Origin: Pelomonas sp. Root1217
GTDB taxonomy: Bacteria > Pseudomonadota > Gammaproteobacteria > Burkholderiales > Burkholderiaceae_C
Direction of reading: 5' to 3'
DNA: 64,000 nucleotides
NCBI RefSeq assembly: GCF_001425705.1
Contig: NZ_LMDC01000001.1
Span: 434,001 to 498,000, forward strand
The stretch's first letter is position 1. Each line of letters opens with the position of its first letter. Below are positions 1-64,000 of this stretch, in pieces. Made by a program: the position numbers and the translations under genes. Below the pieces are notes generated by a model, which made no database searches, was not told the origin of the DNA, and worked only from the letters and a program-made list of their open reading frames with translations.

Positions 1-133
1 GCGCCAGCTCCCACATCAGCCGGGCCTCGGGCAGCGTGAAGTCGCTGTCAGGCAGCTTGGGCGCCAGCACGCCGATACGGCTTGTGTAGAAGCGGTTGAA
101 GGCGCGAACGTCCAGGGCTTGATCGGCGGTCAT
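1..133 (-). CDS. MarR-type HTH / GNAT acetyltransferase, N-terminal fragment
   Basis: Only the first 44 codons lie in the window; the gene runs off the left edge. The start is the ATG at 133. The translated start (MTADQALDVRAFNRFYTSRI, then a segment with LPEARLMWEL) closely resembles the N-terminus of proteins that fuse a MarR-type winged helix to a GNAT acetyltransferase, where a conserved RxFNRFYTxxIGVL stretch precedes the DNA-binding helices. The GNAT half is outside the window, so the fusion is inferred from family resemblance. A short ORF starts divergently about 85 bp away. Confidence 0.7.
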   Translation of the reverse strand, partial: MTADQALDVRAFNRFYTSRIGVLAPKLPDSDFTLPEARLMWELA

Positions 134-217
134 GGGCCATCATCTTCAAAATACTTGCTTTTGGCAATCAATTGCCGAGCCGCTACGCTGCGGCCTTCAA
201 CGCAGACGGAGACGCGC

Positions 218-487
218 TTGGGCATCGTGGTGTATTGGCTGGAAGGTGAGGGCGAAGAGGCGACCCCGGTCTGCCAGTTCTTCAGCAGCAAGGAGCTGAC
301 GCAGGCCCTGGCCTGGGCCGAGGACCGGCGCAGGGCAGGGCATCGCCACGTCAGCATCTCCACGGAGCTGGACGAGAGCGTGGGACGGCCCGGAGTGTCC
401 TCGGTCGAGGGCGGGCGCACACCGGACGGCGAAGCCTACGAGTGGTCCAAGGCGGGCCGGGCCGGCAAGGTGCGCAAGGGCCGTTGA
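218..487 (+). CDS. Small conserved hypothetical protein (89 aa)
   Basis: Function unknown. The protein begins VVYWLEGEGEE and ends in a basic tail with EWSKAGRAGK. It resembles short uncharacterised Burkholderiales proteins that share the YWLEG start and the TPDG-Y-WSKAGRAGK ending. The frame is open further upstream, but that part reads as low-quality sequence. I chose the TTG at 218 because GGAGA sits five bases before it; GTG at 227 or 230 would give nearly the same protein. It has no signal peptide or membrane segment. It lies divergently from the MarR/GNAT gene and ends 22 bp before the stop of the DUF481 gene on the other strand. Confidence 0.6.
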   Translation: MGIVVYWLEGEGEEATPVCQFFSSKELTQALAWAEDRRRAGHRHVSISTELDESVGRPGVSSVEGGRTPDGEAYEWSKAGRAGKVRKGR

Positions 488-509
488 GGAGCGGCGCTTG
501 CCGCGTCGT

Positions 510-1247
510 TCAAAACTTGTAGCCGAAGCCCATGGTCAGCAGGTTGTCCGTCTTCTTGGTGCCCACGGGCACGCGGCTGGTGTAGCGGCTGGACAGGCCG
601 GCGTTGAGCGTCCAGGCTCCGCTGATCTGCGTGGCCAGCCCGGCGTCGAAGGTGGCGCGGTTGCCGAGGTCGCCGCCGCCGGGGTAGTAGACTAGACGCT
701 GCTTCAGCGTCGTCGTCTCGCTGGCCTTGTGGCTGGACTCTTCGCCGAACAGCACTTGCGCGCCATTGGCCGAGCTGCCGTCGGTGAGGCGGGTGACCGT
801 GTAGCCGACACCGCTGAAGATGTCCCAGTTGGTGGCATCGTCCTTCACCAGGTGGTAGCCAAGACCGCCGTTGAGGCTGTAGCGGTCGCGCACGCCACCG
901 GCCTTGTTGGTCTCGGCGTCTGCACCGCCGAAGGAGAACCACTGCGGGCCGAAGTTGAAGTCGTAGCGGCCGCCCAGGCGCAGCAGGTCGGCGGTGGTGG
1001 TGTCTACGCCCGCGTTCTTGTTGCGGCCGTAGTTGGCGATGCCGAAGAGGCTGAGCTTGTCTTCGACCGTCGCGACGCTGGCATCCGCATTGGCGGCGAG
1101 GGTGCGACTGCTGCTGTTGCCGCTGGCCAATGCGCCGGAGACGCTGAGCCCGCCATGCCATTTGCCGTCGGGCGTGTCCTGGGCCTGGGTGGCCTGCGAG
1201 GCGAGGGTGAGGGCGATGGTGCCGAGGGCGAGAGTGAGACGTGGCAT
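510..1247 (-). CDS. DUF481 family outer-membrane beta-barrel protein
   Basis: A 245-residue exported protein with a signal peptide (about residues 1-22, ending ATQAQ). The body alternates short polar and aromatic strands (GGLSVSGALASGNSSS, LGGRYDFNF, FGGADAE, GLGYHLV, LLTMGFGYKF). The final aromatic residue is the usual C-terminal signal for BAM-dependent outer-membrane insertion. The fold and the salt-induced-type DUF481 repeats match the YdiY-like family, whose role is not settled. It is a single-gene unit convergent with the small ORF to its left and divergent from uvrD; the 105 bp between them must hold both promoters. Confidence 0.8.
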   Translation of the reverse strand: MPRLTLALGTIALTLASQATQAQDTPDGKWHGGLSVSGALASGNSSSRTLAANADASVATVEDKLSLFGIANYGRNKNAGVDTTTADLLRLGGRYDFNFGPQWFSFGGADAETNKAGGVRDRYSLNGGLGYHLVKDDATNWDIFSGVGYTVTRLTDGSSANGAQVLFGEESSHKASETTTLKQRLVYYPGGGDLGNRATFDAGLATQISGAWTLNAGLSSRYTSRVPVGTKKTDNLLTMGFGYKF

Positions 1248-1352
1248 TCCGAAAGCGCTTTAGGGGAAAACCAGCAGTATCCCCAACGACCCCGCACGGT
1301 CAGCGGCGGGCGCCGGCCAGGCTGTAACGAGGGGCTTCCCTAGAATGCCGGG

Positions 1353-3740
<2,388 letters not shown>

Positions 3741-3765
3741 GTCGGCGGGATCTTCGGGCCGAGCG

Positions 3766-3860
3766 CTGGGCCGCTCCCGAGCCGGCCCGGTTGGCGATGT
3801 GCTCGCGGCTCGATGCCGCGAGCATCGCCGTCCCCTCGGGGGACCGACCAGACTCGCGCG
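3766..3860 (-). repeat. GC-rich palindromic intergenic element, copy 1, with hairpin
   Basis: The uvrD to methyltransferase gap carries GGGCCGCTCCCGAG at the left and CCCCTCGGGGG at the right, the reverse orientation of the element also seen near 22005 and 54825. Between them lies a strong hairpin: TGCTCGCGGC (3800-3809) and GCCGCGAGCA (3815-3824) pair around a five-base loop, extended by GGCGA/TCGCC. It sits between two convergent genes, so it may act as a bidirectional terminator, although there is no T-run. Confidence 0.65.
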
Positions 3861-3891
3861 CGTTCAGCGCTGCGAGGTTGGGCGAGGGGCT

Positions 3892-4713
3892 TCAGTGCCC
3901 CACGATCACCACGTGGGCCTGCATGCGCGAGTCGATGGCGCCGACGCCGAAGCGGTCGGCGATGGCGCGGGCCGCGAGGGCCGTCATCTCGGGCAGGCGG
4001 CCCGGCGCGCGCTTCTCGATCTCGGCGCGCAACGGCGTGCCCTGGCAGAAGCCCAGGGCCGGCTGAGAGGGTGACTCCGCGCAGGCGCGCAGCGGCAGCG
4101 TGACGAAGTCCGCCTCGTGCTCGAAGCCGGCGTCGCTGAGCTCCTGGCGCAGTGCGTGAATGTCGTGGCAGCCGTGCGGCGCGCGCGCGAGGAAGCGCGG
4201 CGGGTCGTCCGGGAAGGCCTGGGCCAGGGCCTGCGTGATCGTCTCGGCCAGCTCGTTGCTGTCGAGGTGATCCCAGACGTTGAAGAGGAACACGCCGTCG
4301 GCCCTGAGCACGCGGCGGATCTCGGCAAAGGCGCGCGGCCGGTCGGCGAAGAGGCTGACGCCGAACTGGCAGGCGACGAGGTCGAAGCTCTCGTCGGCAA
4401 AGGGCAACTGCGCCGCATCGGCCAACCGCCACTCGACGGGCCTGTCTGTGCCACGGGTGGCCGCCATGTCCAGCATGGTGGCGTTGAGTTCGCTGGCCAC
4501 AATGTCGACGTTGTCGGGCAGCTCCCCGACGAGATGGCGCGTCAGCACGCCGGTGCCTGCAGAGATCTCCAGCAACCGCCCCGGGCGCAACGCAGCTGCC
4601 CGCGCGGCCAGGTCCTCGGCATAGGGATCGAAGAGCATGGGCACCAGATAGTGCTCATGGAGTTGGGGGATGGAGCCAGTGAAGCCCCGGTCGGCGAGGT
4701 TCATGCGGGTCAT
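3892..4713 (-). CDS. Class I SAM-dependent methyltransferase
   Basis: A soluble protein of about 273 residues with a Rossmann-type methyltransferase domain. Motif I is LLEISAGTGVLTRHL, motif II region is DIVASELNATMLDMA, motif III/IV region is DAAQLPFADESFDLVACQFGVSLFADRPRAFAEIRRVLR split across several strands, and FLFNVWDHLDSNE follows. The layout fits the Methyltransf_11/UbiE-like group, but nothing identifies the substrate. The ATG at 4713 (MTRMNLAD) is taken as the start; ATG 4704 is equally possible and neither has a clear ribosome site. It is divergent from the thioesterase gene, 56 bp away. Confidence 0.85.
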   Translation of the reverse strand: MTRMNLADRGFTGSIPQLHEHYLVPMLFDPYAEDLAARAAALRPGRLLEISAGTGVLTRHLVGELPDNVDIVASELNATMLDMAATRGTDRPVEWRLADAAQLPFADESFDLVACQFGVSLFADRPRAFAEIRRVLRADGVFLFNVWDHLDSNELAETITQALAQAFPDDPPRFLARAPHGCHDIHALRQELSDAGFEHEADFVTLPLRACAESPSQPALGFCQGTPLRAEIEKRAPGRLPEMTALAARAIADRFGVGAIDSRMQAHVVIVGH

Positions 4714-4769
4714 TCTGGACGCGGTGCTAGGCTGGCGGCCGCTTCCCTCGCAATTGCTTGCAAAACGCC

Positions 4770-5192
4770 ATGTCTGAACACCGCCCCTCACATGCGCAGC
4801 TGCTGGCCTTTCTGAAGGCCGAATTCCCGCAGAACCGCTGCACGCTCGAGGAGGTGGACGAGGACGGCAGCGTCGTCGTCGCCCATCCGGTGGGCGAGCG
4901 CGAGCTCCGCCCCGGCAACACGGTGTCGGGCCCAGTCATGATGACGCTGGCCGACGTGGCCCTCTACCTCGCCATCCTGGCGCGCATCGGCATCGTGCCG
5001 CTCGCGGTTACGACGAATCTCTCGATCAACTTCCTGCGCAAGCCGCGCGCCGACCGGCGTGTCATCGCGCGTTGCCGGCTGATGAAGCTGGGCAAGTCGC
5101 TGGCCGTGGGCGAGGTGTGGATCTTCTCGGAGGGCGAGGACGAGCCGGTGGCTCATGCGACGGGCACCTACGCGATTCCGCGGGAGCGCTGA
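4770..5192 (+). CDS. PaaI/YiiD-type hotdog thioesterase
   Basis: A 140-residue single-domain hotdog-fold protein, probably an acyl-CoA thioesterase. The core helix contains GNTVSGPVMMTLADVALYLAI, where the (P/G)-x-(M/L)-x3-AD(V/T) pattern is typical of PaaI-like enzymes. It is followed by the strand TTNLSINFLRKP and a conserved RCRLMKLGKSLAVGEVWIFSE stretch. Substrate is not predictable. The ATG at 4770 gives MSEHRPSHAQ; an upstream TTG in frame is less likely. It is divergent from the methyltransferase gene and followed by about 175 bp of non-coding sequence. Confidence 0.85.
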   Translation: MSEHRPSHAQLLAFLKAEFPQNRCTLEEVDEDGSVVVAHPVGERELRPGNTVSGPVMMTLADVALYLAILARIGIVPLAVTTNLSINFLRKPRADRRVIARCRLMKLGKSLAVGEVWIFSEGEDEPVAHATGTYAIPRER

Positions 5193-5367
5193 GAGCCTTC
5201 GCTTTCGAGCGCGCTGGCGCGGTGGGATGCGGCGCAACCTGTTGGCTGGCCCAAGCATTTGAATAGCCGCCACCGACCCGAAGCGGAAATAATCTCAGCC
5301 GAAGTGGATCGCTGGAAAGCAACCGCTCAACGGTTGATTTAGCGCCGTCAGGCAAAGTTTGAAGGGG

Positions 5368-6072
5368 CTAGCTCTCAACGCGAGGACTTCGGACTTCGTG
5401 AATCTGGACGGTTTTTCCGACTTCACACAGGAGCTTCGAGCCGAGCACGAACACTCTATCGAAAGTGGCAAAGACGTTGGCCTCGGAGCACTTGGCAGCA
5501 AGAATTGCGCTTGCTTCCGCATAGTGAACTCTGGGTAAAGACCAGTTGTCATAGATAAGCAGCCAGTTACGGCGATGCAGCGAATAGCCGGCCTTGTGCG
5601 CCTTCTCAACTTTGACGGTTGTGAAGTGCAACATAGCAGCGGCCCATTCACGCTCTGGCTCGTCGCCTATCCATGGAGGACCTGCTTTGTCTAGCTCGAT
5701 CTCCCTTCGAAGCTCGGCGGTGCTTTTCGATGGCTCGCCCGGCAGGGCACGAGGAATGAAGTACACCGAGGGACCGACACCGGCCTGACGCAGGACGGAA
5801 GCGCGAGCAACGTTTTCTGAGATCGCCTCAGTTAGCTCGATTCCGATCGAACTCCCATTGGATGTCACAACGCAGTCGGGCCGATCTCGGTGCTCCACGG
5901 TGAGTGGAAAAGCAAGACGATCTGGAGGAAGCGACGCTAGAAGATGAGCGATGCTGAATCGCTCAGTCTGCTCCTTTGTGCGGCCCGCCGAGCGAGGTGA
6001 GACGTCAATGCGTAGGAGAGCTAATTTGCACCGTAGATCGTCCGCGGATTCGGCGCGAAGGAGTTGTGTCAT
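5368..6072 (-). CDS. Hypothetical protein with nuclease-like signature, lower-GC orphan
   Basis: A 234-residue soluble protein I cannot assign. Around residues 60-82 it has E..RPDCVV followed by IGIELTEAI. This D-x(~12)-E-x-T spacing with hydrophobic strands recalls the core of PD-(D/E)xK nuclease-like folds, with Thr in place of the usual Lys; that is an inference, not a clear match. Base composition and codon use are visibly less GC-rich than in the neighbours (many TTT, AAA, GAA and AGA-like codons), suggesting recent acquisition. The ATG at 6072 has no ribosome site. No partner gene is adjacent; the next gene starts divergently 195 bp away. Confidence 0.6.
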   Translation of the reverse strand: MTQLLRAESADDLRCKLALLRIDVSPRSAGRTKEQTERFSIAHLLASLPPDRLAFPLTVEHRDRPDCVVTSNGSSIGIELTEAISENVARASVLRQAGVGPSVYFIPRALPGEPSKSTAELRREIELDKAGPPWIGDEPEREWAAAMLHFTTVKVEKAHKAGYSLHRRNWLLIYDNWSLPRVHYAEASAILAAKCSEANVFATFDRVFVLGSKLLCEVGKTVQIHEVRSPRVES

Positions 6073-6267
6073 TAGGAGCTAACTCGTAGCGATTCTTGCC
6101 CAATATTTGAGCACTGCCTCAAAGCGGGGCTCGACAATGCCAGTTCCCGCCGGCAACTGTCGCCCACCGCCGTCACGGACCTCGCAGGACGCACAGAAGC
6201 GCCGCACGGCATGCCGCTTGCCCCTTTTCTTTCAAGCGCGCGACTTCCGTACGCCGAAAGGAATGCA

Positions 6268-6672
6268 ATGCAGGTGCAAATCGAGACCGACAACCACGTG
6301 GAGGGCCGTGAGAAGCTGATTGAGCATGTCGAGAGCGTGATCCGCGGCGCGGTCGACCACTACAAGGGCCAGGTGACGCATGTGGAGGCGCATCTGGGCG
6401 ACATGAACAGCGGCGAGAAATCGGGCCCTGACGACATGCGCTGCCTGCTGGAGGCGCGCGTGGTGGGGCTGAAGAACATCGCGGTCAAGCACCAGGCCGA
6501 AAGCATGCACCAGGCCATCGAGGGCGCGGCCGACAAGTTGACGAGGGCCCTCGAATCGGCGCTGGGCAAGCAGCAGGACCGCCAGCGGCGCCATGCGGGC
6601 ACCGGTGAGCTGAGTGCCGACGTGGCCCGCGAGTTCGGCGAGGGCGTGCAGCCTGCGGCCGAGCCATGGTGA
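6268..6672 (+). CDS. HPF/RaiA family ribosome-associated protein
   Basis: A 134-residue protein resembling ribosome hibernation factors. It opens with MQVQIETDNHVEGREKL, followed by IEHVESVIRGAVDHYKGQVTHVEAHLGDMN and LEARVVGLKNIAVKHQAESMHQAI, matching the beta-alpha-beta-beta-beta-alpha HPF core, in which AVKHQAESM... leads into the helix with IEGAADKLTRALES. The C-terminal 30 residues are polar and not the long dimerisation domain of long HPF, so it is a short-form relative. AAAGGA lies six bases before the ATG at 6268. Its role in stationary-phase ribosome inactivation is inferred from the family. It is convergent with the PhoX gene. Confidence 0.8.
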   Translation: MQVQIETDNHVEGREKLIEHVESVIRGAVDHYKGQVTHVEAHLGDMNSGEKSGPDDMRCLLEARVVGLKNIAVKHQAESMHQAIEGAADKLTRALESALGKQQDRQRRHAGTGELSADVAREFGEGVQPAAEPW

Positions 6673-6704
6673 TGCGATAGGTGCCGGGCGCAATGACCCA
6701 CGAG

Positions 6705-6732
6705 AAAGGGCTGCTCACGCAGCCCTTCGGTC
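6705..6732 (-). terminator. Rho-independent terminator of the PhoX gene
   Basis: AAGGGCTGC (6706-6714) pairs perfectly with GCAGCCCTT (6719-6727) around a TCAC loop. Read on the minus strand the stem is followed by TTTCTCG. It lies 18 bp downstream of the PhoX stop and between two convergent genes, so it may serve both. Confidence 0.75.
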
Positions 6733-6744
6733 ACACGCCTGCAA

Positions 6745-8709
6745 TCAGCCGATCTTGGCCAGCTTTACGCTGGTGACGGCGCCCGTCAGATAGCCCACCT
6801 GGGCACCGAAGCGGTCCTTGTAGTTGGCGCGCACCAGTGGGTCCAGCGTGGCCTTGACCACGTTGTGCAGCGGCACGCCCCAGTCGCCGGGATGCTGGAA
6901 GTTACTGGTGATGTAGGTCCAGCCGTTCAAGTCGTCCACCACGCCCAGGCCGGTCGCTTCGGCGCCCGAAGGCATGGACACGAGGCGGGTCAGCGTCTTG
7001 GTGTCGACGTTGTAGGCCCAGACGAAGTTGTTGACGTGGTAGCTGCTGTCCTCGCCGATGAAGAGGGTGCGCAGCTTCTCCGAGAACTTCAGGTTGTCCG
7101 GCGCGCCGATCTTGTCGGGATTGGCGAGGTTGCCCAGCGCATCCGCCGTGGCGAGGTCTTCGCCGATGAGCAGGGTCTTGGTCAGTGACGGCACCCAGTC
7201 GCTGGTGATGGCACCGCCTGCCGTGTCCTTCTGGCCCGTGCTCAGCGTGTGGGCCAGCACGCCACCGGCGTTCAGGGCCTTGTCGATGGTGATGTTGGCG
7301 GCCTCGTTCCAGGCGGCGTTGCCGCGCACCATGGAGCTCTGCATGTTCTGCAGCGCGGAGTAGGCGATCTTGTCCTTGGCGTTGACGGTCGTGCCCTCCA
7401 TCTTGGTGAAGGCCATCGAGCCGCCCTTGAGCGCGGCGTAGCGGTGGGTTTCGAGGAAGGCGGCGGCCTTGTCCATGCCGGCCTTCACGCGCACCCACTG
7501 CACCTTGCCGCTGAGCCAGATCTTGGTGAAGCTGGCGTCCAGCGGGTCGGTGGTGGCCACGTCCATGATGTCGGTGGCCTTGAGCGTGTCGGCCAGGGCC
7601 TTGATCTCCGCGCTGGTGGCCGAGCCGAGCTTGATCCAGCTGATGGGCGCGCCGGCGGCAGCCGTGTCCAGCGAGAAGCCGGCGCCGAACTTGGCCACAA
7701 ACAGCGAACCGGCGGAGAGGTCCTTCTCCTTGTCGGCCACGAACATGAAGAAGCCGCCATTGGTCGCGTCGTCGCCCATGATGGCGGTGCGGTTGTCGGG
7801 CATGACCTGGATCAGCTCATGCGAGATACGGCCCAGGCAGTAGTGCTTCTTGATGGTGCCGGTGCCATCGGGGTTGACCGTCACTTCGGGCAGGTGGCCG
7901 TAGTGGTAGGGGTTGGCCTGGGTTTCGCTGCCGAACAGGTTCTTGCTATAGGCCTTGAACTGCGCGTTGCCGGCGATGGTGAAGGCGTCGGGCTCGTACT
8001 CCTCGCTGGACAGGTGGGTGCCCCAGGGCGACAGGCTGGCGCCGCAGGTGATCCACAGGCCCATGGCGGGCGCGGTGTCGACGTTGTGGTACTTCACGAG
8101 CGACAGCTTGCCCGTGGCGGGGTCCTGGTCCAGCGTCAGCACGGCTATGGGCGAAGGCAGCTTGCCGTACATGTCGGTCTTGCCGTCCTGGGCCCAGGTC
8201 GTGTATTCGAACTGCACGACGGCGAAGACGGCGTTGCCCTTGACGCCGGCAACGGTCGCGTTGTCGAGCTTGAGCAGTGAAGTGCCGTCGGGCGAATCGC
8301 TGAAGAACTGGCGGGTCTTGTCGACCACCGTCGCGTCGATGATGGGCTTGCCGGCGAAGTCGACATAGCCGCCGGCCAGCAGGGTGCCGCCCTTGCCGTC
8401 GGGGACGGGGTCGCCCGTCGTGAAGAAGGGGGCATACGACAGCGAGAAGCCCTGGGTGCTGTCGTCGCTGAACTTGACCATCAGCGTCGAGTTGACGAGG
8501 GTCTTGGCCATGTCGGCCGGGGTGGCGAGGCTGGGGGCGGCCATCGCGACGAAGCTGGCGGACGCGAAGCTGGGGGCGGGGGCTTTGTCGTCGTCGCTGC
8601 CACCGCCGCAACCGGTCAACAGACCGGCGACGGCGGTGCCGCCGAGGGGGAGCATCAGGGGGACGCCCATGTACTTCAGGGCGTGGCGGCGATTCAGGGT
8701 CTGGGACAT
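6745..8709 (-). CDS. PhoX-type (DUF839) alkaline phosphatase, Tat lipoprotein
   Basis: A 654-residue secreted protein of the PhoX/DUF839 family, calcium-dependent phosphatases that release phosphate from organic esters outside the cytoplasm. The N-terminus has the twin-arginine pair R7-R8 (NRRHALKYMG), a hydrophobic stretch, and a lipobox LTGC with Cys34, so it is probably exported folded by Tat and lipid-anchored. The body contains WITCGASLSPWGTHLSSEEYEPD, YHYGHLPEV, GRISHELIQVMPDNRTAIMGDDATNGGFFMFVAD split over several conserved blocks, and FIGEDSSYHVNNFVWAYNVDT, characteristic of the family's propeller. No Pho box was recognised in the 129 bp upstream. It stands alone between HPF and the thrB block. 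Confidence 0.85.
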   Translation of the reverse strand: MSQTLNRRHALKYMGVPLMLPLGGTAVAGLLTGCGGGSDDDKAPAPSFASASFVAMAAPSLATPADMAKTLVNSTLMVKFSDDSTQGFSLSYAPFFTTGDPVPDGKGGTLLAGGYVDFAGKPIIDATVVDKTRQFFSDSPDGTSLLKLDNATVAGVKGNAVFAVVQFEYTTWAQDGKTDMYGKLPSPIAVLTLDQDPATGKLSLVKYHNVDTAPAMGLWITCGASLSPWGTHLSSEEYEPDAFTIAGNAQFKAYSKNLFGSETQANPYHYGHLPEVTVNPDGTGTIKKHYCLGRISHELIQVMPDNRTAIMGDDATNGGFFMFVADKEKDLSAGSLFVAKFGAGFSLDTAAAGAPISWIKLGSATSAEIKALADTLKATDIMDVATTDPLDASFTKIWLSGKVQWVRVKAGMDKAAAFLETHRYAALKGGSMAFTKMEGTTVNAKDKIAYSALQNMQSSMVRGNAAWNEAANITIDKALNAGGVLAHTLSTGQKDTAGGAITSDWVPSLTKTLLIGEDLATADALGNLANPDKIGAPDNLKFSEKLRTLFIGEDSSYHVNNFVWAYNVDTKTLTRLVSMPSGAEATGLGVVDDLNGWTYITSNFQHPGDWGVPLHNVVKATLDPLVRANYKDRFGAQVGYLTGAVTSVKLAKIG

Positions 8710-8801
8710 GTTGGCGGCTGCTGTTCAGGGACTGCACAGCCAGGCCCGTACACAACTGTGCGCCGGCCTGGCACAAGCCGCGCAATGTAGGGAGCTTGCA
8801 T

Positions 8802-8827
8802 GTCGGCCGCGTGAAAACGCGGCCGAC
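8802..8827 (-). terminator. Hairpin after the BPSS1780-type gene
   Basis: GTCGGCCGCG (8802-8811) and CGCGGCCGAC (8818-8827) form a perfect 10-bp stem with the loop TGAAAA, 11 bp beyond the stop at 8839. There is no U-tract, so it may be a weak or Rho-assisted terminator, or an RNA-stabilising 3' hairpin. Confidence 0.55.
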
Positions 8828-8838
8828 CCAGCGAAGGG

Positions 8839-9663
8839 TCAGCCCTTCGAGTCGTCGAGCAGGTTCGGCGGCGCGCCGAACATGAAGCAGTCGACAAAGC
8901 TGAAGTAAAGCGAGGCGTAGAACACCGTCGCGAGCACCAGGAAGCAGGCCACCGAAGCCAGCGGCGCGAACTGCAACAGGCCGAGCAGGCCGAAGACCAC
9001 GCTGATGACGCCGCTGCAGGCAAACATCAGTGCCGCCCACAGCAGCGCGTTCACGGTGAAGGCGCCCTTGTTGCGCCACAGCGCCAGCGTGCTGGAGAAC
9101 AGCGACTGGGCGGCGCTCTGCCCACCCCAGTGCACCAGGGCCGGCGCATGCCAGTAGGGGATCGACAGTGCGGTCATGCCGACTGCACGGACCACGAAGC
9201 CCCAGATCAGCCGCGGGTCGGCCGCGATGACGGCGATCGCGTCGGCGTTCGCATCGCGCTTCATCAACTCCATCAGCTCGTGGGTGACCTCGCCGTCGAT
9301 CTGGTCGGCCAGCAGCAGGATCAGCAGCATGACCAGCGCGAACCCCGTGCACAGCACGAACTGGTGGCGGCGCCGTTCAGGCGTCAGCCGGAAGGGGGCG
9401 ATGAAGACGTCCACATGGGGCATCTTGCGCTGCAGCGCCAGGTGCGTGGCCAGCATGAAGCCCAGCGAGCAGACTGGAATGGCCATCAGGCCCAGCATGG
9501 GGCCGACGAAGGGCAGCGCGCCCAGCAGCATGGAAACCAGCAGCGCCAGGCCCAGCAGGCCCGAGAAGGCCAGCGGCTGGCGCCGGAAGATCTTGAAACC
9601 ATGGCGTATCCAGAGCCGCCCGTTGCCGGCCGGCACCTGCTGCAGATGCAGCTGCATCGTCAT
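8839..9663 (-). CDS. BPSS1780-type integral membrane protein
   Basis: A 274-residue polytopic inner-membrane protein with about five or six hydrophobic segments (residues near 30-75, 105-125, 150-175 and 200-260). It matches the BPSS1780 family, uncharacterised membrane proteins of betaproteobacteria that begin with MQLxxVPAxxGxxWxxxGFxxFxRxPLAF; here the equivalent is QLHLQQVPAGNGRLWIRHGF followed by KIFRRQPLAF. The start ATG at 9663 overlaps the stop of thrB in the sequence ATGA, so the two genes are translationally coupled. Function unknown; the thrB-BPSS1780 order is itself characteristic of this bacterial group. Confidence 0.85.
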   Translation of the reverse strand: MTMQLHLQQVPAGNGRLWIRHGFKIFRRQPLAFSGLLGLALLVSMLLGALPFVGPMLGLMAIPVCSLGFMLATHLALQRKMPHVDVFIAPFRLTPERRRHQFVLCTGFALVMLLILLLADQIDGEVTHELMELMKRDANADAIAVIAADPRLIWGFVVRAVGMTALSIPYWHAPALVHWGGQSAAQSLFSSTLALWRNKGAFTVNALLWAALMFACSGVISVVFGLLGLLQFAPLASVACFLVLATVFYASLYFSFVDCFMFGAPPNLLDDSKG

Positions 9664-10661
9664 TCGCCGACCCCGCCGTGCAGTGCGTGCCAGGGCTTGG
9701 CGATGCGCTCGCGCAGCACCCGCTCGAAGTGGCGGGGGTCGTGGGCCTTGAGCAGGCTGGCCTCGCGCGGCAAATGCAGGTCAAAGAGGCGCGACACCCA
9801 GAAGCGCAGTGCCGCCGCGCGCAGCAAGGCCGGCAGCAGGCGATGCTCGGCACCCGACAGCGGCCGCTCGCTTTCATAGGCGGCGACGAACACGGCGGCG
9901 CGCTCCTCGATGAGGCGGCCGTCGGTCAGGTCGATGCACCAGTCGTTCAGGCAGACGGCGAGGTCGAAGAGCCAGGTGTCGACGCCGGCGAAGTAGAAGT
10001 CGAAGAAGCCCGTCAGGCGCTCGCGGCCGGGGCCCTCGCCGGGCTCGAACATGACGTTGTCGCGGAACAGGTCGGCGTGGATGGGGCCGCGTGCGAGCTG
10101 GGCGTAGTCCTGCGACGCGGCGAGCTGTTCCTGGTAGGCCAGCTCGCTTTGCAGCAGCTCGGCTTCGGGGCCGCTCAGAAAAGGCAGGAGCTGCGGCACC
10201 ACCTCGCGCCACCAGGCCAGGCCGCGCAGATTGGGCTGGTGGAGCGGGAAATCCTGGGCCGCCAGGTGCATGCGTGCCAGCGTGGCGCCCACCTGGCTGC
10301 AGTGGAAGGCGTCGGGTGCCAGCTGGTGGCCGCCATGCAGGCGGTCGACGATGGCCGCGGGCTTGCCGGCCACCTCGAAGAGGATCTCGCCGGCGGCGTC
10401 CGCGTGCGGTTCAGGGACTGGCACGCCGCGCTGGGCCAGGTGCTGCATCAGGCGCAGGTAGAAGGGCAGTTGCTCGGCCGTCAGGCGCTCGAACAGCGTC
10501 AGGACATAGTGGCCACTTTGATGGGCATCCTGGCAATCGACGAAGTAGTTCGTGTTCTCGATGCCCGCGCCGATGCCGCGCAGCGAGCTGAGTTGCCCGA
10601 GGGCGAGATGGTCCAGCAGGGCTTGCGCCTGCGCCGGGCTGACTTCGGTGAAAACGGCCAT
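9660..10661 (-). CDS. thrB: Homoserine kinase type II (aminoglycoside-phosphotransferase fold)
   Basis: A 333-residue enzyme of threonine biosynthesis that phosphorylates L-homoserine with ATP. It belongs to the choline-kinase/APH-like ThrB class rather than the GHMP class. The nucleotide region is LSSLRGIGAGIENTNYFV, the catalytic loop is GPIHADLFRDNVMFE (H-x-D-x4-N) and the metal-binding DFYFAGVDTWLFDLAVCLNDW follows. Length matches the family. The ATG at 10661 opens MAVFTEVS, as in other Burkholderiales ThrB proteins. It overlaps the next gene by four bases and lies 34 bp downstream of the DUF2782 gene on the same strand. Confidence 0.92.
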   Translation of the reverse strand: MAVFTEVSPAQAQALLDHLALGQLSSLRGIGAGIENTNYFVDCQDAHQSGHYVLTLFERLTAEQLPFYLRLMQHLAQRGVPVPEPHADAAGEILFEVAGKPAAIVDRLHGGHQLAPDAFHCSQVGATLARMHLAAQDFPLHQPNLRGLAWWREVVPQLLPFLSGPEAELLQSELAYQEQLAASQDYAQLARGPIHADLFRDNVMFEPGEGPGRERLTGFFDFYFAGVDTWLFDLAVCLNDWCIDLTDGRLIEERAAVFVAAYESERPLSGAEHRLLPALLRAAALRFWVSRLFDLHLPREASLLKAHDPRHFERVLRERIAKPWHALHGGVGE

Positions 10662-10695
10662 GGGTCCAGAAAGCGGCCGCGAGGGCCGCTTGCGA

Positions 10696-10989
10696 TCAGA
10701 ATTTGAGAACTCGCCAGACCCGTGTGCCCGAGCCGCTCTTGGGCAGCCCAGTGCCCGTACCGCCGGCCGATTCGCGACCTGCGTCGTTGACGACGATTTC
10801 GTAGTCCGGTGCCTTGGTCAGTTTGTTCTTGACCGTGACCTTCTTGGATTCGCCGCGCACCTTCAGCTCCTCGATACGGACCTGATCGTCCTCGGCCACG
10901 GTGCGCTCGACCTTGGGCTCGGGCGGCGGGTCAGCGAGGGCGCCGCCACACAGGGCAGCGAGCAGCAGGGGTACGGCAAGGCGCAACAT
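10696..10989 (-). CDS. DUF2782 domain periplasmic protein
   Basis: A 97-residue exported protein: signal peptide MLRLAVPLLLAALCGGALA, then a proline-rich linker and a small beta domain with VRIEELKVRGESKKVTV and YEIVVNDAG, ending GSGTRVWRVLKF. This is the DUF2782 pattern, a short family of unknown role found next to polA and thrB in betaproteobacteria. The ATG at 10989 follows directly on the divergent polA promoter region. It is probably the first gene of the DUF2782-thrB-BPSS1780 operon. Only 42 bp separate it from the polA start, so both promoters must be short or overlap. Confidence 0.85.
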   Translation of the reverse strand: MLRLAVPLLLAALCGGALADPPPEPKVERTVAEDDQVRIEELKVRGESKKVTVKNKLTKAPDYEIVVNDAGRESAGGTGTGLPKSGSGTRVWRVLKF

Positions 10990-11031
10990 GCTGCCGATTC
11001 TAGGTGGCGGGCTGCCGGACAATCCGTCGCC

Positions 11032-13794
<2,763 letters not shown>

Positions 13795-13823
13795 TTTTCG
13801 GCCTGCCGCAATCCCCTAAATTT

Positions 13824-13843
13824 CCTATTTTCCCCAAAATAGG
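13824..13843. promoter_or_regulatory. Palindromic operator candidate of the Phd/zeta pair
   Basis: CCTATTTT-CCCC-AAAATAGG is a perfect 8-bp inverted repeat with a four-base centre, in a conspicuously AT-rich patch 34 bp before the antitoxin start. Phd-type antitoxins usually repress their own operon at such palindromes. Its role here is inferred from position and symmetry. Confidence 0.6.
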
Positions 13844-13876
13844 CAAAATGCGGCCATGCCAGTCGGGAGCCTCATC

Positions 13877-14233
13877 ATGTCCGCAGTCCTCGAACAAGCC
13901 CTGGCCGACCAACTGCCCAGCGTGTCGGCCACCCAGCTCGTGGCCGGTATCCAGAAGGTCGGCCGCACGGTCGCCGCCCATGGCGCGGTGCTGATCACCA
14001 AGCATGACCAGCCGGCCTTTGTGCTGATGTCGGTCGAGCGCTACCGCGAGATGCAGCGCGCTGCCGAGCCTGACCTGGGTGCATTAGGCGGCGAGTTCGA
14101 CGCGATGCTGGCGCGCATGCAGGACCAGGGCGAGGCGCTGGCCGATGCTTTCGCAATGACGCCCGAGGCTCTCGGCCAGGCCGCCGTAAAGGCCGCCAAA
14201 CCCAGCCGTCATCGCATCAAGAAGGCCGCCTGA
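13877..14233 (+). CDS. Phd/YefM-type antitoxin
   Basis: A 118-residue protein with the Phd/YefM fold at its N-terminus: SVSATQLVAGIQKVGRTV (DNA-binding and dimer part), then HGAVLITKHDQPAFVLMSVERYREM, the classic strand-loop-helix that ends the Phd domain. The C-terminal half (LGALGGEFDAMLARMQDQGE and beyond) is Ala-rich and helical and would be the toxin-neutralising part. The ATG at 13877 has CGGGAG seven bases upstream, so I prefer it to the ATG at 13856. It is followed after three bases by the zeta-like gene, as expected for a type II toxin-antitoxin operon. Confidence 0.8.
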   Translation: MSAVLEQALADQLPSVSATQLVAGIQKVGRTVAAHGAVLITKHDQPAFVLMSVERYREMQRAAEPDLGALGGEFDAMLARMQDQGEALADAFAMTPEALGQAAVKAAKPSRHRIKKAA

Positions 14234-14236
14234 GCC

Positions 14237-14857
14237 TTGCCCGCCAAGCTCTTCGTGCTGGCCGGTGTCAATGGCGCCGGCAAGAGCTCTCTCGGCGGCG
14301 CGGCCATCCAGTCCAGCGGCGCCGAGTTCTTCAATCCCGACATTGCTGCTGCGCGCCTGCGCGAGCAGCAGCCCAATCTTTCCGCAGAGCAGGCCAACGG
14401 CCTGGCTTGGACGTTGGGTCGCCACGGTGTGGAGAAGGCGCTGGCCGAAGGCCTGACCTATGCCTTCGAGACGACGCTCGGCGGCACCAGCATGACCCAG
14501 TTGCTGCTGGACGGTGCACGGGGTGGTGCCCAGGTGCATGTCTGGTACGCCGGCCTGGCCACGCCTGAACTGCATCTGCGCCGCATCCAGGCACGCGTGG
14601 CGGCGGGCGGGCACGACATTCCCGAGGCCAAGGTGCGCGAGCGCTTCGACGCCAGCCGCAGCAATCTCGTCAAGCTGATGCCCCACCTGGCCAGCCTGCG
14701 CCTTTACGACAACAGCTTTGAGGCCGACCCCCGCGCCGGCCGCCGACCGCAACCCCTGCTGTTGCTGCAGATGCAGGCCGGCCGCGCGGTGGCCCATGCA
14801 CCACTGCGCAGCGTGCCCGCCTGGGCCAAACCCCTGCTCGCCGTGGCCCTGCGTTGA
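14237..14857 (+). CDS. Zeta toxin-like P-loop kinase (COG4185 type)
   Basis: A 206-residue P-loop protein. Walker A is LAGVNGAGKSS (residues 7-17). It is followed by FFNPDIAAARLRE, the zeta-type substrate segment FETTLGG, and WYAGLATPELHLRRIQARV, which carries the arginines that contact ATP phosphates; GGHDIPEAKVRERFDASRSNL is also conserved in this family. Zeta toxins phosphorylate UDP-N-acetylglucosamine and block wall synthesis, but COG4185 members are less well characterised, so the substrate is open. The start is a TTG three bases after the antitoxin stop; no upstream ATG exists, and weak initiation would keep toxin below antitoxin. A Phd partner replaces the epsilon antitoxin of the classical system. 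Confidence 0.75.
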   Translation: MPAKLFVLAGVNGAGKSSLGGAAIQSSGAEFFNPDIAAARLREQQPNLSAEQANGLAWTLGRHGVEKALAEGLTYAFETTLGGTSMTQLLLDGARGGAQVHVWYAGLATPELHLRRIQARVAAGGHDIPEAKVRERFDASRSNLVKLMPHLASLRLYDNSFEADPRAGRRPQPLLLLQMQAGRAVAHAPLRSVPAWAKPLLAVALR

Positions 14858-14891
14858 ATATCATGCCGCCGCGGGTCAACGAGGAGGGGTG

Positions 14892-15524
14892 ATGAAGGTC
14901 TTGCTGGTCGATGCTTTTCCGATGGTGCGTGCCGCGCTCACCGGCCTGATCGAGCAGCATTTCGCCGGGGCGCAGGTACAGGGCGTGGACACCGTGGCCG
15001 CTGCCCGCGAAGCACTGGGCCAGGCTGTCCCCCGGCTTGTGCTGCTGGACCTGCGCATCAATGGCGGCTTCGAGCTGCTGCAGCAGATCCACGGCGAGCA
15101 CCTGCTGCTGCCCGTTGTGGTCATCTCAGGCAGCGACGACACCGAGGAGGCCCTGCAGGCCCTGGGCGCTGGCGCCATGGGCTATGTGCCCGAGCGCAGT
15201 GACCTGAACACGCTGGTGCAGGCTCTGCACCTGGTGCTGGCCGGTGGCACCTATGTGCCGCCGCTCAAGCGTGCGGCTGAACCCGTTGCAGCCGCACCGG
15301 CCTCGGCGGGCCCCGCGCCGGGCGACTGGGCGGAGCTGCCGCTGACGCCGCGCCAGAAGCATGTGCTGCATCTGCTCACGCAAGGGCTGTCCAACAAGCT
15401 GATCGCCCGCGAGCTGGGTGTCAGCGTGGACACCGTGAAGGACCATGTGGCTGCGGTGCTGAGGGCGCTGGGCGTCAGCTCGCGCACCCAGGCGGTCGTG
15501 GTCGCGACGCAACGCGCGCGTTGA
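14892..15524 (+). CDS. LuxR/NarL-type response regulator with atypical receiver
   Basis: A 210-residue regulator: receiver domain (1-120), Ala/Pro linker, and LuxR-type helix-turn-helix (about 147-205; LTPRQKHVLHLLTQGLSNKL, then IARELGVSVDTVKDHV). The phosphoacceptor Asp53 (VLLDLRI) is present, but the acidic pocket reads LLVDAFP, with Ala8 where most receivers have Asp or Glu. The conserved Lys near the end of the domain (GYxxK) is Glu101 (GYVPERS). These changes suggest a pseudo-receiver that may not use normal aspartyl phosphorylation. The start has a strong GAGGAGGGG site. No histidine kinase is adjacent. Confidence 0.85.
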   Translation: MKVLLVDAFPMVRAALTGLIEQHFAGAQVQGVDTVAAAREALGQAVPRLVLLDLRINGGFELLQQIHGEHLLLPVVVISGSDDTEEALQALGAGAMGYVPERSDLNTLVQALHLVLAGGTYVPPLKRAAEPVAAAPASAGPAPGDWAELPLTPRQKHVLHLLTQGLSNKLIARELGVSVDTVKDHVAAVLRALGVSSRTQAVVVATQRAR

Positions 15525-15539
15525 CGGTGGACGTCGCGG

Positions 15540-16115
15540 TTAGCGGTATATCACCAGCGCGCCGGTCCGGTCAGCGATTCGTGGCGAGAAACCCCGGTCG
15601 ATCAGGACACAGGCCGCAGCGTCGCGATAGGCCCGGGGGCGGTCTGCAGGCGAGCCGTCGAGCAAGCTCTGAAGTGTTCCCCGGCCGCCGAATCCTGTTG
15701 CAAGTTCAGCGTCGCTGTAGGGCGCCAATCGTTGCCGCATCACTTCAAGTTCGGCGTCGGCGTAGCTGATGGCCAGCCGGGCCAGGGCCGCCAGCTTGGT
15801 GAATTCGAAACGCCGCTCCTTGTTGGTCAGTGCGAGCCTCAGCGTTTCGGCGTGTGAGCCGACGGGCAGGCCGTGCTCAAGTTCCAAGGCGCCGAGAAGA
15901 GAGTAGGCGTTGATGCAGCGCGTGTGAACCTTCGACGTCCGCTTGTCCACCACCGTGACCTGCACATAGGGTGGCGAACTGGAAATGACGATGGTGTCGG
16001 TGTTGCCTGCGACCACGCCGTAAGCCGCGTTGAAACTTTCCTGCGATTGACGGATGGGTGACGCGGTACTGCAGCCTGCCACCAGCAGTGCAGCGGCCAA
16101 AAGCAATGGTTTCAT
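15540..16115 (-). CDS. Hypothetical lipoprotein
   Basis: A 191-residue protein with a lipoprotein signal: MKPLLLAAALLVAGCSTASP, lipobox VAGC with Cys15, followed by Ser-Thr, so outer-membrane sorting is likely. The mature part has no family I recognise. It contains TIVISSSPPYVQVTVVDKRT and a helical region around LAALARLAISYADAELEVM, ending IADRTGALVIYR. The ATG at 16115 gives the complete signal peptide; the frame is open further upstream but without a plausible start. It is convergent with the LuxR-type gene, 15 bp apart, and lies 124 bp beyond the amidase gene on the same strand. Confidence 0.7.
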   Translation of the reverse strand: MKPLLLAAALLVAGCSTASPIRQSQESFNAAYGVVAGNTDTIVISSSPPYVQVTVVDKRTSKVHTRCINAYSLLGALELEHGLPVGSHAETLRLALTNKERRFEFTKLAALARLAISYADAELEVMRQRLAPYSDAELATGFGGRGTLQSLLDGSPADRPRAYRDAAACVLIDRGFSPRIADRTGALVIYR

Positions 16116-16239
16116 GACGTTGTCTTCTCCCGTTTCGGCTTTTTGTGCGCCGATTGAAGCACGCCCCAGCAGCGCCGCCCCGTCAGCGCACGTCGCATGT
16201 GCTGAACCTCCTGACGGCACGCGACGTCAGCTCGCGCAC

Positions 16240-16845
16240 TCAGCCGTCGTGGCGGCCACGCAGAAAACCCGCTGATCGGAGGCGCTTGCCCACCTCGGCC
16301 CTGAACCAGCCGGACTCGAGATAGGCATACAGATTCTTGCCCGGGCAGACGGTCTGGCGGCTGTAGTCCTTGTGGCTGGCGATGGCGTCCAGGCCGAGAT
16401 GATGCTGGCGCGCCAGCCAGGCGGTCAGCTCGACGGCGGCGTTGAGCTGGGCCGGCGTGGGCTGCTGCTCTTCGAAGTTGCCGACCAGCATGACGAGGGC
16501 GTGGCCGCGCGGGTCGTATTCGGTATTGGTGTCGCCCGCCTGGGCCAGCGGCCGCGCCGCGTAGATGCGGCCGTCGGGCGCAATGATGTAGTGGTAGGGG
16601 ATGTCGGCCCAGCGCTTGGTCAGGCGCGACCACTGTTGCAGCCGGCGCAAGTAGGCCTCGACGTCGGTGCCTTCCTTCCAGATCTCGCCCTGGTGGTGCA
16701 GGGTGATGCGGCTGATGTGCTGGGGCTCATCTGCGGAGGTGGCTGCGCTGCCGCCCCAGGCCTGGACGCTGACAATCTCCGGCGCCTGAGGCTGGCTGGC
16801 ACAGCCGCTCAAGGCCAGCAGCAAGGCAAGAGCGGCCAGCCTCAT
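16240..16845 (-). CDS. N-acetylmuramoyl-L-alanine amidase (Amidase_2/PGRP-type) lipoprotein
   Basis: A 201-residue lipoprotein: MRLAALALLLALSGCASQPQ, lipobox LSGC with Cys15. The catalytic domain shows RITLHHQGEIWKE (first zinc His), WADIPYHYIIAPDGRIYAARP, and the later block with IASHKDYSRQTVCPGKNL, where H and C are the other zinc ligands of T7-lysozyme/PGRP-like amidases. It should cleave the bond between muramic acid and the stem peptide. Its ATG at 16845 overlaps the xdhB stop as ATGA, so it is coupled to the xanthine dehydrogenase genes, an unexpected partnership. It may simply be read-through transcription. Confidence 0.85.
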   Translation of the reverse strand: MRLAALALLLALSGCASQPQAPEIVSVQAWGGSAATSADEPQHISRITLHHQGEIWKEGTDVEAYLRRLQQWSRLTKRWADIPYHYIIAPDGRIYAARPLAQAGDTNTEYDPRGHALVMLVGNFEEQQPTPAQLNAAVELTAWLARQHHLGLDAIASHKDYSRQTVCPGKNLYAYLESGWFRAEVGKRLRSAGFLRGRHDG

Positions 16846-19160
16846 CGAATGGCATCGATGGCGTTGAGCACCGCCTCGGCCGTGGCCGGCGCCTGCAGCG
16901 GCGGATCGCACTTCTCTGGGCCACAGGCGGCGCAGGCGTCCTTGATGGCCAGCAGGGCCGCAAAACCCAGCAGCAGCGGCGGCTCGCCGACGGCCTTGCT
17001 GCGGTGGATGGTTTCGCTGGCATTGGCCACGCCGAAGAGTTCGACGTGCAACTCCGGCGGACAGTCGTTGGCGGTCGGGATCTTGTAGGTGCTGGGCGCG
17101 TGCGTGGTCAGCAAACCCGTCGTGGGGTGCCATACGAGTTCTTCCGTCGTCAGCCAGCCCATGCCCTGGATGAAGCCGCCCTCGATCTGGCCGATGTCGA
17201 TGGCCGGGTTCAGGCTCTGGCCCACGTCGTGCAGGATGTCGGCGCGAGTGATGCGGCTTTCGCCGGTCAGCGTGTCCACCAGCGCCTCGCAGACGGCGCC
17301 GCCCCACGCGTAGTAGTAGAAGGGATGGCCCTGCAGCTTGCTGCGGTCCCAGTGCAGGCCGGGCGTGGCGTAGAAGCCGTCGCTCCACAGCTGGATGCGC
17401 TTCAGATAGGCGGCGGCGACGAGGTCGCAGAAGGGCAGGCTCTGCCCTCCGCCGCTGACCTGGCCGCCGTCGAAGGCGATCAGCTCGGGCGCGCAGCCAA
17501 AGCGCTCGGCCGCGAAACCAGCGAGCCGCCCCTTGATCTTGCGGGCCGCGTCCTGGGCGGCCTTCCCGTTCAGGTCGCTGCCGGTGGATGCGGCCGTGGC
17601 GGAGGTGTTGGCGACCTTGCTCGTGTCGGTGGCCGAGCAGCGCACGCTGGCCAACGGCAGGCCCAACTCATGCGCGACGACCTGGGCGACCTTGGTGTTC
17701 AGGCCCTGGCCCATTTCCGTGCCGCCATGGTTCACCAGCACCGAGCCGTCGGTGTAGACATGCACCAGCGCGCCGGCCTGGTTCAGGTGGGCGACGTTGA
17801 AGGAGATGCCGAACTTGACCGGCGTGAAGGCCAGGCCTTTTTTCAGCACCGGGCTGGCGGCGTTGAAGGCGGCGATCTCGGCACGGCGTTCGGCGTAGCG
17901 GCTGCTGGCCAGCAGCTGCGCCGTCAGCGGTTGGGCGTGCAGCTCCTCGACCCGCTGGCCGTAGGGCGTCATGTCCTGGCCGGCGGTGTAGAAATTGCGC
18001 TGGCGCACCTCGGCCGGGTCCAATCCGAGCCGGCGGGCGACTCCGTCCAGGATCATCTCGATGGCGATGGCCCCCTGCGGGCCACCAAAGCCTCGGAAGG
18101 CCGTGTTGCTCTGCGTGTTGGTCCTGGCGCAGTAGCCATGCATCGCAACATGCGGCAGCCAGTAGGCGTTGTCGAAATGGCAGAGCGCGCGGGCCATCAC
18201 GGGGGCGGAAAGGTCGGCGCTGTGCCCGGCGTTGGCGATCAGGTCGATGTCGACGGCAAGGATGCGGCCGTCGGCGTCGAAGCCTACGTCCCATCGGTAG
18301 TCGAAGCCATGACGGCGGCCCGTGACGAGGAAGTCGTCGTCGCGGTCCACGCGCAGCTTGACGGGTTTCTTCAACTTCAATGCGGCGATGGACGCGACGC
18401 AGGCGAAGAGAGCGGATTGGCTCTCCTTGCCGCCGAAGCCGCCGCCCATGCGCCGGCATTGCACGACGACACGATGCGCGTGCCAGCCCAGGCAATGGGC
18501 CACGAGCTGCTGCATCTCGCTCGGGTGCTGGGTCGAGCAGTGCACGAGCAGGGCGTCGCCGCCTTCCTGCGGCACGGCCAGGCTGATCTGGCCTTCCAGA
18601 TAGAACTGCTCCTGGCCGCCCAGGCTCCAGTTGCCCTGCAGCCGGTGCGGCGCGCTGGCGAGCTGTTCGGCCGGCTCGCCGCGCGTCAGGTGCGCGGGCG
18701 CCAGCACGTACTGGCCGGCGGCATGTGCTTGCAGTGCCGTCAACAGCGGCGGCAGCGGCTCGGCCTGGATGACCTGTCTGGCCAGCCCCGCCGCGCGCCG
18801 GGCCAGTTCGCGGTGGGTCGCGATGACGGCGAACACCGGCTGGCCCACATAGCGCAGCTCGTCCACAGCCAGGATGGGGTCGTCATGCAGCAGCGGGCCG
18901 CAGTTGTTCTCGCCGGCGATGTCGGCCGCGCTGAGCACTGCGACGACGCCGGGCATCTGCCGGATGCGCTCCAGGTCGACGCTCAGCAGCTTGCCGTGCG
19001 CGATCGGCGACAGGCCGAGCGCCGCGTGCAGCGTGCCGGCGGGCTCGGGCAGGTCGTCGATGTAGGGCGCGGCGCCACTGACGTGCAGATGCGCCGATTC
19101 ATGCGGTGTTGATTTGCCGACGACAGGTTGTTCCACGGGAAGTGTTTCGGGCTTGTTCAT
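16842..19160 (-). CDS. xdhB: Xanthine dehydrogenase, molybdopterin-binding subunit
   Basis: A 772-residue subunit that oxidises hypoxanthine to xanthine and xanthine to urate. Recognisable segments are KSTPHESAHLHVSGAAPYIDD at the N-terminus, the cofactor loop RRMGGGFGGKESQ, the arginine and glycine segment TAFRGFGGPQGAIAIE, FTPVKFGISF, HGGTEMGQGLNTKV and the C-terminal KAVGEPPLLLGFA (with the catalytic Glu in GEPPL). The true start is the ATG at 19160 (MNKPETLPVE), overlapping the xdhA stop as ATGA. The chaperone gene xdhC, often third in this operon, is not in the window; an amidase gene occupies that position. Confidence 0.95.
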   Translation of the reverse strand: MNKPETLPVEQPVVGKSTPHESAHLHVSGAAPYIDDLPEPAGTLHAALGLSPIAHGKLLSVDLERIRQMPGVVAVLSAADIAGENNCGPLLHDDPILAVDELRYVGQPVFAVIATHRELARRAAGLARQVIQAEPLPPLLTALQAHAAGQYVLAPAHLTRGEPAEQLASAPHRLQGNWSLGGQEQFYLEGQISLAVPQEGGDALLVHCSTQHPSEMQQLVAHCLGWHAHRVVVQCRRMGGGFGGKESQSALFACVASIAALKLKKPVKLRVDRDDDFLVTGRRHGFDYRWDVGFDADGRILAVDIDLIANAGHSADLSAPVMARALCHFDNAYWLPHVAMHGYCARTNTQSNTAFRGFGGPQGAIAIEMILDGVARRLGLDPAEVRQRNFYTAGQDMTPYGQRVEELHAQPLTAQLLASSRYAERRAEIAAFNAASPVLKKGLAFTPVKFGISFNVAHLNQAGALVHVYTDGSVLVNHGGTEMGQGLNTKVAQVVAHELGLPLASVRCSATDTSKVANTSATAASTGSDLNGKAAQDAARKIKGRLAGFAAERFGCAPELIAFDGGQVSGGGQSLPFCDLVAAAYLKRIQLWSDGFYATPGLHWDRSKLQGHPFYYYAWGGAVCEALVDTLTGESRITRADILHDVGQSLNPAIDIGQIEGGFIQGMGWLTTEELVWHPTTGLLTTHAPSTYKIPTANDCPPELHVELFGVANASETIHRSKAVGEPPLLLGFAALLAIKDACAACGPEKCDPPLQAPATAEAVLNAIDAIR

Positions 19161-20626
19161 ACCACCACCTCCTGCATCGACGGCCAGATGCCGACAGGCA
19201 CAGCGCCGACGGTTTCCAGCCACAGCTTGATGAAAAGGTTCTGCGCCACCTTGAGCCGGTAGTCAGCGCTGGCGCGCATGTCGGTCATGGGCTTGAAGTC
19301 CTGCGGCAGCGCGGCGGCTGCAGCCTTGGCAGTGGCTTCGCTCCAGGGCTGGCCGACGACGGCGGCTTCCGCCGCGGCGGCGCGCTTGACTGTTGCCGCC
19401 ATGCCACCGAACGCGAAGCGCGCCTCCTGCACGGCGCCGGCATCCAGCCTGATCGCCAGCACGGCGCAGACGGCGGAGATGTCGCTGTCATGGCGCTTGG
19501 CGATCTTGTGCGCGCTGAAGCGCCAGTCGGGCGAGGGCAGCGGCACGTGCATCGCCTCGACGAACTCGCCGGGCTGCAGGTCCTTCTTCATGTAGTCGAG
19601 ATAGAAGTCCTGCAGTTTGAGGCGGCGCTGCTGCGAGCCGCGGCGCAGGATGATGTCCGCGCCCAGGGCGATCAGCGCCGGTGCGCCGTCGCCGATGGGC
19701 GAGCCGTTGGCGATGTTGCCGCCCAGCGTGCCGGCATGGCGCACCGGCGGCGACGCGAAGCGCAGCCAAAGTTCGCGCAGGCGGGGCACGGCGGCGGTCA
19801 GCGCGGCCCAGCTGTCCTCCAGCGAAGCGGCAGCGCCGATCCACAGGCCGGTACCGTTGTTGCGGATCTCGCGCAGCGTCGCGACACGGCCCGTGTAGAT
19901 GACATCACCGAGGTCGCGAAACTGCTTGTTGACCCACAGGCCCACGTCGGTCGACCCGGCCAGCAGCGTCGCCTGCGGGTAGGTCTCGCGCAGCAGGGCC
20001 AAGTCGTGAATGCTTTGCGGCGCATGGAAGCGGGCGCCGGCGTGGCCATAGTCCAGCGGCTCGTCGGCAGCCAGGGTCTGCAGAGCCTGGGCGATGGGTG
20101 CGCGGTCCAGGCAGCGGGCGGGCGCACTGAACATCTGTTCGCCGGCATCCAGGATGGGCCGGTAGCCCGTGCAGCGGCACAGGTTGCCGGCCAGCGCATC
20201 GGCCAGTTGCTGGCGGGTGGGCTTGGTGCCGGCGGCTTGGTGGGTTTCATAACAAGCCGTCAGGCTCAGGACGAAGCCGGGGGTGCAGAAGCCGCACTGG
20301 GAGCCATGGCAGTCCACCATGGCCTGCTGGGCGGGGTTGAGCCGCTGCGGGCCGCCAAGGTCTTCCACCGTCAGCAGCGCGCGGCCGTCGAGCGTCGGCA
20401 GGAACTGGGTGCAGGCATTCACGTTACGCAGTTGCAGCTGGCCTGATGCGTCCAGTTCGCCCTGGATGACGGTGCAGGCGCCGCAGTCGCCCTCAGCACA
20501 GCCTTCCTTGGTGCCGGTGCAGCCGGCATGCTCGCGCAGGTATTGCAGCACGGTGGTCGTCGGGGGCAGGTTCTGGACCTCGACGACCTCGCCGCGGTGG
20601 AAAAAACGGATGGGTCGGGTATTCAT
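19157..20626 (-). CDS. xdhA: Xanthine dehydrogenase, FeS/FAD subunit
   Basis: A 489-residue subunit that passes electrons from the molybdenum site to NAD+. The N-terminal plant-type [2Fe-2S] domain has CTGTKEGCAEGDCGACTV. A helical second cluster domain contains GSQCGFCTPGFVLSLTA and GNLCRCTGYRPIL. The FAD-binding domain has ATLLAGSTDVGLWVNKQFRD and RHAGTLGGNIANGSPIGDG. All cluster cysteines are present. The start at 20626 (MNTRPIRFFHRG) agrees with orthologues. It is the first gene of xdhA-xdhB and faces guaD with only 39 bp between the two starts, so both messages must have very short leaders or overlapping promoters. Confidence 0.95.
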   Translation of the reverse strand: MNTRPIRFFHRGEVVEVQNLPPTTTVLQYLREHAGCTGTKEGCAEGDCGACTVIQGELDASGQLQLRNVNACTQFLPTLDGRALLTVEDLGGPQRLNPAQQAMVDCHGSQCGFCTPGFVLSLTACYETHQAAGTKPTRQQLADALAGNLCRCTGYRPILDAGEQMFSAPARCLDRAPIAQALQTLAADEPLDYGHAGARFHAPQSIHDLALLRETYPQATLLAGSTDVGLWVNKQFRDLGDVIYTGRVATLREIRNNGTGLWIGAAASLEDSWAALTAAVPRLRELWLRFASPPVRHAGTLGGNIANGSPIGDGAPALIALGADIILRRGSQQRRLKLQDFYLDYMKKDLQPGEFVEAMHVPLPSPDWRFSAHKIAKRHDSDISAVCAVLAIRLDAGAVQEARFAFGGMAATVKRAAAAEAAVVGQPWSEATAKAAAAALPQDFKPMTDMRASADYRLKVAQNLFIKLWLETVGAVPVGIWPSMQEVVV

Positions 20627-20665
20627 GCTGGCCTCGATTGTCGAGCGTTGCCTCAGAATTGCCAT

Positions 20666-21973
20666 ATGAGTTTTACTAACCAGGAAAAATTCGTCGACAG
20701 TCCACGCCGATGGGCCCTGCGGGGCGATCTGCTGGATTTCACGGCTGCACCACGCTGGGGCGACACCGAGCCACCGGCGGTGCGCTTTGACCGCGACCAC
20801 TGGCTGCTGATCGAGGACGGCCGCATCGTCGGGAGGCAGGCCGCCGAGCCGGATGCCGGTTGGGCGCGCAAGGACCATGCCGGAAAGCTGGTGCTGCCGG
20901 GGTTCATCGACACCCACGTCCACTGCCCGCAGCTGGAGGTCATCGGCTCCTACGGCACCGAGCTGCTGGACTGGCTCAAGCGCTACACCTTCCCCAGCGA
21001 ATGCACCTTTGCCGACCCGGCGCGCAGCCGCGCAGGGGCCGAGGTCTTCCTGGACGCGCTGCTGGCCAGCGGCACGACCTCGGCCGTCGTCTTCCCGACC
21101 GTGCACAAGGTATCGGCCGAGGCCCTGTTCGACAGCGCCGCGGCACGCGGCATGCGCCTCATCACCGGCAAGGTGTTGATGGACCGCCATGCGCCGGACG
21201 GGCTGCGGGACGACGTCGTTCAGGCCGAGAAGGATTGCGTCGACCTCATCGCCCGCTTCCATGGCCGCGACCGCCTGGCGTACGCCGTGACGGTGCGCTT
21301 TGCGCCGACCAGCACGCCCGAGCAACTGGCAATGGCCGGCGCGCTGTGCCGCGCCGATGCCAGCCTCTATATGCAGACCCACGTCGCCGAGAACCGCGCC
21401 GAGGTCGCCTGGGTGGCGGAGCTGTTCCCGGATGCGCGCAGCTACCTGGATGTGTATGAGCGCGTCGGCCTCGTGCACGAGCGCTCGGTGCTGGCCCATG
21501 GCATTTATCTGGACCCGCACGACCGCGTCGTCATCGCTGACCGTGGCGCCCAGGTGGCGCATTGCCCGTCGAGCAATCTATTCCTGGGCAGCGGCCTGTT
21601 CGACTGGCCAGGTGCCGCTTTCAACATCAGCCTGGCTTCGGACGTCGGCGGTGGTACGACGCTCAGCCTGCCCCGCAACATGCTCGATGCCTACAAGGTG
21701 CAGGCCCTGCGCGGCGAGCGCATGACCGCCTGGGTGGCCCTGCATGCCGCCACGCGGGGCGCGGCCGAGGCGCTGCAGCTGGGGCGCGAGATCGGCGGCC
21801 TGTCGGTGGGGCAGACGGCCGACATCTGCGTGTGGGACTGGGCGCAAGGCCCGGTCGCCGAGGCGCGCGACGCGGTGGCGCGCGAGCTGCACGAGCGTGT
21901 CTTTGCGTGGATGACGCTGGCCGACGAGCGCAACCTCGCGGCCTGCTACGTTGCAGGCCAGCAGCGCATTTGA
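20666..21973 (+). CDS. guaD: Guanine deaminase
   Basis: A 435-residue amidohydrolase that converts guanine to xanthine, feeding the divergent xanthine dehydrogenase. Zinc and substrate motifs are visible: PGFIDTHVHCPQLEVIGSYG (HxH), the MQTHVAEN segment, LAHGIYLDPHD and ASDVGGGTTLSL, together with the ADICVWDW ending of the metal-dependent hydrolase composite domain. The ATG at 20666 aligns the WALRGDLLDF segment with the usual N-terminus of bacterial GuaD. There is no good ribosome site. The gene is followed by about 180 bp carrying a palindromic repeat and hairpin. Confidence 0.93.
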   Translation: MSFTNQEKFVDSPRRWALRGDLLDFTAAPRWGDTEPPAVRFDRDHWLLIEDGRIVGRQAAEPDAGWARKDHAGKLVLPGFIDTHVHCPQLEVIGSYGTELLDWLKRYTFPSECTFADPARSRAGAEVFLDALLASGTTSAVVFPTVHKVSAEALFDSAAARGMRLITGKVLMDRHAPDGLRDDVVQAEKDCVDLIARFHGRDRLAYAVTVRFAPTSTPEQLAMAGALCRADASLYMQTHVAENRAEVAWVAELFPDARSYLDVYERVGLVHERSVLAHGIYLDPHDRVVIADRGAQVAHCPSSNLFLGSGLFDWPGAAFNISLASDVGGGTTLSLPRNMLDAYKVQALRGERMTAWVALHAATRGAAEALQLGREIGGLSVGQTADICVWDWAQGPVAEARDAVARELHERVFAWMTLADERNLAACYVAGQQRI

Positions 21974-22004
21974 TGGTGCCCCCAGGGCTGGCCTGAAGCC
22001 CGCC

Positions 22005-22054
22005 TGCCCCCCGAGGGGGTCAAGGCGACTCGGGAACGGCCCAGCGTCGCCTTG
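22005..22054 (+). repeat. GC-rich palindromic intergenic element, copy 2, with hairpin
   Basis: GCCCCCCGAGGGGG followed about 15 bases later by GGGAACGGCCC, the same arrangement as near 54825 and, reversed, near 3766-3850. Downstream, CAAGGCGAC (22021-22029) pairs with GTCGCCTTG (22046-22054), a perfect 9-bp stem around the GGGAACGGCCC part. It follows guaD and could end its transcript. Confidence 0.6.
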
Positions 22055-22152
22055 AACCGCCTGTCCCCCGATTCCGCCGCTTCGTCACAACCCTGATGGG
22101 GGACGGCGGGGCGGCTGGCTAGAGTCTGCCCACTCATTTCAACGGAGACTCC

Positions 22153-24087
22153 ATGAGCCGACCCCTGCTGACCCTCGTCGCTTCCCTGGCCTTGCTGGCT
22201 GGCGCGTCCCAGGCCGCTGTTGCCGCCGACAAGCCGGCCGCTGTCGCCAAGGCGCCCAAGCCCGCCAAGCGCTACACCATCGAGCAGTTCATGGCCACCG
22301 TGAACATCGGTGGCGCCAGCTTCTCGGCCGACGAGAGCCGCATCCTCTTCCACAGCAACGAGACGGGCATCTTCAACGTCTATGCGATGCCGGTGGGCGG
22401 CGGCAAGCCGGTCCAGCTGACGAATTCCAAGACCGACAGTCACTACGCGGTGGGCTTCTTCCCGGGCGATGACCGCTTCCTCTACACCCGCGACCAGGCC
22501 GGCAACGAGCTCAACCATCTCTATGTGCGTGAGCTCGACGGCAGCGAGAAGGACCTGACGCCGGGCGACAAGCTCAAGGCTTCGTTCGCCGGCTGGAGCG
22601 GAGACGACACGGCCTTCTACGTGACGACCAACGAGCGCGATCCGCGCTTCTTCGACCTCTACCGTTTTGATGCCAAGACCTACGCCCGCACGCTGGTCTT
22701 CAAGAACGAGGCCGGCTGGGAGTTGAGCGACATCAGCCGCGACGGCCGCTGGCTGGCGGTGGGCAAGATCAACACGACGGCCGACTCCGACGTGCACCTG
22801 GTCGACCTGAAGAGTGGCGAGGTCAAGCACATCACCAAGCACCAGGGCGTGGCCAACTACACGCCGCAGGACTTCACGCCCGACAGCCGCGAGCTGCTGA
22901 TGACCAGCAACGACGGCGGTGAGTTCACGCGCGTCATCGGCTACGACCTGGCCAGCGGCGCGACCCGCGAGATCGAGAAGGCTGATTGGGACGTGGACTA
23001 CACGGCCTTCTCCAAGGACGGCCGCTACCGCATCACCGGCATCAATGCCGACGCCAGCATCGCGCTGCGCCTGTACCGCGACGGCAAACCGATGGCGCTG
23101 CCCCAGCTACCCGGCGGCGACGTGCGCGGCGTGACCTTCTCCCGCAGCGGCAAGCGCATGGCCTTCTACGTGAACGGCGACCGCTCGCCCAGCAACCTGT
23201 TCGTCGCCGACGTCGGCTCCAACGCCGAGCCGAAGCAGCTGACCCAGAGCCTGTCCAAGGACATCGATCCGGCCGAGTTGGTGGACGCCTCCATCGCCCG
23301 CTTCAAGAGCTTCGACGGCATGGTCGTCCCGTCCGTCTACATGTTGCCCAAGGAAGCCTCGCCGACCCACAAGGTGCCGGCCATCGTCTGGGTGCATGGC
23401 GGCCCCGGCGGCCAGACCAAGCGCGGCTACTCGGCGCTGATGCAGTACTTCGTCAACAACGGCTATGCGGTGCTGGGCATCAACAACCGCGGCAGCTCGG
23501 GTTATGGCAAGAGCTTCTTCACGGCCGACGACGGCAAGCATGGCCGCGAGCCGCTGTGGGACTGCATCGAGGCCAAGACCTTCCTGGCCAGCACCGGCGT
23601 CATCGACCCCGAGCGCATCGGCATCGTCGGCGGCAGCTATGGCGGCTATATGGTGCTGTCGGCCATGGCCTTCCGGCCCGAGGCCTTCAAGGTCGGCATC
23701 GACATCTTTGGCGTCAGCAACTGGCTGCGCACGCTGGAGAGCATCCCGCCCTATTGGGAGAGCTTCCGCCTGGCGCTGTACCAGGAAGTGGGTGACCCGG
23801 TGAAGGACCGCGAGCGCCTGATGGCCACGTCACCGTTGTTCCACGCCAGCGAGATCAAGAGGCCGCTGATGGTCATCCAAGGCGCCAATGACCCACGCGT
23901 CATCAAGCCCGAGAGCGACGACATCGTCGCGGCCGTCAAGAAGAACGGCGTGCCGGTGGACTATCTCGTGTTCGACGACGAGGGGCATGGCTTCTCGAAG
24001 AAGAAGAACACGCTGGAGGCCAACCGCCGCATGGTCGAGTTCTTGGATAAATACCTGAAGCCTGGCATCAGTCAGCCGGTCAAGTAA
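22153..24087 (+). CDS. S9 family prolyl-oligopeptidase-like peptidase, exported
   Basis: A 644-residue serine peptidase with an N-terminal signal peptide (MSRPLLTLVASLALLAGASQ up to about residue 25). A beta-propeller of WD/TolB-like repeats (residues about 45-370) gates the active site. The alpha/beta-hydrolase domain contains VWVHGGPGGQTKRGYSALMQ, the nucleophile elbow GGSYGGYM with Ser495, an NDPRV segment with the likely Asp, and DDEGHGFSKKKN with the catalytic His. It probably trims peptides in the periplasm. GGAGAC lies upstream of the ATG. The small membrane-protein gene follows 13 bp later and is likely cotranscribed. Confidence 0.9.
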   Translation: MSRPLLTLVASLALLAGASQAAVAADKPAAVAKAPKPAKRYTIEQFMATVNIGGASFSADESRILFHSNETGIFNVYAMPVGGGKPVQLTNSKTDSHYAVGFFPGDDRFLYTRDQAGNELNHLYVRELDGSEKDLTPGDKLKASFAGWSGDDTAFYVTTNERDPRFFDLYRFDAKTYARTLVFKNEAGWELSDISRDGRWLAVGKINTTADSDVHLVDLKSGEVKHITKHQGVANYTPQDFTPDSRELLMTSNDGGEFTRVIGYDLASGATREIEKADWDVDYTAFSKDGRYRITGINADASIALRLYRDGKPMALPQLPGGDVRGVTFSRSGKRMAFYVNGDRSPSNLFVADVGSNAEPKQLTQSLSKDIDPAELVDASIARFKSFDGMVVPSVYMLPKEASPTHKVPAIVWVHGGPGGQTKRGYSALMQYFVNNGYAVLGINNRGSSGYGKSFFTADDGKHGREPLWDCIEAKTFLASTGVIDPERIGIVGGSYGGYMVLSAMAFRPEAFKVGIDIFGVSNWLRTLESIPPYWESFRLALYQEVGDPVKDRERLMATSPLFHASEIKRPLMVIQGANDPRVIKPESDDIVAAVKKNGVPVDYLVFDDEGHGFSKKKNTLEANRRMVEFLDKYLKPGISQPVK

Positions 24088-24100
24088 GAAGGAGTCCGCG

Positions 24101-24292
24101 ATGTTCAGCTTCCTGCTCTGGTGCATCTTGTTCGTGATCTGCTGGCCGCTGGCCATTCTGGCGCTGCTGTTGTGGCCGCTGGTCTGGCTGATCACGTTGC
24201 CCTTCAGGTTGCTGGGCATCGCCGTCGACGGCGCCTTCGGGCTGCTGCGCGCCATCGTCATGCTGCCGGCGCGGGTGCTGGGCGGGCGGTAG
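24101..24292 (+). CDS. Small hydrophobic membrane protein (63 aa)
   Basis: A 63-residue protein with two closely spaced hydrophobic stretches (about residues 2-25 and 27-48), rich in Leu, Trp and Ile, ending in a short basic tail (MLPARVLGGR). No family is recognised. The GAAGGAG ribosome site eight bases before the ATG and the 13-bp gap from the S9 peptidase stop argue that it is real and in the same transcript. It may be a membrane helper or simply an uncharacterised small protein. Confidence 0.6.
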   Translation: MFSFLLWCILFVICWPLAILALLLWPLVWLITLPFRLLGIAVDGAFGLLRAIVMLPARVLGGR

Positions 24293-24401
24293 CCGGGCGA
24301 GGGGTTGGGGGCGCCAGAGTTGCCTTGCACAATGATTTCCAGGCACCGAATCGGTGCCAGAATCCTTGCCTTCTCCATAACGCTTCAGCTGCGCCGACGC
24401 T

Positions 24402-25166
24402 GTGACGCTTCAGCACATTGCCGTTGTCGATGACGAAACAGCGATCACAGAGCTGCTTGGTCGCTATTTGCCTGGGCACGGCTTTCGCACGACGCAATTG
24501 CATTCGGGCCGTGCGCTGATGGAGCTGATGGCCAGCGATCCGCCGGAGCTGGTCCTGCTGGACTTGGGCCTGCCCGGTGAGGACGGCTTCGCCATCGCGC
24601 GCCAGCTGCGCGAGCACTGGCGTTGCGGCCTGGTCATCATCACGGGGCGCGGCGACTCGGTCGACAAGGTCGTGGGCCTGGAAGTCGGCGCCGATGACTA
24701 CGTCACCAAGCCTTTCGACCTGCGCGAGTTGGTCGCGCGCATCAAGGCCGTGTTGCGGCGCATGGAGCCGCAGCCGTTGGCCTCTGGACAGCCGGCCGGG
24801 CAGGCGCCCCGGCAGGTGGCCAGCGCCTCGGGTGGCGAGTACCTGACATTTCTCGGCTGGCAGCTCGACCTGGCCGCCCGGCGCCTTGACGATCCGAACG
24901 GCGAGGAGGTGCGGCTCACCAGCGGCGAGTTCTCCTTGCTCGCGGCCCTGGCCCAGCATGCGGGCCGCGTGCTGTCCCGCGACTTTTTGCTGGAACAGAC
25001 GCGGGGCCGGGAGGCGGCGCCCTTTGACCGCACGATCGACGTGCAGATCGGACGCCTGCGCAAGAAGCTGGAAGTCGATGCGGAGAATCCACAGATCATC
25101 AAGTCGGTCCGCGGCGCCGGCTACATCTTCGTTCCGCCCATCGGCTCCGCACGGGCTAAAACCTGA
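24402..25166 (+). CDS. OmpR-type response regulator
   Basis: A 254-residue regulator: receiver domain with acidic pocket VVDDE (residues 8-12), phosphoacceptor Asp54 (LVLLDLGLPGEDG), Thr in IITGRGD and Lys in DYVTKPFDLREL, then a winged helix (about 155-250; VRLTSGEFSLLAALAQHAGR, RTIDVQIGRLRKKLE, IKSVRGAGYIF). All phosphorylation residues are normal. The GTG at 24402 is the best start, though without a clear ribosome site. Its stop overlaps the ATG of the hybrid histidine kinase by one base (TGATG), so the two form a coupled two-component pair. Confidence 0.9.
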   Translation: MTLQHIAVVDDETAITELLGRYLPGHGFRTTQLHSGRALMELMASDPPELVLLDLGLPGEDGFAIARQLREHWRCGLVIITGRGDSVDKVVGLEVGADDYVTKPFDLRELVARIKAVLRRMEPQPLASGQPAGQAPRQVASASGGEYLTFLGWQLDLAARRLDDPNGEEVRLTSGEFSLLAALAQHAGRVLSRDFLLEQTRGREAAPFDRTIDVQIGRLRKKLEVDAENPQIIKSVRGAGYIFVPPIGSARAKT

Positions 25167-27229
25167 TGGCTGGAACGCCTCTCGCCAACCAGCCGACGCC
25201 GCAGCCCGTCGATGACCTGACCGTCTACCGCTCGCTGTTTTCCGCCTATCCGGATGCCCTGCTGCTGGTGGACGCCGCAGGCCTGATCGTGCGGGCCAAT
25301 CCCGCGGCGGCGGCGCTGCTGGGGTACTCGATGGAGGAGCTCGTCGGCACGAGCGTGGACGAGCTGGTGCCCGACAGCATTCGCCCCCGCCACGCGTCAT
25401 ACCGGCAGGCCTATGGTCACGCGCCGCGCGCTCGGCCGATGGGCACGCAGATGGAGCTGGTAGCCCGGCGGCGCGATGGCAGCGAGGTGATGGTGGAAAT
25501 CGCGCTGAGCCCGTTACAGGACCACGGCCTGCCCTTCGTGGTTGCCGCGATCCGCGGCATCGGTGGCTATCCGCGCGTCAAACAGGCGTTGCAGCGGGCG
25601 CGCTATAGCGAGCATCTGGCACAGCTCGGCCGCCTGGCCGTCGACGCACGCGATCCGCAGCAGCTGTTGCAGCAGGTGCCGGCCATTGCCGCCGAGGCGC
25701 TGGAAGTCGAGATGGCGCTCGTGTTCCTGCTGGAAAGCAACCGGCTTGAACTTCGCGTCGCCGGCGGCGTGGGGCTGATTGCCGGCGAGTCGCTGGGTCG
25801 CATCGTGCCCAATCGCGGCGACACACCGCTTGGCGTCGTGCTGAGCCAGGGCCGATCGGTCGTGGTCGAGGATTTCCGCGCAGAACAACGCTATGCGGTG
25901 CCCCCCGACTATCTCGAGGCGGGGTTGGTCAGCGCATTGGCGGTGCCGCTGCTGGACCGCGGTCGCGTCATTGGCGCCTTGAAGGTTCGTTCTCGCCAGT
26001 CGAAGCGGTTCGGCGACGATGAACAGCGCTTCCTTGAGTCACTGGCCAATCTGCTGGTCACCTGCCTGCAGCGGGCGCAGACCGAGGAGGCGCTGAGCCA
26101 TGCCCAGCGCCTCGAAAGTGTTGGCCAGCTGACGGGCGGCATTGCCCACGACTTCAACAACCTGCTGACCGTCATCCAAGGGAATCTACAGGTGCTGGAG
26201 GAGCTGCCGGCACTGGCGCAGGACGGTGGCGCCCTACAACTGGTGAGCGCCGCGATGCGCGCATCCAAGCGCGGCGCGGAGCTGACCGGCAAGCTGCTGG
26301 CCTTCTCGCGCCGCCAGGTGCTGCAGCCCAGCGCGGTCGACGTGCATGGCCTGCTGCACCCGCTGTCGGACATGCTGCGCCGCACATTGGACCAGCGCAT
26401 CCGCATCAGCGTCGATGTCGCGCCGGACTGCCCCCTGGCGCTGGCCGACGCGGGCCAGTTGGAAGCTGCCCTGCTCAACATCGCGATCAATGCGCGCGAC
26501 GCGATGCTCGACGGCGGCGATCTGCGTTTTTCCGCGGCAGATGCGGGGATGCTGCCGACGGGCCTGCGGGACGAGCTTGGCGAAGGGCGATTCGTCTGTA
26601 TCGCCGTCACCGACACCGGCACCGGCATGCCGGAAGCGGTGAAGGAGCGCGCCTTCGAGCCCTTCTTCACAACCAAGCAGGCCGGCCGCGGCACGGGCCT
26701 GGGGTTGAGTGCCGTCTACGGCTTCGTCAAGCAGTCGCAGGGCGCCGTTGCATTGGAAAGCACGACCGGCCTTGGCACGACGATCAGCCTGTACCTGCCG
26801 GTGCCGCACGATGCCCAGATGGGGACTCAGGACGGCGACCACACCGGGCAAGCGGTGCCGGCGGGGCTGAAGGTGCTGGTAGTTGAAGACGATGCCGAGG
26901 TGCGCGCCGTGGCGCAGCACTTCCTGGCCGGCCTGGGTTGCGTGTTCAGCGTCTGCTCGAGCGCCGAGCAGGCGCTGCAACTGCTGACGCCGCAAGCCGA
27001 TTTCGACCTGCTGCTGACCGACATCGCGCTGGGTGCCGGCATGCGCGGCACCGAGCTGGCCCGCATCGCCCAGCAGCGGCTGCCGCAGCTGGCCATCCTG
27101 TTGATGTCGGGGTTCTCCGCCGAACTGCTGGATGCCGACCGCGAGTCCCCGGCCGACTGGGAACTACTGCCAAAACCCTACAGCCGCGGCCAGCTGGCGC
27201 AGGCGATGGCCCGCGTGTTGGCGGCCTAA
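25166..27229 (+). CDS. Hybrid sensor histidine kinase (PAS-GAF-HisKA-HATPase-REC)
   Basis: A 687-residue soluble kinase with no transmembrane segment. Domains in order are PAS (about 20-135; [37 protein letters not shown]), GAF (about 150-290), HisKA with phospho-His near residue 327 ([16 protein letters not shown]), HATPase ([32 protein letters not shown]) and a C-terminal receiver ([12 protein letters not shown], phospho-Asp near 618 in LLLTDIALG). The layout is that of a cytosolic sensor of a small ligand or redox state; PAS ligand is unknown. It is translationally coupled to the preceding response regulator and converges on the Aer-like gene, the stop codons overlapping. Confidence 0.9.
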
Positions 27230-28836
27230 GCCGAGCGCAGCCGGGCAGCGCGCCGCAGATCGACGGCGTCGGGCTGGATTCGCGCGGCAGGCCCCCGCTC
27301 CAAACGGAACACGCGCAATGCGGCATTCACCTCTTCGGACTGCGCCAGCATCTGCTGCGCGGAGCCGGACAGCTGCTGCACCAGGCCGGCGTTCTGCTGG
27401 GTGAAGCCGTCCATCTGCTGGATGACTTCGTGTATCTGCGAGATGCCCAGCAACTGCTCGCGGGCACCGCGGTCGATGTCGCCGATCAGGTTGGCGAAGT
27501 TCTGCACGGCCTTGAGCGTCGTGTCGATGCTGGAGCGGGCACTGTCGGTCTGGCGCTCCGCCGCCTGCACCTGCTCGGTGGAGTCCAGGATCAGCTGCTT
27601 GATCTCGCGGGCCGCGGTGGAACTGCGCTGCGCCAGCGCCCGCACTTCGCCGGCAACCACCGCGAAGCCTCGTCCGTGCTCGCCCGCCCGGGCCGACTCC
27701 ACCGCAGCGTTGAGCGCCAGGATGTTGGTCTGGAAGGCGATGCTGTCGATCACCTGGATGATGTCGGCGATCTTCTGCGACGAGCGCGCGATGCCGCCCA
27801 TGGTCTCGGTCACCGAATGGACGACATCGGCGCTGCGCCTCGAGACGGCATTGAGCTCGGTGGCCACGCCGCTGGCCTGGTGCGTGCTGTCGCTGCTCTG
27901 GCGCACCGTGGCGGTGATCTGCTCCATGCTGGCCGCGGCCTCCTCGAGGCTTGCGGCCTGCGACTCGGTACGCTGGGCGAGGTCCCGGTTGCCTTGCGCG
28001 ATCTCGCGGCTGACGCGGTTCATCTGTTCCAGCTCGACCCGCGTGTCGGACACCAGCGAACGGATGTTGATTGCCAGCTGTTTCAGCGCCTGCTCGAGCC
28101 CACGCCCTTGGCTGTTGCTGCCGGCTTCGAGGCTGGCGCAGAGGTCGCCCGCGGCGAGCTGGTTGGCAAACCGCTCGATGTGAGCCAGCCCCTGGCGCAG
28201 CCGCTGCTGCATCAGCGCCGCCGCCGCGCCCGCGGCCAGCACCACCGCGCCGGCCGCCAGCCAGGTATCCTGACCCGCCAACGCCCAGCCCAAGGCGCCC
28301 ACGGCGGCATAGCCCGGCACATGGCGCAGCCAGGGCATCGAAGTCAGCAGGCCGCCCAGCCGCCCGCGCCAGTCGCGCCGCTGCAGCTGGCCGCCGCTCA
28401 GCACGTGAACCAGCTTGCCGGCTCGCTGCTCATCGCACATGAGTGCATAGAGGTTCTCGGCCGCCTCGATCTCTGCGCGGCTGGCGCGGGAACGCACCGA
28501 CATATAGGCCACTGGCCGGCCGTCCTCCACCAGCGGCGTCACGTTGGCCCGTACCCAATAGTGGTCACCGTCCTTGCGGCGGTTCTTCACCACGCCAGAC
28601 CAGGGCTGGCCAGCGGCGATCGTCGCCCACATGTCGCGGAAGGCCTCCGGTGGCATGCCGGGATGGCGGATCAGGTTGTGCGGTTGGCCGAGCAGTTCGT
28701 CGCGCGGATAGCCGCTCACCTCCACGAAGGCCGCGTTGCAATGCAGGATGCGGCCCTTCAGATCGGTGGTGGAGACCAGGTTGTGATCGGTGGGAAGCAG
28801 GTATTCGCGATCGCTGACCGGTAGATTGGTGCGCAC
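27226..28836 (-). CDS. Aer-like methyl-accepting chemotaxis protein with PAS domain
   Basis: A 536-residue chemoreceptor. The N-terminal PAS domain (1-115) has VSTTDLKGRILHCNAAFVEV, then SGYPRDELLGQPHNLIRHPG and MPPEAFRDMWATIAAGQPWS, the signature of Aer-type FAD-PAS sensors. One or two hydrophobic segments (about 165-210) anchor it without a periplasmic sensor domain. A HAMP-like linker is followed by the signalling hairpin ([20 protein letters not shown], then [20 protein letters not shown]). It probably mediates aerotaxis or energy taxis. The start is GTG at 28836 with AAGGAG six to eight bases upstream. It lies 78 bp beyond the GGDEF-EAL gene on the same strand, in line with the FNR-like regulator. 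Confidence 0.9.
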   Translation of the reverse strand: MRTNLPVSDREYLLPTDHNLVSTTDLKGRILHCNAAFVEVSGYPRDELLGQPHNLIRHPGMPPEAFRDMWATIAAGQPWSGVVKNRRKDGDHYWVRANVTPLVEDGRPVAYMSVRSRASRAEIEAAENLYALMCDEQRAGKLVHVLSGGQLQRRDWRGRLGGLLTSMPWLRHVPGYAAVGALGWALAGQDTWLAAGAVVLAAGAAAALMQQRLRQGLAHIERFANQLAAGDLCASLEAGSNSQGRGLEQALKQLAINIRSLVSDTRVELEQMNRVSREIAQGNRDLAQRTESQAASLEEAAASMEQITATVRQSSDSTHQASGVATELNAVSRRSADVVHSVTETMGGIARSSQKIADIIQVIDSIAFQTNILALNAAVESARAGEHGRGFAVVAGEVRALAQRSSTAAREIKQLILDSTEQVQAAERQTDSARSSIDTTLKAVQNFANLIGDIDRGAREQLLGISQIHEVIQQMDGFTQQNAGLVQQLSGSAQQMLAQSEEVNAALRVFRLERGPAARIQPDAVDLRRAARLRSA

Positions 28837-28914
28837 GGAAATCTCCTTGCCGCAAAGACGGTGCGGCGGTCTGGGTAAAAGGTGGGCGCCAGGGGCCCAA
28901 AGAGGTGGGGCGCT

Positions 28915-31900
28915 TCAAGACAGGCTCATCGCGACGGCGTCGGTGGCCAACAGGTGCTGGAGAGATTCGGCCGGCGCCGGACGGCCGAAGTGGTATCCCT
29001 GCATCTCGTCGCAGCCGCGCTGGCACAGGTAGTCCCGCTGCTGTGCGGTTTCCACGCCCTCGGCCACCACGCGCAGATGCAGCCGGTGAGCCAGTGCAAT
29101 CACGGCATCGACCAGGGCCGCGCCGTCGGGCTGCTCGCCGATGCGGCGCGTGAACGACTGGTCGATCTTCAGCGAGTCGATCGGGAACTGCTGCAGGTAG
29201 GCCAGGCTGGAGTAACCGGTGCCAAAGTCGTCCAGCGACAGCTTGACCCAGAGGGCCTTGATCCGCTTGAGCATGCCGATCGCGGCGCCGGGGTCGGTGA
29301 TCAGCATGCCTTCGGTGATCTCGATCTCCAGCCACTGCGCGTCGACCTGATGGCGCTGAAGGGCGCGGGCCACCACCTGGTCCAGGTCACCGGCGGCGAA
29401 CTGCCGCGCCGCGACGTTGACCGCTATGCGCACCACGGGCTGGCCGGCATCCATCCAGGCGCGGATCTGGCGGCATGCCGCGTCGATGACCCAGCCGCCA
29501 ATGGCCAGGATCAGGCTGCTCTGCTCGGCCACCGGGATGAACTGGCTCGGTGGCACCAGTCCGATGCCGCTGCGCTGCCAGCGCAGCAGGGCCTCGGCGC
29601 CGACGACCTCGCCGCTGCTGGCATCCACCTTGGGCTGGTAGTGCAGCAGCAGCTCGTCGCGTTCGATGGCGCGGCTCAGTGCGGCTTCCAGGTCCAGCTT
29701 GGTCCGAGCCTCGGTATTCATGTCATCCGTATAGAAGCAGAACTGGTTGCGGCCCAATTCCTTGGCGCGATTCATCGCCGCATCCGCGTCACGCAGCAAC
29801 TCGACCGCGGTGGGGTTGCCTTCGTCGGGGAACATGCTGATGCCGATGCTGGCCGTCAGGTAGGCATCCTGCCCACACGACAGCGCCATCGGCGCGGCGA
29901 TGGTCGCCAGCAGGCCGCGCGCGAGCACGGCAATGCTGGTGTTGTCCATGTTGGCTTCGAGGATGACCAGGAACTCGTCGCCGCCGAGCCGGCCCAGGAA
30001 GTCCTCATGGCGCAGGCGCGCCTGCAGGCGCGCGGCCACGCAGACCAGCAATTCGTCGCCGGCCGGGTGCCCCAGGCCGTCGTTGACCGTCTTGAAGCCA
30101 TCGAGATCGATGACCAGCAGCGCCGCGCGGCTCTCGCGCCGATGTGAGCGGGCCAGCGCATCCTCGAGCCGCCTCTGCAGTTGAACGCGGTTGGGCAGGC
30201 GTGTCAGCGGGTCGTTGTGGACCAGCCAGTCGGTCTGGGCCTCGCTGTGCTTGAGGCGGCTGATGTCGGTGAACACGCCGACGTAGTGGGTCACTGCCGC
30301 GTCGTCGTCGCGCACCGCGCTGATGGTCAACCATTCCGGATAGACCTCGCCGCCCTTGCGGCGGTTCCAGATCTCGCCCTGCCAGTGCCCGCTGGCATCG
30401 AGCGCGGCCCACATCCGCTGATAGAACTCCGCGTCGTGCCGGCCGGACTTCAGCAGCTTGAGGCTGGCGCCGATGGCCTCTTGCGCGTTGTAGCCGGTGA
30501 TGGTCGTGAACGAGTGGTTGATCGATTGGATGCGGCCCCGTGAGTCGGTGATGATGACGCCGTCGCGGACGTCCTCGAAGACCGTGGCCCACTGGCGCAC
30601 ACGCTGCTGCATGTCGCGGCGCTCGGTGATGTCGCTGGAGACGCTGTAGATGCCCATCGTGCGGCCTTCGTCATCGATCAGCTTGCCCTTGGTGCAGGCG
30701 TAGATGCGGTCGCCGTCGGGCAGCGTCAGGCGCGTCTCGAGGCAGACTGGCTTGTCGGCCCGCAGTGCTGCCGCGTCGTCCTTGAGCAGCTGGCGCACCT
30801 GCTCGGCGGGGAACAGGCCCGTGGAATCGAAGCCGATCAGTTGCTCCGGGCTTCGCCCCAGCGCCCGGCACAGCGCGCGGTTCACGAACAGGTAGCGGCC
30901 CTCGAGATCCTTGGCGAAGATGACGTCGGTTGAACAGTTGGCGATGGCCTCGGCGATCTTCCAGGCCCGCTCCTTTTCCTGGCTTGCCACCGCCATGCGT
31001 GCGGCTGCCAGCAGTTCGCGCCGCTTCAGCGTAGCGCAGGTGAAGGCGCCCGCGGCCAGCACGGCCAGCAAGTTCACCAGAGCCAGCGTCGTCGCATCGG
31101 CGATGCTGTTGCCCTGCAGCGTATCGCGCGGCGCCTGGACGGCGACAAACCAGCCGGAGTTGCGGATCCGGGCCGCAACCGCAGCATGGGCAACTTCGCC
31201 GCGATCCAGGCCGTCCATGAGCGAACCGGCCAGCGACGGATCCCCGGACAAGGCGGTCAGCGCTCTGCGGGAGGTGTTTTGTGCCAGCGCGAACGGCGTG
31301 TCGGAACCGTCGATGGCCACGGCCGGCAGACCCCGTACGGCGGGGCGGAAGAACAGCGTTTCGGGGGCGCCATTGCCGGAGCCCGACGTCAGCTGCGGCA
31401 GCAGCGTGCGGCGCGGCGCGGTGCGCAGCAGCAAGACGGTCTCCAGACGACCGTCCGCGCTCGGCAGTGGCACGAAGAGGTCGAACTGCAGGCTGGCGGG
31501 GTCACCCACCTCGGCCTGGAAGTCGCCGTTGGAAGGCAGCCCGCTTTGCAGTGCCGAGCCAACCCCGCGCGCCATGGCCGCATCGACATGCCGCGCGGTG
31601 CCGTCTGGCGCCAACAGCAGCCTGGCGTGCTCGTCGAACAGCAGCGCGTCGGCGTAGCGCGTGGAAGCCAGCAGCAACAGCAGTTCCTTCCTCATCTCTG
31701 CCGCCATCGCCTCATCGGGGCTGCGGCGCCAGCGCAGCAGGCTGGCGCGCAACTGGGGGTCGGTGGCAAGCCGGCGGGCGTCCTCCGTGCGCTGCTCGAT
31801 CCAGCCCTGGACGATCTCGGCCTTCAGCTCGGCCTCGCGGCGCAGCTGCGCGACCTGTTGCTCGTACGACATGTGGGTCGATCTGGCGTAGCCCATCAGG

Positions 31901-32280
31901 CTTGCCAGCACGATGGCGGCTGACAACAGGGCGAACACCCAGAGCACGCTGACCGGTCCGCCCTGGCGCGCCGGTCCGGTCGCCTCGCCCTCAGCCTGCC
32001 GGCTGGGGGTGATCACATAAATCAGCGCGCTGGTCGCCAGCACGAAGGCGATGCCCTTGCCCTGGCCAACGGCGGACAGCGTGGCGATGTCGGGCGCCAG
32101 CTTTTCCAGCAGTCCATCAGACAGCAGGATCCAGGCAAGGCCAAAGGCCGCGTAAGCCGCGGCCATGGTCAGCGGAGCGGTCGGCGCCAGCCGGCGCCAC
32201 CAGAGGTCGAAGTGCCGGCCGAAGCCCCCGCTGGCGAAGCGAAGAGGCGGTGCGACGGCGTCCTGATGCGGTGAATTCAT
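28915..32280 (-). CDS. Membrane-bound PAS-PAS-GGDEF-EAL cyclic-di-GMP protein
   Basis: A 1121-residue protein. Transmembrane segments near residues 35-55, 65-85 and 110-135 lead into an extracytoplasmic region of roughly 250 residues (Cache/CHASE-like in size) closed by another segment near 400. Two PAS domains follow (FVNRALCRALGRSPEQLIGF; DSRGRIQSINHSFTTITGYN). The GGDEF domain has an intact active site (FLGRLGGDEFLVI, near 768) and an RxxD inhibitory site (RHED) five residues before it; the EAL domain has GAEALLRW, DDFGTGYSSL, IKIDQSF-like LKIDQSF and AEGVET. Both cyclase and phosphodiesterase activities are possible. The ATG at 32280 has GGGAGA upstream. It follows the FNR-like gene after 49 bp. 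Confidence 0.92.
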   Translation of the reverse strand: MNSPHQDAVAPPLRFASGGFGRHFDLWWRRLAPTAPLTMAAAYAAFGLAWILLSDGLLEKLAPDIATLSAVGQGKGIAFVLATSALIYVITPSRQAEGEATGPARQGGPVSVLWVFALLSAAIVLASLMGYARSTHMSYEQQVAQLRREAELKAEIVQGWIEQRTEDARRLATDPQLRASLLRWRRSPDEAMAAEMRKELLLLLASTRYADALLFDEHARLLLAPDGTARHVDAAMARGVGSALQSGLPSNGDFQAEVGDPASLQFDLFVPLPSADGRLETVLLLRTAPRRTLLPQLTSGSGNGAPETLFFRPAVRGLPAVAIDGSDTPFALAQNTSRRALTALSGDPSLAGSLMDGLDRGEVAHAAVAARIRNSGWFVAVQAPRDTLQGNSIADATTLALVNLLAVLAAGAFTCATLKRRELLAAARMAVASQEKERAWKIAEAIANCSTDVIFAKDLEGRYLFVNRALCRALGRSPEQLIGFDSTGLFPAEQVRQLLKDDAAALRADKPVCLETRLTLPDGDRIYACTKGKLIDDEGRTMGIYSVSSDITERRDMQQRVRQWATVFEDVRDGVIITDSRGRIQSINHSFTTITGYNAQEAIGASLKLLKSGRHDAEFYQRMWAALDASGHWQGEIWNRRKGGEVYPEWLTISAVRDDDAAVTHYVGVFTDISRLKHSEAQTDWLVHNDPLTRLPNRVQLQRRLEDALARSHRRESRAALLVIDLDGFKTVNDGLGHPAGDELLVCVAARLQARLRHEDFLGRLGGDEFLVILEANMDNTSIAVLARGLLATIAAPMALSCGQDAYLTASIGISMFPDEGNPTAVELLRDADAAMNRAKELGRNQFCFYTDDMNTEARTKLDLEAALSRAIERDELLLHYQPKVDASSGEVVGAEALLRWQRSGIGLVPPSQFIPVAEQSSLILAIGGWVIDAACRQIRAWMDAGQPVVRIAVNVAARQFAAGDLDQVVARALQRHQVDAQWLEIEITEGMLITDPGAAIGMLKRIKALWVKLSLDDFGTGYSSLAYLQQFPIDSLKIDQSFTRRIGEQPDGAALVDAVIALAHRLHLRVVAEGVETAQQRDYLCQRGCDEMQGYHFGRPAPAESLQHLLATDAVAMSLS

Positions 32281-32329
32281 TTTTTTCTCCCTGGATCGAT
32301 GCGCGGCCGCTGAGGCCGACGGGCCGCGC

Positions 32330-33109
32330 CTAGTGCAGACCGGCAGGAGCGGCCTGCCCACCGATGAAGGCGGCCAGGGCGGGGAAGTCGGGAATGCAGA
32401 TGTCGCGCCGGCTCTTCTCGTGGAAGGCGATGAGCCGCGCTCGCGCGAGCCTGGACATCACGCGGCTGACGGTCTCCAGCGTCAGGCCGAGGTAGTTGCC
32501 GATCTCGGCGCGCGTCAGGCGCAGGCTGATCTGGTCGGTCCTGAGGCCGCGCGCGGCCAGGGAATCGGCCCAGTTGTGCAGAAAGGTCACCACGCGGGCG
32601 GCAGCTGGCAGGCCGCACAGCGCCGTCAGCGCCTCGCGTTCGCGCACGATCTCGTCGCTCATGGCCTCATGCACGGCGGCCATCAGGCGGGGATGGTCGG
32701 CGCAGGCCTTCAGCAGCGCGTCGTAGCGCAGCGTCCAGACCGCGGCGGTGTCCATCGCAATGGCCTCGCAGGCGTAGCTGCCCTTGGCGATGGCGCTGAA
32801 GCCAAGCCAGTCGCCACGGAACTTCAGCCCCACGACCTGCTCGTGGCCTTCGGCCGACGTGCTGATCAGCTTGAAGCAGCCGGAATTGAGCACGTGCAGC
32901 TGCTCGAAACGCTCACCCGGCCGGTACAGCACGTCACCGGCATGGACGATGCGGCGCCTGGGCGCCAGCACGGCCTCCAGCAGCTTCAGCTCGTCAGCGA
33001 TGCGCTGACCCTTGGACGGCGCCGCGCTGGCGTGGATTGCGCCGTTGGCGGCGAAGGCGGTGCTGCATCGTGCAGCAGGGGGCGGGGTATGCGAGGGACT
33101 GGCGTGCAT
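32330..33109 (-). CDS. Crp/Fnr family regulator, FNR-like but without the FeS cysteines
   Basis: A 259-residue regulator with cyclic-nucleotide-binding-like beta-roll (about 60-160), dimer helix and helix-turn-helix (LTRAEIGNYLGLTLETVSRV). The recognition helix keeps the E-x-x-S-R of FNR, so it should read TTGAT-type half-sites. Unlike FNR, it lacks the N-terminal Cys cluster: the first 35 residues contain one Cys only (C15), and the position of E. coli Cys122 is Trp. It therefore probably does not sense oxygen by a [4Fe-4S] cluster. The ATG at 33109 has GGAG upstream. It heads a same-strand series with the GGDEF-EAL and Aer-like genes and adjoins genes that carry FNR boxes. Confidence 0.88.
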   Translation of the reverse strand: MHASPSHTPPPAARCSTAFAANGAIHASAAPSKGQRIADELKLLEAVLAPRRRIVHAGDVLYRPGERFEQLHVLNSGCFKLISTSAEGHEQVVGLKFRGDWLGFSAIAKGSYACEAIAMDTAAVWTLRYDALLKACADHPRLMAAVHEAMSDEIVREREALTALCGLPAAARVVTFLHNWADSLAARGLRTDQISLRLTRAEIGNYLGLTLETVSRVMSRLARARLIAFHEKSRRDICIPDFPALAAFIGGQAAPAGLH

Positions 33110-33261
33110 GGTGGTCTCCGTTGGGGCTGCTCGAAGAAATCGATGCTAGGCAGGCCCCGCCAATGACGTGTCAACACGCGACATCGCTAGGTAGCGGTGC
33201 GTAAACACGGCGTGAACCGCTGGTGACGGAGCCGCCCCACACCAGGCCCGACTCCTCCGGC

Positions 33262-33275
33262 TTGACCTTGGTCAA
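33262..33275 (+). promoter_or_regulatory. FNR-type box, OTC-like gene
   Basis: TTGACCTTGGTCAA is a perfect palindrome of the TTGAY-N4-RTCAA type. Its centre (33268.5) lies exactly 41.5 bp before the A of the ATG at 33310, and TACGCT at 33297-33302 is placed as a -10 element. This is class II FNR activation geometry if transcription starts at the initiation codon. Confidence 0.75.
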
Positions 33276-33309
33276 GGGCCGCGCAGTCGGCCTCGCTACG
33301 CTGCCGCTC

Positions 33310-33804
33310 ATGTGTTCCGAGGCTCGCGAAGGCGCTGATGGCGCCGACTTCTTCCACCCCCTTGATGCCGCTGCCGTGCTGCGGCAGGCGAGGGTGTTCA
33401 TGAGGCTGCAAGCCCCGGAGATGAAGCTGTTGACGGGCAGGCGGCTGGCGCTGATGTCGCCGCACCCGGGCGACGACGAGGGGAGCGAATTCGCGCAGGC
33501 GGCGACGGCGCTCGGTGCCCATGTGTCCTTCGTCCAGCCTGGGCTTGACGAGCACAGCAGCCCCTGGCGGGTCGATGCAACGGCACGCATGCTGAGCCGT
33601 CTCTACGACGCGGTTGAATGTCAGCACCTGCCCGCCGCCCTGACAGGGCGCATCGCCCGCAGTGCCGACATTCCTGTCTTCGCCGGGCTGGCGACCGCCG
33701 GGCATCCCACGGCCGTGCTCGCACAGGCACTGGACGGCGATATCGTATGGGCCGTCAAGCGGCGCAAGATCCTGCAGGCGGCGCTGGTCGTCAGCCTGGC
33801 GTGA
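33310..33804 (+). CDS. Ornithine carbamoyltransferase-like protein, N-terminal half only
   Basis: A 164-residue protein that aligns with the carbamoyl-phosphate-binding half of ornithine carbamoyltransferase: DFFHPLDAAAVLRQARVFM, GRRLALMSPHPGDDEGSEFA, LGAHVSFVQP and DIPVFAGLATAGHPTAVLAQ correspond to conserved OTC blocks. The catalytic STRTR motif is replaced by HPGDD and HPTQ by HPTA, and the ornithine-binding half is missing, so it is unlikely to be an active carbamoyltransferase. Length and intact frame suggest a maintained pseudoenzyme rather than debris. The ATG at 33310 is chosen because it coincides with the start predicted from the FNR box. A GTG 87 bp upstream would place the box inside the gene. 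Confidence 0.65.
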   Translation: MCSEAREGADGADFFHPLDAAAVLRQARVFMRLQAPEMKLLTGRRLALMSPHPGDDEGSEFAQAATALGAHVSFVQPGLDEHSSPWRVDATARMLSRLYDAVECQHLPAALTGRIARSADIPVFAGLATAGHPTAVLAQALDGDIVWAVKRRKILQAALVVSLA

Positions 33805-33860
33805 CGAGCCGCGCTTCGGTGGATGCAAGCCCAGGTTGATCGGATTTTCCTGGTCCGTCG

Positions 33861-36533
33861 TCATGAGCCGCCACAGACCGGGGCCCGGCTGGCGACGACG
33901 ACCTCCGACGGCTGAGCGCCGCCTGGCCTGACGTCAAAATCCATGCGTTTAAGCAGGTTCAGCATCGCCCGGTTCTCGCGCAGCACATGGCCGACGACGC
34001 GCTGAGTGCCGCGCGAGGCGGCGTAGTCCAGCAGGGCCTGCATCAGCAGGCGGCCGAGGCCCCGGCGCTGCTGGTTGCTGCGCACGAGCAGGCCGAACTC
34101 CGCCTCGACGTTGTCGGGATCGCGCACGAGACGGGCCACGCCGAGCGTGCGAGGACCGCCGGCAGCCTGCTCATCGACGATGACGAGCGCCATCTCGCGC
34201 TCGTAGTCGATCTGCGTCATCCGGGCGAGATCGTCATGCGTCAGCGAGTGCGGCGCCTGGAAGAAGCGCATGCGCAGGTCTTCGGGGCTGCAGGCTTCCA
34301 GGAACTCGCGGTGCAGGGCCTCGTCCTCCGGCCGGATCGGTCGCATCAGCAGCGTGCTGCCTTGGCAGTGCAGCGTGCGCACCAGCTCCGCCGGGTAGGG
34401 GCGCACGGCGAAGCGCGCCATGCCCGAGGGCGCCGACGCCGACAGGCGCACGCGGGCGTCCAGCGCAAGCACGCCTTGCTCGTCGGCCAGCAGCGGGTTG
34501 ATGTCCAGCTCGGCCATTTCGGGCAGATCGGCCAGCATCTGCCCGACGGCGGTCAACGCGTCGCACAAGGCGTCGATGTGGGCTGCCGGCCGCCCGCGAT
34601 AACCGGCCAGCAGCCGGGCCACCCGGGTGCGGTCGATCAGCTCGCGTGCCAGCGCGCGGTTCAACGGCGGCAGCGCCACGGCGCGGTCGCCCAGCACCTC
34701 CACCGCGATGCCGCCCTGGCCGAACAGCACTATCGGGCCGAAGATCTGATCCACGTGCGCACCGACGATGAGCTCCTGGGCCCGGGGGCGCTGCACCATG
34801 GCTTGCACGCTGAACCCCTCGATGTGGGCTTCCGGGCGCGTGGCCTGCAGATGATCGAGCATCTCCTGCGCGGCCAGGCGCACGGCGGCTTCGCCGCGCA
34901 GGTCCAGGCGCACGCCGCCGGAGTCCGACTTGTGCAGGATGGCCGCGGACACCACCTTCAGCACCACCGGCCCGTCGATGCGCCGGGCCGCCTCGGCTGC
35001 GGCCTGTGGCGAAGCGTCGACGCGCAGCGTCGGCACGACCGGGATGCCATAGGCAGCCAGCAGTGCCTTGGCATCGATCTCGTCCAGCCATTCGCGGCCG
35101 GCGGCCAGCGCCGCGTCGATGATGCCGCGCGCCCGGCCGATGTCCGGCTTGCCGATCGTGCTGGCGCTCGGGGTCTGGCGCAATGCCGTCTGGTTGCGCC
35201 GGTAGGTCTGCATCAGCGAGAACGCGCGCACGGCTTCCTCGGGCGTCTCGTAGCCTGCAATGCCGGCCGTCTCGAATGCGCTGCGCGCCGGCGCCACCGT
35301 GTCGCCGCCCAGCCAGCAGCTCAGCACGCGGCCCCGGTGCTCGGCGATCAGTGGCGCACATGCCTGGGCGATGGCTTCGCTGGAGACGATGGCCGTCGGT
35401 GCGTGCACGAACAGCAACGCGCCTGCTTCGGGAGCGTCGAACAGGGCCTTGAGCGTGTCCACGTAACGTTGCGCCGGTGCGTCGCCAATGATGTCGATCG
35501 GGTTGCCGTGCGACCAGCCTGCGGGCAGCACGGCGTTGAGCCGCTTCATCAGCGCCTCGCCGGGGCGCGCCAGCGTCACGCCCAGCGGCGCGGCGGCATC
35601 GGCCACCATCACGCCGGCGCCGCCGCCATTGGTCATGACCATCAGCTCGCGGCTGTGGTTGTCGCGGAAGCGCGCGAGCGTCTGCGCGGCGATGAAGAGG
35701 TCCTTCAGCGTGTCCACGCGCAGCATGCCGGCGCGCCGGATGGCGGCGTCGAACACGATGTCCTCGCCGGCCAGTGCGCCCGTGTGCGAAGCGGCGGCCT
35801 TCATGCCGGCAGGTACGCGGCCGGCCTTGACGACGATCACCGGCTTGATGCGGGCCGCGGCACGCGCCGCCGACATGAACTTGCGTGGCGACGTGATGGA
35901 TTCGATGTAGAGCAGGATGGCGCGCGTGTGCCGATCCGTGGCCAGGTGGTCCAGCAGGTCGGCGAAGTCGACATCGGCGTGCTCGCCCAGCGAGACCAGG
36001 TGCGAGAAGCCGATGCGCTCGGCGTTGGCCCAATCCAGCAGGGCCGTCAGCAATGCGCCCGACTGGGACACCAGCGCCAGTTCGCCGGGCAGCGCCTTCG
36101 CCTGGGTGAAACTGGCATTCAGCCCCAGATGCGGGCTCAGCAGGCCGATGCAGTTGGGCCCCAGCAGCCGCAGCGTGTGCGGCCGGGCGGCGTCCAGCGC
36201 CGCCTGCTTCTGCGCCGGCGTGAGGCCAGCCGTCACGATGATGGCGGCGCGCGCGCCGCGCGCGCCCAGTTGCCCGATCAACGGCGCGATGGTGTCCGGT
36301 GGCGTGCACAGCACGGCCAGGTCCGGCGTGAACGGCAGCTCGGCGACGCCGGCAAAGCAGGGCTGGCCGTCCAGCGTGGCCAGCCGCGGGTTCACGGCCG
36401 CCATCGGGCCCTTGAAGCCGCCGCTCAGCAGGTTGCGCCAGACGGTGGTGCCCACGCGACCGGGTTTGTCGGAAGCGCCGAAGACGGCCACCGACTGGGG
36501 CGCGAGCAGGCGGTCGAGATGGCGCTGGGTCAT
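33861..36533 (-). CDS. PatZ-like ADP-forming acyl-CoA ligase fused to GNAT acetyltransferase
   Basis: An 890-residue fusion. The first 700 residues resemble NDP-forming acetyl-CoA synthetase: CoA-binding domain (SVAVFGASDKPGRVGTTVWR), succinyl-CoA-ligase-like domains with SHTGALAG near residue 244, which keeps the phospho-His, and an ATP-grasp domain (VVLKVVSAAILHKSDSGGVR). The last 160 residues are a GNAT domain (RRGLGRLLMQALLDYAASRG, then ENRAMLNLLKRMDFDVR). This is the Pat/PatZ layout of protein lysine acetyltransferases that tune acetyl-CoA synthetase. The ATG at 36533 lies exactly 41.5 bp from the centre of an FNR-type box and has no convincing ribosome site. It follows the universal stress gene by 70 bp. 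Confidence 0.85.
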   Translation of the reverse strand: MTQRHLDRLLAPQSVAVFGASDKPGRVGTTVWRNLLSGGFKGPMAAVNPRLATLDGQPCFAGVAELPFTPDLAVLCTPPDTIAPLIGQLGARGARAAIIVTAGLTPAQKQAALDAARPHTLRLLGPNCIGLLSPHLGLNASFTQAKALPGELALVSQSGALLTALLDWANAERIGFSHLVSLGEHADVDFADLLDHLATDRHTRAILLYIESITSPRKFMSAARAAARIKPVIVVKAGRVPAGMKAAASHTGALAGEDIVFDAAIRRAGMLRVDTLKDLFIAAQTLARFRDNHSRELMVMTNGGGAGVMVADAAAPLGVTLARPGEALMKRLNAVLPAGWSHGNPIDIIGDAPAQRYVDTLKALFDAPEAGALLFVHAPTAIVSSEAIAQACAPLIAEHRGRVLSCWLGGDTVAPARSAFETAGIAGYETPEEAVRAFSLMQTYRRNQTALRQTPSASTIGKPDIGRARGIIDAALAAGREWLDEIDAKALLAAYGIPVVPTLRVDASPQAAAEAARRIDGPVVLKVVSAAILHKSDSGGVRLDLRGEAAVRLAAQEMLDHLQATRPEAHIEGFSVQAMVQRPRAQELIVGAHVDQIFGPIVLFGQGGIAVEVLGDRAVALPPLNRALARELIDRTRVARLLAGYRGRPAAHIDALCDALTAVGQMLADLPEMAELDINPLLADEQGVLALDARVRLSASAPSGMARFAVRPYPAELVRTLHCQGSTLLMRPIRPEDEALHREFLEACSPEDLRMRFFQAPHSLTHDDLARMTQIDYEREMALVIVDEQAAGGPRTLGVARLVRDPDNVEAEFGLLVRSNQQRRGLGRLLMQALLDYAASRGTQRVVGHVLRENRAMLNLLKRMDFDVRPGGAQPSEVVVASRAPVCGGS

Positions 36534-36567
36534 GGGCGCATCGTCGCCACCGCCCGCAGCCCGACCC

Positions 36568-36581
36568 TTGCGCTGGATCAA
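36568..36581 (-). promoter_or_regulatory. FNR-type box, PatZ-like gene
   Basis: Read on the minus strand the site is TTGATCCAGCGCAA, one perfect TTGAT half and a weaker CGCAA half. Its centre (36574.5) is exactly 41.5 bp before the A of the ATG at 36533. The identical 14-mer occurs at 40011-40024 in front of the MBL operon. A -10 element here is weak (GACGAT). Confidence 0.65.
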
Positions 36582-36603
36582 GCCAGCGCGGGATGCCGCG
36601 GGA

Positions 36604-37437
36604 TCAATGCGACATCAGCACCGGCACGGTCATCGATTCCAGCAGCTTGCGGGAGACACCGCCGAACAGCCGCTCCGCCCAGCGGGCGTGGCCGTAGGCG
36701 CCCATGACGATCAGGTCCGCGCCGGTGTCGGACGCGGCATTCAGCAGAGCGTCGCCGATGGGCAGTGCCGTCACTTCCTCGCGCACGATGGCATCGACGC
36801 CCTGCAGCGCCAGCCATTGGCGCTGGCAGGCGAGGCGCTCGGCCGGGGCTTCACCTTCAGCGTCTCGGCGCCAGTGCATCAGCCAGACGTTGTCGGCGCG
36901 GCGCAGCAGCGGCAGCGCGTCCGTCATCGCCCGTACCGACTCGCGGCTGCCGTCCCAGGCCAGCAGCACGCGACGCGTTCGCAAGGGTTCGCGATGCGTG
37001 TAGGGGATCAGCAGGACCGGGCGCACGCAGCGCAGCAGCACCTGTTCCAGCGTGGCCGCGTGCTGGCGATGGTCGGGCAGCGACGGGTCGGGCTGGCTCA
37101 TGATGAGCAGGTCCGCGCATTGCGCATGCCGCGCCAGCGATTGCGCCGCGGGCGTCTGGTCGGCGAGCGCCTCGAATGAGGGCAGTTCGGCAGCGCCGCA
37201 GCGTTGGTGGAAGTTTTGCGCGAGGGCCCGGGCCTGTGCGAGCAGGGTCGCGCAGGCGCCACTGACGTAGTCATCCATTGCGGCGGCTGCCTGCAGCGCC
37301 TGCAGTTCGACCGTGGCGCTGGGCGCCAGGCCGATCAGGTGGGCCTCGAACTCCCTGGCCAGGGCGATGGCGATGCTGACGCGCACTGGGTTGGCCGGGG
37401 TCGCGTCCAAGGCAACCAGCAGGCTGCGGTAGCTCAT
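36604..37437 (-). CDS. Universal stress protein, tandem UspA domains
   Basis: A 277-residue protein made of two UspA-like folds. The first starts YRSLLVALDATPANPVRVSI; the second has RRVLLAWDGSRESVRAMTDA and ends DLIVMGAYGHARWAERLFGG, then VSRKLLESMTVPVLMSH, the ATP-binding G-x2-G-x9-G(S/T)-type region. Tandem Usp proteins are common members of low-oxygen regulons in beta- and gammaproteobacteria. The ATG at 37437 is preceded by AAGGAGA. It lies 26 bp downstream of the alcohol dehydrogenase gene on the same strand and is probably transcribed from the FNR-box promoter upstream of the MBL gene. Confidence 0.88.
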   Translation of the reverse strand: MSYRSLLVALDATPANPVRVSIAIALAREFEAHLIGLAPSATVELQALQAAAAMDDYVSGACATLLAQARALAQNFHQRCGAAELPSFEALADQTPAAQSLARHAQCADLLIMSQPDPSLPDHRQHAATLEQVLLRCVRPVLLIPYTHREPLRTRRVLLAWDGSRESVRAMTDALPLLRRADNVWLMHWRRDAEGEAPAERLACQRQWLALQGVDAIVREEVTALPIGDALLNAASDTGADLIVMGAYGHARWAERLFGGVSRKLLESMTVPVLMSH

Positions 37438-37463
37438 GGCAATCATCTCCTTGGAAAGCAAAC

Positions 37464-38486
37464 TCAGGCAAAGCTCAGCACGGCCCGGCCGTCGATGCGC
37501 CCCGTGCGCAGGTCGTCGAAGATGCGGTTGATGTCGTCAAGCCGGTGCGTGGTGGTGCTGGCATGCACGACGCCGTCCGCGGCGAACTGCAATGCTTCGT
37601 TCAGGTCCTGGCGCGTGCCGACAATGGAGCCGCGAACCGTCTTGGCATTGAGGACGACATCGAAGATGGGCAGTGCGAAGTCGCCGGGCGGCAGGCCGAC
37701 CATGGACATGGTGCCGCGCTTGCGCAGCATGCCCAACGCCTGGCTGAAAGACTGGCGCGACACGGCGGTCACGAGGGCGCCGTGCACACCGCCCAGTTGG
37801 CGCTGCAGTGCGGCGGCCGGGTCTTCCTCGGCGGCGTTGATGCAGAGCTCGGCGCCCAGCCGCTGGGCCAGTTGCAGCTTGGCCGAGTCGATGTCCACGG
37901 CTGCGACGTGAAAGCCCATCGCGCGTGCGTACTGGACGGCCAGGTGGCCGAGACCGCCGATGCCGACGACGGCCACCCATTGCCCGGGCCGGGCGTCCAG
38001 CACCTTCAGGCCCTTGTAGACCGTCACGCCGGCGCACAGGATGGGCGCGAGGGACTCGAAGGACAGGTCGTTGGGCAGGTGGCCCACATAGGCCGGATCG
38101 GCCAGCACATATTCGGCGAAGCTGCCGTTGACCGTGTAGCCGGTCATCTGCTGGTGGTCGCACAGCGTCTCCCAGCCCGTCAGGCAGTGCTCGCAATGCC
38201 CGCAGGCGGTGTGCAGCCAGGGCACGCCGACGCGATCGCCTTCGCGGATGCCGCGCACGCCCGCGCCGACGGCGGCGACATGGCCGACGCCCTCGTGGCC
38301 CGGAATGAAAGGCAGCGGCGGCTTGACCGGCCAGTCGCCGTCGGCGGCATGCAGGTCGGTGTGGCAGACGCCACAGGCAGCCACCTTGACGAGAACCTGC
38401 CCGGCGGGGACTTCGGGGATGGCCACCTCCTCCAGGCTGAGGGGCTCGCGGTAGGCGCGGACGACCGCGGCTTTCATCATGGGCAT
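37464..38486 (-). CDS. adhP: Zinc-dependent alcohol dehydrogenase, AdhP type
   Basis: A 340-residue medium-chain dehydrogenase that interconverts alcohols and aldehydes with NAD(H), useful for fermentative redox balance. The catalytic zinc site is VAACGVCHTDLHAADGDWP with PGHEGVGHV; the structural zinc site is CGHCEHCLTGWETLC, with all four cysteines; the nucleotide loop is VVGIGGLGHLAVQYA. Length matches AdhP/AdhA enzymes. The ATG at 38486 has AAGGAA six bases upstream; ATG 38480 is in frame and overlaps the MBL stop as ATGA. It is the middle gene of the MBL-adhP-usp run. Confidence 0.9.
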   Translation of the reverse strand: MPMMKAAVVRAYREPLSLEEVAIPEVPAGQVLVKVAACGVCHTDLHAADGDWPVKPPLPFIPGHEGVGHVAAVGAGVRGIREGDRVGVPWLHTACGHCEHCLTGWETLCDHQQMTGYTVNGSFAEYVLADPAYVGHLPNDLSFESLAPILCAGVTVYKGLKVLDARPGQWVAVVGIGGLGHLAVQYARAMGFHVAAVDIDSAKLQLAQRLGAELCINAAEEDPAAALQRQLGGVHGALVTAVSRQSFSQALGMLRKRGTMSMVGLPPGDFALPIFDVVLNAKTVRGSIVGTRQDLNEALQFAADGVVHASTTTHRLDDINRIFDDLRTGRIDGRAVLSFA

Positions 38487-39865
38487 GGCAATTCCTTGGG
38501 CGCCACGGTGTCGAGGTACTCGGGCACCGAGGCCGGCCAGCCCAGGCTTTCTTCGATGGCCTGGCGCAGCGCGTCGGCGGCTTGCGGTTCGCCGTGGGTC
38601 ACATAGACGTGGCTGGGCGGGCGCGGCAGCGTTTGCAGCCAGGCCAGCAACTGGGGTTGGTCGGCATGCGAGGACATGCCGTCGATGGCGGCCACCTCGG
38701 CGCGCACGGGCACCCACTGGCCGTGCATGCGGATGCGGTCCGCGCCGGCCAGCAGGGTGGCGCCGCGCGTGCCGGCGGCCTGATGGCCGACGAAGACGAT
38801 GCTGTTCCTGGGGTCCGGTGCCAGGGCCTCCAGGTGGTGCAGCACGCGGCCACCCGTGGCCATGCCGCTGGCGGCGACGATGACGCTCGGATAGCTGGGA
38901 TGGTTCAGAGCGCGCGATTCCTCCTCGGTGCGGACGTAGCGCACCTTGTCGACGAGGTCGCGGCGCTCAGGCTCGGTCAGCCTGTGTTCATCGGCATGGA
39001 CCTGCACCAGGCGCGTGACCTGGGTGGCCATGGGGCTGTTCAGGTAGATGGGCAGGTCGGCGATGCGCCCGGCGGCTTTCAGGCGCAGCAGGGTGTGCAG
39101 GATGGCCTGTGCCCGCCCGACGGCGAAGGCCGGGATCAGCGTCGTGCCGCCGCGGGCCGCAGTGCGCGCGATGACGTCGCAGAGCTGGTCTGCGCTGGGC
39201 GTTTCAGAGTGCCGCCGATCGCCGTAGGTGGACTCGATGACGACGATGTCGGCCGCGTGTGCCGCGGCCGGCGGCAACATGACGGTGTCGTCGCTGCGCC
39301 CGAGGTCGCCCGAGAAGGTGATCGAGCTGGCGCCCGTTGTGAGGTGGACGCTGGCGGCGCCAATGATGTGGCCGGCATGGCTGAATGTCGTCGTCAGGCC
39401 GGGGACGGGTTCAAACACCTGGCCGAAGGCATGACGGCGCACCTGCTTGAGGCTGTGCAGGGCCTGGGCCTCGGTGTACAGCGGCAGCGCCGGTGAATGC
39501 TTGCTGAAGCCGTGCCGGTTGGCGTAGCGAGCGTCCTCCTCCTGCAGCCGGCCCGAGTCCGGCAGCAGCACGGACAGCAGGTCGCTGGTGCCAGGCGTTG
39601 CGTGGATGGAGCCGCGAAAGCCCTCCGCCACCAGGCGGGGCAGGAAGCCGCTGTGATCGATATGGGCATGCGTCATCACCACGGCATCGATGGACGCTGC
39701 CGGCACGGGGAAGGGGGCCCAATTGCGCAGGCGCAACTGCTTCAAGCCCTGGAACAGCCCGCAGTCGACGAGCAATCGCCGGCCGCCGAATTCGACGAGG
39801 TAGCGGGAACCGGTCACGGTGCCGGTTGCGCCGAAGAAGCGCAGCTTGAGCTCCGTCGTGCTCAC
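38477..39865 (-). CDS. MBL-fold beta-CASP ribonuclease/hydrolase
   Basis: A 462-residue metallo-beta-lactamase-fold enzyme of the RNA-specific beta-CASP group (YSH1/CPSF73-like). The N-terminus is LKLRFFGATGTVTGSRYLVE; metal motif II is MTHAHIDHSG (HxHxDH, near residue 65); then FSHAGHIIGAASVHL, FSGDLGRSDDTVMLP and the beta-CASP insert (IPAFAVGRAQAILHTL, ASGMATGGRVLHHL, VFVGHQAAGTRGATL) and IDGMSSHADQPQLL, TALQTLP-like WLQTLP and YVTHGEPQAADALR. The start is the GTG at 39865, overlapping the stop of a 29-codon ORF as GTGA, which implies coupled translation. It opens the MBL-adhP-usp operon. Confidence 0.88.
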   Translation of the reverse strand: MSTTELKLRFFGATGTVTGSRYLVEFGGRRLLVDCGLFQGLKQLRLRNWAPFPVPAASIDAVVMTHAHIDHSGFLPRLVAEGFRGSIHATPGTSDLLSVLLPDSGRLQEEDARYANRHGFSKHSPALPLYTEAQALHSLKQVRRHAFGQVFEPVPGLTTTFSHAGHIIGAASVHLTTGASSITFSGDLGRSDDTVMLPPAAAHAADIVVIESTYGDRRHSETPSADQLCDVIARTAARGGTTLIPAFAVGRAQAILHTLLRLKAAGRIADLPIYLNSPMATQVTRLVQVHADEHRLTEPERRDLVDKVRYVRTEEESRALNHPSYPSVIVAASGMATGGRVLHHLEALAPDPRNSIVFVGHQAAGTRGATLLAGADRIRMHGQWVPVRAEVAAIDGMSSHADQPQLLAWLQTLPRPPSHVYVTHGEPQAADALRQAIEESLGWPASVPEYLDTVAPKELPCP

Positions 39866-39951
39866 GGCCGGCGCCCCAGCAGCCAATTCACCGGGCCGCA
39901 GCCCACAATCAGGCGGCGTGCGCGTTCCACCGATCCGACATTGATAACCAT
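39862..39951 (-). CDS. 29-codon leader ORF, DUF2892-like N-terminal fragment
   Basis: ATG at 39951 is preceded by AGGAGG at ideal spacing, the strongest ribosome site in this cluster. The peptide begins MVINVGSVERARRLIVGCGP and continues for nine more residues. It resembles the opening of DUF2892 inner-membrane proteins (N-V-G-x2-(D/E)-R-x2-R-x2-x-G), but stops before the second hydrophobic stretch. Its TGA overlaps the GTG start of the MBL gene (GTGA). It is either a functional micropeptide, a truncated DUF2892 gene, or a translated leader that loads ribosomes onto the MBL gene. Confidence 0.55.
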   Translation of the reverse strand: MVINVGSVERARRLIVGCGPVNWLLGRRP

Positions 39952-39982
39952 GGTGGCCTCCTGACCTGTTCAAGTCAGGTTC

Positions 39983-40036
39983 AGCGTAGGCCGGCCTACT
40001 GCCGGTGGCCTTGCGCTGGATCAAGCGCGCTTGATC
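39983..40036 (-). promoter_or_regulatory. FNR-type box and promoter of the MBL-adhP-usp operon
   Basis: On the minus strand TTGATCCAGCGCAA (40024 to 40011) is identical to the box before the PatZ-like gene. An 18-bp perfect palindrome, GATCAAGCGCGCTTGATC (40019-40036), overlaps it and adds a second TTGATC half-site. TACGCT (39988 to 39983) is a suitable -10 element; with the box centre at -41.5 the start would be near 39976, giving a 25-nt leader with an AGGAGG site. A 14-bp palindrome (39986-39999, GTAGGCCGGCCTAC) spans the -10 region. Confidence 0.65.
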
Positions 40037-40040
40037 AACC

Positions 40041-40811
40041 CTAGCTGGGCGTGGACGGGCGCTCGACACCCCAGCGCCGGTACAGCTCGACGGCCGAGCC
40101 GGTGCGCAGCCACTGTTCGAAGGCCTGGTCGTAGCGTTGCGACAGGGCCTCACCGCCGGCGCTGCGTGCAAAGGCCATGTGCCCGTGCAGCACGTCCAGC
40201 GGTGGCGAGCAGCGCGCGACGGCGTCAGCCAGGCCCAGGCGTTGCAGCACCGGCTGGCAGTTGCGGTCGTTCGCTGCGAACAGCTCGATGCGCCGCTTCA
40301 TCAGCATCTGCAACCCGGCGTCGACGCTCTGTACCCAGGTCAGTTGGTTCATGCCCGTCTTCATGCGTTCGAAGCGGCTGCCGTAGGCCCAGCCGCGCAC
40401 GGCGGCCACGGGCGCCTGGGCCAGTTCGCCAAACTCACCCGTCCAGCGCGCCTCCTCGCCGCGGCGGGCGTACCAGACCATGGCGTCCGAGTAGAAGGAG
40501 CGCACGCTGAACAGCATGCGGGCCTCGCGTTCCGGCGTGCGGTAGGGGCCGATGAGGATGTCCGCCTCGCCCTGCTCCAGCATCAGCTGCGCGCGCGGCC
40601 AGGGCAGCCATTCGCAGCGCACGTTGTCGCCGAACAGCATGCCCAGCAGGTCCACCGCCAGGCCCTTGGGCGCCTGGCCTTCGCTGCCCTCGAAGATGCG
40701 CGCGAACTGCGAGCCCACCGCGCGCAGCGGTGTCGCGTGGGCCTGCCGCGCCAGCCCCAGCCCCGCCATCCAGCCCAACCCTGCCTTGCACCACACGCGC
40801 CGTGTCGACAT
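40041..40811 (-). CDS. Periplasmic amino-acid-type substrate-binding protein
   Basis: A 256-residue exported protein with a signal peptide of about 26 residues (ending ARQAHA). The mature part fits the SBP_bac_3 fold seen in amino-acid ABC transporters and in sensor-like orphans: LAVDLLGMLFGDNVRCEWLP, WPRAQLMLEQGEADILIGPY, FYSDAMVWYARRGE, VAAVRGWAYGSRFE, and the C-terminal DQAFEQWLRTGSAVELYRRW. No permease or ATPase gene is adjacent, so it may be an orphan binding protein. The ATG at 40811 has GAAGGGA upstream. It is 55 bp beyond the NUDIX gene on the same strand. Confidence 0.8.
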   Translation of the reverse strand: MSTRRVWCKAGLGWMAGLGLARQAHATPLRAVGSQFARIFEGSEGQAPKGLAVDLLGMLFGDNVRCEWLPWPRAQLMLEQGEADILIGPYRTPEREARMLFSVRSFYSDAMVWYARRGEEARWTGEFGELAQAPVAAVRGWAYGSRFERMKTGMNQLTWVQSVDAGLQMLMKRRIELFAANDRNCQPVLQRLGLADAVARCSPPLDVLHGHMAFARSAGGEALSQRYDQAFEQWLRTGSAVELYRRWGVERPSTPS

Positions 40812-40865
40812 GGCTCATCCCTTCGTTGGAGACGCCGTTGATGATGCGCGCCGCGGAGGGTGAGA

Positions 40866-41417
40866 TCAAGGAATGTCGATGTCGTGCAGCGCAAAGCCGC
40901 CACCCTGGCGGCGGTCGGCGAAGAAGCAGCGCAGCGTCTCTCGCGTCGTCTTGAAGGCGATCTCGTCCCAGGGAATCTCGTCTTCGTTGAAGAGCCTGGC
41001 CTCCAGCGACTCCGGCCCCGGGTTGAACTCGGGCGAAAGCAGCCGGGCGCGGTAGAAAAGGTGGACCTGGCCCACCCGCACGACGTTGAGCACGGTGTAC
41101 AGCGGCCCCATCTCGATGTCGGCACCAGCCTCCTCCTGGGTCTCGCGCAGGGCGCCCTCGGCGGTCGTCTCGTTCAGTTCCATGAAGCCGGCCGGCAGCG
41201 TCCACAGGCCATGCCGCGGCTCGATGGCGCGCCGGCACAGCAACACGCGGCCGTCCTCCCAGACCGGCAGCGTGCCCACCACGTTCAGCGGGTTCTGGTA
41301 GTGGATGGCGCCACAGCCCGGGCAGACCGCGCGTTCGCGGTTGTCATCGGCGGGGATGCGGTATTCCACGGCGGTGCCGCAGTTCGGGCAGTGTCTGAGC
41401 GGGCTGGGAAAGGGCAT
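40866..41417 (-). CDS. NUDIX hydrolase with N-terminal zinc ribbon
   Basis: A 183-residue protein. A zinc ribbon at residues 8-38 (HCPNCGTAVEYRI, CPGCGAIHYQNP) precedes a complete NUDIX box in GFMELNETTAEGALRETQEE, followed by AG (G-x5-E-x7-REUxEExGU). This layout is shared with NADH pyrophosphatase-like and ADP-ribose-type NUDIX enzymes; the substrate cannot be fixed from sequence. The ATG at 41417 opens MPFPSPLRHCPNCG. It is divergent from the maleylacetoacetate isomerase gene, 33 bp away. Confidence 0.88.
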   Translation of the reverse strand: MPFPSPLRHCPNCGTAVEYRIPADDNRERAVCPGCGAIHYQNPLNVVGTLPVWEDGRVLLCRRAIEPRHGLWTLPAGFMELNETTAEGALRETQEEAGADIEMGPLYTVLNVVRVGQVHLFYRARLLSPEFNPGPESLEARLFNEDEIPWDEIAFKTTRETLRCFFADRRQGGGFALHDIDIP

Positions 41418-41450
41418 GCGGCCCAGTTTATGGCGAGCAGAATGACGGCC

Positions 41451-42086
41451 ATGAAGCTCTACAACTACTTCCGCTCTTCCGCCTCGTGGCGCGTGCGCAT
41501 CGGGCTGGCGCTCAAGGGCCTGGACTACGACTACGCGGCCATCCACCTCGCAAAGAACGAGCAGTTCGCCGGCAGCTTCGCCGAGCAGCAGGTCTCCCAC
41601 CTCGTGCCGGCGCTGGTGCTGGACGACGGCCAATGGCTGAGCCAGTCCATGGCGATCCTCGAATACCTGGACGAGACGCATCCGGAGCCGCCTTTGCTTC
41701 CCCAGGGCGCCGTCGCGCGGGCGCAGGTGAGGGCGCTGGCCCAGGACATCGGTTGCGACATCCACCCCATCAACAACCTGCGCGTGCTGCGCTATTTGAA
41801 GAACGACCTGGGCCAGGAGCAGACGACCGTCGACCGCTGGTACCGCCATTGGGTGGCGACGGGCCTGGGCATCGTCGAGCAGCGCCTTGCGGCCACGGCG
41901 GGGACATACTGTTTCGGCGACACGCCGGGCCTGGCTGATTGCCTGCTCGTGCCCCAGATCTACAACGCCCAGCGCTTCGAATGCCCGCTGGACGACTTCC
42001 CGACCGTCATGCGCGTGAACGCCGCCTGCCTGGCCCTGCCGGCCTTTGCCAACACGCATCCCGGCGTTTGTCCCGATGCAGCCTGA
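41451..42086 (+). CDS. maiA: Maleylacetoacetate isomerase (zeta-class GST)
   Basis: A 211-residue glutathione-dependent enzyme that isomerises maleylacetoacetate or maleylpyruvate to the fumaryl form in tyrosine or gentisate breakdown. The N-terminal thioredoxin-like domain has the zeta-class active-site motif YFRSSASWRVRIGLALKGLD, then QVSHLVPALVLDD and LSQSMAILEYLDETHPEPPL; the helical domain has DIHPINNLRVLRYL and GDTPGLADCLLVPQIYNAQR. The ATG at 41451 gives MKLYNYF; an in-frame ATG at 41442 is possible. No other aromatic-degradation gene is adjacent. Its end overlaps the start of the next gene by 11 bp. Confidence 0.92.
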   Translation: MKLYNYFRSSASWRVRIGLALKGLDYDYAAIHLAKNEQFAGSFAEQQVSHLVPALVLDDGQWLSQSMAILEYLDETHPEPPLLPQGAVARAQVRALAQDIGCDIHPINNLRVLRYLKNDLGQEQTTVDRWYRHWVATGLGIVEQRLAATAGTYCFGDTPGLADCLLVPQIYNAQRFECPLDDFPTVMRVNAACLALPAFANTHPGVCPDAA

Positions 42087-42804
42087 TCCGAACTGGCTGC
42101 GCCCGGACTGGCCGGGCGTGACGGCCTTCATGACCACTCGCGGCTCCAACTTCGGCCGCAAGGCGGGCGACCCCGAGCTGGCCAAGGCCAACCGCATCGG
42201 ACTCGCCGGATTGCTCGGTGCGCGGCCCGTCTTTCTCGATCAGGTCCATGGCGCCGATGTCGTGCGCCTGCGCGCCGATTGGCACGACGACAACGCGCCC
42301 AAGGCGGATGCGGCCGTGTCGACCGATCCGGACCTGGCCGTGGCCATCCTGGTCGCCGACTGCCTGCCCGTGCTGTTCGCAGCGCCGGGCGGCGTGGCCG
42401 GCGCGCATGCCGGCTGGCGCGGCCTGGCGGCCGGCGTGCTGGAGAACACGGTGGCCGAGCTGTGCGACGCAGCGAAATGCCAGCCCGGCGATGTGAAAGC
42501 CTGGCTCGGCGCCTGCATCGGCCCCGCGGCCTTCGAGGTCGGCCCGGAGGTCGTTGCGGCTTTCGGCCGTGAGCCCATCGAACGCGACCAGCCCGGCTTC
42601 CTCTACCGGCCCAACCCCGAGCCTCGCTGGCGCGCCGATCTGCCCCTGTTGGCTCGCGAAAGATTGATCTCGGTCAATGTCACCCAAATCAGCGGCGGCT
42701 CGTGGTGCACGCTGACGGATGATTCACGCTTCTTTTCGTTCCGGGGCGAGGCCCTCGGCCGGCCCCGGGGCCGCATGGCCGCCTGCATCTCCTTGCGCGG
42801 CTAG
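42076..42804 (+). CDS. pgeF: YfiH/PgeF family polyphenol oxidase/purine nucleoside phosphorylase-like
   Basis: A 242-residue Zn/Cu protein of the laccase-domain (DUF152) family, implicated in peptidoglycan editing and in purine nucleoside phosphorolysis. The metal-binding triad is visible: LDQVHGADVV (His), VADCLPVLF (Cys) and AGAHAGWRGLAAG (His), followed by LGACIGPAAFEVGPEV and the final DDSRFFSFRGE and GRMAACISLRG. The ATG at 42076 overlaps the maiA end; an upstream start would only extend into maiA. Its last 81 bases overlap the antisense 3' end of the small membrane-protein gene. Confidence 0.88.
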   Translation: MQPDPNWLRPDWPGVTAFMTTRGSNFGRKAGDPELAKANRIGLAGLLGARPVFLDQVHGADVVRLRADWHDDNAPKADAAVSTDPDLAVAILVADCLPVLFAAPGGVAGAHAGWRGLAAGVLENTVAELCDAAKCQPGDVKAWLGACIGPAAFEVGPEVVAAFGREPIERDQPGFLYRPNPEPRWRADLPLLARERLISVNVTQISGGSWCTLTDDSRFFSFRGEALGRPRGRMAACISLRG

Positions 42805-42990
42805 CTCGGCAGCACGCCGCCGACGCTTGCGGCCGGGCGTGCCGAGGATGTAGAGCAGCAGGCCCAGTGGAAGGACGCCATAGAGCATCAGCGTGACGAA
42901 GGCACCGAACAGCGAGCCCTGGGGGCTGATCGCTTCGGCCGCCGCCATCATCAGCGCCACATAGGCCCAGGCAATCGCAACGAGATACAT
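42724..42990 (-). CDS. Small conserved membrane protein next to phaC
   Basis: An 88-residue protein with two hydrophobic helices: residues 1-22 (MYLVAIAWAYVALMMAAAEA) and about 27-48 (LFGAFVTLMLYGVLPLGLLL), then TPGRKRRRR and an Ala/Pro-rich charged tail. Similar short proteins with a YLxxIAWxYVxLMMAxAEA start are common in Burkholderiales, often near phaC. Function unknown. The tail is encoded antisense to the pgeF 3' end for 81 bp, so its last 26 codons are constrained by two proteins. Confidence 0.7.
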   Translation of the reverse strand: MYLVAIAWAYVALMMAAAEAISPQGSLFGAFVTLMLYGVLPLGLLLYILGTPGRKRRRRAAELAAQGDAGGHAAPGPAEGLAPERKEA

Positions 42991-43100
42991 GTGTCATTGG
43001 CACGTCAGTGCGTGCGGTTAAAAAGCTGGGGCTGCGAGATGTGGCAAGCTTATTGCAACGGATCGAGACAACACCGCGACGCGGGAGCTCCGAGGAAGAC

Positions 43101-44777
43101 ATGGCCACAAGCAAGAAGAACGACGCCCCGCCCGCCACGGAGGGGCCGGCCGTATTCGCGGACCTGATGCAGCAGATGGCGCATCTGCCGCAGATCTCGC
43201 CCACCGCACTGGCCGAGTTGCAGGCCGATTATCTGAAGCAGGCCACGGCGTTGTGGAACGCGTCGCTGGGGCAGGGCGAGGCTCCGGCCATCGGCGACCG
43301 CCGCTTCGCCGCACCCGAATGGCGGAGCAACCCGGCCGCCAGCTTCATGACCCAGCTCTATCTGCTCAACAGCCAGACGCTGGGCCGGATGGCTTCGGCC
43401 ATCGAGGCCGACGACAAGACCAAGGCGCGCATCCGCTTCGCCGTGCAGCAATTCGTCGATGCCGTGTCGCCCAGCAATTACCTAGCCTTGAACCCCGAGG
43501 CGCAGAAGCTGGCGCTGGACAGCCAGGGTGAGACGCTGACCCGTGGCCTGCAGCAGCTGTGGGGCGACCTGCAGCGCGGCCATGTGTCGCAGACGGACGA
43601 GAGCGCCTTCGAGGTCGGCAAGAACGTGGCCACCACGGCCGGCAGCATCGTCTTCGAGAACGAGCTGTTCCAGCTCATCGAATACGCGCCGCTTACGAAG
43701 GACGTGCACACGCGCCCCTTCCTGCTGGTGCCGCCCTGCATCAACAAGTTCTACATCCTGGACCTGCAGCCGGACAACTCACTCATCCGCTACGCCGTCA
43801 CGCAAGGCCATCGCGTCTTCGTCGTCAGCTGGCGCAACCCGGATGAGTCGGTCAAGGCGCTGACCTGGGACGACTACATCGAGCAGGGGGCCATCGAGGC
43901 CACCCGCGTCGTGCAGGAGATCTCGGGCCAGGACAAGATCAACGCTTTGGGTTTTTGCGTCGGCGGCACCATCCTCGCCACTGCCCTGGGCGTGCTCGCC
44001 GCGCGCGGCGAGCAGCCGGCGGCCAGCCTCACGCTGCTGACGACGCTGCTGGACTTTGCCGACAACGGCATCCTGGACATCTTCGTCGACGAGGCCAGCG
44101 TGCGCCTGCGCGAGGCCACGCTGGGCCCCGAATGCCCGAAGGGCCCGCAACTGCTGCATGGCCAGGAACTGGCCACCACGTTCAGCTTCCTGCGCCCCAA
44201 CGACCTGGTGTGGAACTACGTCGTCGGCAACTACCTGAAGGGCGAGCAGCCGCCGCCCTTCGACCTGCTGTACTGGAACGGCGACTCGACCAACCTGCCC
44301 GGGCCGATGTACTGCTGGTATCTGCGCCACACCTATCTGCAAAACGAGTTGAAGGAGCCGGGCAAGCTGACCGTCTGCGGCGAGAAGCTCGACCTGGGTG
44401 CTATTCAAGCCCCGGTCTACATCTACGGCTCGCGCGAGGACCACATCGTGCCCTGGCAGGCCGCCTATCGCAGCACCCAGATCCTGAAGGGCAAGAAGCG
44501 CTTCGTGATGGGGGCGTCGGGCCATATCGCCGGCGTCATCAACCCGCCGGCCAAGGGCAAGCGCAGCCACTGGATTGCCAAGGGAACGGCCTTGCCGGCC
44601 GACCCCGAGGCCTGGTTGGCCAGCGCCACCGAGCACCCGGGGAGCTGGTGGCCGGACTGGTCCACCTGGCTGGCTTCGCATGCCGGCGCCAAGAAGCCCG
44701 CACCCAAGGCGCCGGGCAACCGCAAGTTCAAGGCGATCGAGCCCGCGCCCGGTCGCTATGTGAAAGTGAAAGCGTGA
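43101..44777 (+). CDS. phaC: Class I poly(3-hydroxyalkanoate) synthase
   Basis: A 558-residue enzyme that polymerises 3-hydroxybutyryl-CoA into PHB granules. The class I PhaC pattern is clear: FAAPEWRSNPAASFMTQLYL, QLIEYAPLTKDVHTRPFLLV, then PPCINKFYILDL. The lipase-like box GFCVGG carries the nucleophile Cys286; RPNDLVWNYVVGNYLKGE, FDLLYWNGDSTNLPGPMYCW, SREDHIVPWQAAYRS (catalytic Asp) and MGASGHIAGVINPPAKGKRS (catalytic His) follow. The ATG at 43101 (MATSKKN) follows GAGGAAG. phaA and phaB follow in order. An inverted repeat lies in the 114-bp phaC-phaA gap. Confidence 0.95.
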   Translation: MATSKKNDAPPATEGPAVFADLMQQMAHLPQISPTALAELQADYLKQATALWNASLGQGEAPAIGDRRFAAPEWRSNPAASFMTQLYLLNSQTLGRMASAIEADDKTKARIRFAVQQFVDAVSPSNYLALNPEAQKLALDSQGETLTRGLQQLWGDLQRGHVSQTDESAFEVGKNVATTAGSIVFENELFQLIEYAPLTKDVHTRPFLLVPPCINKFYILDLQPDNSLIRYAVTQGHRVFVVSWRNPDESVKALTWDDYIEQGAIEATRVVQEISGQDKINALGFCVGGTILATALGVLAARGEQPAASLTLLTTLLDFADNGILDIFVDEASVRLREATLGPECPKGPQLLHGQELATTFSFLRPNDLVWNYVVGNYLKGEQPPPFDLLYWNGDSTNLPGPMYCWYLRHTYLQNELKEPGKLTVCGEKLDLGAIQAPVYIYGSREDHIVPWQAAYRSTQILKGKKRFVMGASGHIAGVINPPAKGKRSHWIAKGTALPADPEAWLASATEHPGSWWPDWSTWLASHAGAKKPAPKAPGNRKFKAIEPAPGRYVKVKA

Positions 44778-44786
44778 CACCCTCTC

Positions 44787-44871
44787 AATGCAACCACTGA
44801 GGCACGGAGGCACAGAGAACTCAGGTTCTCTTTGTCTTCCTCCGTGCCTTTGTGCCTCTGTGGTTGCATTT
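44787..44871. repeat. Imperfect long inverted repeat between phaC and phaA
   Basis: Left arm 44787-44820 and right arm 44825-44871 are imperfect inverted copies: AATGCAACCAC, GAGGCAC and AGGCAC blocks recur in reverse complement, and the tip is AGAGAAC-TCAG-GTTCTCT. The right arm holds about 13 extra bases near the tip. The element is less GC-rich than its surroundings and is built of GGCAC(G/A)(G/A)AGG-like units, as in an interspersed repeat. In RNA it would fold into a long hairpin that could lower phaAB expression relative to phaC or set 3'-end stability. Confidence 0.75.
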
Positions 44872-44891
44872 GTTTTTCCAAGGAGACATCC

Positions 44892-46076
44892 ATGAGCAAA
44901 GAAGACATCGTCATCGTCGCCGCCGCACGCACGGCCATCGGCAAGTTCGGCGGCACCCTCGCCAAGACGCCCGCCAGCGAACTGGGCGCCGCCGTCATCC
45001 AGGACCTGCTGCGCCGCACCGGCCTGGCCGGCGACCAGATCAATGAGGTCATCCTCGGCCAGGTGCTTACGGCCGGCGTGGGCCAGAACCCGGCGCGCCA
45101 GTCCGTCATCAAGTCCGGCCTGCCCCAGGCCGTGCCGGCCATGACGATCAACAAGGTCTGCGGCTCCGGCCTGAAGGCCGTGATGCTGGCCGCGCAAGCC
45201 ATCCGCGACGGTGACAGCGACATCGTCATCGCCGGCGGCCAGGAGAGCATGAGCATGAGCCCTCATGTGCTGCCGGGCTCGCGCGATGGCCAGCGCATGG
45301 GTGACTGGAAGATGATCGACACGATGATCGTCGACGGCCTGTGGGACGTGTACAACCAGTACCACATGGGCATCACGGCCGAGAACGTGGCCAAGAAGTA
45401 CGGCATCACGCGCGAGCAGCAGGATGCGCTGGCGCTGGGCAGCCAGCAGAAGGCCGCCGCGGCCCAGGACGCCGGCCGCTTCAAGGATGAGATCGTGCCG
45501 TTCAGCATCGCGCAGAAGAAGGGCGATCCGATCGTCTTCGCTGCCGACGAGTTCATCAACCGCAAGTCCAACGCCGAAGCCCTGGCCGGCCTGCGCCCTG
45601 CCTTCGACAAGGCCGGCAGCGTCACCGCCGGCAATGCCTCGGGCCTGAACGATGGCGCCGCCGGCGTCGTCGTCATGACGGCCGCCAAGGCCGCGGCCCT
45701 GGGGCTGACGCCGCTAGCGCGCATTGCCTCCTACGCCTCGGCTGGCCTGGACCCCGCGCTGATGGGCATGGGCCCGGTGCCCGCGGCCCGCAAGGCGCTG
45801 GAGCGCGCCGGCTGGAAGCCCGCCGACCTTGACTTGCTGGAAATCAACGAAGCCTTCGCTGCCCAGGCCTGTGCCGTGCACAACGAGATGGGCTGGGACA
45901 TGAGCAAGGTGAACGTCAACGGTGGCGCGATTGCGCTGGGCCACCCCATCGGCGCCAGCGGCTGCCGCGTGCTCGTCACGCTGCTGCACGAGATGATCAA
46001 GCGCGATGCCAGGAAGGGCATCGCCTCGCTGTGCATCGGCGGCGGCATGGGTGTCGCCCTGACCGTCGAACGTTGA
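44892..46076 (+). CDS. phaA: Acetyl-CoA acetyltransferase (beta-ketothiolase)
   Basis: A 394-residue thiolase condensing two acetyl-CoA to acetoacetyl-CoA, the first PHB step. The acyl-accepting Cys90 lies in [65 protein letters not shown] and the [19 protein letters not shown] and [14 protein letters not shown] ends carry the catalytic His and second Cys. Length matches the family. The AGGAGA site six bases before the ATG at 44892 is strong. phaB follows 31 bp later. Confidence 0.95.
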
Positions 46077-46107
46077 TACCCTCACCCAATCACAACAGGA
46101 GACATCC

Positions 46108-46845
46108 ATGAGCAAGAAAGTTGCCTACGTCACGGGCGGTATGGGCGGCATCGGTACCGCCATCTGCCAGCGCCTGCACAAGGAAGGCTTCAAGGTCATC
46201 GCCGGCTGCGGCCCGAGCCGCGACTTCAAGAAGTGGCTCGATGAACAGAAGGCGCTGGGCTACGACTTCCACGCCTCCGTCGGCAACGTGGCCGACTGGG
46301 ACTCCACCGTTGAGGCTTTCTCCAAGGCCATCGGCGAGCATGGCGCCATCGACGTGCTGGTCAACAACGCCGGCATCACCAAGGACCGCATGTTCCTGAA
46401 GATGACGCCGGACGACTGGCATGCCGTCATCGACACCAACCTCAACAGCATGTTCAACGTGACCAAGCAGGTCGTGCCGGGCATGGTGGAAAAGGGCTGG
46501 GGCCGCATCATCCAGATCAGCTCGGTCAACGGCGAGAAGGGCCAAGCCGGCCAGACCAACTACTCGGCCGCCAAGGCCGGCATGCACGGCTTCACGATGG
46601 CGCTGGCGCAGGAACTGGCGTCCAAGGGCGTGACAGTCAACACCGTCAGCCCGGGCTATATCGGCACCGACATGGTCCGCGCCATCAAGCCCGAGGTGCT
46701 GGAAAAGATCGTGGCGACGATTCCCGTCAAGCGCCTGGGCACGCCCGAGGAGATCGGCTCCATCGTCGCCTGGCTGGCCAGCGGGGATTCGGGTTTTTCG
46801 ACCGGTGCCGACTTCTCCTGCAACGGCGGCATGCACATGGGGTGA
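46108..46845 (+). CDS. phaB: Acetoacetyl-CoA reductase
   Basis: A 245-residue short-chain dehydrogenase that reduces acetoacetyl-CoA with NADPH to (R)-3-hydroxybutyryl-CoA. The Rossmann motif is YVTGGMGGIGTAICQRL, NAGITKDRMFLKM gives the NNAG loop, the catalytic Ser and Tyr lie in IQISSVNGEKGQAGQTNYSA with AKAG, and TVSPGYIGTDMVRA and CNGGMHMG end the protein as in other PhaB enzymes. AGGAGA precedes the ATG. It closes the phaCAB operon and is followed by a strong terminator. Confidence 0.95.
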   Translation: MSKKVAYVTGGMGGIGTAICQRLHKEGFKVIAGCGPSRDFKKWLDEQKALGYDFHASVGNVADWDSTVEAFSKAIGEHGAIDVLVNNAGITKDRMFLKMTPDDWHAVIDTNLNSMFNVTKQVVPGMVEKGWGRIIQISSVNGEKGQAGQTNYSAAKAGMHGFTMALAQELASKGVTVNTVSPGYIGTDMVRAIKPEVLEKIVATIPVKRLGTPEEIGSIVAWLASGDSGFSTGADFSCNGGMHMG

Positions 46846-46867
46846 GAGCCGGGCGGCTCCCATCTGC

Positions 46868-46892
46868 AAAGCCGGCGCCAGCCGGCTTTTTT
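46868..46892 (+). terminator. Rho-independent terminator of phaCAB
   Basis: AAAGCCGGC (46868-46876), loop GCCA, GCCGGCTTT (46881-46889) and a run of six T. It starts 22 bp after the phaB stop and fits a classic intrinsic terminator. Confidence 0.9.
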
Positions 46893-47040
46893 GTTGTTCG
46901 CACCGCATTGGGGCGGCACGGCAACAATTCCACGCTTGCCCGCGCAACGACTTGCAGTTGTGAACTTATCCCCTGAATCGAGGAGGCAGCCTGACTACAT
47001 TCCGGCATCTGCGCCAAGCGACCGGCGCATTAGCAATGGG

Positions 47041-48990
47041 ATGAGCCGGATGAACCTTGTCTTTCTGCCCGCCGTGAGCCTGATGCGCCGCCTGCCGATG
47101 GCGCACAAGTTCTTCATCGTCTGCCTGTGCTTTGCAACTCCGCTGGCCTATCTGCTGGTGTCGCTGGCGGGCGACCGATCCGACGCGCGTGACTTCTCGG
47201 CCAAGGAGCTGGTCGGGGTTGCCCAGGTACGTCAGGTCAGCGGCCTGCTGAACGCGGCCATGGCGCTGCGAGGGACCTCCATCGGCATGAGCGCCAAGAT
47301 GCCCGGTGCCGAAGCCAGGCGCGACGAGGCCCTGGGCAAGTTCGAGACCCAGGCCCAGACGCTGGAGCGCGAGATCGCAACCGGCGATGACCCGCTCAAG
47401 CTCGCTTCAGGCCTGGCCGCCGCGCGCGCCAAGGCCAAGGCCCTGGTCGCTCTCGGTGCGGCCGAGCCCGAGCCGGTCGTCGTGGCCAGCTTTGCGCTGA
47501 CCGACGCGGTGCAGTCCCTTGTCGAGCAGGCCTCGTCCGAGTCCAACCTGGCCCTGGATCCCGACGCGGATACCTACTACCTGATGCTGAGCGTCACCGA
47601 TGCCCTGCCGCGGCTGCGGGATGCCGTCGGCCGCATGCGCGCCTTGGGCGCCGCGACTGCTCAAATGGGTTCACCGCCCGCTGGCGTGCTGCAGCGCCTG
47701 CACCAGGCCGACACGTTGACCGAGGAATACCTGACGCGCCTGACCGCGGCATTGAACCGGGTCGCGGCGGCCAATCCCGAGGCCGTGAAAGGCCTGGACG
47801 TGCAGCTCGTGGACCGGATCCGCAAGGACTTTCGTGAGAAGTTCGCTCAGGGCTTCGTGCTGGGCGAGCCGCCCAAGGTCGATGCGGTCGAGTGGTTCGC
47901 GCTGGGCACGGCACAGATTGCCGCGGCCGACAGGTTGGAGCGCGCCGCGGAGGCAAAGCTGGCCGAACTCGTCACCGCGCGGGTCCAGCGCCTGACGCGC
48001 GACTTGTGGACGGCCATGATCCTGGCCATCAGCTTTGTCACCATTGCCGTCTATGCGCTGGTGAGCTACTACCTGGCGTCGCGCAGCAGTTGCGCTGCGC
48101 TGGGCCGCCGCATCGAGGCCCTGGGCGCCGGCGACCTCAGCGAGAACCCGGCCCTGGACGGCCGCGACGAGGTCGTGCTGGCGACGAATGCCTTGCGCGA
48201 GGCCACGCTGCGCCTGAGTGGCCTCGTGCACGAGGTGCGGGCCGGCGCCGAGCACATCTCCACGTCGGCCACGCAGATCTCGGGCGCCAACCAGGACCTC
48301 TCGGCACGCGGCAATGCGATGGCTTCGGTCGTCGAGCAGACCAGCGCCAGCACCGGCGTGCTGGAACAGACCGTCGACCACAACATGAACAGTGCGCGCG
48401 AGGCCCATGACCTGGTGCAGGGCGCGGCCGAGCTGGCCGGGCGTGGCGGCGCCATCGTGCAGCGTGCCGTGAACTCCATGGAGGAGATCACCGCGAGCTC
48501 GCGCAAGATCGGCGACATCATCCAGGTCATCGACTCCATCGCTTTCCAGACCAACATCCTGGCGCTGAACGCCGCTGTCGAGGCCGCCCGCGCAGGCGAG
48601 CAGGGCCGCGGCTTCGCGGTGGTGGCCAGCGAGGTCCGTTCGCTCGCCCAGCGCTCGGCCGAAGCCGCCCGCGAGATCAAGACGTTGATCAACTCGTCCA
48701 TCGAGACCGTCCACCAGGGCGAGGCCTATGTGGCCCAGGCGGGTGGCTCTATGGGCGAGATCGTGCAGGCCATCCACCGCGTGGCCGCCATCGTCGGCGA
48801 CATCAGCAGCCAGTCTTCCTCCCAGGCCGACCAGGTCCGCCAGCTCGCGGCTGCCATTCGCGAGGTGGATTCGACGACGCAGCAGAATGCCGCCCTCGTC
48901 GAGGAGACGGCGGCTTCGGCGTCAATGCTGGAAGACCGTGCCGGTCAGCTGCGCGAGGCGGCGGCGAGGTTCAGGACAGCGATGGCTTGA
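47041..48990 (+). CDS. Methyl-accepting chemotaxis protein with periplasmic sensor
   Basis: A 649-residue chemoreceptor. A first transmembrane segment (about residues 25-45) precedes an extracytoplasmic all-alpha region of about 270 residues; a second segment (near 322-345, [20 protein letters not shown]) leads into a HAMP-like domain. The signalling region has [40 protein letters not shown] and the flanking methylation helices ([20 protein letters not shown]). No CheB/CheR pentapeptide is seen at the end. The ATG at 47041 is chosen; ATG 47050 is equally possible. Its ligand is unknown. It converges on and overlaps the next gene by 20 bp. Confidence 0.9.
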
Positions 48991-49360
48991 CCGGGATCCG
49001 GCGTCGCTGCCAGTGGTCCACGGCATCCACGACGGCTTCCCAGGCGCGGCGGTCGTAGGTGACCGCGGCGAAGAGGTTGTCCGCGCTGGGTTGTTGGCGG
49101 ACTGCGGTGAGGGCGAGCCGCTCCAGAGGCTCACGGGCCGCCGCGACGCAGCCCGCCAGATCGGCGAATCCCGCGCCGACCCGGTGAAACAGCACCCCGC
49201 GGCGCAACTCGGTGGCCTTCAACGAAGGTGACTCGAGCACCCTCAGGAAGATGCGCGCCTGGCCCTCGCCCCGCAACTCGACGCAGAATTCCCTGCGCCA
49301 GCCGGTCAAGGCCTGCTCTGCTGTCAGCTCCGGCTGGAGCTCGTCGATCTGTAGTGTCAT
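48971..49360 (-). CDS. Hypothetical protein (129 aa)
   Basis: A 129-residue soluble protein, mixed alpha/beta, with no recognised domain. It contains [20 protein letters not shown] and the conserved-looking [20 protein letters not shown]. The ATG at 49360 is the first good start; upstream in-frame sequence reads as non-coding. Its 3' end overlaps the chemoreceptor's last codons on the opposite strand. The name of the family is not known to me, and no regulatory site is visible. Confidence 0.55.
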
Positions 49361-49579
49361 CGGCCGCAGTCTGGGGCATCGGGCGGGCGCGCCAGGCGTC
49401 CATGTATCTCGATGCTTCCTTCTGACGCTGGCCGATGCACAGGGAAACAAATTGGCGTGCCGTCGCTCGGCGCCGCGGCAACAGCTTGCCGGGCCTGAAA
49501 TCCCTGACGCCGCTGCGTGGGGCCGACACCCGCAGGGCACCCTATCATCCAGGCCGTTTTTTATCGCCGGGAGAGCCGC

Positions 49580-50392
49580 ATGGCCATGGATGTTGTCGAC
49601 TATGAGATCAAGGGTGCCGAGATGCAGTTTGTCGAGATCGAGCTCGATCCCGGCGAGGCGGCCATCGGCGAGGCGGGCTCGATGTTCTTCATGGACTCGT
49701 CAATCGGCATGGACGCCGTCTTCGGGGACGGCTCGGCCAACCAGGGCGGCTTCCTCGGCAAGCTGCTGGGCGCCGGCAAGCGGCTCCTGACGGGCGAATC
49801 GCTGTTCACGACCATCTACACCAACAACGGCAGCGGCAAGCAGCGCGTGGCCTTCGCCGCGCCCTATCCGGGCAAGATCATCCCGATGGACCTGGCAGCG
49901 CTGGGCGGCACTCTGATCTGCCAGAAGGACGCGTTCCTGTGCGCGGCGCGCGGCGTGTCCCTGGGCATCGCGTTCCAGCAGAAGCTGTCCGCCGGCTTCT
50001 TCGGCGGCGAGGGCTTCATCATGGAGCGCCTGGAGGGCGACGGCCTGGCCTTCGTGCACGCCGGCGGCACCATCGTCCGGCGCAGCCTTCAGCCGGGCCA
50101 GACGCTGCTGGTGGACACGGGCTGCGTCGTTGCCTACACGCCCAATGTCAATTTCGAGATCCAGTACGTTGGCAAGATCAAGACGGCGCTGTTTGGCGGT
50201 GAGGGCCTGTTCCTGGCCAAGCTGACCGGCCCGGGCGAGGTCTGGCTGCAGAGCCTGCCCTTCTCGCGCCTGGCCTCGCGCATCTTCGCGGCCGCGCCCC
50301 AGAACGGCGGCCACAAGGAAGAGGGCTCCGTTCTCGGTGGTTTTGCCGGCGGCGGGCTGCTGGGAAGCATCCTTGGCGGCGACGACGAGTAA
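49580..50392 (+). CDS. AIM24/TIGR00266 family protein
   Basis: A 270-residue protein of the TIGR00266 family (AIM24-like, beta-rich, related to tryptophan-RNA-attenuator-binding-like folds), of unknown biochemical role. Conserved pieces are YEIKGAEMQFVEIELDPGEA, AGSMFFMDSSIGMD, GGEGFIMERLEGDGLAFVHA, VDTGCVVAYTPNVNFEIQYV and GGEGLFLAKLTGPGEVWLQS, followed by a Gly-rich C-terminus (GGFAGGGLLGSILGG) common in the family. CGGGAGAG precedes the ATG at 49580. A strong terminator follows, so it is monocistronic. Confidence 0.88.
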   Translation: MAMDVVDYEIKGAEMQFVEIELDPGEAAIGEAGSMFFMDSSIGMDAVFGDGSANQGGFLGKLLGAGKRLLTGESLFTTIYTNNGSGKQRVAFAAPYPGKIIPMDLAALGGTLICQKDAFLCAARGVSLGIAFQQKLSAGFFGGEGFIMERLEGDGLAFVHAGGTIVRRSLQPGQTLLVDTGCVVAYTPNVNFEIQYVGKIKTALFGGEGLFLAKLTGPGEVWLQSLPFSRLASRIFAAAPQNGGHKEEGSVLGGFAGGGLLGSILGGDDE

Positions 50393-50420
50393 GCGCCCCG
50401 GTAAACTGACGCGTTGTGGA

Positions 50421-50443
50421 GGGCGGCGGCTGCCGCCCTTTTT
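50421..50443 (+). terminator. Rho-independent terminator of the AIM24-type gene
   Basis: GGGCGGC (50421-50427), loop GGCT, GCCGCCC (50432-50438) followed by five T and a second T-rich stretch. It ends 20 bp before the next start, so the promoter of the following operon must lie inside or upstream of it. Confidence 0.85.
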
Positions 50444-50462
50444 GCTTTTAAGGACTCCTGGA

Positions 50463-51461
50463 ATGTTTCGTCGCAGCGCGTTCGCGCTCCTGATGGTCCT
50501 GGCCGGCCTGGCCCAGGCCAATGCCCAGAGCAATGGCCGCCCGCCGGTCTTCGTGCTGAATTCGCTGGACGCCGACATCTCCGTCGTCGATCCGGTCGGC
50601 TTCACCGTCATCAAGCGCATCCCGACCGGCAAGGAGCCCCATCACCTCTACCTGTCGCCCGACGAAAAGTCCCTCATCGTCGCCAATGCGCTGGCTGATT
50701 CGCTGACCTTCATCGATCCGCGCACGGCCGAGGTCCAGCGTGTCGTGCGTGGCATTCCCGACCCCTATCACCTGCGCTTTTCGCCGGATATGAAGTGGCT
50801 GGTCACGGCCTCCAACCGTCTAGACCGCGTCGACCTCTACCGCTGGCAGGGCAGCGCCGCAGCCGAGCCGCTGCAACTGGTCAAGCGCATCCCGGCGCCG
50901 AAGACGCCGAGTCACCTCAACATCGACACCAAGAGCACGACGCTCTACGCCAGCCTGCAGGACAGCGACGAACTGTTGGCCATCGACCTGGCGACGCAGA
51001 GCGTCAAATGGAAGCAGACCGTCGGCAAGATGCCGGCCGACATCTACCTGACGCCCGATGACCGCTTCATCCTCATCGGCCTGACGGGCGACAAGTTCGT
51101 CGAGGTCTGGGACGTCAGCGGCGCGGGTGCGCCCAGGCTCGCCAAGCGCATCCTGACGGGCGCCGGCGCCCACTCCTTCCGTGCCTGGGGCGACAGGCGC
51201 CATGTGCTGGTCAGCAACCGCGCCGCCAACACCATCAGCAAGATCGACCTGACGACGCTGGCTGTCGTCGACCAGTTCCCGGCACCGGCCGGTCCCGACG
51301 ACATGGAGCTGCTGACCGACGGCAAGACGCTGCTCGTCACTTCGCGCTGGGCCGGCAAGGTCACGCAGATCGACACCACCACGCGCAAGGTGGTCAGGCA
51401 GGTCAAGGTGGGCAAGTCGCCGCACGGCATCTGGACGCTGGATCACCAACCTCGTCTATGA
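50463..51461 (+). CDS. YncE-like exported beta-propeller protein
   Basis: A 332-residue protein with a signal peptide (MFRRSAFALLMVLAGLAQAN, cut near AQA-QS). The mature part is made of seven-bladed-propeller (NHL/YVTN-like) repeats, recognisable from recurring segments such as VVDPVGFTVIKRIPTGKEPH, IVANALADSLTFIDPRTAEV, SKIDLTTLAVVDQFPAPAGP and TQIDTTTRKVVRQVKVGKSP. It probably binds a ligand or partner in the periplasm; no catalytic motif is apparent. Its stop overlaps the start of the polysaccharide deacetylase (ATGA), so the two are coupled. It starts an operon of five genes on the plus strand. Confidence 0.85.
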   Translation: MFRRSAFALLMVLAGLAQANAQSNGRPPVFVLNSLDADISVVDPVGFTVIKRIPTGKEPHHLYLSPDEKSLIVANALADSLTFIDPRTAEVQRVVRGIPDPYHLRFSPDMKWLVTASNRLDRVDLYRWQGSAAAEPLQLVKRIPAPKTPSHLNIDTKSTTLYASLQDSDELLAIDLATQSVKWKQTVGKMPADIYLTPDDRFILIGLTGDKFVEVWDVSGAGAPRLAKRILTGAGAHSFRAWGDRRHVLVSNRAANTISKIDLTTLAVVDQFPAPAGPDDMELLTDGKTLLVTSRWAGKVTQIDTTTRKVVRQVKVGKSPHGIWTLDHQPRL

Positions 51462-52285
51462 AAGCCTGGGCTCTGGCGCTGGTGGTCACTGCGGCCACCG
51501 CGCAACCGTCTTGTGACAAGCCGGTCTACCTCACCTTCGACACCGGCCACATGGGAGTCGCGCCGCTGATCGCCGAGACGCTGAAGAAGCACAACGCGAA
51601 AGCGACCTTCTTCCTCGCCAGCGAGCCCACGCTGACCGGTGGCACGACGCTGGACGACACCTGGGCCCCCTGGTGGCGCGAGCGTGCGGCCGAGGGCCAT
51701 GACTTCGGCGCCCACACCTGGGACCACGACATCTTCATGGAAGACGTGCTTGATGCCGACGGCAAGGTGGTGCGCTTCAAGGTGAAGACGCAGGCGGGCG
51801 TCAACCCGCCTGTCGTCCACGAGGTCACGCCCGAGCAGTATTGCGAAAGCCTGAAGAAGGTCGGCGAGCGCTTCACGGCCATGACGGGCAAGTCGCTGGG
51901 CCCCATCTTCCGTGCCCCGGCGGGGCGCTCGTCCAAGGCCCTGCTGAATACCGCCAAGGCCTGCGGCTTCACCCACGTGGGCTGGAGCAGCGCGGGCTTC
52001 CTGGGGGATGAGCTGCCCAGCCAGAGCCATCCCAACGCGCAGCTGCTGGACAAGGCGCTGCGCGACGTCAAGCCCGGCGACATCCTGCTCGCCCACCTCG
52101 GCATCTGGGAGCGGCAAGACCCCTGGGCGCCCGCAGTGCTGGAGCCGCTGATGACGGGGCTGGAGCAGCGGGGCCTATGCTTTGCACCGCTGCGCGAACA
52201 TCCGCGCTACGCCTCGCTGTTCAAGGCCGCTGAAACCAAGGTCGCCCTGAAGACCGAGCCCAAGACCTACGCCCGCAAACCGTGA
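51458..52285 (+). CDS. Polysaccharide deacetylase family protein (NodB homology)
   Basis: A 275-residue exported protein of carbohydrate esterase family 4. The NodB motifs are partly altered: motif 1 reads LTFDTGHMG, so the metal-binding second Asp of TFDDG is Thr; motif 2 HTWDH (H-x3-H) is intact; motif 3 (FRAPAGRSS) and motif 4 (DILLAHLG, with His) are present. The substrate (chitin-like, peptidoglycan or exopolysaccharide) is not predictable. The signal peptide occupies about the first 16 residues. Its ATG overlaps the propeller stop (ATGA) and its TGA overlaps the next GTG start (GTGA). Confidence 0.85.
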   Translation: MKAWALALVVTAATAQPSCDKPVYLTFDTGHMGVAPLIAETLKKHNAKATFFLASEPTLTGGTTLDDTWAPWWRERAAEGHDFGAHTWDHDIFMEDVLDADGKVVRFKVKTQAGVNPPVVHEVTPEQYCESLKKVGERFTAMTGKSLGPIFRAPAGRSSKALLNTAKACGFTHVGWSSAGFLGDELPSQSHPNAQLLDKALRDVKPGDILLAHLGIWERQDPWAPAVLEPLMTGLEQRGLCFAPLREHPRYASLFKAAETKVALKTEPKTYARKP

Positions 52286-53259
52286 TCGACTGGATTGCCA
52301 ACGCCTTCGACGCCGCGCAGCTCTGGCTTTACGAGTCGGTCGTACAGCCGGTGGTGTTCGGCCTGGGCTTTGGCAACCTGCTCGAGGATGCCTTCGACGC
52401 GACCGGCTGGCTGCTGCTGGGCCTGATCCAGATCGTCGTCATCGTGCTGGGCATCGGCATCCTGGAGCGGCGCTGGCCCGTCGAGCCGGTGACGGACCAT
52501 GCAGCCGTGCGCACCGACGTCATCTACACGCTGATCCACCGCCTCGGCCTCGTTCGCCTGTTGATGTTCTTCAGCATCGAGCCGCTGTGGGACGGCATCG
52601 CCGGCGAGCTGCGCATGGCGGGCCTGCCGACCTGGCAGCTCGACGGCTTCTGGCCCGGCGTCACCGATGTGGCCTGGGTGAGCCTCCTGCTCTATCTCGT
52701 CGTCTTCGACTTCGTCGGCTACTGGCTGCACCGCGCCCAGCACCAGTTCAACTGGTGGTGGGCCCTGCACAGCCTGCACCACAGCCAACGCCAGATGACG
52801 ATGTGGAGCGACAACCGAAACCACCTGCTGGACGACGTGCTGCTCGGCACGGCGCTGGCCCTGCTGGCCCGCCTCATCGGCGTGGAGCCGGGCCAGTTCG
52901 TCGCCATCACCGTCATCACCCAGTTGCATGAAAGCCTGCAGCATGCGAATGCGCGCATCAGCTTCGGCCGCATCGGCGAGCGCCTCTTGATCAGCCCGCG
53001 CTTTCACCGCCTGCACCACAGCATCGGCATCGGCCATGAATCCGGCGGCCGCGGCACCCTGGGCGGGCACAACTTCGGCGTCCTGCTGCCGCTGTGGGAC
53101 CAGCTGTTCCGCACCGCCAACTTCGACAACCGCTTCGACGCCACCGGCGTGCGCGACCAGTTGCCCGAGGAAGGTGGCCGCGACTACGGCGCCGGCTTCT
53201 GGCGCCAGCAATGGCTGGGGCTGATCCGTCTGTTCGGTTCGTTCCGGAAAGCTGCCTGA
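52282..53259 (+). CDS. Sterol desaturase/fatty acid hydroxylase family membrane protein
   Basis: A 325-residue integral membrane di-iron protein. Histidine clusters of the family are visible: HRAQH (after DFVGYWLHRAQHQFNWWW), HSLHHSQRQ and, late, HRLHHSIGIGHE. Hydrophobic segments lie near residues 30-60, 85-115, 140-165 and 195-230. It should oxidise a lipid or hydroxylate a fatty acyl chain; sterol synthesis is not expected here. The start is GTG at 52282, overlapping the deacetylase stop. The next gene begins one base inside its stop (TGATG). Confidence 0.88.
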   Translation: MIDWIANAFDAAQLWLYESVVQPVVFGLGFGNLLEDAFDATGWLLLGLIQIVVIVLGIGILERRWPVEPVTDHAAVRTDVIYTLIHRLGLVRLLMFFSIEPLWDGIAGELRMAGLPTWQLDGFWPGVTDVAWVSLLLYLVVFDFVGYWLHRAQHQFNWWWALHSLHHSQRQMTMWSDNRNHLLDDVLLGTALALLARLIGVEPGQFVAITVITQLHESLQHANARISFGRIGERLLISPRFHRLHHSIGIGHESGGRGTLGGHNFGVLLPLWDQLFRTANFDNRFDATGVRDQLPEEGGRDYGAGFWRQQWLGLIRLFGSFRKAA

Positions 53260-54092
53260 TGCAAAGCTTCGTCGATTCCTTCTGGCGCGCCGCCGCCTAT
53301 TGCCTGCACCCGCGTGTCATCGGGCTGTCGTTGCTGCCGCTGCTCATCTGTGGCGTGCTGGTGTTCGGCTTCATGTTCTTCTTCTGGGAGGGTGCCATTG
53401 CCGCAGTGCGCGCGACGCTGGAGAGCTGGCGCCTCATCGAGAGCCTGCTGCAGTGGCTGGACAGCTGGGGTCTGCAGGCCTTCCGCAGTGCGCTGGCGGC
53501 CATCGTCGTGCTGGCCGCCGTGCTGCCCGTCGTCATCCTGCTGAGCCTGCTGCTGGTCGCCCTGCTGATGACGCCGGCCATCGTGCGCCTCGTCGCCCAG
53601 CGCCGTTTCCCGCTGTTGGAGAAGAAGCGCGGCGGCACGCTGATGCAGAGCGTCGCGGCCTCGCTGGGCGCCACCGTCGTCGCACTGGTGCTCATCCTGC
53701 TGTCCATGCCGCTGTGGCTGATCCCGCCCCTTGTCATGGTGCTGCCGCCCCTGATCTGGGGCTGGTTGACCTACCGCGTCTTCGGCTTCGACGTGCTGGC
53801 CGACCATGCCTCGGCGGAGGAGCGTCGCGCGCTGCTCAAGGAACATCGTCTCCCCATGCTGGCCATGGGCGTGGTCTGCGGCTATCTCGGCGCCGTGCCG
53901 TCGCTGATCTGGGCCGTGGCCGGCGTGGCCGCCATCATCTTTGCGCCCTTCGTGGTGCTGCTGGCGATCTGGCTCTACACGCTGGTGTTCGCCTTCTCCA
54001 CAGCCTGGTTCACGCATTACGCACTCGCCGCCCTGCAGGCGCGAAGAGCGGCGGAGCCGGTGGCTGAATCTGCCGTCCTCATCGAAAGCTGA
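53259..54092 (+). CDS. EI24 domain membrane protein
   Basis: A 277-residue polytopic membrane protein of the EI24/CysZ-like family (etoposide-induced 2.4-like domain; bacterial members include sulfate transporter CysZ and many of unknown role). It has about six hydrophobic segments, and the conserved SFWRAAAYCLHPRVIGLSLL beginning and the VLPPLIWGWLTYRVFGFDVL, ADHASAEERRALLKEHR loop are typical. The ATG at 53259 overlaps the sterol-desaturase stop by one base. The CinA-like gene starts four bases after its stop. Transport of sulfate is possible but not shown. Confidence 0.85.
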   Translation: MQSFVDSFWRAAAYCLHPRVIGLSLLPLLICGVLVFGFMFFFWEGAIAAVRATLESWRLIESLLQWLDSWGLQAFRSALAAIVVLAAVLPVVILLSLLLVALLMTPAIVRLVAQRRFPLLEKKRGGTLMQSVAASLGATVVALVLILLSMPLWLIPPLVMVLPPLIWGWLTYRVFGFDVLADHASAEERRALLKEHRLPMLAMGVVCGYLGAVPSLIWAVAGVAAIIFAPFVVLLAIWLYTLVFAFSTAWFTHYALAALQARRAAEPVAESAVLIES

Positions 54093-54096
54093 AGCT

Positions 54097-54969
54097 ATGC
54101 AAGTGGGTCTCATCATCATTGGCGACGAGATCCTGTCGGGCAAGCGCCAGGACTCCCACCTGGCCAAGTTCATCGAGCTGCTGTCCCAACGCGGCATGCA
54201 GCTGGCCTGGGCCCAGTACCTGGGCGACGACCGCGAACTGCTCGTTGGCAAACTGCGCGAGGCCTTTGCCAGCGGCGACCTCGTCGTCAGCTGCGGCGGG
54301 ATCGGTGCCACGCCCGACGACCACACCCGCCAATCGGCTGCCGCCGCGCTCGGGAGGCCGCTGGTTCTGCACCCTGAGGCGCGCGAGCTGATCTGGCAGC
54401 GCATCCAGCAGACCGCCGCGGAGCAAGGCAAGACGGTGACGGCCGACGAGCCCGACACGCTGCGCCGCCTGGAGATGGGCGTCTTCCCGGAGGGCGCCGG
54501 CATCGTCCCCAACTCCTTCAACAAGATCCCGGGCTTCTTCGTCGGCCACGTCCACTTCGTGCCGGGCTTCCCGGTCATGGCGCATCCGATGATGGCCTTG
54601 GTGCTGGATCGCTACCCGCAACTGCACCGCCAAGTGGGCGTCATCGAGCGCTCGCTGATCGTGCAGGGTGCGATGGAAGCCAGCCTGACGCCTTTGATGG
54701 AAGCCGTCGAGGCAGAGTTCGACGGCATCAAGGTTTTTAGCCTGCCAAGCGTCGACCACCCGCAGTGGGGACGCTGCATTGAGTTGGGCGTGAAATGGGG
54801 CCCCGCGCCCGCGAGTACGCAGTCGGCCCCCCGAGGGGGCGCAGCCGATCTAGGGAGCGGCCCGTCGATCGGCTTGGGCGACGCTGAACGCCTCGATGCC
54901 GCCTACGACGCCCTGAAGCGGGGCGTGATCCATTTTGGTGCGGTCATCAGCACCGAGCTGGTGCGATAG
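54097..54969 (+). CDS. CinA N-terminal-type competence/molybdopterin-binding protein, with repeat-derived insert
   Basis: A 290-residue protein of the MoCF-like (CinA N-terminal, MoeA/MogA-related) family. Characteristic parts are IIIGDEILSGKRQDSHLAKF, VVSCGGIGATPDDHTRQSAA, and PNSFNKIPGFFVGHVHFVPG, then FPVMAHPMM. It lacks the CinA C-terminal NMN-amidase domain. Residues about 238-256 (PAPASTQSAPRGGAADLGSG) have no counterpart in the family and are encoded by a copy of the GC-rich palindromic repeat, so the frame tolerated an in-frame insertion. It ends the tight five-gene run; NtrC-type sites for glnA overlap its last codons. Confidence 0.85.
   Translation: MQVGLIIIGDEILSGKRQDSHLAKFIELLSQRGMQLAWAQYLGDDRELLVGKLREAFASGDLVVSCGGIGATPDDHTRQSAAAALGRPLVLHPEARELIWQRIQQTAAEQGKTVTADEPDTLRRLEMGVFPEGAGIVPNSFNKIPGFFVGHVHFVPGFPVMAHPMMALVLDRYPQLHRQVGVIERSLIVQGAMEASLTPLMEAVEAEFDGIKVFSLPSVDHPQWGRCIELGVKWGPAPASTQSAPRGGAADLGSGPSIGLGDAERLDAAYDALKRGVIHFGAVISTELVR
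54825..54872 (+). repeat. GC-rich palindromic element, copy 3, inside a coding region
   Basis: GGCCCCCCGAGGGGGC followed about 16 bases later by GGGAGCGGCCC, the same arrangement as the intergenic copies near 22005 and (reversed) 3766-3850. It lies in frame in the 3' part of the CinA-like gene and encodes a Gly/Ala/Ser/Pro-rich stretch. This is the only copy seen inside a gene. Confidence 0.65.
54926..54964 (+). promoter_or_regulatory. Two NtrC-type binding sites upstream of glnA
   Basis: GCACCGAGCTGGTGC (54950-54964) is a perfect GCACC-N5-GGTGC palindrome, the core of the NtrC consensus. TGATCCATTTTGGTGCG (54926-54942) is a weaker second site, with a perfect GGTGC right half. Centres are 23 bp apart; the strong site lies about 108 bp before the start predicted from the sigma-54 element, like the main NtrC sites of enteric glnA. 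They overlap the last 15 codons of the CinA-like gene. Confidence 0.65.
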
Positions 54970-55000
54970 TTCTCGCGCCGTAACCAGGCCCGCCACATAA

Positions 55001-55019
55001 TGCCCGGCGCTGCCGGGCA
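55001..55019. promoter_or_regulatory. Hairpin between NtrC sites and glnA promoter
   Basis: TGCCCGGC (55001-55008) and GCCGGGCA (55012-55019) form a perfect 8-bp stem with a three-base loop. No T-run follows, so it may be the terminator of the upstream operon through Rho, or a structural spacer. Confidence 0.45.
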
Positions 55020-55039
55020 GCAACCCATGTCGGTGCATC

Positions 55040-55055
55040 TGGCATGCAAACTGCT
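55040..55055 (+). promoter_or_regulatory. Sigma-54 promoter candidate of glnA
   Basis: TGGCATGCAAACTGCT matches the -24 GG and -12 GC elements with the required ten bases between (consensus TGGCAC-N5-TTGCW, two mismatches). It predicts transcription from about 55065 and a leader of some 70 nt to the ATG at 55136. Confidence 0.6.
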
Positions 55056-55135
55056 TTGAATACCCCCGTGGCCGCTGGCGCGTGTGCGTCGGTGGCGGCA
55101 TTCCACCCCTGTCCAGATCCCGCTAGGAGCTATTG

Positions 55136-56551
55136 ATGGCCAAGACCGTCGCCGATGTGATGAACATCGTCAAGGAAAACGAAGTCAAGTTCGTTGACTT
55201 CCGCTTCACCGATACACGTGGCAAGGAGCAGCACGTCTCCGTGCCGGTCTCCCATTTCGACGAAGACAAGTTCACATCGGGCCACGCCTTCGACGGCTCC
55301 TCGATCGCCGGCTGGAAGGGCATCGAAGCTTCGGACATGTTGCTGATGCCCGATCCGAATACGGCCAACATCGACCCCTTCTTCGAAGAGCCGACGCTGA
55401 TCCTGTCCTGCGACGTGGTCGACCCGGCCGACGGCAAGGCCTATGAGCGCGACCCGCGTTCGCTGGCCAAGCGCGCCGAGGCTTATCTGAAGGCTTCCGG
55501 CCTGGGCGACACGGCTTATTTCGGCCCGGAACCCGAGTTCTTCATCTTCGATAGCGTGCGCTGGGGCAATGAAATGTCCGGCTCGTTCTTCAAGATCGAG
55601 TCCGAGGAAGGCGCCTGGAATTCCTCCAAGGAATACGAGCACGGCAACAGCGGCTACCGCCCCACCGTCAAGGGCGGCTACTTCCCCGTGCCCCCGGTCG
55701 ACAGCGGTCAGGACATGCGCTCGGAGATGTGCCTGATCCTCGAGCAGATGGGCATCCCGGTCGAAGTGCATCACCACGAAGTGGCGAACGCAGGGCAGAT
55801 GGAAATCGGCACCAAGTTCAGCTCGCTGGTGCAGCGCGCCGACTGGCTGCAACTGCAGAAGTACATCATCCAGAACGTCGCCCACGCCTATGGCAAGACC
55901 GCGACCTTCATGCCCAAGCCCCTGGTCGGCGACAACGGCTCTGGCATGCACGTGCACCAGTCGGTCTGGAAGGACGGCAAGAACCTGTTCGCCGGTGACG
56001 GCTATGCCGGCCTGAGCGAATTCGCGCTGTACTACATCGGCGGCATCATCAAGCACGCCCGCGCGCTGAACGCCATCACCAACCCCGGCACGAACTCGTA
56101 CAAGCGCCTGGTGCCCGGCTTCGAAGCCCCGGTGAAGCTGGCCTACTCGGCCAAGAACCGCTCGGCCTCGATCCGCATCCCCTACGTCGCCAACCCCAAG
56201 GGCCGCCGCATCGAAGCGCGCTTCCCGGATCCTTCGGCCAACCCCTACCTGGCCTTCAGCGCGCTGCTGATGGCCGGCCTGGACGGCGTGGAGAACAAGA
56301 TCCACCCGGGCGAAGCCGCCACGAAGGACCTGTACCACCTGCCGCCGGAAGAAGACGCGAAGATCCCGACCGTCTGCCACAGCCTCGACCAAGCGCTGGA
56401 CTACCTGGACAAGGGCCGCTCGTTCCTGACCAAGGGGGGCGTCTTTACCGACAGCTACATCGACGCCTACATCGAGCTGAAGATGCAGGAAGTGACGCGC
56501 TTCCGCATGGCCACGCACCCGGTCGAGTTCGACATGTACTACGCGCTGTGA
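55136..56551 (+). CDS. glnA: Glutamine synthetase type I
   Basis: A 471-residue enzyme that makes glutamine from glutamate and ammonia with ATP. Class I blocks are visible: [103 protein letters not shown] and [20 protein letters not shown]. The adenylylation Tyr400 lies in [10 protein letters not shown], so the enzyme is of the GS-I-beta type controlled by GlnE. AGGAGC lies upstream of the ATG at 55136. Expression is probably sigma-54/NtrC-dependent from the sites described above. ntrB and ntrC follow after a small gene. Confidence 0.97.
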
Positions 56552-56596
56552 TGACCATGGGCAGCCCTCATGCTGCCTGTGTCATCCCCGTGGAAG

Positions 56597-56622
56597 GGGG
56601 CCGCTGCTGCGGCCCCTTTTTT
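56597..56622 (+). terminator. Rho-independent terminator after glnA
   Basis: GGGGCCGC (56597-56604), loop TGCT, GCGGCCCC (56609-56616) and six T. It lies 45 bp after the glnA stop, so ntrBC are expressed by read-through or by an internal promoter. Confidence 0.9.
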
Positions 56623-56650
56623 GTTGCCGACGCTGAGCCACAATCCCGCC

Positions 56651-57142
56651 ATGCTGAATCGATTGCTGGCTCCGTTGTTCGTCCTGGCCAGCCTGGGCGC
56701 GCAAGCCCAGGGCACGGTCTATCGCTGCCCGGGGCCGCCGGTGCTCTACACCGATGCCTTGAGCGCCAAGGAAGCCAACGAGAAGGGCTGCCGCACGATC
56801 GAGGGCACGCCGATCACCGTGCTGCAGGCGCCCAGGCCGCGCGCCAGCGCTTCGGCTGCGCCAGTGGCCGAGGGGCAGCGCGGTGCTGAAAGCCGCATCG
56901 ACGCCGGCCAGCAGCGCGTGCGCGACGACGAGCGCCGCCGCGTGCTACAGACCGAGCTGCGCCAGGCGGAAGAACGCCTCGCGGCTGCGCAGCGCGAGTT
57001 CAACAACGGCCAGGGCGAGCGCCGCGGCGACGAGCGCAACTACCAGAAGTACCTCGACCGCATGGCCGAGCTCAAGGACAGCATCGCGCGCCACGAGTCC
57101 GACATCCAGGCGCTCAAGCGCGAAATCGCCAAACTTCCCTGA
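56651..57142 (+). CDS. Exported coiled-coil protein (DUF4124-like) between glnA and ntrB
   Basis: A 163-residue exported protein: signal peptide (MLNRLLAPLFVLASLGAQAQ), a short domain with a Cys pair (TVYRCPGPPVLYTDALSAKE, then GCRTIEG) like the DUF4124 pattern, and a long charged helix (about residues 80-160; RVLQTELRQAEERLAAAQRE onwards) predicted to be coiled coil. Its location between glnA and ntrB is conserved in Burkholderiales, though no role in nitrogen control is known. The ATG at 56651 is the only start giving a signal peptide. A 290-bp repeat-rich gap separates it from ntrB. Confidence 0.8.
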   Translation: MLNRLLAPLFVLASLGAQAQGTVYRCPGPPVLYTDALSAKEANEKGCRTIEGTPITVLQAPRPRASASAAPVAEGQRGAESRIDAGQQRVRDDERRRVLQTELRQAEERLAAAQREFNNGQGERRGDERNYQKYLDRMAELKDSIARHESDIQALKREIAKLP

Positions 57143-57157
57143 GGCGCAGAGCGCCGG

Positions 57158-57427
57158 AGGAGCGTGGTCGGCGGCAGGCCGGGCTCGCGTTGGCCCCAAA
57201 ACGGAGGCTAGGCAAGGCGCGGCGTGCAGCCCGGGCTGGTTGCCCGGGCAAACGGCGCAACGAAGAATCGCCTCCGTTTTGGGGCCAACCCTTCGGGCCG
57301 GCGCGATTTGCGGCGTCATGCCGCGTTGCGCCCTCGTTGCGGGAGCCCCTCCCGCGCCTCGCGCGCGCCTTGCCTGGCGCCGCAACTCGCGTCGGCGCGG
57401 GCCCGGCCTGCCACCGACCACGCTCCT
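57158..57427. repeat. 270-bp nested inverted-repeat element ahead of ntrB
   Basis: Outer arms 57158-57189 and 57396-57427 are 32 nt long and complementary at 30 positions. Inside, 57189-57208 and 57270-57289 are perfect 20-bp inverted repeats, 57210-57220 pairs perfectly with 57365-57375, and GCCCGGGC occurs twice at 57229-57249. The element fills nearly the whole gap and its right end stops five bases before the ntrB ATG. It has no convincing ORF of its own. Terminal inverted repeats without a transposase suggest a MITE-like or REP-type element. Confidence 0.8.
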
Positions 57428-57432
57428 GCTCC

Positions 57433-58530
57433 ATGACTGATACCTCTTTGCTGCCGGCCGAGTTTGCCGGCCTGGACTTGCTGGCGACCATGGTCGTCGT
57501 CACCAGCGCGGAGGGCGAATGCCTGTTCGCCAATGCCGCCTTCGAGAACGTCATGCGGCTGTCGCGCCGGAGCGTGCAGAAGGCCCATTTGCCCGACTGG
57601 TTCGATGACGCCCAGCGCCTCACCGAGACCCTGGCCGGCGTCGCTGCCAACCATTACTCCAGCAGCCGCTTCGACGCCCTGCTGCGCCGCGGCTCCTGGG
57701 CCCACGAGGATGGGCTGCCCGTGCATGTCATCGTGTCGCAGATGGATGCGGGCGACGAGAACGCGCCGCGCGTGCTGGTGGAGCTCATCGAGATTGCCCA
57801 GCAGGCCCGCCAGGATCGCGACGAGCGCAGCCTCGATCAGGTCCAGGCCACCAAGGAACTGACCCGCAACCTCGCCCACGAGATCAAGAACCCGCTGGGC
57901 GGCATCCGCGGTGCAGCGCAACTGCTGGCGCTAGAACTGCAGGACGGCAATCCCGAGCTGACGGAATACACCCAGGTCATCGTGCATGAGGTGGACCGCC
58001 TGCAAAGCCTGGTCGACCGCCTGCTGGCGCCGCATCGCCGTGCGCAGGTGGTGGGTGATGCCAACATCCACGAGATCTGCGAACGGGTGCGCGCGCTGGT
58101 GCTCATTGAGCATCCCAAGGGCCTGGTCATCCACCGCGACTACGACACCTCGCTGCCAGACTTCCGCGGTGATCGCGAGCAGTTGATCCAGATGGTGTTG
58201 AACATCGTGCAGAACGCCGCTCAGGTGCTGGGTTCGCGCATCGCGGCCGGTGACGCGCAGATCGTCTTGCGCACGCGGGTGGCCCGGCAGGTGACCATCG
58301 GCAAGCAGCGCTGGCGCTTGGCACTGGAATTGCATATCGAGGACAACGGTCCCGGCGTCCCCGCCGAGATCCGGGATCGCATCTTCTTTCCCCTGGTCTC
58401 AGGGCGGGAGGGCGGCTCGGGGCTCGGACTCACGCTCGCGCAGACGATCGCCCAGCAACATCAGGGCATGATCGATTGCGAGAGCGAGCCAGGCCTGACG
58501 AATTTCCGAATCACGCTGCCCTTGCCATGA
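57433..58530 (+). CDS. glnL: Nitrogen regulation histidine kinase NtrB
   Basis: A 365-residue cytosolic kinase/phosphatase that sets the phosphorylation of NtrC in response to the PII protein. PAS domain (about 14-115; LDLLATMVVVTSAEGECLFA, NAAFENVMRLS), HisKA with His149 (TRNLAHEIKNPLGGIRGAAQ), and HATPase with N-box (QMVLNIVQNAAQVL), DNGPGVPAEIRDRIF, FPLVSGREGGSGLGLTLAQ. No transmembrane segment, as expected. The ATG at 57433 has no clear ribosome site and lies directly after the 270-bp inverted repeat. ntrC follows 34 bp later. Confidence 0.95.
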   Translation: MTDTSLLPAEFAGLDLLATMVVVTSAEGECLFANAAFENVMRLSRRSVQKAHLPDWFDDAQRLTETLAGVAANHYSSSRFDALLRRGSWAHEDGLPVHVIVSQMDAGDENAPRVLVELIEIAQQARQDRDERSLDQVQATKELTRNLAHEIKNPLGGIRGAAQLLALELQDGNPELTEYTQVIVHEVDRLQSLVDRLLAPHRRAQVVGDANIHEICERVRALVLIEHPKGLVIHRDYDTSLPDFRGDREQLIQMVLNIVQNAAQVLGSRIAAGDAQIVLRTRVARQVTIGKQRWRLALELHIEDNGPGVPAEIRDRIFFPLVSGREGGSGLGLTLAQTIAQQHQGMIDCESEPGLTNFRITLPLP

Positions 58531-58564
58531 CGCCACAAGCTGACCGGATGGGCTGAGGAACCGC

Positions 58565-60037
<1,473 letters not shown>

Positions 60038-60043
60038 GAAGCC

Positions 60044-60062
60044 GGCAGGCAGGCAGGCAGGC
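60044..60062 (+). repeat. GGCA short tandem repeat
   Basis: Four full and one partial GGCA unit lie in the 27-bp gap between the convergent ntrC and FHA-EAL stop codons, outside both frames. Confidence 0.8.
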
Positions 60063-60064
60063 CG

Positions 60065-61177
60065 CTACAGCACGTCCACCATGATGGGCTTGCCGGTGAG
60101 GTAGCCCTGGATCAGCTGAAAGCCCATCTCCCGGCAGACCTGGGCCTCGGCCTCCTGTTCGACGCCTTCGGCCAAGGGCACCGAGCCGAGCTCCAGCACC
60201 ATGCGCACCAGGTCGCGCACCATGCGCTGCTTGCGCTCGCTGGCCTCATGCAGGTTGCGCACGATGCCCATGTCGAACTTGACGAAATGCGCCGGCACCT
60301 CGGCCAGCTCGTTCAGGCGCGCCTGGCCGGCGCCGAAGTCGTCGTAGGCGAACTCCACGCCGATGCTGGTCAGGCGCTCGGCCAGTTCGCGCATGCGGTC
60401 AACCTCGACCACAGCGCTTTCATGCACCTCTACGACCAGCCGCGGGCGCGCTGGCAGCGTCAGCAGCCCGTGCAGGGACTGGAAGAACTCGTCCGAGAAG
60501 GTCTCGCTCGGATGGGCATTGACGAAGACGCGCACCCCCTGCGCCTTGGGCGCCAGCGCCGCCACGCCGTGGGAGCGGAACGCCTCGCTCAACTCGGCTT
60601 CGCGCCGCAGCGTGGCGGCCATCCTGAACAGATGCATCGGCGAACCGGGCAGCTCCGGGTGAGTGCAGCGGCCCAGCAGCTCGTAGGCGAACAGGCCGCC
60701 CGTGCGCGCGTCGACGATGGGTTGCGCCGCGCCTGTCAGACCGCGGCCCGCCAGAAACTCCATGAACTGCGCCTCCAGGCGCACGAAATTCTGGCTGAGG
60801 GGGTTCATGCCCGGCGGCACGACCATCGTGCGCAGCGGGAGCGGGCCTGCCAAGGTCGCCGCGGCCAGCGTCTCGTCGTGGGTCAGGCGGAACTCGGCCG
60901 TGCAGAAATGGATGATGTCGTTCGGTGCCAGCGGCCGGGGTGCCTCCAGGCGCTCGTGGTTCACAAACGTGCCGTTGGTGCTGCCGAGGTCGACCACCAG
61001 CAACCCGCCCGCGTCATCGGCCTGCAGTTCGGCATGCCGCCGAGACAAGCCCTGCGCCTCGATGGTCAGGTCGTTGCCAACGTCACGCCCGACGCTGAAA
61101 GGCAGGCGGTCAATGCGATGCGTGACGCGTGAACCGTCAGCGGCCACGCTCTCCAGAAACCACGGCGTACTGCCCAT
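60065..61177 (-). CDS. FHA-EAL fusion protein
   Basis: A 370-residue cytosolic protein joining a phosphothreonine-binding FHA domain (about residues 20-95; LPFSVGRDVGNDLTI, LSRRHAELQADD, VDLGSTNGTFVNHERL) to an EAL-type domain. The canonical EAL reads ELL (AYELLGR), but other phosphodiesterase residues are conserved: NAHPSE, VEVHESAVVEVD, YDDFGAGQARL, FVKFDMG, LAEGVEQEAE and IQGYLTGKPI. It may degrade c-di-GMP or act as a binding or adaptor protein that docks on a phosphorylated partner. The PP2C/kinase fusion gene lies just upstream on the same strand (122 bp), a plausible source of the phosphothreonine signal. Confidence 0.85.
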   Translation of the reverse strand: MGSTPWFLESVAADGSRVTHRIDRLPFSVGRDVGNDLTIEAQGLSRRHAELQADDAGGLLVVDLGSTNGTFVNHERLEAPRPLAPNDIIHFCTAEFRLTHDETLAAATLAGPLPLRTMVVPPGMNPLSQNFVRLEAQFMEFLAGRGLTGAAQPIVDARTGGLFAYELLGRCTHPELPGSPMHLFRMAATLRREAELSEAFRSHGVAALAPKAQGVRVFVNAHPSETFSDEFFQSLHGLLTLPARPRLVVEVHESAVVEVDRMRELAERLTSIGVEFAYDDFGAGQARLNELAEVPAHFVKFDMGIVRNLHEASERKQRMVRDLVRMVLELGSVPLAEGVEQEAEAQVCREMGFQLIQGYLTGKPIMVDVL

Positions 61178-61299
61178 TCATGCCCTCCACGCCGCTACCG
61201 CAAATCTGCGGCGCCGCACTTCCGGTGCGTGCTGCGGCATGAGCACATTCTGAAACACATTCGACGGGCAGGGGCACCGGTCCTTCCCTCGGTTGGGGG

Positions 61300-63027
61300 T
61301 CAGCGGCCGCTCAACCTTAACCCCAGCAACACCAGGGTCGCGAGGCCGAAAACCAGCGTCAGCACGCGCCAGAACAGCAACGGATGGCGCTGCTGTAGCG
61401 GCGTGCGGTCGCGGCTCATGAATTCGGGGCCGGGCGCGTAAAGATCGTGGGCAAGCTCCGACAGCGCCTGCTGGCGCCGCGCGGGCTGCGGGTGCAGGGC
61501 CTTGCGCAGCACACGGTCCAGCCAGTCGGGCAAGTCCGGGCGCCGGGTGCGCAGCGGCACGTACTGCAGCTTGTGCAGGTCACGCGGGCCGCGCACCTGC
61601 GGCACCTGCAGGCCGTAGGGCAGGGCGCCTGTCAGCATCTGGTAGGCCAGCACGGCCAGCGAGAACAGCTCGGACACCGGCGTGCCGCCGTCGCCGGTGA
61701 AGTATTCCGGTGCGGTGTACTGCAGGCTGCCGGCGATGTCGGTGGCGCGCGCATCGCCCAGGCCCTCGTTCAGGCCCGCCACATGGGCCGAGGCGAGGTC
61801 GATGAGGATGACGGTGCCCTGGCGGTCGATCATCAGGTTCTCGGGCCGCAGGTCCTGGTGCAGCATCTCCTTGCGATGCAGGGCCTGCAGGCCACGGGCG
61901 ATCTGGTCGACGAGCTGGCGCACCTCGTCGAGCCCAGGCTTCGGGTGATCGGTCATCCATTGGGCCAGGGTCTGCCCGGTGATGAACTCCATCGCCGTGA
62001 AGAGGTGCTCGCGGCGCTTCTCGGCCGGCGCGGCCTTGATGACATGCGGGCTGTCGACGCGTCGCGCCACCCACTCCTCGATCGCGAAGCGGTCCAGGGC
62101 CCGGTGGTCGGTGCCCATCTCGGCGGAAGGCAGCTTGAGCGCCCATTCGCGCTCCTGGGCATCGACGGCCAGCACGACCTGGCTGCGTGCGCTCGCATAG
62201 AGCTCGCGAACGACACGATAGCCCTCGAACTCCATGCGCGGGGCCAACCGTGGCGGCAGGCGCAGCCGCTCGCGCTGCACGGGCGGCGCGAGCTGATCGG
62301 GCAATGACTCGACGCGCGCCAGCATGACGGTGGCGTTGTCCTGGCTGCCCCGCGCCAGCGCCGCGGCCACCAGGGCCCGGGCGGCGGCCTGCAGGTCGGC
62401 ACCGTGGTGCTTGACGGCGCTGACGACGAACGCCGGGTCCAGGTGTTCGTAGGCGCCGTCGGTGGCCAGCAGATAGGTCTCGCCGACCTCGGTGGGCCAG
62501 CAGGCGTGGTCGATCTCGAGATGCGGGCTGATGCCTAAAGCCCGGCCGAGATAGGTCTGGCCGCCGTCCAGGCGCACGCGGTGGTCGTGGCTCAGCTGCT
62601 CCAGTGCGGTCGGGTGGATGCGGTAGGCCCGCGTGTCGCCGACATGCAGCAGATGCACCTCGCGGCCCTTGAAGACCAGCGCGCTGAAGGTGCAGACATG
62701 GCCGCGGTCCTTGTCGAAGCGGCCTTCGCCGAGCTGCGTCTGGGCGTGCAGCCAGCCGTTGGTGGCGGCCAGCACGCATTGGGCGGCGCGGCGCACCGTC
62801 CAGGCTTCGGAGGTGCCGTAGTAGTCCTCCAGGAAGCCGCGCACCGCGGCCGCGCTGGCGACCTGGCTGACGGGGCTGCTGCTGATGCCGTCGGCAATGG
62901 CCAGCGCGATGCCGCGGGAGCGACGCTGTGCGTCGGTCGGCTGGGCGACGCCGTGGAAGTCCTGGTTCAGCGGCTTGGCGCCGGCCTCGGAGTGCTGGCC
63001 CAGCGTCAGCCTCAGAGCCGCGCCCAT
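61300..63027 (-). CDS. Bifunctional PP2C phosphatase / Ser-Thr kinase with C-terminal anchor
   Basis: A 575-residue fusion. The PP2C domain (1-240) has GIALAIADGISSSPVSQVAS, HVGDTRAYRI, LLATDGAYEHL and ARGSQDNATVMLARV with metal Asp residues. The kinase domain (270-530) has Lys in EWALKLPS, HQDLRPENLMID in place of HRD, and ILIDLASAHV in place of DFG, while the glycine-rich loop (VVRELYASARSQVVLAVD) has no glycine; catalytic Asp and Asn remain. A transmembrane helix ends the protein (LVFGLATLVLLGLRL). Such fusions occur in nitrate-assimilation clusters, and a nirC-type gene lies seven bases upstream with nirD before it, so it may tune transport or reductase activity. Confidence 0.88.
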   Translation of the reverse strand: MGAALRLTLGQHSEAGAKPLNQDFHGVAQPTDAQRRSRGIALAIADGISSSPVSQVASAAAVRGFLEDYYGTSEAWTVRRAAQCVLAATNGWLHAQTQLGEGRFDKDRGHVCTFSALVFKGREVHLLHVGDTRAYRIHPTALEQLSHDHRVRLDGGQTYLGRALGISPHLEIDHACWPTEVGETYLLATDGAYEHLDPAFVVSAVKHHGADLQAAARALVAAALARGSQDNATVMLARVESLPDQLAPPVQRERLRLPPRLAPRMEFEGYRVVRELYASARSQVVLAVDAQEREWALKLPSAEMGTDHRALDRFAIEEWVARRVDSPHVIKAAPAEKRREHLFTAMEFITGQTLAQWMTDHPKPGLDEVRQLVDQIARGLQALHRKEMLHQDLRPENLMIDRQGTVILIDLASAHVAGLNEGLGDARATDIAGSLQYTAPEYFTGDGGTPVSELFSLAVLAYQMLTGALPYGLQVPQVRGPRDLHKLQYVPLRTRRPDLPDWLDRVLRKALHPQPARRQQALSELAHDLYAPGPEFMSRDRTPLQQRHPLLFWRVLTLVFGLATLVLLGLRLSGR

Positions 63028-63034
63028 GGCTGGT

Positions 63035-63847
63035 TCAGCTCAGCACACGTTTCGGTGCGGTCTTGTAGTGCGTCGAATACAGCGACAGGCCGACGAAGGT
63101 CAGGCCGCCGACGAGGTTGCCGACGACGGTGGGGATCTCGTTCCAGATCAGGTAGTCCATGATGGTGAACTTGCCGCCCAGCATCAGGCCCGACGGGAAC
63201 AGGAACATGTTGACGATGCTGTGCTCGAAGCCCATGTAGAAAAAGACCATCACCGGCATCCACATGCCGATGGCCTTGCCCGACACCGAAGTCGACATCA
63301 TCGCTGCGACGACGCCGGTCGAGACCATCCAATTGCACAGCACGCCGCGGATGAAGAGGGTCAGCATGCCGGCTGCGCCGTGGGCCGAGTAGCCCACCGT
63401 GCGGCTTTCGCCGATGGTGCCGATCTTCAGCCCGACGGCATTGGGCGCCTCGCTGAAGCCGAAGGTGAAGATGATGGCCATGAAGACAGCCACCGTCAGC
63501 GCGCCAGCGAAGTTGCCGAAGAACACCAGCGTCCAGTTGCGCAGCACGCCGGCCCAGGTGGCGCCGGGGCGCTTGTCCAGCACGGCCAGTGGCACCAGCG
63601 TGAAGACGCCAGTCAGCAGATCGAACCCCATCAGGTAGAGCAGGATGAAGCCGACCGGGAATAGCACGGCGCCCAGAAGTGGGTTGCCGGTGTTGACGCT
63701 GACTGTCACGGCAAAGGCCGCCGCCAGCGCCAGGATGGCGCCGGCCATGTAGGAGCGGATCAGCGTGTCGCGGGTCGACATCAGCAGCTTGGATTCACCC
63801 GAATCGACCATCTTGGTCACGAACTCGGTGGGTACGACGTAGGCCAT
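63035..63847 (-). CDS. nirC: Formate/nitrite transporter family channel (NirC/FocA-like)
   Basis: A 270-residue pentameric channel subunit of the FNT family with six hydrophobic helices. Conserved parts are LIRSYMAGAILALAAAFAVT, GNPLLGAVLFPVGFILLYLM, GFDLLTGVFTLVPL, NWTLVFFGNFAGALTVAVFM, LFIRGVLCNWMVSTGVVAAM, KAIGMWMPVMVFFYMGFEHS and IVNMFLFPSGLM (with the gating helix). The placement after nirD favours nitrite over formate, hence NirC. The ATG at 63847 follows AAGAGGAGAC. The PP2C/kinase gene begins seven bases after its stop. Confidence 0.85.
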   Translation of the reverse strand: MAYVVPTEFVTKMVDSGESKLLMSTRDTLIRSYMAGAILALAAAFAVTVSVNTGNPLLGAVLFPVGFILLYLMGFDLLTGVFTLVPLAVLDKRPGATWAGVLRNWTLVFFGNFAGALTVAVFMAIIFTFGFSEAPNAVGLKIGTIGESRTVGYSAHGAAGMLTLFIRGVLCNWMVSTGVVAAMMSTSVSGKAIGMWMPVMVFFYMGFEHSIVNMFLFPSGLMLGGKFTIMDYLIWNEIPTVVGNLVGGLTFVGLSLYSTHYKTAPKRVLS

Positions 63848-63880
63848 GGTTTGTCTCCTCTTTCGCCAATCAAATAGTCA

Positions 63881-64000
63881 TCAACGGAGCGCGACGAGCA
63901 CGCGGCCGTCCTGCACCTGCACGGCGTGGGCACGCACCGACTGCTCGGGCGCCTCCAGGCACTCGCCGGTGCTCAGGTCGAAATGGTTCTTGTAGAGCGG
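63881..64000 (-). CDS. nirD: Nitrite reductase small subunit, C-terminal fragment
   Basis: The last 39 codons of a gene that continues beyond the right edge. The translation PLYKNHFDLSTGECLEAPEQ followed by SVRAHAVQVQDGRVLVALR is the C-terminus of NirD, the Rieske-like small subunit of assimilatory NADH-nitrite reductase; the PLxxxxFDLxTGExL...VRxxxVxVxDGxV pattern is the family ending. The stop is the TGA at 63881-63883. It precedes the nirC-type channel by 33 bp. Confidence 0.8.
   Translation of the reverse strand, partial: PLYKNHFDLSTGECLEAPEQSVRAHAVQVQDGRVLVALR

Follow-up and report, generated by a model that had tools for sequence, protein, structure and literature searches.

Two start codons at the class II distance from FNR-type boxes and a predicted set of leaderless genes in Roseateles

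Introduction

Leaderless mRNAs in proteobacteria are usually seen as scattered exceptions, and on such messages 70S ribosomes start translation at the 5' AUG. At class II FNR- and CRP-dependent promoters, known from work in E. coli, the activator is centred at -41.5. The arrangement described here resembles these promoters in its box (TTGAY-N4-RTCAA), in the 41.5 bp from the box centre to the expected start and in a -10-like hexamer in the matching place. It differs from them in that transcription is predicted to begin at the start codon itself, without a leader and a Shine-Dalgarno (SD) site.

In Burkholderia cenocepacia J2315, dRNA-seq placed 72 primary starts precisely on annotated start codons and 42 more within 10 nt; tRNAs account for 24 of the leaderless transcripts (PMC4603805). 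This organism is likewise a betaproteobacterium with starts at start codons and a promoter motif directly upstream, but its leaderless set is enriched for transcriptional regulators, and the paper's text never mentions FNR (PMC4603805). Bradyrhizobium japonicum is also Gram-negative, has 192 starts exactly at start codons and, according to the reference list of the study, the FNR-type low-oxygen regulator FixK2; its leaderless mRNAs, however, show an extended -10 motif, TGnTA, and a box-to-ATG rule is not reported in the accessible part of the text (PMC4842269). FnrS of Neisseria gonorrhoeae is induced anaerobically and begins with AUG, but it is a small RNA, and, in the available part of that report, an in-frame leaderless lacZ fusion was inactive, which counts against a leaderless model (PMC3032703). 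In the open-access PMC literature, with subscription journals outside the scope, "leaderless" together with Roseateles, or with FNR box or Anr box, gave no match, and no report of FNR-activated leaderless protein genes in Roseateles was found in the available texts.

Results

The window analysed is a stretch of 64,000 nucleotides from Pelomonas sp. Root1217 (contig NZ_LMDC01000001.1, positions 434,001 to 498,000), a Roseateles/Pelomonas genome; its features are listed in Table 1. A sequence-only reading had placed both FNR boxes 41.5 bp before an ATG, and the coordinates confirm this arithmetic: the centre of box 1 (33268.5) is 41.5 bp from the A of the plus-strand ATG at 33310, and that of box 2 (36574.5) is 41.5 bp from the A of the minus-strand ATG at 36533. 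Scored against TTGAYNNNNRTCAA, box 1 matches at 10/10 letters and box 2 at 8/10, and each has two mismatches against TTGATNNNNATCAA. At this two-mismatch looseness against TTGATNNNNATCAA the window holds 17 sites, compared with a shuffle mean of 6.35, so the pair of 41.5 bp distances taken alone could be luck. The same reading had argued that two identical distances are unlikely to arise by chance. The degeneracy of box 2 weakens this argument, but its conclusion of non-chance holds when orthologs and further genes from the genus are included.

Table 1. Positions of the boxes, predicted -10 hexamers and genes in the window
Feature	Position	Strand	Remarks
FNR-type box 1, TTGACCTTGGTCAA	33262..33275	+	centre 33268.5; 10/10 letters of TTGAYN4RTCAA
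FNR-type box 2, TTGATCCAGCGCAA	36568..36581	-	centre 36574.5; 8/10 letters
TACGCT, predicted -10 hexamer of gene 1	33297..33302	+	first base 28.5 from box centre; ATG 7 nt on
GACGAT, predicted -10 hexamer of gene 2	36540..36545	-	first base 29.5 from box centre; ATG 6 nt on
Gene 1, 164-aa OTCace_N (PF02729) half-domain protein	33310..33804	+	Pfam, NCBIfam; predicted transcription start at or adjoining 33310
Gene 2, 890-aa Pat-like protein (acyl-CoA synthetase domains and GNAT)	33861..36533	-	Pfam, NCBIfam; predicted transcription start 36533
Box with the same 14 letters as box 2	40011..40024	-	leadered contrast within the window
Crp/Fnr-family regulator without FNR cluster cysteines	32330..33109	-	divergent; possible alternative activator of gene 1

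Gene 1 encodes a half-size ornithine-carbamoyltransferase-like protein. Ornithine carbamoyltransferase has two domains and the carbamoyl-phosphate motif STRTR. The gene 1 product does not qualify as this enzyme: PF02729 is its sole domain match, and the STRTR of its best solved relative aligns with GDDEG. Orthologs of genes 1 and 2 were picked by protein similarity, not by distance. In 12/12 genus genomes with close gene 1 orthologs (56-100% identity), a perfect box, matched at the same ten consensus positions, lies 41.5 bp (eight) or 42.5 bp (four) from the ATG. TACGCT is invariant across these 12 orthologs (2.0 bits per column), and all of them start with ATG. Five further genus genomes hold only distant homologs (35-44%), which are leadered, with the ATG at about 55-78. 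Three of the close orthologs (L025-L027) have an in-frame stop at -9, and an upstream start is therefore excluded in them. A longer gene 1 ORF from a GTG at 33223 was rejected, as several orthologs have in-frame stops between this GTG and the ATG or within the box. The third-position excess in codons 2-20 is weak (0.47 vs 0.40/0.35) and gives only mild support for coding.

All 17 close genus orthologs of gene 2 (74-100%) keep the ATG. In 12 of them a weaker box lies 41.5-43.5 from it, and in the other five the box is absent. The boxed orthologs keep TTGAY and CAA, and NANNAT stands at offset 29.5 in 12/12 of them. In the window itself, the hexamer of gene 2 lacks the first T. A longer gene 2 ORF from a TTG inside the box was also rejected, as several orthologs have in-frame stops up to the ATG or within the box. 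Five orthologs have an in-frame ATG at -9 that is built from hexamer letters and is absent in the others; at such promoter-letter ATGs gene callers may misplace the start. Conservation of the box-to-ATG distance across related genomes, which the sequence-only reading had named as a deciding test, was thus observed in 12/12 orthologs of gene 1 and 12/17 of gene 2.

We also counted distances throughout the genus. In 20 genomes, 312 box-ATG pairs were tallied and 299 listed, those left out being five of genome G000 and all eight of G010; 70 of the 299 are at 41.5 or 42.5, where 28 would be expected if distances were uniform. ATG counts by themselves may also peak for unrelated reasons, as further rises in the histogram at 33.5 (48 pairs) and 48.5 (24 pairs) show; the former we read as the AT of a -10 hexamer followed by G. 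ATGs that look like coding starts make up 53 of the 70, compared with 14 of 78 examined at eleven other distances (at 38.5, 7 of 14 matches were examined); the remaining 17 of the 70 do not look like coding starts. Sequences of the same gene are related. Counted by family, the two distances hold ten of 19 coding-start families (p = 1.8e-4), or eight of 17 (p = 0.002) when two weak families are dropped; the grouping was partly by eye. The clusters are hemN (17 genomes), gene 1 (12), an HtrA-like protein (10 proteins in nine genomes) and fnr (nine, at 42.5 in eight and 43.5 in one). In Roseateles puraquae CCUG 52769 the box-to-ATG distance is 42.5 for gene 1, 43.5 for gene 2 and 41.5 for both hemN and the HtrA-like gene; R. 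saccharophilus DSM 654 shows the arrangement at gene 1, hemN and the HtrA-like gene, while its gene 2 ortholog is boxless. Five HtrA-like orthologs have in-frame stops at -9 or -12, where upstream starts are excluded. In most of the more distant homologs of gene 1 and hemN, the box is retained and a leader is present.

In the families checked, a -10-like hexamer is at, or at most 1 bp from, the class II position. Taken as the best of four offsets (27.5-30.5), it begins at 28.5 in gene 1, at 29.5 in gene 2, HtrA, fnr and 15 of the 17 hemN, and at 30.5 in two hemN. Orthologs of genes 1 and 2 keep the hexamer letters at this position, with the ATG 6-8 nt after; the same 6-8 nt gap in the hemN, HtrA and fnr sets is partly built in, because these were found via the distance. 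The base at -1 was given little weight as an initiator signal: C is frequent there in SD-led control genes as well (47/68, compared with 60/66).

The claim that neither gene has a good ribosome site stands for gene 1, whose anti-SD duplex has -0.3 kcal/mol, and has to be qualified for gene 2. The 20 nt upstream of gene 2 give -6.9 kcal/mol, but we read the pairing stretch as a GGTGG that lies about 14-17 nt upstream, a distance too great for a normal SD site. As references, the adjacent usp gene has -12.9 and random 20-mers of the window average -4.5. SD-like pairing at the 41.5/42.5 starts is not enriched over these random 20-mers: the 53 starts average -3.8 kcal/mol, and the 14 coding starts at other distances -3.1 kcal/mol. 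We rejected SD energies as a positive argument for a leaderless class, since coding starts at other distances are equally weak. By reading, four of the five boxless gene 2 orthologs have no obvious SD; the fifth, L061, has GGAGAGG. The second copy of box 2 is followed by TACGCT at 39983-39988 (offset 29.5), and there the ATG comes 25 nt past the expected start, after AGGAGG; the SD energy of this gene is -10.3. A box at 42664-42677 lies, by reading, within a coding frame, recurs in relatives and was taken as no promoter.

FNR holds its [4Fe-4S] cluster through an N-terminal CxxCx5C and a central Cys. In the regulator encoded divergently from gene 1, the N-terminal cysteines are absent and the position of the central Cys aligns with Trp, and its recognition helix, ETVSR, is the same as in the genome's FNR. 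A homolog of this regulator divergently adjoins a gene 1 homolog in 29/31 loci, which include records titled Variovorax, Aquabacterium, Rubrivivax and Rhizobacter. The CxxCx5C cysteines are present in the Fnr that this genome encodes (C1:864425-865117), although its NCBIfam score, 219 bits, is slightly below the cut-off of 228.

Discussion

Both genes have an FNR-type palindrome and a -10 hexamer that puts the box centre near -41.5, as class II Crp/Fnr-dependent promoters do, and, as leaderless genes do, an ATG start with no SD at working distance. This suggests that both genes very probably have such promoters and leaderless mRNAs (0-2 nt), in a design that recurs in the Roseateles FNR-type regulon. 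An activator dimer would bind 41.5 bp upstream of the start, and RNA polymerase would use the degenerate -10 hexamer, which spans roughly -12 to -7. From this layout we infer that transcription begins on the A of the AUG or 1-2 nt ahead of it. With the mRNA start at or near the AUG, the messages would be leaderless and translated without an SD site, 70S ribosomes presumably entering at the 5' AUG. The design would be shared by hemN, gene 1, the HtrA-like protease, fnr, pat and some single cases. Probably these were leadered ancestral genes in which the start codon was brought up to the transcription start.

The activator and its signal are predicted less firmly. The genome's FNR has the cluster cysteines and, to judge from the shared recognition helix, would be expected on the same box, which would make the genes oxygen-dependent. 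With the same leaderless class II layout, it is quite conceivable, if not the reading we favour, that the divergent Crp/Fnr paralog (32330-33109) activates gene 1 instead, and the signal may then be NO, redox state or a ligand rather than oxygen. Its near-constant place beside gene 1 homologs, its ETVSR helix and its missing cysteines speak for it, but hemN and fnr have the same kind of box with no such neighbour in the stretches seen.

It is also conceivable, though improbable, that the boxes are real and transcription starts farther upstream. The mRNAs would then have leaders but no clear SD for their translation, and the fixed distance would be due to inheritance or to something else. The weak pairing at coding starts elsewhere and the boxless gene 2 orthologs with no obvious SD are consistent with this. 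However, the orthologs chosen by similarity keep the hexamer and the ATG after it in class II register, and the distance is not simply inherited, because more distant homologs of gene 1 and hemN retain the box and yet are mostly leadered. Chance would require two 41.5 bp distances to have arisen by luck from the abundance of loose boxes and ATGs in high-GC sequence. The loose sites in the window, the matches that do not look like coding starts and a strict box in this genome (L127) whose ATG at 41.5 opens only 27 codons show that such coincidences occur, but conservation in the close orthologs and the genus-wide peak speak against chance for the two distances and make this explanation very unlikely.

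If leaderless transcription from class II promoters is correct, one regulator's spacing rule predicts leaderless mRNAs, and the sequence shows where both transcription and translation begin. The genes predicted by spacing form a set that can be tested together, and the leadered distant homologs and leaderless Roseateles ones offer a natural comparison for why leaders get lost. More speculatively, and here we are rather doubtful, a sizeable share of the genus FNR-type regulon may have moved to leaderless mRNAs, through separate fusions of the start codon to the class II start in several unrelated genes. In that case low oxygen would activate not only a set of promoters but also a class of SD-independent translation, and such messages would gain an advantage when normal initiation is limited.

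Start-codon distances of genes 1 and 2

Distance analysis revealed that the two FNR-type boxes lie equally far from their start codons. The sequence-only reading had placed both box centres (33268.5, plus strand; 36574.5, minus strand) 41.5 bp before the A of an ATG (33310 and 36533, respectively), and this holds for both; distances and hexamer offsets below are counted in bp from the box centre. Gene 1 encodes a 164-residue protein comprising only the carbamoyl-phosphate-binding half of ornithine/aspartate carbamoyltransferase (OTC; PF02729). Because the STRTR carbamoyl-phosphate motif is absent, this protein is probably not an enzyme. Gene 2 encodes an 890-residue Pat-like protein with acyl-CoA synthetase (ADP-forming type) and GNAT domains. 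Translation of both genes is independently supported by conserved long reading frames. The window, at G000:C1:434001-498000 in a 6.6 Mb genome, contains 17 sites with at most two mismatches to TTGATN4ATCAA versus 6.35 expected; therefore, FNR-type boxes are enriched as a class, yet any one loose box by itself is weak evidence. One single-mismatch box, also found in genomes G007, G011 and G012, lies by reading inside a coding frame and is probably non-regulatory.

Conservation of the distance in related genomes had been proposed as a deciding test, and the close orthologs of gene 1 bore it out. The search covered 149 genomes, 20 of them from the genus Roseateles/Pelomonas, and gave any match in 42. 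Close orthologs (56-100% identity) occur in 12 genus genomes, and 12/12 have a perfect box at 41.5 (eight) or 42.5 (four). Relatives at 56-90% identity include Pelomonas sp. Root1237, Pelomonas sp. Root405, Roseateles saccharophilus DSM 654, R. caseinilyticus, P. aquatica, R. puraquae and several MAGs. In three of the 12, an in-frame stop codon at -9 means that translation can begin no earlier than the ATG. In a box-anchored alignment of the 12, the ten box letters and TACGCT (28.5-33.5) are invariant and many adjoining columns vary. In five genus genomes (G001, G008, G011, G015 and G016), the only homolog is more distant (35-44%); its box matches at 9 or 10 letters and its ATG lies at about 55-78, leadered by reading; gene 1 matches were absent from three of the 20 (G004, G010 and G017).

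For gene 2, the distance is kept in part of the genus. Close orthologs (74-100%) are present in 17/20 genus genomes, including one with an in-frame TGA (L059); 12/17 have TTGAY-N6-CAA at 41.5 (three), 42.5 (six) or 43.5 (three), but 5/17 have no box, and the pattern was found at a comparable distance in 0/13 orthologs examined outside the genus. At least three of the boxless orthologs (L049, L053, L054, L058 and L061) start within about 20 nt after an upstream TGA; by reading, four show no obvious SD site and L061 has GGAGAGG. In orthologs L048, L050, L052, L055 and L057, AT of the hexamer followed by G forms an in-frame ATG at -9, which gene callers might choose, though it would fall upstream of the predicted transcript.

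Genus-wide distances and promoter architecture

Across the 20 genus genomes, TTGAYN4RTCAA-N25-45-ATG gave 312 matches versus 26 for a reversed-pattern control (summed rows). Among the 299 matches listed, distances peak at 41.5 (40) and 42.5 (30), with 3-15 pairs at each of the nearest distances (37.5-40.5 and 43.5-46.5). An additional peak at 33.5 (48 pairs) we read as AT of the -10 hexamer followed by G. The same matches show a rise at 48.5 (24 pairs), beside a repeated ACCGACCGGTCGGTA-type palindrome at 49.5. We fetched every match in the 40.5-43.5 range (88) plus 60 from elsewhere within 34.5-46.5, and scored an ATG as coding-start-like if its open frame ran for 70 codons or more and showed the high GC typical of third positions in coding frames. 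Such ATGs made up 33/40 at 41.5 and 20/30 at 42.5, versus 14/78 over eleven other distances (Fisher p = 9e-13, with orthologs non-independent). Counted by gene family, with other-distance families grouped by eye and L180 excluded as presumed fnr, the figure at 41.5/42.5 is 10/19 (p = 1.8e-4), or 8/17 minus two weak families (p = 0.002).

Genes were identified by BLAST clustering, with family searches on representatives only. The clusters are hemN (17 genomes; TIGR00538 for representative L130), gene 1 (12 genomes at 41.5/42.5), an HtrA-like trypsin-like protease with weak PDZ similarity and, by reading, a signal-like N-terminus (10 proteins, 9 genomes), and fnr (9 genomes; eight at 42.5, one at 43.5). 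Other members are two P-type ATPases, a PPK2-like protein (named by reading) and a PilJ/HAMP protein; near cases are a hemerythrin (40.5) and a DUF2189 protein (43.5).

Features in the window and its own genome (G000); hexamers are the best -10-like match among offsets 27.5-30.5, and the counts beside them refer to family members across the genus
Feature	Location	Strand	Box	ATG distance	Hexamer (offset)
Gene 1	window 33310-33804	+	33262-33275, strict	41.5	TACGCT (28.5, 12/12)
Gene 2	window 33861-36533	-	36568-36581	41.5	NANNAT (29.5, 12/12 boxed orthologs)
hemN	G000		strict	41.5	CACAGT (29.5 in 15/17, 30.5 in 2)
HtrA-like gene	G000		strict	42.5	TAGGGT in six (29.5, 10/10)
fnr	G000		strict	43.5	AA[CG]AAT (29.5, 9/9)
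Thioredoxin-ArsA fusion	L077 1509-3001 (G000:C12)		strict/perfect	40.5	CACAGT, as in hemN
Box of leadered gene	window 40011-40024		14 letters identical to box of gene 2		TACGCT, as in gene 1 (29.5)
29-residue ORF, strong SD site	window 39862-39951	-			
Crp/Fnr protein adjoining gene 1	window 32330-33109				
Single-mismatch box in coding frame	window 42664-42677				
Second half-OTC and Crp/Fnr divergent pair	G000:C29:114602-115856				

By E. coli convention, the box centre is at -41.5 and the hexamer at -12 to -7. The hexamer spacing in the five families is that expected of such a promoter. The gap from hexamer to ATG is 6, 7 or 8 nt, which is partly fixed by set selection for hemN, HtrA and fnr and not for genes 1 and 2, collected by protein similarity. 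Box-hexamer spacing is constant within each family (in two registers for hemN), and small length changes fall between hexamer and ATG, which predicts transcripts with 0-2 nt ahead of AUG.

Activator and mode of translation

The fnr product of G000 has CASCNLRELC and scores 219 bits, just below the NCBIfam cut-off of 228; fnr and hemN have one box in common. The Crp/Fnr protein adjoining gene 1 lacks the FNR cysteines and has the ETVSR recognition helix as in FNR. Such a regulator is divergently adjacent in 29/31 gene 1 homolog loci, the exceptions being L285 (contig end) and L294 (where the match is FNR-like instead). Either FNR or the neighbouring protein could activate gene 1. For genes 1 and 2, where the transcripts begin, how they are translated and whether oxygen controls them are all inferred from sequence patterns. 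Leaderless genes are described from dRNA-seq in B. cenocepacia (PMC4603805) and B. japonicum (PMC4842269), so the kind exists. In N. gonorrhoeae, an AUG-first, anaerobically induced RNA is described as giving no translation in a fusion (PMC3032703); therefore, AUG at +1 is no proof of translation.

Leadered relatives and origin of the spacing

The gene behind the box identical to that of gene 2 starts 25 nt past the expected transcription start and is preceded by AGGAGG. The 29-residue ORF has weak similarity to a YgaP-like transmembrane family (E 0.0085, below cut-off), and its end overlaps a GTG, candidate start of a beta-CASP metallo-hydrolase gene; it is a possible coupled leader peptide. 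A second gene-1-like paralog in G000 has a 9-of-10 box and an ATG at 57.5, and more strict boxes precede candidate leadered genes there, e.g., at 62.5 and 73.5-77.5. Since other strict boxes have starts at 40.5-43.5, the FNR-type regulon is mixed, with predicted leaderless and leadered starts.

A perfect box occurs in 16 of 20 more distant gene 1 homolog loci (L277-L296, of which L289 belongs to genus genome G016). In none of the 20 does the first in-frame ATG fall at 40.5-43.5; a GTG stands at 43.5 in one locus, and no in-frame ATG is listed for two. For hemN, we compared 30 loci, its own and the best 29 of 118 matching genomes. Three of the 30 place the ATG at 41.5/42.5, and one of these three also has upstream in-frame ATGs; the first in-frame ATG is at 45.5-179.5 in 21/30, and six others are ambiguous or boxless. 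The distant homologs of both genes are thus mostly boxed but leadered. From this homolog comparison, leader loss looks derived in the Roseateles lineage.
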